From Candidatus Woesearchaeota archaeon (GTDB lineage Archaea; Nanoarchaeota; Nanoarchaeia; Woesearchaeales; UBA11576): a stretch of DNA of 5,047 bases. A model generated the notes under the pieces. That model was given only the letters and a program-made list of their open reading frames with translations, searched no databases and had not been told where the DNA came from. Shown piece by piece: positions 1 through 5,047 of this stretch. Made by a program: the position numbers and the translations under genes. Position 1 is the stretch's first letter; every line of letters starts with the position of its first letter. The stretch lies in the NCBI GenBank assembly GCA_013331125.1, contig DUGW01000213.1, positions 1,073 to 6,119 on the forward strand. The letters are read 5' to 3'.

Positions 1-873
1 ATGGCTATTGACATAACTTTTTTGAGGGAACTGGACAGGTTCGACGTGATCCTCAAGAAGAGGGTCCACTCGAGCTATTCCGGTCTCCACCAGTCAAAGA
101 ACTATGGTACCGGCCTTGTCTTCTATGACTATCGCTCATACACCCCTGGTGATGACTTCAGGACCATTGACTGGCGTGCCTATGCCAGGACAGAGACTTT
201 CTTCGTGAAGAGGTTTGAGGAGGAGAAGAATGCCCGTATCCACGTCGTGATAGATGCCTCTGCTTCCATGAATTATGGTGACAAGGTGAAGAAGTTCGAG
301 TATGCCGCGCAGATAGGCATCGGTTTCTGTTACATGGCCTTGAGGAACAACGAAAGGTTCGAGATCTCGACCTTCGCTGACCAGCTCCAGATATTCAGGG
401 CAAAGAAAGGCATGTCCACCCTGATGAGCACTATCGATATCCTCAACAAGGTGACTCCTAAGGGACATTCAAATTTCCAGGTATCTCTTGAGCAATACAA
501 GGCAGCCATCAAGCACAAGTCCATGGTCATCATAATATCTGATTTCCTCTTCGACCCTGAGGAGCTCAAGGAGACCCTGTTCAGGTACAAGAAGTCTGAG
601 GTCGTTGTGATCCAGGTCCTCGACGTGACTGAGCGTGAGCTTGCCCTCCAGGGCGATGTCATCCTGACTGACTCTGAGACTGCTGACAGGATGCGTACCT
701 TCATCTCGAACAGGCTGATCGAGAACTATTCCAACGAGCTGCTTGAGCATATCTACAAGATCAAGAATGTCTGCGAGGCATTCAATGTCAAGTTCATCTC
801 TGTCTCCACAGAGACCCCTGTGTTCGACTGTTTCTATAATGTCCTGGGCAGGGCCGAAAGGACGATAATCTGA
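1..873 (+). CDS. DUF58 family protein with vWA-like metal-binding fold
   Basis: This is a 290-residue soluble protein of the DUF58 family, whose members carry a von Willebrand factor A-like fold and commonly sit beside MoxR-type AAA+ ATPases. The family signature is visible: YTPGDDFRTIDWRAYART at residues 47-64, followed by the MIDAS-type metal motif D85-A-S87-A-S89 on a predicted beta strand. A second acidic strand end, IISD181FLFD, is at the place where vWA folds usually keep an Asp. No signal peptide or membrane segment is seen, so it is likely cytoplasmic; longer DUF58 proteins carry N-terminal membrane helices that are absent here. The ATG is the first base of the window, so an upstream start and any partner ATPase gene cannot be judged. 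The product ends in ERTII and converges on the GTPase gene with a 45-bp gap. The family is confident; the cellular role is unknown, and a part in MoxR-linked maturation of another protein complex is inference only. Confidence 0.9.
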   Translation: MAIDITFLRELDRFDVILKKRVHSSYSGLHQSKNYGTGLVFYDYRSYTPGDDFRTIDWRAYARTETFFVKRFEEEKNARIHVVIDASASMNYGDKVKKFEYAAQIGIGFCYMALRNNERFEISTFADQLQIFRAKKGMSTLMSTIDILNKVTPKGHSNFQVSLEQYKAAIKHKSMVIIISDFLFDPEELKETLFRYKKSEVVVIQVLDVTERELALQGDVILTDSETADRMRTFISNRLIENYSNELLEHIYKIKNVCEAFNVKFISVSTETPVFDCFYNVLGRAERTII

Positions 874-918
874 TCTTCCTTCTTTTGAGTATCAGGATAT
901 AAGAATATTTCTTCTGGT
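874..918 (+). terminator. Possible T-rich terminator between convergent genes
   Basis: The 45-bp gap between the two convergent stop codons is pyrimidine-rich on the plus strand just after the DUF58 stop (CTTCCTTCTTTT, about 876-887), with a second T-rich patch near 907-925. Archaeal terminators are often simple T-runs without a hairpin, so this fits as the end of the DUF58 transcript. The runs are short and interrupted, hence low confidence. Confidence 0.3.
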
Positions 919-1680
919 TTATTTCTCTGGCATGAAATCCCGCGACTCTTTTATCTTCCCTCTCTGCCAGTCCTGCAGCAGCACCCTCGCCGCTGTGTAG
1001 GTGTCTGGCTCTCCGCCTTTCTTCAGCCTGTTCAGCTTCTTTGCCAGTCGTTCCAGCAGCTCTTCAGGATCATCACTGACACGCATCTTGTAGTATTTCG
1101 CGACTACATCCGCTTTCTCCTCAAGAAGTCTCAATGCTGCCTCTTCTGGGTTCTTCACGTCCTGGAATGTCTTTGCAGCTATTATCGCGTGCTTTGACTC
1201 GTCCTTCTCCCTGTATGGGAAGACTCCTGGGCTGTCCAGCAGGTACATCCTTGTCGAGATCTTTATCAGCTGCAGCCCTTTCGTGTATCCTGATATCGGC
1301 GATGTCTTCGCCGCTGTCTTCCCTTTCAGTGCGTTTATCACGCTTGATTTCCCTGTGTTCGGGTAGCCTAGCACTCCTACCTTGAACCTGTCTTTCGGCG
1401 CATTCCTCATTATCGCTTCCCGCAGGTAGCTTGTCCCCAGATGCTCTTTTGCTGATATGAACACTGCTGGCTTCAGGGTCCTCTTTGCCTTGTCCATCTG
1501 TGATTTCTGTACAAGGTCGCACTTGTTTATGACATAGATGAGGACCTTGCCTGCCCTCTTCATCTTGTCTTCTATCTCTTTGTTCCTTGTGTGCTCTATG
1601 AACCTGGCGTCAAGTACCTCAAGGACTATGTCGCTCTCTCTTATGACGTCGTTCACGACTTTCCAGAAGTTCTTTGACAT
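919..1680 (-). CDS. Circularly permuted GTPase, YlqF/RbgA-related (archaeal type)
   Basis: This 253-residue GTPase has its motifs in permuted order: G4 NKCD (52-55), G5 SAK (76-78), G1/P-loop GYPNTGKSS (105-113), G2 Thr133 in GYTKG, and G3 DSPG (149-152). This G4-G5-G1-G2-G3 order defines the YlqF/YawG (cpGTPase) family, whose characterised members (RbgA/YlqF, Nog2, Lsg1) act in large ribosomal subunit assembly; that role here is inferred from the family. The N-terminus (FWKVVNDVIRESDIVLEVLDAR) matches the usual family opening. Residues about 175-245 form a charged helical C-terminal domain that in relatives contacts rRNA. The protein is close to minimal length for the family. No Shine-Dalgarno precedes the ATG; an ATTAAAAA box centred about 26 nt upstream would place transcription initiation at the start codon itself, suggesting a leaderless mRNA. 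Confidence 0.93.
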   Translation of the reverse strand: MSKNFWKVVNDVIRESDIVLEVLDARFIEHTRNKEIEDKMKRAGKVLIYVINKCDLVQKSQMDKAKRTLKPAVFISAKEHLGTSYLREAIMRNAPKDRFKVGVLGYPNTGKSSVINALKGKTAAKTSPISGYTKGLQLIKISTRMYLLDSPGVFPYREKDESKHAIIAAKTFQDVKNPEEAALRLLEEKADVVAKYYKMRVSDDPEELLERLAKKLNRLKKGGEPDTYTAARVLLQDWQRGKIKESRDFMPEK

Positions 1681-1702
1681 AAAGGTGCAGAATCAGCATG
1701 TG

Positions 1703-1710
1703 TTTTTAAT
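1703..1710. promoter_or_regulatory. TATA-like box, possibly serving both directions
   Basis: The octamer TTTTTAAT (ATTAAAAA on the minus strand) is the only AT-rich box in this gap. Its centre is about 26 nt from the GTPase ATG at 1680, the standard archaeal distance for a leaderless start. In the other direction it lies about 26 nt before 1733, just ahead of the structured-RNA candidate that begins at 1739. The spacing in both directions is direct observation; promoter activity is inferred. Confidence 0.45.
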
Positions 1711-1738
1711 GCTTACTATTGCACCAGGAGCCAGATAA

Positions 1739-1963
1739 GCAGAGGCCAGCCCGTCGTCGCCTTTTGCGCAGCACCAATTGACTAATTATGCGAATCTGGA
1801 GGGGGAAGTCCACTCGCAAACAGTCACGGGTTTGCGAGTTCCTGGAAATCGAAGATTTCCATGACTTACAGGGAGGTGCCAGATCACCAGCAAAGACTGC
1901 CAAGTGCGAGCCCGGCGACGACGAGAGGTCTGCGCAGCTGACCGAAGTAGGGCTGGCCTCTGC
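1739..1963 (+). ncRNA. Candidate structured RNA of about 225 nt, family not recognised
   Basis: No convincing protein-coding frame lies here, yet the segment is about 57% GC by hand count and rich in complementary blocks. Helix A pairs GCAGAGGCCAGCCC (1739-1752) with 1950-1963, 14 bp with no mismatch. Helix B pairs GTCGTCGCC (1753-1761) with 1914-1922, nested directly inside. TGCGCAG (1765-1771) can pair with CTGCGCA (1930-1936), which lies between the 3' strands of B and A, so it would be a pseudoknot. Inside are a 10-bp hairpin (1812-1821/1830-1839, 8-nt loop) and a 7-bp hairpin (1844-1850/1854-1860), flanked by AAGTC (1806-1810)/GACTT (1863-1867). The order P1-P2-long-range helix resembles RNase P RNA topology, but the conserved ACAGAA...GGCUUA element is missing. 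SRP RNA motifs are also absent. The plus strand is chosen because a TATA-like box lies about 32 nt upstream and a minus-strand transcript would follow the phoU terminator; the strand remains uncertain. Confidence 0.55.
1812..1860. repeat. Two adjacent strong hairpins within the RNA candidate
   Basis: ACTCGCAAAC at 1812-1821 is the exact reverse complement of 1830-1839, with loop AGTCACGG. GGAAATC at 1844-1850 is the exact reverse complement of 1854-1860, with loop GAA. The short AAGTC/GACTT helix outside them (1806-1810/1863-1867) would close a three-way junction. All pairs are Watson-Crick, so the hairpins themselves do not reveal the transcribed strand. Confidence 0.7.
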
Positions 1964-1971
1964 ATCCTGAT

Positions 1972-1990
1972 AGAAAAAGCAAGAAAAAAG
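1972..1990 (-). terminator. Poly-T terminator downstream of the PhoU-like gene
   Basis: On the minus strand, seven bases past the phoU stop codon, the sequence reads CTTTTTTCTTGCTTTTTC: two T-runs of six and five. Intrinsic termination in archaea typically occurs at such T-runs without a hairpin. This isolates the regulator transcript from the folded segment beyond it. Confidence 0.6.
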
Positions 1991-1996
1991 TGTTGC

Positions 1997-2947
1997 TTAC
2001 GATTGGTCGCACAGGTAAGCGGTTATCTGCTTCGTGTCTGCGACTATCCCTTTCACCTTCTCAAGTATAGTAGGCACCCAGTCCACATCCCAGTTTGACC
2101 TGAAATAGTCTTTTGATTTCTTGGTGAGGACGTCTGCCTTCGGCCTGAGCATGACTGCCTTGTTCTGTTCCCTGTTGAAATAGGCCTGTATCGACTCAGA
2201 ATAGAAACCATGCACCTGTTCGAACAGCTTCAGGAACTCTTTCTTGTCCGCATCGCTCATCTTCACCCTCTGCATCATGGAAGCGACCCTTTTGGTGTTG
2301 TCTGCTATCGACTCCACCCTCAATGTGAGGTTCCACAGCCTCAGCAGCTCTCCCTGCGTGAACCCTTTCTCTTTCGCGAGTGCGGGTCTTCTCTGGAGGT
2401 ATCTTATCGTCCTGGACACAAGATAGCATATCCTGTTCACGTCCTTGTCCCTGAGTTTGATGTCTGCAGAATTGGACTGATCGAATGACTTGAGTGAGTC
2501 TCTCATCATCTCCCGTGTTATGGAGTCCATCTTCTTTAGCATCTCGAGTATGTCTATCTCGTTCATGTTGAGGAAGTCTCTTGTCAGTATCTTTTCTGAT
2601 GTCTCCTCTATTATCTCAAGCGCGATGAGATCGTGGATTATGTCTCTCACTTTCGGAGCATTGCTTGCGAGGTCCTTTCCCACTATCGTTATCTCATTGT
2701 GGTTGTTTATGTATCTGGAAACTAGAAGGAATTTTATCTGCACCGAGTCAAGTCCTGTGATATCTATCAGTGTGCTCTTGATGGTGGGTTTTGAGTGTTT
2801 CTCAGGAGGGTATAGGTAGAGCCTGTCATGTTCCTTGTCCAGATATAGCACATCCCCTTTCTTTAGGTTCTTCTGTGCCAGCCAGTCCTTTGGCAGGCTT
2901 ATCACGTAAGAACTCTTCCCGAATTCGATGATTTTTCGGTATTCCAT
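1997..2947 (-). CDS. phoU: AbrB-PhoU fusion, phosphate uptake regulator-like
   Basis: This 316-residue protein belongs to the archaeal family fusing an N-terminal AbrB/SpoVT-type swapped-hairpin DNA-binding domain (residues 1-48; RKIIEFGKSSYVISLPKDWL, then KGDVLYL) to PhoU-like helical bundles (about 125-316). A PhoU metal-site pattern E-x3-D is visible at E212-SIA-D216. Bacterial PhoU modulates phosphate transport and sensing; here the DNA-binding domain suggests direct transcriptional control, perhaps of phosphate genes or of itself. No pst transporter gene lies in the window, so the target is unknown. The start is set at ATG 2945-2947. The AbrB domain begins exactly there, a GGGGG Shine-Dalgarno-like run sits 6 nt upstream (2954-2958), and the TATA box at 2978-2985 fits a start just upstream. 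A longer in-frame reading from 3031 would run through that promoter and add a non-conserved hydrophobic stretch, so it is rejected. Confidence 0.88.
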   Translation of the reverse strand: MEYRKIIEFGKSSYVISLPKDWLAQKNLKKGDVLYLDKEHDRLYLYPPEKHSKPTIKSTLIDITGLDSVQIKFLLVSRYINNHNEITIVGKDLASNAPKVRDIIHDLIALEIIEETSEKILTRDFLNMNEIDILEMLKKMDSITREMMRDSLKSFDQSNSADIKLRDKDVNRICYLVSRTIRYLQRRPALAKEKGFTQGELLRLWNLTLRVESIADNTKRVASMMQRVKMSDADKKEFLKLFEQVHGFYSESIQAYFNREQNKAVMLRPKADVLTKKSKDYFRSNWDVDWVPTILEKVKGIVADTKQITAYLCDQS

Positions 2948-2977
2948 CAGTTTCCCCCTGTTATTTATAAAGCAGGA

Positions 2978-2985
2978 TATATAAA
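2978..2985 (-). promoter_or_regulatory. TATA box of the PhoU-like gene
   Basis: The minus strand reads TTTATATA, centred about 34 nt upstream of the start codon, which predicts a transcript start near 2955-2958, next to the GGGGG run. The surrounding 17-nt core (2974-2990) is repeated exactly at 5019-5035, ahead of the 16-codon mini-ORF. Confidence 0.65.
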
Positions 2986-3003
2986 TTTTAAACAAAAACA
3001 TAT

Positions 3004-3022
3004 ACCCCATATAATATAGGGT
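3004..3022. promoter_or_regulatory. Candidate operator palindrome upstream of phoU
   Basis: ACCCCATATAATATAGGGT is an inverted repeat: ACCC/GGGT outer arms and ATAT/ATAT inner arms around a central A, with one mismatched position between them. It lies just upstream of the phoU TATA box, a position suited to a dimeric AbrB-type regulator. Autoregulation is inference. Confidence 0.35.
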
Positions 3023-3149
3023 GTTAAACATATATAAGCCTTTTTATATAAATTATAATGGGCCCCGAGAACAGCATTTATAGCCCAAACCGACCCAAAT
3101 TAGCAATGACTGACCCGATCAGACGCTTCTGACTATTAGTATCACAACA

Positions 3150-3157
3150 TTTATTTA
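3150..3157 (+). promoter_or_regulatory. TATA-like box for the 89-residue gene
   Basis: TTTATTTA is centred about 26 nt before 3180, so transcription would begin right at the AAGGAGGT Shine-Dalgarno (3181-3188). This gives a very short leader of about 17 nt ahead of the GTG. Confidence 0.45.
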
Positions 3158-3196
3158 CACCGGATGCATCAATGGTTTCAAAGGAGGTCGATATAA

Positions 3197-3466
3197 GTGC
3201 CTGAAGTTAAATTCAAAGGTCAGCTTGTCATGCGCAGGGCTTACAAGAATGAAGAGGGGTTCCTTTCTGGCGGCAGTTTCTTTGTTAGGCAGGTAAGGGA
3301 TGAGGATCTTGGCATATTCTTCAATGGTCCTTTCCTGAAAAGTTGCTGCGAAAAGAACAATATCCGCATGCTTAAACCCTCTGAATTTGAAGAGCTCGAA
3401 GCAGAGATCATCATCAGGATACCTGATAAGTTCATCAAGAAGAACAGTAATAATCATAAAGTATGA
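3197..3466 (+). CDS. Hypothetical protein, 89 residues, GTG start
   Basis: I do not recognise this protein. It is small, charged and soluble-looking, with an opening beta-like segment (VKFKGQLVMRRAY, 4-16), a Gly/Phe-rich turn (GFLSGGSFFVRQV, 21-33), a Cys pair at C50-C51, an acidic stretch (SEFEELEAE, 62-70) and a strand-like EIIIRIPDKF (70-79). The tail is Lys/Asn-rich. Gene status rests on the near-perfect Shine-Dalgarno AAGGAGGT (3181-3188), 9 nt from the GTG, with a TATA-like box at the right distance before it. There is no ATG alternative near the start. The stop lies inside the 3' end of the glycosylase gene on the other strand (13-bp overlap). It is monocistronic, and no function is proposed. 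Confidence 0.72.
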   Translation: MPEVKFKGQLVMRRAYKNEEGFLSGGSFFVRQVRDEDLGIFFNGPFLKSCCEKNNIRMLKPSEFEELEAEIIIRIPDKFIKKNSNNHKV

Positions 3467-4176
3467 GCACAATTCTTCTTCAGAACACAACCTTCACATT
3501 CAGGTTTTGTCCTGCAATACCTCTTCGCATGCTCGACTATCAATGCGTGGTATTCGTTGAACTTCTCCAGATTCTTCTCTGTGAAACCGCCGAGTGTCTC
3601 GACGAACATCTCCTGCAGTTCTTCATAATTGACATCTGCCTTGCACACACCCAGACGTGAGAATATCCTTTTTGTGTATGCATCTATGACAAACACCGGC
3701 ACTCCGAAACCGTATAGCAGTATGCTGTCTGCAGTCTCTGGACCAACCCCCCAGATATCCAACAGCTCTTCCCGTGAAGGCACTCTTCCATCCAGCTTCC
3801 CGAAGAACTCTGCGAATATCTTAAGTTTCTTCGCCTTCTGGTTGAAATAGCCTGCGGGTTTTATCGCCTGTCTGAGCAGCTCTTCATCCACGCCGAGGAT
3901 GCCCTTGACACTGAGCGCATCTATCTTCTTAAGGTTGAGCAGTGCCTTCTCGACTGAGACCCATCCTGTGTTCTGCGTCAGTATCGCTCCGCAGCATATC
4001 TCGAACCGCTCTCTCTCATCGTGCGGGAAAGAATAATCTCCTGGATGATAACCCTCGACCGCTCCTGTCTTTGTTGGATTGCCCCCTCCTTTGCCGTGCA
4101 GGCTGACCAAGGGCCACCATCCCTGCGGGCCGTACTCCTTCAACAGTATCTCGAATACCTTGACTATCTGTTCCAT
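3454..4176 (-). CDS. HhH-GPD DNA glycosylase, MagIII/endonuclease III-related (COG2231-like)
   Basis: This 240-residue base-excision repair glycosylase is predicted to flip out and remove damaged bases. The N-terminal GPQGWWPL (16-23), CCGAILTQNT (61-70), helix-hairpin-helix core LLDIWGVGPETADSILL (138-154) and catalytic Asp165 (VIDAYTKR) match the MagIII/COG2231 branch of the endonuclease III superfamily. In Nth the lysine that gives AP-lyase activity sits in GVGRKTA; here the same place reads GVGPETA (Glu147), so a monofunctional glycosylase is expected, possibly for alkylated purines. Four C-terminal cysteines (C221, C227, C230, C236) resemble the 4Fe-4S loop, but the first spacing is x5 rather than the x6 of Nth. 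No Shine-Dalgarno precedes the ATG; a TATA box about 26 nt upstream implies a leaderless mRNA. Its 3' end overlaps the convergent 89-residue gene. Family is confident; substrate is not. Confidence 0.9.
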   Translation of the reverse strand: MEQIVKVFEILLKEYGPQGWWPLVSLHGKGGGNPTKTGAVEGYHPGDYSFPHDERERFEICCGAILTQNTGWVSVEKALLNLKKIDALSVKGILGVDEELLRQAIKPAGYFNQKAKKLKIFAEFFGKLDGRVPSREELLDIWGVGPETADSILLYGFGVPVFVIDAYTKRIFSRLGVCKADVNYEELQEMFVETLGGFTEKNLEKFNEYHALIVEHAKRYCRTKPECEGCVLKKNCAHTL

Positions 4177-4198
4177 AAGAGAAAGTGAAGAAATGAAG

Positions 4199-4206
4199 TA
4201 TAAATA
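4199..4206 (-). promoter_or_regulatory. TATA box of the glycosylase gene
   Basis: The minus strand reads TATTTATA in the 33-bp gap between the duplicated-domain gene and the glycosylase. Its centre is about 26 nt above 4176, so transcription should start at or one base before the glycosylase ATG. The gene can therefore be expressed independently of its upstream neighbour. Confidence 0.55.
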
Positions 4207-4209
4207 ATT

Positions 4210-4764
4210 TTAGAACCCTACGCCATGATTCATCGAGTCCAGGTCATAGATGATGCCATCATCATCCATCCTTATCCCTGATGCTGGCCTTTCTTGGATC
4301 TCAACACCAGAAGCATACCTCTGGATCAGGCTTCTCAATGGCTGCGCATACTGGACAGGAACGCGCACAACCACCTGAGGTCTATGCATGATCGCACCTT
4401 CAACATAACAGCACAGGCAATTAGGGTCTATACCTGCCGCTTCGATCAGGTGCTGTGGCGGCAATGGGTCATAGACTATCGATGTCAACTGGTCCTCATC
4501 GCTTGTCTGCCTCATCATATGAGGGTATCTTGACCGCAATTCTGTCAATATGTCAAATGCGCGCAGAGATGTTGTCTCGAGCACGACTGTAGGCCTTGAG
4601 GTTATGCCTCCGAATGATATATAAGATAGGTCATCTGAACAAACACCGGCCGCCTCAAGCACATCTCCTGGAGGTGCAGCATCGTATACTATTTCGGTGA
4701 GTTTCTGCGTAGGCCGGGCATCTGGTCTTTGTCCTGGTTCTTGTTTGATTGCCAATTGGTTCAT
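4210..4764 (-). CDS. Unknown protein with two tandem copies of a roughly 60-residue unit
   Basis: This 184-residue protein is not one I recognise. It consists of two diverged copies of one unit, residues 22-80 and 93-150. Both begin LTxIVYD, followed by PP, EAAG(V/I), a Leu, a Gly-x-Ile, RP and VV, and end in an RY-capped helix. By eye about 24 of 59 positions agree. A third partial start, GIIYDLD, lies at 170-176 near the C-terminus. The pattern of each copy suggests strand-helix-strand-strand-helix. A CLCC cluster (116-119) occurs only in copy 2. The N-terminal 20 residues look disordered (Gln, Pro, Arg-rich), and there is no signal peptide or membrane segment. The start is placed at ATG 4762-4764 because AAGGAG (4774-4779) lies 9 nt upstream; a start 42 nt earlier would bury that site inside the gene. 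It precedes the glycosylase by 33 nt on the same strand. Confidence 0.75.
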   Translation of the reverse strand: MNQLAIKQEPGQRPDARPTQKLTEIVYDAAPPGDVLEAAGVCSDDLSYISFGGITSRPTVVLETTSLRAFDILTELRSRYPHMMRQTSDEDQLTSIVYDPLPPQHLIEAAGIDPNCLCCYVEGAIMHRPQVVVRVPVQYAQPLRSLIQRYASGVEIQERPASGIRMDDDGIIYDLDSMNHGVGF

Positions 4765-4802
4765 ATTTTTCATCTCCTTCGAAAACTTGTTTTTGAAGGT
4801 CT

Positions 4803-4819
4803 GCAATCCGCAGGATTGC
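4803..4819 (-). repeat. Stem-loop in the leader of the duplicated-domain gene
   Basis: GCAATCC (4803-4809) and GGATTGC (4813-4819) are exact reverse complements around a 3-nt loop, ending 38 nt upstream of the start codon. There is no following T-run on the minus strand, so it does not look like a terminator. Confidence 0.5.
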
Positions 4820-4837
4820 TTACCTTGCTTGTTTGTT

Positions 4838-4848
4838 CATAATATAAT
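4838..4848 (-). promoter_or_regulatory. Weak TATA-like box, possible proximal promoter
   Basis: The minus strand reads ATTATATTATG here. If used, transcription would begin near 4818 and give a 54-nt leader to the duplicated-domain gene, bypassing the mini-ORF. It is a poorer match than the distal box at 5023-5030. Confidence 0.3.
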
Positions 4849-4876
4849 GATGATTATCTGTTGTTTGGTTGTCCGT

Positions 4877-4919
4877 CCTCGGGTTTCCCCTTCAAGGCAT
4901 CTGGGTTTTCAGCCCGCCT
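4877..4919 (-). ncRNA. Two adjoining stem-loops in the long upstream leader
   Basis: On the minus strand, AGGC (4916-4919) pairs with GCCT (4895-4898) around an inner GGG/CCC stem. Next to it CCTT/GAGG encloses GGG-GAAA-CCC (4877-4897), a stem capped by a GNRA-type GAAA tetraloop. The two structures share the bases 4895-4897 and would compete. The tetraloop exists only in the minus-strand transcript, which agrees with the direction of the downstream gene. I match it to no riboswitch family. Confidence 0.35.
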
Positions 4920-4948
4920 GGAAAGAAAGGTTATGTCGAGAGATATGC

Positions 4949-4999
4949 TTACGCAAAAAAGAAGTACCTAAAAAATCCGATGTGGTGTGCATCTCTCAT
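4949..4999 (-). CDS. Possible 16-residue Phe-rich leader peptide
   Basis: A mini-ORF reads MRDAHHIGFFRYFFFA and then TAA. Five of 16 residues are Phe, one Tyr and two His. It is preceded by AAAGGAG with GGAG (5005-5008) 5 nt before the ATG, and by a strong TATA box (5023-5030). Its stop lies 184 nt before the start of the duplicated-domain gene, with stem-loops between. This layout recalls bacterial aromatic-amino-acid attenuator leaders, where ribosome stalling on repeated codons sets RNA folding, but I know of no established archaeal equivalent. The TATA box is so close that transcription may start at or next to the ATG, in which case the Shine-Dalgarno-like sequence would not be transcribed. 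So short an ORF could also be chance, and the true product of this promoter could be an untranslated leader. Confidence 0.35.
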   Translation of the reverse strand: MRDAHHIGFFRYFFFA

Positions 5000-5022
5000 G
5001 TTATCTCCTTTGATAGTAAGGA

Positions 5023-5030
5023 TATATAAA
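5023..5030 (-). promoter_or_regulatory. Strong TATA box upstream of the mini-ORF
   Basis: The minus strand reads TTTATATA with an A/G-rich stretch before it (AAAGTAAAA), a good archaeal BRE-TATA match. It predicts a transcript start near 5000. The 17 nt at 5019-5035 are identical to those at the phoU promoter (2974-2990). Confidence 0.6.
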
Positions 5031-5047
5031 TTTTACTTTTTCTTCGG

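Follow-up and report, generated by a model that had tools for sequence, protein, structure and literature searches.

The window (the whole 5,047-nucleotide stretch of DNA analyzed here) contains, by Pfam, genes for a DUF58 protein (1-873, +), a GTPase (919-1680, -), an AbrB/PhoU-type regulator (about 1997-2947, -) and an HhH-GPD (endonuclease III-like) protein (3454-4176, -). Two further proteins had no Pfam match: an 89-amino-acid small protein (3197-3466, +) and the product of a gene at 4210-4764 (-), in which there is a putative repeated segment, IVYDAAPPGDVLEAAGV / IVYDPLPPQHLIEAAGI. Among named proteins, those closest to the regulator and to the GTPase came from Nanoarchaeota/Woesearchaeota. 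In the closest genome that we found (G001, locus L001), the gene order DUF58-GTPase-regulator is the same as in the window, with identities of 76% and 75% for the first two proteins and 68% over the best segment of the regulator. The intergenic gap is 316 nt in the window versus about 110 nt in L001, where we found no element structure like that of window positions 1739-1963. Relative to L001, the element would be an extra piece at the window site; with a single relative compared, a deletion in L001 rather than an insertion in the window is possible.

The preliminary description of this DNA had read 1739-1963 as a structured RNA, either a very divergent or reduced catalytic RNA or a member of a family not described before, made up of two nested end helices, two internal hairpins and a crossing helix, in an order recalling RNase P RNA. 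Both nested helices, of 14 and 9 bp, are real and perfect (Table 1), and we confirmed from the window sequence the two internal hairpins (1813-1820/1831-1838 and 1843-1850/1854-1861), which are perfect as well. A further hairpin near the 3' end has a stem of GGTC (1927-1930) and GACC (1940-1943). The stretch 1690-2000 folded with a z score of -4.46 relative to its shuffles, 1 of 100 of which folded as well. Open reading frames across 1739-1963 reach only 60 to 65 amino acids, and the G+C content over 1762-1913 is 0.51. By its position, the 5' strand of P2 probably corresponds to columns 16-19 of the family alignment A2 (see below).

Table 1. Features of the element copy in the window, with partners and basis
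Feature	Position	Strand	Remarks
Whole element copy, 225 nt	1739-1963	+	Flanked by the stop of the PhoU/AbrB gene and the promoter of the GTPase gene
P1 5' arm / terminal inverted repeat	1739-1752	+	14/14 Watson-Crick pairs with 1950-1963
P2 5' strand	1753-1761	+	Perfect 9-bp helix with 1914-1922
Conserved junction TTTTGCGNAGC	1762-1772	+	Aligned by covariance model R1
H3 5' strand GCAC	1771-1774	+	Pairs with 1904-1907; helix 2 of A2
P4 5' strand ATCTGG	1794-1799	+	Pairs with CCAGAT 1879-1884; helix 3 of A2
Core 5' part AGGGGGAAGTCC	1800-1811	+	Family core motif
Two perfect hairpins, core loop	1812-1862	+	Missing from short-loop copies of A2
Core 3' part CTTACAGGGAGGTG	1865-1878	+	Family core motif; R1 alignment
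P4 3' strand CCAGAT	1879-1884	+	Helix 3 of A2; R1 alignment
H3 3' strand GTGC, then GAGCC	1904-1907	+	Sequence; R1 alignment
P2 3' strand	1914-1922	+	Pairs with 1753-1761
3' hairpin GGTC-T-GC(GCA)GC-T-GACC	1927-1943	+	Between P2' and P1'; flanked by ACGAGAG and CGAAGTAGGGC motifs
P1 3' arm / terminal inverted repeat	1950-1963	+	Pairs with 1739-1752

A dispersed family in related genomes

When 10 related genomes were searched at the DNA level, a copy in genome G004 gave two matches collinear with the window (71% identity over 91 columns, E = 1.4e-4; 72% over 57 columns, E = 0.96). The letters of its P1 differ from those in the window and are again complementary. The core motif, allowing up to 3 mismatches, had 3 to 55 matches in each of 5 of the 10 genomes, including 55 in one 1.6-Mb relative and 19 in another, compared with 0 or 1 for the reversed motif. 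From related genomes we extracted 72 copies, scattered over contigs in both orientations and lying mostly between genes. A match inside an apparent gene (L205) and one that reads as coding (L040) were set aside; a further locus, L041, is known from an alignment only. With their scatter in both orientations, the copies were also dropped as candidates for integron attC sites, and the motifs conserved in attC were not seen in them.

The elements are about 125 to 285 nt long and reach about 505 nt with nested inserts. Short copies have the layout GCAGYGCCACCGCC - TTTTGCGNAGCG - ~20 nt - P4 - GGGGGANGYCCCYTACGGGGA - P4' - ~20 nt - AGCGNAGCC - TGGCGTGGCRCTGC. Long copies have extra outer ends and, in most cases, a small hairpin that separates P2' from P1', which is the architecture of the window copy, and some copies are nested or, like the window copy, carry other hairpins or insertions at the same place in the core loop. 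The core GGGGGANGYCCCYTACGGGGA and the junctions GCGNAG / GAGCC are conserved across the family, and the commonest form of the junction at window positions 1762-1772 is GCGNAGCG. This one interior is found within several terminal repeats (GTATTTGTTTAGC, GGCTCTGTWGAAAA, GCAG...). Two kinds of insert were noted in passing. Directly after the core GGGGA, several copies (L229, L244 and L255) have a stem-loop of ~50 to 60 nt made of two hairpins, and the core loop of L039 contains, at about 1440-1510, a second, smaller dispersed hairpin repeat, parts of which match many other places in genomes G002, G003 and G004.

Of 118 genomes sampled from the order to which G001 belongs, 33 had family members by a covariance model (R1) built from 52 copies (E <= 1e-4). 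In 371 genomes of its phylum, R1 found the family in 44 (E <= 1e-5), two of which (G003 and G004) had supplied copies to the model. Genome G001 itself had no family member by either the core motif or R1. Nor did the family match any entry of Rfam 15 or turn up in searches of a literature library with few subscription papers and no preprints. We read it as a MITE-like, structure-conserved family of mobile elements in Woesearchaeota, with members in many DPANN archaea.

How the window copy relates to this family was assessed with the same model. With default filters, R1 missed the window. With the filters off, in a search of 701 bases, it gave an in-register alignment of window positions 1762-1913 with a score of 10.6 bits (E = 0.008), compared with 19.0 bits for the G004 copy under the same search. 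At the place of the two internal hairpins, the window has 61 nt in this alignment, against 9 in the model. These extra hairpins, together with an outer frame of its own, count against membership. The frame is shared by six window-like copies (the window included), in the order P1-P2-...-P2'-ACGAGAG-like-hairpin-CGAAGTAGG-P1'. In the segments of the six copies picked by eye, P1, P2 and the hairpin are paired throughout by Watson-Crick pairs, with no G-U, the exception being 1 of the 14 P1 pairs in L039. Four of the six (L046, L263, L328 and L333) have a different interior and no GGGGG core, which also counts against our reading and means that outer frames and interiors can occur in different combinations. 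Two of these different interiors begin TGATGA or TGATTA. With moderate confidence, and on modest alignment scores, we regard the window copy as a homologous member with a related outer frame.

The six-copy comparison also led us to reject the pseudoknot. The crossing helix of the preliminary description (TGCGCAG, 1765-1771/1930-1936) is present in the window only, the longest perfect match between the two segments in the other five window-like copies being 0 to 5 nt, and the 3' segment takes part in a separate hairpin.

Covariation, ends and target duplications

Alignment A2 comprises 52 of the 72 copies: 8 were removed first because of insertions or odd ends and then, by eye, 12 of the remaining 64 as near-duplicates or divergent variants. 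In its helices, 83.4% of cells were paired, compared with 66.0% in shuffled alignments and 35 to 49% in slid versions. Changes on both sides were seen in 21 of the 28 pairs (17.2 in shuffles), cells with a double change numbered 240 (72.4 in shuffles; 54 to 85 in slid controls), and the covariation score was 0.440 (0.166 in shuffles), with shuffles that ignore the relatedness of the copies. The number of further pair types (59) hardly exceeded that in shuffles (54.5) and was reached by 33 of 500 of them, which counts against our reading. In P4 (helix 3 of A2), all seven pairs had changed on both sides; the core G-C pairs are nearly invariant and hence uninformative. In the six window-like copies, P1, P2 and the 3' hairpin keep their pairing with differing letters, as the helices of the wider family do in the 52 aligned copies.

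Of the 964 cells that are paired in helices 1 to 3, 30 are G-U (our own count from the table). Among 32 long copies (taken by length from the 36), 23 have a C(GNA)G triloop in the region of the 3' hairpin, compared with 1.26 in shuffled sequences. Triloops of this type are very stable in DNA.

The evidence for mobility comes from the ends. Among the matches listed, we selected 20 pairs of GGCTCTGTWGAAAA-type ends by orientation and a spacing of 160 to 505 nt. Eleven of these elements were flanked by exact duplications of 8 to 9 bp and four more by duplications with one mismatch, whereas re-paired flanks gave 0.0 and 0.04, respectively. Nine of the 11 exact duplications were 9 bp long; that their length varies (8 and 9) counts against our reading. 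By R1, the family interior is present in 16 of the 20, 8 of them with exact and 4 with one-mismatch duplications; R1 did not find it in the other 4 (L299, L301, L305 and L313), which is a further point against. Another 57 copies have other ends. Symmetric direct repeats of 6 to 8 bp were seen in 10 of them (0.26 after re-pairing of flanks), and the remaining 47 had no repeat of at least 6 bp, again a point against. Set apart from these 57 were seven copies with both ends of the GTATTTGTTTAGC type, four of which had exact 8-bp repeats when read by eye, and eight with one such end.

Many genomic copies with target duplications, the outcome that the preliminary description had named as refuting its RNA reading and pointing to a small mobile element, are what we found for the family in related genomes, and for that reason we call the family MITE-like and not a free RNA. 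The family and the window copy alike are short and lack a transposase gene. Terminal inverted repeats are present as the perfect 14-bp P1 in the window and as defined ends in family copies; target-site duplications were found at the level of the family, and multiple dispersed copies were found in the relatives. The window copy itself had no recognizable target duplication, which suggests that it is probably old or that its true ends differ from P1.

Searches of six genomes with PF13610, PF01610 and PF03400 did not yield a transposase with matching ends. PF01610 and PF03400 were found in none of the six, and PF13610 was found in one, genome G011, in two proteins (L266, 916-1746; L267, 1127-2088). 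Both have an IS240-type DDE domain, and the second is split into two overlapping frames. Inverted-repeat searches around both transposases gave no matching ends. A single GGCTCTGTAGAACG lies ~0.9 kb from the second, with no partner found, and there were no inward-facing end pairs 0.8 to 2 kb apart among the matches listed. The covariance model and the defined ends offer a handle for further transposase searches and for mapping recent insertions. From the ends and duplications, we infer that a transposase supplied in trans would cut at the inverted repeats and that the element would be inserted through a staggered cut.

We also recorded where the copies sit, leaving out 5 odd-sized copies of the 72. 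A TATA-like box lies 15 to 29 nt from the left end in 17 of 36 long copies and at that distance on the right side in 5 of 36; further out, such boxes number ~2.2 per equal bin. Near short copies they are scarce (1 of 31 on the left and 0 of 31 on the right). In 9 of 13 flanks read by eye, the box is placed as expected for a leaderless gene directed away from the element (4 were unclear), and we therefore make no claim that the element has a promoter of its own. In the window, a TATA-like stretch at about 1703-1709, between the GTPase start and the element, likewise fits the neighboring gene. By crude gene calling, 28 short copies have an upstream gene no more than 400 nt away, and 20 of these lie downstream of it in the sense direction.

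Interpretation and known systems

We consider it likely that the window segment is a decayed copy of one of a set of short, nonautonomous, MITE-like transposable elements of Woesearchaeota. The unusual feature of these elements is a conserved, covarying interior inside several types of ends. One tentative explanation, which we would hold at somewhat below even chances, is that folding of the single strand, in extruded or replicating DNA, is what preserves the interior; the C(GNA)G triloops and the low number of G-U pairs would fit such folding. Rather unlikely, in our view, is that the interior is an independent structured module (single-stranded DNA or RNA) carried by, or jumping between, unrelated families of terminal repeats. 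This would make it a structure-selected mobile satellite and, with the same doubt attached, something other than the usual MITE or the usual RNA. Such short mobile elements, whose ends and helices are rewritten yet still paired and which can reach tens of copies in a DPANN genome of 1 to 2 Mb, lend themselves to testing what selects structure in mobile DNA.

The strong covariation, the invariant loop positions, the interior common to several end types and the placement of short copies, mostly downstream of a gene in the sense direction, would also suit a functional small or cis-acting RNA family that was amplified by or captured in transposons, with the interior working as RNA, for example, at message 3' ends. 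We nevertheless judge this improbable: no promoter of its own was shown despite the TATA-like boxes of the long copies, G-U pairs are few, there is no member in the close relative G001, and Rfam gave no match. The expectation of an undescribed RNA family thus held insofar as a structured, covarying family without an Rfam match does exist, and such families are a warning for RNA discovery, as they mimic new noncoding RNAs with excellent covariation.

Still less probable is that the copies are intergenic palindromes or transcription terminators that template switching keeps complementary without any transposition. Their palindromic nature, their mostly intergenic position, the few G-U intermediates and the window copy with no duplication would agree with that, but the exact 8- to 9-bp duplications at defined ends, the invariant loops common to many genomes and the lack of the element from the gap of L001 speak against it. 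The suggestion in the preliminary description that this is a divergent or reduced RNase P RNA can practically be dismissed: the window resembles archaeal RNase P RNA (RF00373) in the order of its nested end helices, and its GGGGAAGUCC string resembles the CR-I motif of RNase P, but neither RNaseP_arch nor any other Rfam model matched 1739-1963 at E <= 10, all six related genomes searched (G001 included) have a separate RNase P RNA above the Rfam cutoff, the family is multicopy in relatives with target duplications, and the 7-nt crossing helix at the place of P4 of RNase P is not conserved beyond the window. At locus L264 of genome G002, a family copy and the RNase P RNA gene adjoin each other (features at 2103-2431, -, and 1943-2078, +).

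As transposable elements, the copies can be set beside known prokaryotic MITEs, which have been described in Sulfolobus, Halobacterium, Haloquadratum and other archaea (PMC10969869). According to this review, MITEs resemble our family in being small and geneless, with inverted ends, short direct repeats (7 to 9 bp for one MITE in a figure legend), many intergenic copies and a predicted stable fold of the transcript. They are described there as typically AT rich, whereas the G+C content of the R1 matches among the 20 elements with GGCTCTGTWGAAAA-type ends was 0.50 to 0.61. The family further differs from MITEs in that its inner helices covary and its loops are conserved across genomes and end types. 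The IS6 ends given in PMC7986276 have a GG tip, cTGTt and caaa and are accompanied by 8-bp repeats. The GGCTCTGTWGAAAA ends of many long copies partly fit this pattern, and part of the family copies have 8-bp direct repeats; the ends of the window copy do not fit the IS6 end motif. Unlike IS6, the family has no transposase gene inside, and 9 of its 11 exact repeats are 9 bp long. The IS240-type DDE domain, found in one of six genomes only, was not accompanied by ends matching the family.

REP/REPIN elements and hairpins recognized by HUH enzymes are, like the family, folded DNA dispersed between genes. The family differs from both in its target duplications and long inverted ends. A perfect hairpin, GCAATCC-GCA-GGATTGC, lies in the window at 4803-4819, upstream of the gene at 4210-4764; its triloop is of the same C(GNA)G type as in the 3' hairpins of the element family.
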